5,097 nucleotides of DNA from Promethearchaeota archaeon (GTDB taxonomy: Archaea; Asgardarchaeota; Lokiarchaeia; Sigynarchaeales; SOKP01): the NCBI GenBank assembly GCA_019894655.1, contig JAGXNZ010000217.1, positions 1 through 5,097 on the forward strand, read 5' to 3'. Of this stretch, positions 1 through 5,097 are shown piece after piece; within the stretch, counting starts at the first letter, position 1, and each line of letters starts with the position of its first letter. The position numbers and the translations under genes are program-made. The notes beneath the pieces are model-generated. The model saw nothing but the letters and a program-made list of their open reading frames with translations. It did no database searches and had not been told where the DNA came from.

Positions 1-21
1 ATCTAATTCAGGATCACCTCA
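1..21 (-). other. In-frame TGA followed by GDPELD coding remnant
   Basis: On the minus strand the peptidase reads Tyr-Asn-Leu, TGA, then Gly-Asp-Pro-Glu-Leu-Asp, with the frame still open at the window edge. Many C25 peptidases have a Tyr-Asn-Leu-X-Gly-Asp-Pro-Glu-Leu stretch here, so the TGA appears to replace one residue rather than to be the natural end. A single base change from TTA (Leu) would explain it. A sequencing error, a true nonsense mutation or recoding are all possible; the sequence alone cannot decide. Confidence 0.6.
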
Positions 22-1470
22 TAAATTGTAAGTTAATAAATTCTTGCGTTGCCATTCTTGATTTATAGAAGCAGCTCCTCTTTCGAAATAATCGCTATTC
101 ATATAGGATACCTTAGAATCATACAAAGTTCTTCCTTGTTGAAACTTTTTTTCTTTGAAAAATACTTCCCAAAAAAGCTTAGCATTTCCTCTGTTAAGTT
201 TTTCTAAATTGTAATCTTCCTGAAAATACCAATTAACACGAAGTCCCCCGATATATCCAATTGCTCCAGAGCCAGCTTCGTTAATAAGTATTTCTCCTAT
301 GCTATTGTCTCCCTTATCGTACGAGGATGTCGTACAAGCGTCGGCGTAAAATAAAGAGGGCATGTTCACATTACTGCTTGATGAAGCTTCACCGTTAGTA
401 TAATATGTTGTATCGCTATCATCAGTAATCACAGTTGGATCCGAATGACCAGCAATTATCACAGTAGAATAACCTGAATTAAATTCGTCAATAAAACTTG
501 TTGCAGTAAGAGAGGTAAGATTATTTGGGGGCGGCGGAACGCTTGGCGTAAAACTCACTGTTGTTTTTGTTAAATGGGTAAAATTACTCTCTGAAATTAC
601 GTGATTTTGCCAAATATATTCTGTAAGGCGAGCTTCATCTTCATCAGTGATTAATTCATCAGGTTCAGGATGATAACGATAATAACTTGAAACTCCTCCC
701 GCTAATAACATTCGATTCATCCAGTTTCCAAGAAAAGGATCAGTTTCGTATTTCAAAGTTTTATTTACCATCACAGAAAGTTCAAATGTATTATCAGCAG
801 GTAATCTACCAACATATACATCTGGAATCCACGAAATTTCGTCGGTATCTCCGGTATATATAACAGATTCACCCCAAATGCTATTATTATTATTATCCCA
901 CGATCCTGTTAAATCAGCATAATAAAAATCTGTTGGTTTGTAATAATCATCCCAATTTAAATATTCTGAATCTCCACCCTCACGTACAACAACATCAGGG
1001 TTATATACCTCTCTAATAGGTATTAAGTTTTCTTCTGCATCACCCGCTAAAAGAACCCACTGAATATTCTCCTTCTCGTAATATTCTTTTATCATATTTC
1101 TGATCTGTTCTGCTTTATCCCTCCCTTCGTATTCCGTATAGTTAGATAATATTATGGTTTTGACGCCCTTCTCATTTTTCCAATCCATTAAAGGCGTAAC
1201 AGAATCTACAAAGCTCGAATCGTTTACGATTATTAGCATTTCTACTTTTTGATTAATCCAAGCGTCGTTTAGAGCATCGTAATCGATTTCTGGTAATGTC
1301 AAATTGTCTACACTTAGATGAGAGTCTGAAGAGCTTAATTTTTCTAGTATATTTTTTTCAGTCGTGTATTGACCTTCCATTTCCATCCGGAGTGGAATAA
1401 CTGGAATAATCAGCACTATCACAAAAAAAATTGAAAAAACAAACAATTTCTGTAACCCAAGCTTTCCCAT
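19..1470 (-). CDS. Secreted gingipain-like (family C25) cysteine peptidase, apparently ended early by TGA
   Basis: This 483-aa product looks like an exported C25 cysteine peptidase acting at the cell surface. Residues 9-27 form a hydrophobic N-terminal signal or anchor segment. The fold follows the C25 order: an alpha/beta core (about 78-145, ending WVLLAGDAEENLIP), an Asp/Asn-rich probable Ca-binding loop (DLTGSWDNNNNSIWGE, 186-201), the PDVYVGRLPADN motif (216-227), then the likely catalytic His342 (IIAGHSDP) and Cys379 (YADACTTS). C25 enzymes usually have Gly-His-Gly; here it is Gly-His-Ser. Sequons are frequent (N56LT, N84SS, N110YT, N236KT, N296FT, N317LT), as expected for an external glycoprotein. 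ATG at 1470 is chosen because it precedes the signal segment and lies about 34 nt after a TATA-like box. The oddity is the end: the stop TGA (21..19) is followed in frame by GDPELD, a motif usual in C25 domains, and the extra C-terminal domains of relatives are missing. Family assignment is fairly sure; substrate is unknown. Confidence 0.82.
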   Translation of the reverse strand: MGKLGLQKLFVFSIFFVIVLIIPVIPLRMEMEGQYTTEKNILEKLSSSDSHLSVDNLTLPEIDYDALNDAWINQKVEMLIIVNDSSFVDSVTPLMDWKNEKGVKTIILSNYTEYEGRDKAEQIRNMIKEYYEKENIQWVLLAGDAEENLIPIREVYNPDVVVREGGDSEYLNWDDYYKPTDFYYADLTGSWDNNNNSIWGESVIYTGDTDEISWIPDVYVGRLPADNTFELSVMVNKTLKYETDPFLGNWMNRMLLAGGVSSYYRYHPEPDELITDEDEARLTEYIWQNHVISESNFTHLTKTTVSFTPSVPPPPNNLTSLTATSFIDEFNSGYSTVIIAGHSDPTVITDDSDTTYYTNGEASSSSNVNMPSLFYADACTTSSYDKGDNSIGEILINEAGSGAIGYIGGLRVNWYFQEDYNLEKLNRGNAKLFWEVFFKEKKFQQGRTLYDSKVSYMNSDYFERGAASINQEWQRKNLLTYNL

Positions 1471-1498
1471 GGAAAATCAAAATAATAAAAAGAGACTT

Positions 1499-1510
1499 AC
1501 TATATAATTA
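1499..1510 (-). promoter_or_regulatory. TATA-like box for the C25 peptidase gene
   Basis: Read on the minus strand this is TAATTATATAGT. Its centre is about 34 nt before the ATG at 1470, which would place transcription start roughly 8 nt from the start codon. A nearly leaderless transcript is common in archaea and fits the lack of a Shine-Dalgarno sequence. Assigned by position and composition only, in a very AT-rich region. Confidence 0.4.
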
Positions 1511-1541
1511 TTTTCAGAATAAAAAATATATTTACGCATAT

Positions 1542-1550
1542 TATATATAA
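1542..1550 (+). promoter_or_regulatory. TATA-like box for the small zinc-ribbon gene
   Basis: TATATATAA lies 47-55 nt before the ATG at 1597. With the usual archaeal spacing of about 25 nt, transcription would begin near 1572, leaving a leader of about 25 nt. An AAGG stretch near 1574 is about 20 nt from the start, too far to serve as a normal ribosome binding site. Confidence 0.35.
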
Positions 1551-1596
1551 TTAAAAATAAGTATACGATTAAAAAGGTAAAAATCAAGTATTTATT

Positions 1597-1824
1597 ATGC
1601 CACTTAGTTTTAACACGTGCCCCTATTGTAATCAGAAGATCGTATTTAGGATTGATGAAAAAGATATAGATACGTCTCATTATCCTGCTCCGGTTTACAT
1701 TCATCACACGAGTGAATCTTGTGGAAAAATATCTACTTTTTATGTCGATAGTCTTTTGAGAGTGTCTTATAAAGAGTTAGAGAAGAAATCCGGTGCTATA
1801 AAAACGCTAGAAACGAAAGAGTAA
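1597..1824 (+). CDS. Small zinc-ribbon-like protein, 75 aa, function unknown
   Basis: A 75-aa soluble protein with CPYC near its N-terminus (Cys8, Cys11) and a second candidate metal site formed by His36 or His37 and Cys42, in IHHTSESCGK. This spacing suggests a single zinc ribbon or treble-clef-like fold. The C-terminal half has a compact TFYVDSLLRVSYKELEKK stretch (47-64), predicted as a beta strand followed by a charged helix. It lacks a signal peptide or membrane segment. Codon use resembles the neighbours and it has its own TATA-like box and a downstream T-run, so it is probably a real single-gene transcript. I do not recognise the family by name. Role is unknown; small zinc-ribbon proteins often bind nucleic acid or protein partners, but nothing here proves that. 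Confidence 0.72.
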   Translation: MPLSFNTCPYCNQKIVFRIDEKDIDTSHYPAPVYIHHTSESCGKISTFYVDSLLRVSYKELEKKSGAIKTLETKE

Positions 1825-1841
1825 CATTCCCCCTAAGTCTT

Positions 1842-1884
1842 ATTGTAAATTATTTACAATTTAAAAATAGTAGTCATTTTTTTT
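1842..1884 (+). terminator. Inverted repeat plus T8 tract, probable terminator
   Basis: ATTGTAAA (1842-1849) and TTTACAAT (1853-1860) form a perfect 8-bp inverted repeat with a 3-nt loop, 17 nt after the stop codon of the zinc-ribbon gene. A run of eight T follows at 1877-1884. Archaeal termination depends mainly on oligo-T, so the T8 run is the stronger signal. The palindrome could instead be a regulator-binding site for the downstream aIF2-gamma gene. Confidence 0.45.
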
Positions 1885-1904
1885 CTCAAGAGAATTAATA
1901 AAAT

Positions 1905-1931
1905 TAAGAAATAATTAGTAAGAAATAATTA
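1905..1931 (+). repeat. Tandem 13-bp direct repeat upstream of aIF2-gamma
   Basis: TAAGAAATAATTA occurs at 1905-1917 and again at 1919-1931, a 14-bp period. It lies 22 to 48 nt before the ATG at 1953, where TATA and BRE elements of an archaeal promoter would be expected. Either copy may act as the promoter core; the first would give a leader of about 15 nt. No Shine-Dalgarno sequence is visible before the ATG. In such AT-rich DNA the repeat might be chance. Confidence 0.35.
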
Positions 1932-1952
1932 TAATAAAAAACTAAATCTATT

Positions 1953-3532
1953 ATGGTTTATCAATTAGAAGATGTAAAAGGCATCGGTTCGGAAATGGCT
2001 AAAAAACTAAAATTATCAGGCTTTAAGTCTGTTGAAATTTTAGCTTCTGCTAAGCCAGAGGATATTGTGAAACTAAAAATCAAAGGTATTGGCAAAGCAA
2101 CGGCATTGAAAATTATAAAAAGCGCAGGGTCATTAGTGAAGGAGAAATTATCAGAAGTAGAAACTCCAAAACCTGATGAAATAGAGAAACCTATCAAAAA
2201 AGCAAAAACAACAAAAAAAGCAGAGCCAGAAAAGAGCACTAACCTTAAAGAACTAATAAAAAAACAAGCGGAATGTAATATAGGACTAGTGGGCCATGTA
2301 GATCATGGAATGAATTAGTCGTTTCGACAATTCCTATAAAGACCACGCTAGTCAAAGCCCTTACGGGTGATTGGACGGATAGACACTCTGAAGAACAAGA
2401 GCGGGGAATATCTATTAAATTGGGATATTCTAACGCAACAATTTTATATTGTTCTGAGTGCGACGAATATTTAACCTATTATATGGCAGAGGTTGCTAGA
2501 AAAAAAGGGGAACCTAGATTTAGTTGTTCAAACTGTTCAAAAACCTTAGAATTTAAAAGAAATATATCCTTTGTTGATGCACCAGGTCACGAAATTTTAA
2601 TGGCTACTATGCTGAGCGGGGCTTCTTTAATGAATGGTGCTTGCTTGTTAATTTCAGCTGATGAGGTATGTCCTCAACCACAAACTAGAGAACATTTAGA
2701 AGCGTTGAATATTGCTAGTATTAAGAACATTATTATCATACAAAATAAAATTGACGCTGTATCAAAAGAACAAGCTTTAGAAAATTATAACCAGATTAAA
2801 GAATTTGTGAAGGATACTATTGCTCAAAATGCCCCTATTATTCCAGTTTCTGCGGTATTTGGAGCAAATCTTAATTTAGTAGTTCGAGCGTTTGAAGAAA
2901 TAATTAAGTCGCCCAAAATTCAAGAGGACGAAGATTTTCAATTTTTAGTTGCTCGTTCATTCGATATTAATCGCCCCGGCACACAAATTAACGATTTAAA
3001 CGGCGGTGTAATTGGGGGATCGGTTTTAAAAGGGAAAGTTCAAGTTGGTGAAGAAATTGAGATCAGACCGGGATTACGAGTTAAAAATATATATCAACCA
3101 CTCAGAACCAAAATAGCAAGTATAAGTCAAGGAACTAATTTTTTAGAAGAAGCCAAGCCGGGAGGGTTAATTGGATTAGGAACCATGTTAGATTCTGCTT
3201 TAACAAGGGGTGATTCTCTAATAGGACACCTAGTTGGTAGACCTGACACATTGCCTGAAATAATTTCTGAAGTCGAATTACAAGTAAATCTTTTAGAAAG
3301 GGTGCTAGGCTCGGAGGTACAGATGAAAGTTCAACAGTTAAAACACAACGAAAAGTTATTACTGGTCGTTGGAACGGAAAAAACAGCTGGAACTGTTATA
3401 AAAATCTTAAAAAATTCATATATTCTTAGTTTAGCTCCACCTATTTGTGCTCCAGTGAATTCAATATTTGCGATTTCAAGAATTATAAATCGACGTTATC
3501 GTTTAATAGGTTATGGTAAAGAATTAAGCTAA
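1953..3532 (+). CDS. HhH-fused translation initiation factor 2 subunit gamma, split by a 29-nt BHB intron
   Basis: The gamma subunit of aIF2 is the GTPase that carries initiator Met-tRNA to the small ribosomal subunit, working with alpha and beta subunits. Joining 1953-2310 to 2340-3532 gives 516 aa. Residues 1-66 hold a double helix-hairpin-helix (VKGIGSEMAKKL, then IKGIGKATALKII), like the RadA N-terminal domain; 67-100 is a Lys/Glu/Pro-rich linker. The GTPase follows: P-loop GHVDHGKTT (114-122), switch I RGISIKLGYS with Ser144 where Thr is usual, zinc knuckle Cys157/160/182/185, DAPGHE (199-204), NKID (255-258) and SA (290-291). Domain II starts near 320 (VARSFDINRPGTQ), domain III near 425, ending YRLIGYGKEL. 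Every core motif is intact, so this is not a decayed copy. No start codon lies close before NIGLVGHVDHG, so the HhH extension is genuinely in frame. Ordinary aIF2-gamma is about 410 aa; the excess is this extension. Transcribed alone, converging on the minus-strand genes. Confidence 0.93.
2297..2347 (+). promoter_or_regulatory. Bulge-helix-bulge splicing motif
   Basis: Central 4-bp helix: A2305-U2337, U2306-A2336, G2307-U2335 (wobble), G2308-C2334. It is flanked by 3-nt bulges A2309-A2310-U2311 and A2338-A2339-A2340. The intron helix is GAAUU (2312-2316) with AAUUC (2329-2333), a single bulged A2317, then GUCG (2318-2321) with CGAC (2325-2328), closed by a UUU loop. The exon helix has C2304-G2341, U2303-A2342, an A2302/C2343 mismatch, G2301-C2344, a bulged A2300, then U2299-A2345, G2298-C2346 and U2297-G2347. 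The core therefore matches the canonical 3-4-3 geometry recognised by archaeal tRNA-splicing endonuclease; the exon helix is imperfect. Cleavage after A2310 and A2339 is the known position, between bulge nucleotides two and three. Confidence 0.83.
2311..2339 (+). other. 29-nt BHB intron inside the P-loop codon of aIF2-gamma
   Basis: Upstream the frame reads to VGHVDHG (GGA at 2307-2309), then hits Met-Asn-TAG (stop 2316-2318). Downstream it resumes at KTTLVKALTG in another frame. Removing 29 nt fuses them perfectly; the Lys codon becomes A2310 + A2340 + G2341. Because of shared A residues, removal of 2309-2337, 2310-2338 or 2311-2339 gives the same product; the BHB cleavage rule selects 2311-2339. 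Length is not a multiple of three, it holds a stop codon, and it is far too short for an intein, so RNA splicing is the only economical explanation. Confidence 0.85.
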
Positions 3533-3538
3533 AGAAAC

Positions 3539-3561
3539 GATTATTAATTCTAATAATTTTT
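3539..3561. terminator. Shared palindromic terminator-like region between convergent genes
   Basis: TTATTA (3541-3546) and TAATAA (3551-3556) form a 6-bp inverted repeat with loop ATTC, extendable by A3540-T3557 and a G-T wobble. Five T follow on the plus strand (3557-3561). It fills the 27-nt gap between the aIF2-gamma stop and the stop of the 109-aa minus-strand gene, so it could end transcripts from both sides. The stem is all A-T and weak. Confidence 0.4.
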
Positions 3562-3889
3562 AAGGTGAGTATGAAAGAAAAATTTCTCTAATTTTCCCTT
3601 TCACTAATTTTAATGATGCATTAGTTTTATCAAAAATGTTTTGTAGAGAATTTATTACGTCTAAATCACTATCAGAATTAAAAGTTTTTGAAATTTTTTG
3701 TTTTGTTTCGTATAGGATCAAGGTATCTCCAATTTTTGCTAAATAATGAAGTATTATCTCGATTTTGGTTTCTTTCGACAAATCTGTCTCGTCCTTAATC
3801 TCTCTAAATTCATAAAACACTTGATCCATAATCCTCTTGTCAAGAAAACTTAAGAAGTTCTCAATGTTGTCGATGAAAATTACTATCAT
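3560..3889 (-). CDS. Uncharacterised 109-aa mostly helical protein, coupled to the upstream membrane protein
   Basis: I do not recognise this family. The 109-aa product is predicted to be mainly alpha-helical and soluble: helices around 8-30 (NIENFLSFLDKRIMDQVFYEF), 39-66, and 77-105, with many Asp/Glu/Lys residues and no cysteine, signal peptide or clear membrane span. The pattern could suit a small adaptor or coiled-coil-like partner. Its ATG (3889-3887) overlaps the stop TGA (3888-3886) of the upstream gene in an ATGA arrangement, the usual sign of translational coupling in one operon. A second Met at residue 21 is possible but would lose the overlap. The two proteins may work together, the small one on the cytoplasmic side; that is inference from the overlap only. 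Confidence 0.68.
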   Translation of the reverse strand: MIVIFIDNIENFLSFLDKRIMDQVFYEFREIKDETDLSKETKIEIILHYLAKIGDTLILYETKQKISKTFNSDSDLDVINSLQNIFDKTNASLKLVKGKIREIFLSYSP

Positions 3890-5097
3890 CTTTTATGAGA
3901 TTTTTTCACGTAGTTAAAATATAGAAGTAAACCTAACAGCATTAAAATGCCGCTAATTCCCCCAAATATTAGAATCCAAAGTGGAAAATGAATAACATCC
4001 GTAATCAAAAAGTTAACTTCTCTAAAAGTATTAATTTGAAATTCCGTAATTAATGTAGTGTCTTGATATATTTTAACAGTATAATTCCCATTAGGGACAT
4101 TTTCAATTAATATTTCTCCGTTTTCATCTGAGTATGCATAAGCCATTGGTTGGTTAAAGTCGTTCGAAATAAATGTACCATAATTTTTTCCGTAATAATT
4201 TAATTCTATCCTATATCCAACTAAAGGCATGCGAATACTATCTGTAATAACTATTTTTAGGTCATTAGTAGCAGAATATTTTAAGGAGCATGGATTTGTT
4301 TCGCCAACAATTAAATATGGAATAATAAGTTTTAACCCTTTCCTTTTTACGGCATTCTCAGTAAAAATTAAGCTATTCTCGATGTTTTCTTGCGTTATTG
4401 AAACGATCTCATCGAAGACATTCACATTTCTGCCAAATATTGAACTATTACTAATTATCTGCTCTACGATTATTGTACTCTCTACTAGCGTGATATCTTT
4501 AAGAAAAATGTGTTTTGGACCAGAAATAAGCGAAGGAAAGTAAATTCTTTCGCGAATATTTCTCCCCCCTATTAATCTATCGATCGCCCAGCTAAAATCA
4601 ACCGAATTTTCAAACATAATTGTAAAATTAGTACTAAATTTTAATGAAAATAATTTGGCGTCAGCAGAAATTGTTGCATTTATCTTTTTGTCTGGTTCCA
4701 AAAATCCTACTTTTGATTGGTCATCTATTTCTAAGATGTGATCAAAAAACAAATCCTTATCAAGTGGATTTACAATTATCTCTAAAATGAGGTTATCGGC
4801 AAGTTCTGGAGGAATTGTTACGTTACCGGTGATTTTTGTTCCAATTAAAGTAAACTGATAATAAAATGAAGGACTAAAGGTTTGAGTTTGTTGCGTTAAC
4901 GACAAGACATCTGTAGGGTTTTGAGTTAAATTCCACATTTCTAGTGTTAGAGTATACTCAAAAATGAAGTAAATTGAAAAATTGTGAAAAGTTGTCGAAA
5001 AGTAATTCAGATAATTGAACACAAAATAATCGTAAGAATCAATCGTGTAATCTTCTTCGTTAAGTTCTTCGATAATAGGATTGGTACTATTTTGCAC
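3886..5097 (-). CDS. C-terminally membrane-anchored extracellular protein with Ig-like/CnaB-like domain (5' end outside window)
   Basis: Only the C-terminal 403 residues are inside the window; the frame is open at the edge and the first codon there (GTG) is not a convincing start, so the N-terminus and any signal peptide lie beyond 5097. The visible part is beta-rich and carries many sequons (N57LT, N92VT, N140AT, N157FT, N217SS, N338YT), as expected outside the cell. Residues about 278-366 resemble a carboxypeptidase-regulatory or CnaB-like Ig fold: an opening strand DLKIVITDSIRMPLVGYRIEL, then DENGEILIENVPNGNYTVKIY, the typical Gly-X-Tyr closing segment. A single transmembrane helix (370-393, FPLWILIFGGISGILMLLG and on) is followed by a short basic tail, KKSHKR, giving an outside-N, inside-C topology. 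It is a surface protein of unknown ligand, cotranscribed with the 109-aa gene that overlaps its stop by 4 nt. Confidence 0.78.
   Translation of the reverse strand: MQNSTNPIIEELNEEDYTIDSYDYFVFNYLNYFSTTFHNFSIYFIFEYTLTLEMWNLTQNPTDVLSLTQQTQTFSPSFYYQFTLIGTKITGNVTIPPELADNLILEIIVNPLDKDLFFDHILEIDDQSKVGFLEPDKKINATISADAKLFSLKFSTNFTIMFENSVDFSWAIDRLIGGRNIRERIYFPSLISGPKHIFLKDITLVESTIIVEQIISNSSIFGRNVNVFDEIVSITQENIENSLIFTENAVKRKGLKLIIPYLIVGETNPCSLKYSATNDLKIVITDSIRMPLVGYRIELNYYGKNYGTFISNDFNQPMAYAYSDENGEILIENVPNGNYTVKIYQDTTLITEFQINTFREVNFLITDVIHFPLWILIFGGISGILMLLGLLLYFNYVKKSHKR

Follow-up and report, generated by a model that had tools for sequence, protein, structure and literature searches.

The gene for the translation factor aIF2-gamma in the Lokiarchaeal DNA described here is interrupted in its P-loop by an insert of 29 nt. 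We consider it very probable (about 0.93) that this insert is a bulge-helix-bulge (BHB) intron of the pre-mRNA, a prediction made from the sequence, and that its removal restores the P-loop GHVDHGKTT. An earlier sequence-only reading of this DNA dealt with the aIF2-gamma site alone; it holds there, and inserts of the same build are also present in sister GTPase genes, at several conserved sites.

The Interrupted aIF2-gamma Gene

The window, that is, the whole stretch of 5,097 bases under analysis, is Lokiarchaeal by its nearest relatives: exon 2 of aIF2-gamma matches 31 Lokiarchaeal loci at 69–94% identity, followed by 45 loci of other archaea at 41–51%. The gene occupies 1953–3532 on the plus strand. 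Its first open reading frame (1953–2318) is closed by an in-frame TAG at 2316–2318, directly 3′ of the GHVDHG codons, and a transcript retaining the intron would yield only a fragment of 121 amino acids. Exon 1 (1953–2310) encodes an N-terminal helix-hairpin-helix domain (PF14520, E = 9.5e-11) and a linker, followed by ECNIGLVGHVDHG and the first nucleotide of the Lys codon. Exon 2 (2340–3532), which is in a different frame from the first open reading frame and remains open to 3532, starts with the AG of the Lys codon and continues with TTLVKAL..., the GTPase domain, domain II and eIF2_C. It is identified as aIF2-gamma by NCBIfam (NF003077, E = 1.3e-138), contains the Pfam domains eIF2_C and GTP_EFTU, and matches solved structures with a best E of 1.8e-111. 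The helix-hairpin-helix region itself lies at 1953–2130, and the N-terminal part of the protein of locus L003 is similar. Beside aIF2-gamma, on the minus strand (19–1470), is a gene for a C25-family peptidase (PF01364, E = 2.5e-49).

Geometry and Folding of the Insert

By the cut rule the predicted intron spans 2311–2339 of the plus strand, at a site that is also interrupted in relatives. Its central helix, assigned by pairing, covariation and helix scoring, is formed by ATGG in exon 1 (2305–2308, within the His-Gly codons) and CTAT in the intron (2334–2337). It is flanked by two bulges assigned by helix scoring, AAT (2309–2311) and AAA (2338–2340). The inner part of the intron (2312–2333) is predicted to fold into a hairpin with a GAATT/AATTC stem (2312–2316/2329–2333), a bulged A2317, a GTCG/CGAC stem and a TTT loop. 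An outer helix with its 5′ strand at 2298–2304 pairs with 2341–2346; it is weak, having a bulged A2302 and one A·C mismatch. The arrangement of a 3-nt bulge, a 4-bp helix and a 3-nt bulge, which had already been recognized from the sequence, scores 4/4 central and 5/5 inner pairs in the window. When the intron letters were shuffled 2000 times with the same alternative joins permitted, the helix score of the window had p = 0.0005.

Cutting after the second nucleotide of each bulge (2310/2311 and 2339/2340) joins 2310 to 2340 and produces GGA-AAG-ACC-ACG, which restores both GHVDHGKTT and the reading frame. The sequence-only reading was right about the split P-loop and about this rule, but it placed the junction exactly between the Gly and Lys codons, whereas the rule puts it inside the Lys codon (A^AG). 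The window allows three alternative joins with one identical product; in locus L107 the sole join restoring the Lys codon and the frame is the BHB cut (A^AG).

The predicted stability of the BHB fold varies among the loci. It equals the predicted minimum in L030 and L150, lies within 2.6 kcal/mol of it in L112, L152, L175 and L192, and is 3.9–5.0 kcal/mol above it in L107. In the window it is 6.4–6.7 kcal/mol above the minimum, because exon 1 can form a CCAUG/CAUGG hairpin of its own. A long outer helix between the two exons (GACUAG/CUAGUC) in the window fold was dropped, being poorly kept, as judged by eye, in L029–L031.

Several other kinds of insert were considered and rejected. A group I or group II ribozyme intron is at odds with the length of only 29 nt and with the result of an Rfam search, which gave no match in the window at gathering scores. 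The borders TGAA...ATAA are not the GU...AG of a spliceosomal intron, and an intein would be an open, protein-sized insert, not 29 nt with a stop codon. The crenarchaeal cbf5 intron itself (Desulfurococcales/Sulfolobales) does not apply to a host gene that is aIF2-gamma and whose nearest relatives are Lokiarchaeal.

The insert might also stay in the mRNA and be skipped by the ribosome. Such translational bypassing is exemplified by gene 60 of phage T4 and requires matching take-off and landing codons. Here ribosomes would leave at the Gly codon and land past the hairpin, and the insert is in fact a hairpin with a stop codon near the take-off codon. However, the codon before AAG in the window is ATA, as opposed to the take-off codon GGA, and in the EF-2 paralogue a take-off GAT would face a landing AAA. 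Moreover, the helix between exon and intron covaries, a property not needed for bypassing. We regard bypassing as extremely improbable.

The Same Site in Related Genomes

The sequence-only reading proposed a comparison with related aIF2-gamma genes. At the 31 Lokiarchaeal loci the P-loop site is interrupted in 11, with the pairing kept, and intact in 20, one of which is L003, which shares 94% identity with the window in exon 2. An aIF2-gamma match (E ≤ 1e-40) was obtained in 214 of 227 Asgard genomes. In 22 of these 214 the P-loop is interrupted (G001, G002, G004–G012, G105, G106, G120, G125, G133, G139, G154, G145 and G085–G087), a count for which flagged genomes were read by letters and unflagged ones were judged from match tables. 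A flag alone does not amount to an intron, because L120–L138 were flagged and yet have an intact P-loop; of this set of flagged rows only L119 is interrupted. G085–G087 branch apart from the Lokiarchaeal rows in the tree, and the P-loop motif of both G086 and G087 is interrupted twice, at the His codon and at the Lys codon.

Could the interruption reflect a pseudogene, or an error of sequencing or assembly? Almost every named relative is a metagenome-assembled genome, and G145 (L149 on contig C165, and contig C106) has both an intact aIF2-gamma and, on a small contig, an intron-bearing copy. The intron region of the latter copy is identical to that of G009 (L011); G145 looks like a mixed bin. 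On the other side, inserts at the same site, diverged yet still pairing, are present in many independent assemblies, which makes an assembly error unlikely; the insert of L031 is on a contig of 498 kb and that of the EF-2 paralogue L178 (G130) on one of 2.27 Mb. No second aIF2-gamma copy was seen in 11 of 11 intron-bearing genomes, where matches with E ≤ 1e-30 fall at a single place, either as one match or as two exon pieces. The downstream exon has a dN/dS of 0.08–0.23 in the 13 listed pairs of intron-bearing genes, similar to that of intron-free pairs. Values of about 0.1 argue against pseudogenes, and judging by these ratios the downstream exon is under purifying selection. The sequence-only reading had reckoned with an assembly error and with decay of this gene beside a second, intact copy; neither is what the genomes present, with the likely mixed bin G145 as the exception. 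A pseudogene or an artifact is thus hardly credible as an explanation, and the reading as a spliced BHB intron is much preferred.

Covariation and Distribution

Covariation was evaluated in 16 aligned inserts of 29 nt, with 30-nt and shifted inserts left out. In this set 88.2% of the cells pair, compared with 82.9 ± 0.8% in shuffles; the covariation score is 0.172 vs. 0.097 and was reached by none of 500 shuffles, and double-sided changes number 14 vs. 3.5. The count of further pair types in the 16 inserts is no higher than in shuffles (141/500). The outer helix is weak here as well: 82.3% of its cells are paired in the aligned inserts, and pair 20–64 is unpaired in 9 of the 16 rows. The letters of the central helix also covary across genes, as seen in ATGG/CTAT, ATGG/CCAT, ACGG/CTGT, ACGG/CCGT, CGGT/GCCG, TGGC/GCCA, TCAG/CTGA, GCGC/GCGT and CTTG/CAAG.

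A tree was built from 88 exon-2 proteins, reduced to 65 by dropping identical rows; 22 of the 65 are intron rows. At least 11 changes of intron state are needed on it, at least nine of which are forced by well-supported branches. The intron label is clustered (none of 500 shuffles was as low), yet the intron rows form a single clade in 0% of 200 bootstrap trees. Because they never form one clade, there is no support for a history with one gain and neither loss nor transfer, and on this tree the distribution of the intron is one of repeated gain, loss or transfer.

Where only one gene of a pair has the intron, synonymous differences are more frequent within 12 codons of its position than at distances of more than 30 codons, as in L003 vs. 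the window (12/23 near, 50/305 far) and L024 vs. L108 (8/22 near, 18/307 far). The excess has p < 0.05 in 11 of 14 pairs with and without the intron, in none of eight pairs in which both have it, and in four of six intron-free pairs; since the intron-free pairs are also positive, it is not specific to the difference in intron. One reading of the excess may be that the flanks were replaced when the intron was gained or lost. The pairs in this test include L003 vs. the window, L001, L002, L004 and L005; L024 vs. L108; and L009 and L012–L014 vs. L010 and L011.

Inserts in Sister Genes and Control Families

A covariance model of the aIF2-gamma insert, R1, was searched over the 227 Asgard genomes. 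Among the matches listed, frame-breaking or stop-bearing inserts occur at the P-loop Lys codon in four sister gene types: EF-2 (G010, G011), an EF-2 paralogue (G011), EF-1alpha (G138, G140, G142) and aIF5B (G011). In G011 four translation GTPase genes are interrupted. The sister genes were named by family searches and by reading the translations, and family searches in 79 chosen genomes matched EF-1alpha in 68, EF-2 in 76 and aIF5B in 72. EF-1alpha has inserts at the Lys codon in G127 and G120, after the P-loop His in G007, just upstream of the P-loop in G132 and at DAPGHAD^F in G129; G085 has a probable insert for which no join was obtained. The EF-2 paralogue has inserts after the P-loop His in G119, G123 and G124, and at QMTDSD^DEEQ in 11 genomes. 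Inserts in aIF5B were also found in G123 and G084–G087.

An in-frame join was obtained for 58 of the 61 inserts tried; L195, L196 and L205 gave none under the motif used. The joined rows are related and do not represent 58 independent events. Their lengths are 26–35 nt, a multiple of three in 25 of the 58. The central helix is complete (4/4) in 48 and has at least three of four pairs in 53; at least four of the first five inner pairs form in 47, and the shuffle p is ≤ 0.01 in 34, where 0.6 would be expected. In 18 rows only one join of the insert length is possible, and 17 of these have a central helix of 4/4 and at least 4/5 inner pairs. Poor fits to the BHB are L116 and L117 (p 0.27–0.32), L198 (p 0.39) and L197 (p 0.36).

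Any special targeting of translation GTPases is judged against two control families, VatA and cbf5. VatA, matched in 72 of the 79 genomes, has no internal stop in any row, truncated rows being judged from tables. For cbf5, matched in 77 of the 79, the Lokiarchaeal rows have no internal stop; internal stops occur only in G084–G087 (L201–L204), which belong to another Asgard lineage and in which the gene is interrupted at GHAGTLEP^KVTGVLP. As strict BHB motifs the latter inserts have a central helix of 2/4 and were not counted as confirmed. In VatA of G010, G111, G125 and G155 the match breaks in two around profile position 240 within a single open frame of about 1150–1175 amino acids, which is intein-like. 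Of 45 non-Asgard archaeal genomes searched with R1 under strict filters that may lose weak matches, 41 were matched, at 56–60 nt, and there was one weak match of 70 nt; none was of intron length.

Splicing Enzymes and a Possible Mechanism

Enzymes for BHB splicing were searched in 22 relatives, namely 21 intron-bearing genomes and the intron-free G003. The splicing endonuclease family (PF01974) is present in all 22, with two matches in 18 and a single match in G012, G085, G086 and G106; RtcB is present in 20, with no match in G010 or G085. In both cases incompleteness of the metagenome-assembled genomes may account for what is missing. Among endonuclease proteins read from four genomes, the alpha-like ones (3/3) retain Tyr, His and Lys at the positions that we take to be catalytic, and the beta-like ones (3/3) are without the His. 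By these residues, the endonuclease of these genomes is of the hetero-oligomeric (alpha + beta) type. The accessible text of PMC2738675 ties this type to splicing of the cbf5 pre-mRNA.

In the proposed mechanism the alpha + beta tRNA-splicing endonuclease would cut the pre-mRNA at both bulges and RtcB would rejoin the exons to restore the P-loop, the intron ending up circular or being discarded. Cutting might instead not be followed by joining, serving endonuclease-controlled destruction of the mRNA or a split protein. According to PMC7714728, the endonuclease cleaves a BHB located in a 5′ UTR of Haloferax, and taking out this BHB seems to matter for expression. Here, however, the cut rule restores an intact protein, the downstream exon is under selection and RtcB is present in 20 of the 22 relatives; a P-loop divided between two peptides would probably not function. 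Cutting without joining is very unlikely, if a shade less so than bypassing or a pseudogene. If cutting and joining take place as proposed, the synthesis of translation factors would depend on tRNA-splicing enzymes.

Because the exon contributes one half of the recognition helix, the BHB of such an intron would survive only at positions where an invariant motif fixes the exon letters, and the intron could be lost only by letter-exact deletion or by replacement. The GTPase motifs GHxDHGK and DAPGH and the stretch of switch I would fit this requirement. A broader proposal, which we put forward tentatively and think somewhat less likely to be right than wrong, is that the inserts are very small mRNA introns of the BHB type and form a mobile class. 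They would home to G1, switch I and G3 of translation GTPases (aIF2-gamma, EF-1alpha, EF-2 and its paralogue, and aIF5B) and convert the flanks while moving, with GTPase synthesis gated by the tRNA-splicing endonuclease and ligase.

Relation to Known Introns and Biological Meaning

Inteins in P-loop proteins persist at invariant motifs. The present inserts likewise occupy invariant motifs, but inteins are removed as protein, whereas the insert here is 29 nt with a stop codon. An intron of the crenarchaeal cbf5 pre-mRNA was reportedly described by Watanabe in 2002. This intron is treated in the accessible text of Yokobori 2009 (PMC2738675), and the inserts reported here differ from it in gene, clade and site, and in affecting several paralogous translation GTPases at several conserved sites. 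BHB introns of tRNA genes are abundant in some Asgard genomes, as stated in PMC11291895; archaeal tRNA introns share the motif, and presumably the enzymes, with the present inserts, but here the host is an mRNA and the joined exons restore a reading frame. The 5′-UTR BHB of Haloferax HVO_1309 makes an mRNA a substrate of the splicing endonuclease (PMC7714728, accessible text), as predicted here; it lies outside the coding region, in contrast to the inserts here, which lie inside. Besides its own 5′-UTR case, the available text of that 2020 paper gives one reported archaeal mRNA BHB intron, that of crenarchaeal cbf5. The sequence-only reading called archaeal mRNA introns of this kind rare, with cbf5 as the classic case. 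The accessible texts of PMC13149111 and PMC12397907 do not mention Asgard mRNA introns. The literature searched, in which subscription papers and preprints are thinly covered and some sources are available in part, does not report BHB introns in coding genes of Asgard archaea or recurrent colonization of translation-GTPase motifs. The kind of intron is known from cbf5, and the hosts, sites and recurrence are new relative to the literature searched.

The predicted BHB introns in Asgard translation genes number some fifty, and among known prokaryotes the Asgard archaea are the closest relatives of eukaryotes. Plain calling of open reading frames truncates such genes, that of the window included. 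With these inserts two questions become testable: what makes introns settle in invariant codons, and by what route they could spread when neither a spliceosome nor a homing nuclease is at work. If the inserts are spliced, the production of several translation GTPases would require RNA splicing, carried out by enzymes related to those that splice tRNA in eukaryotes.
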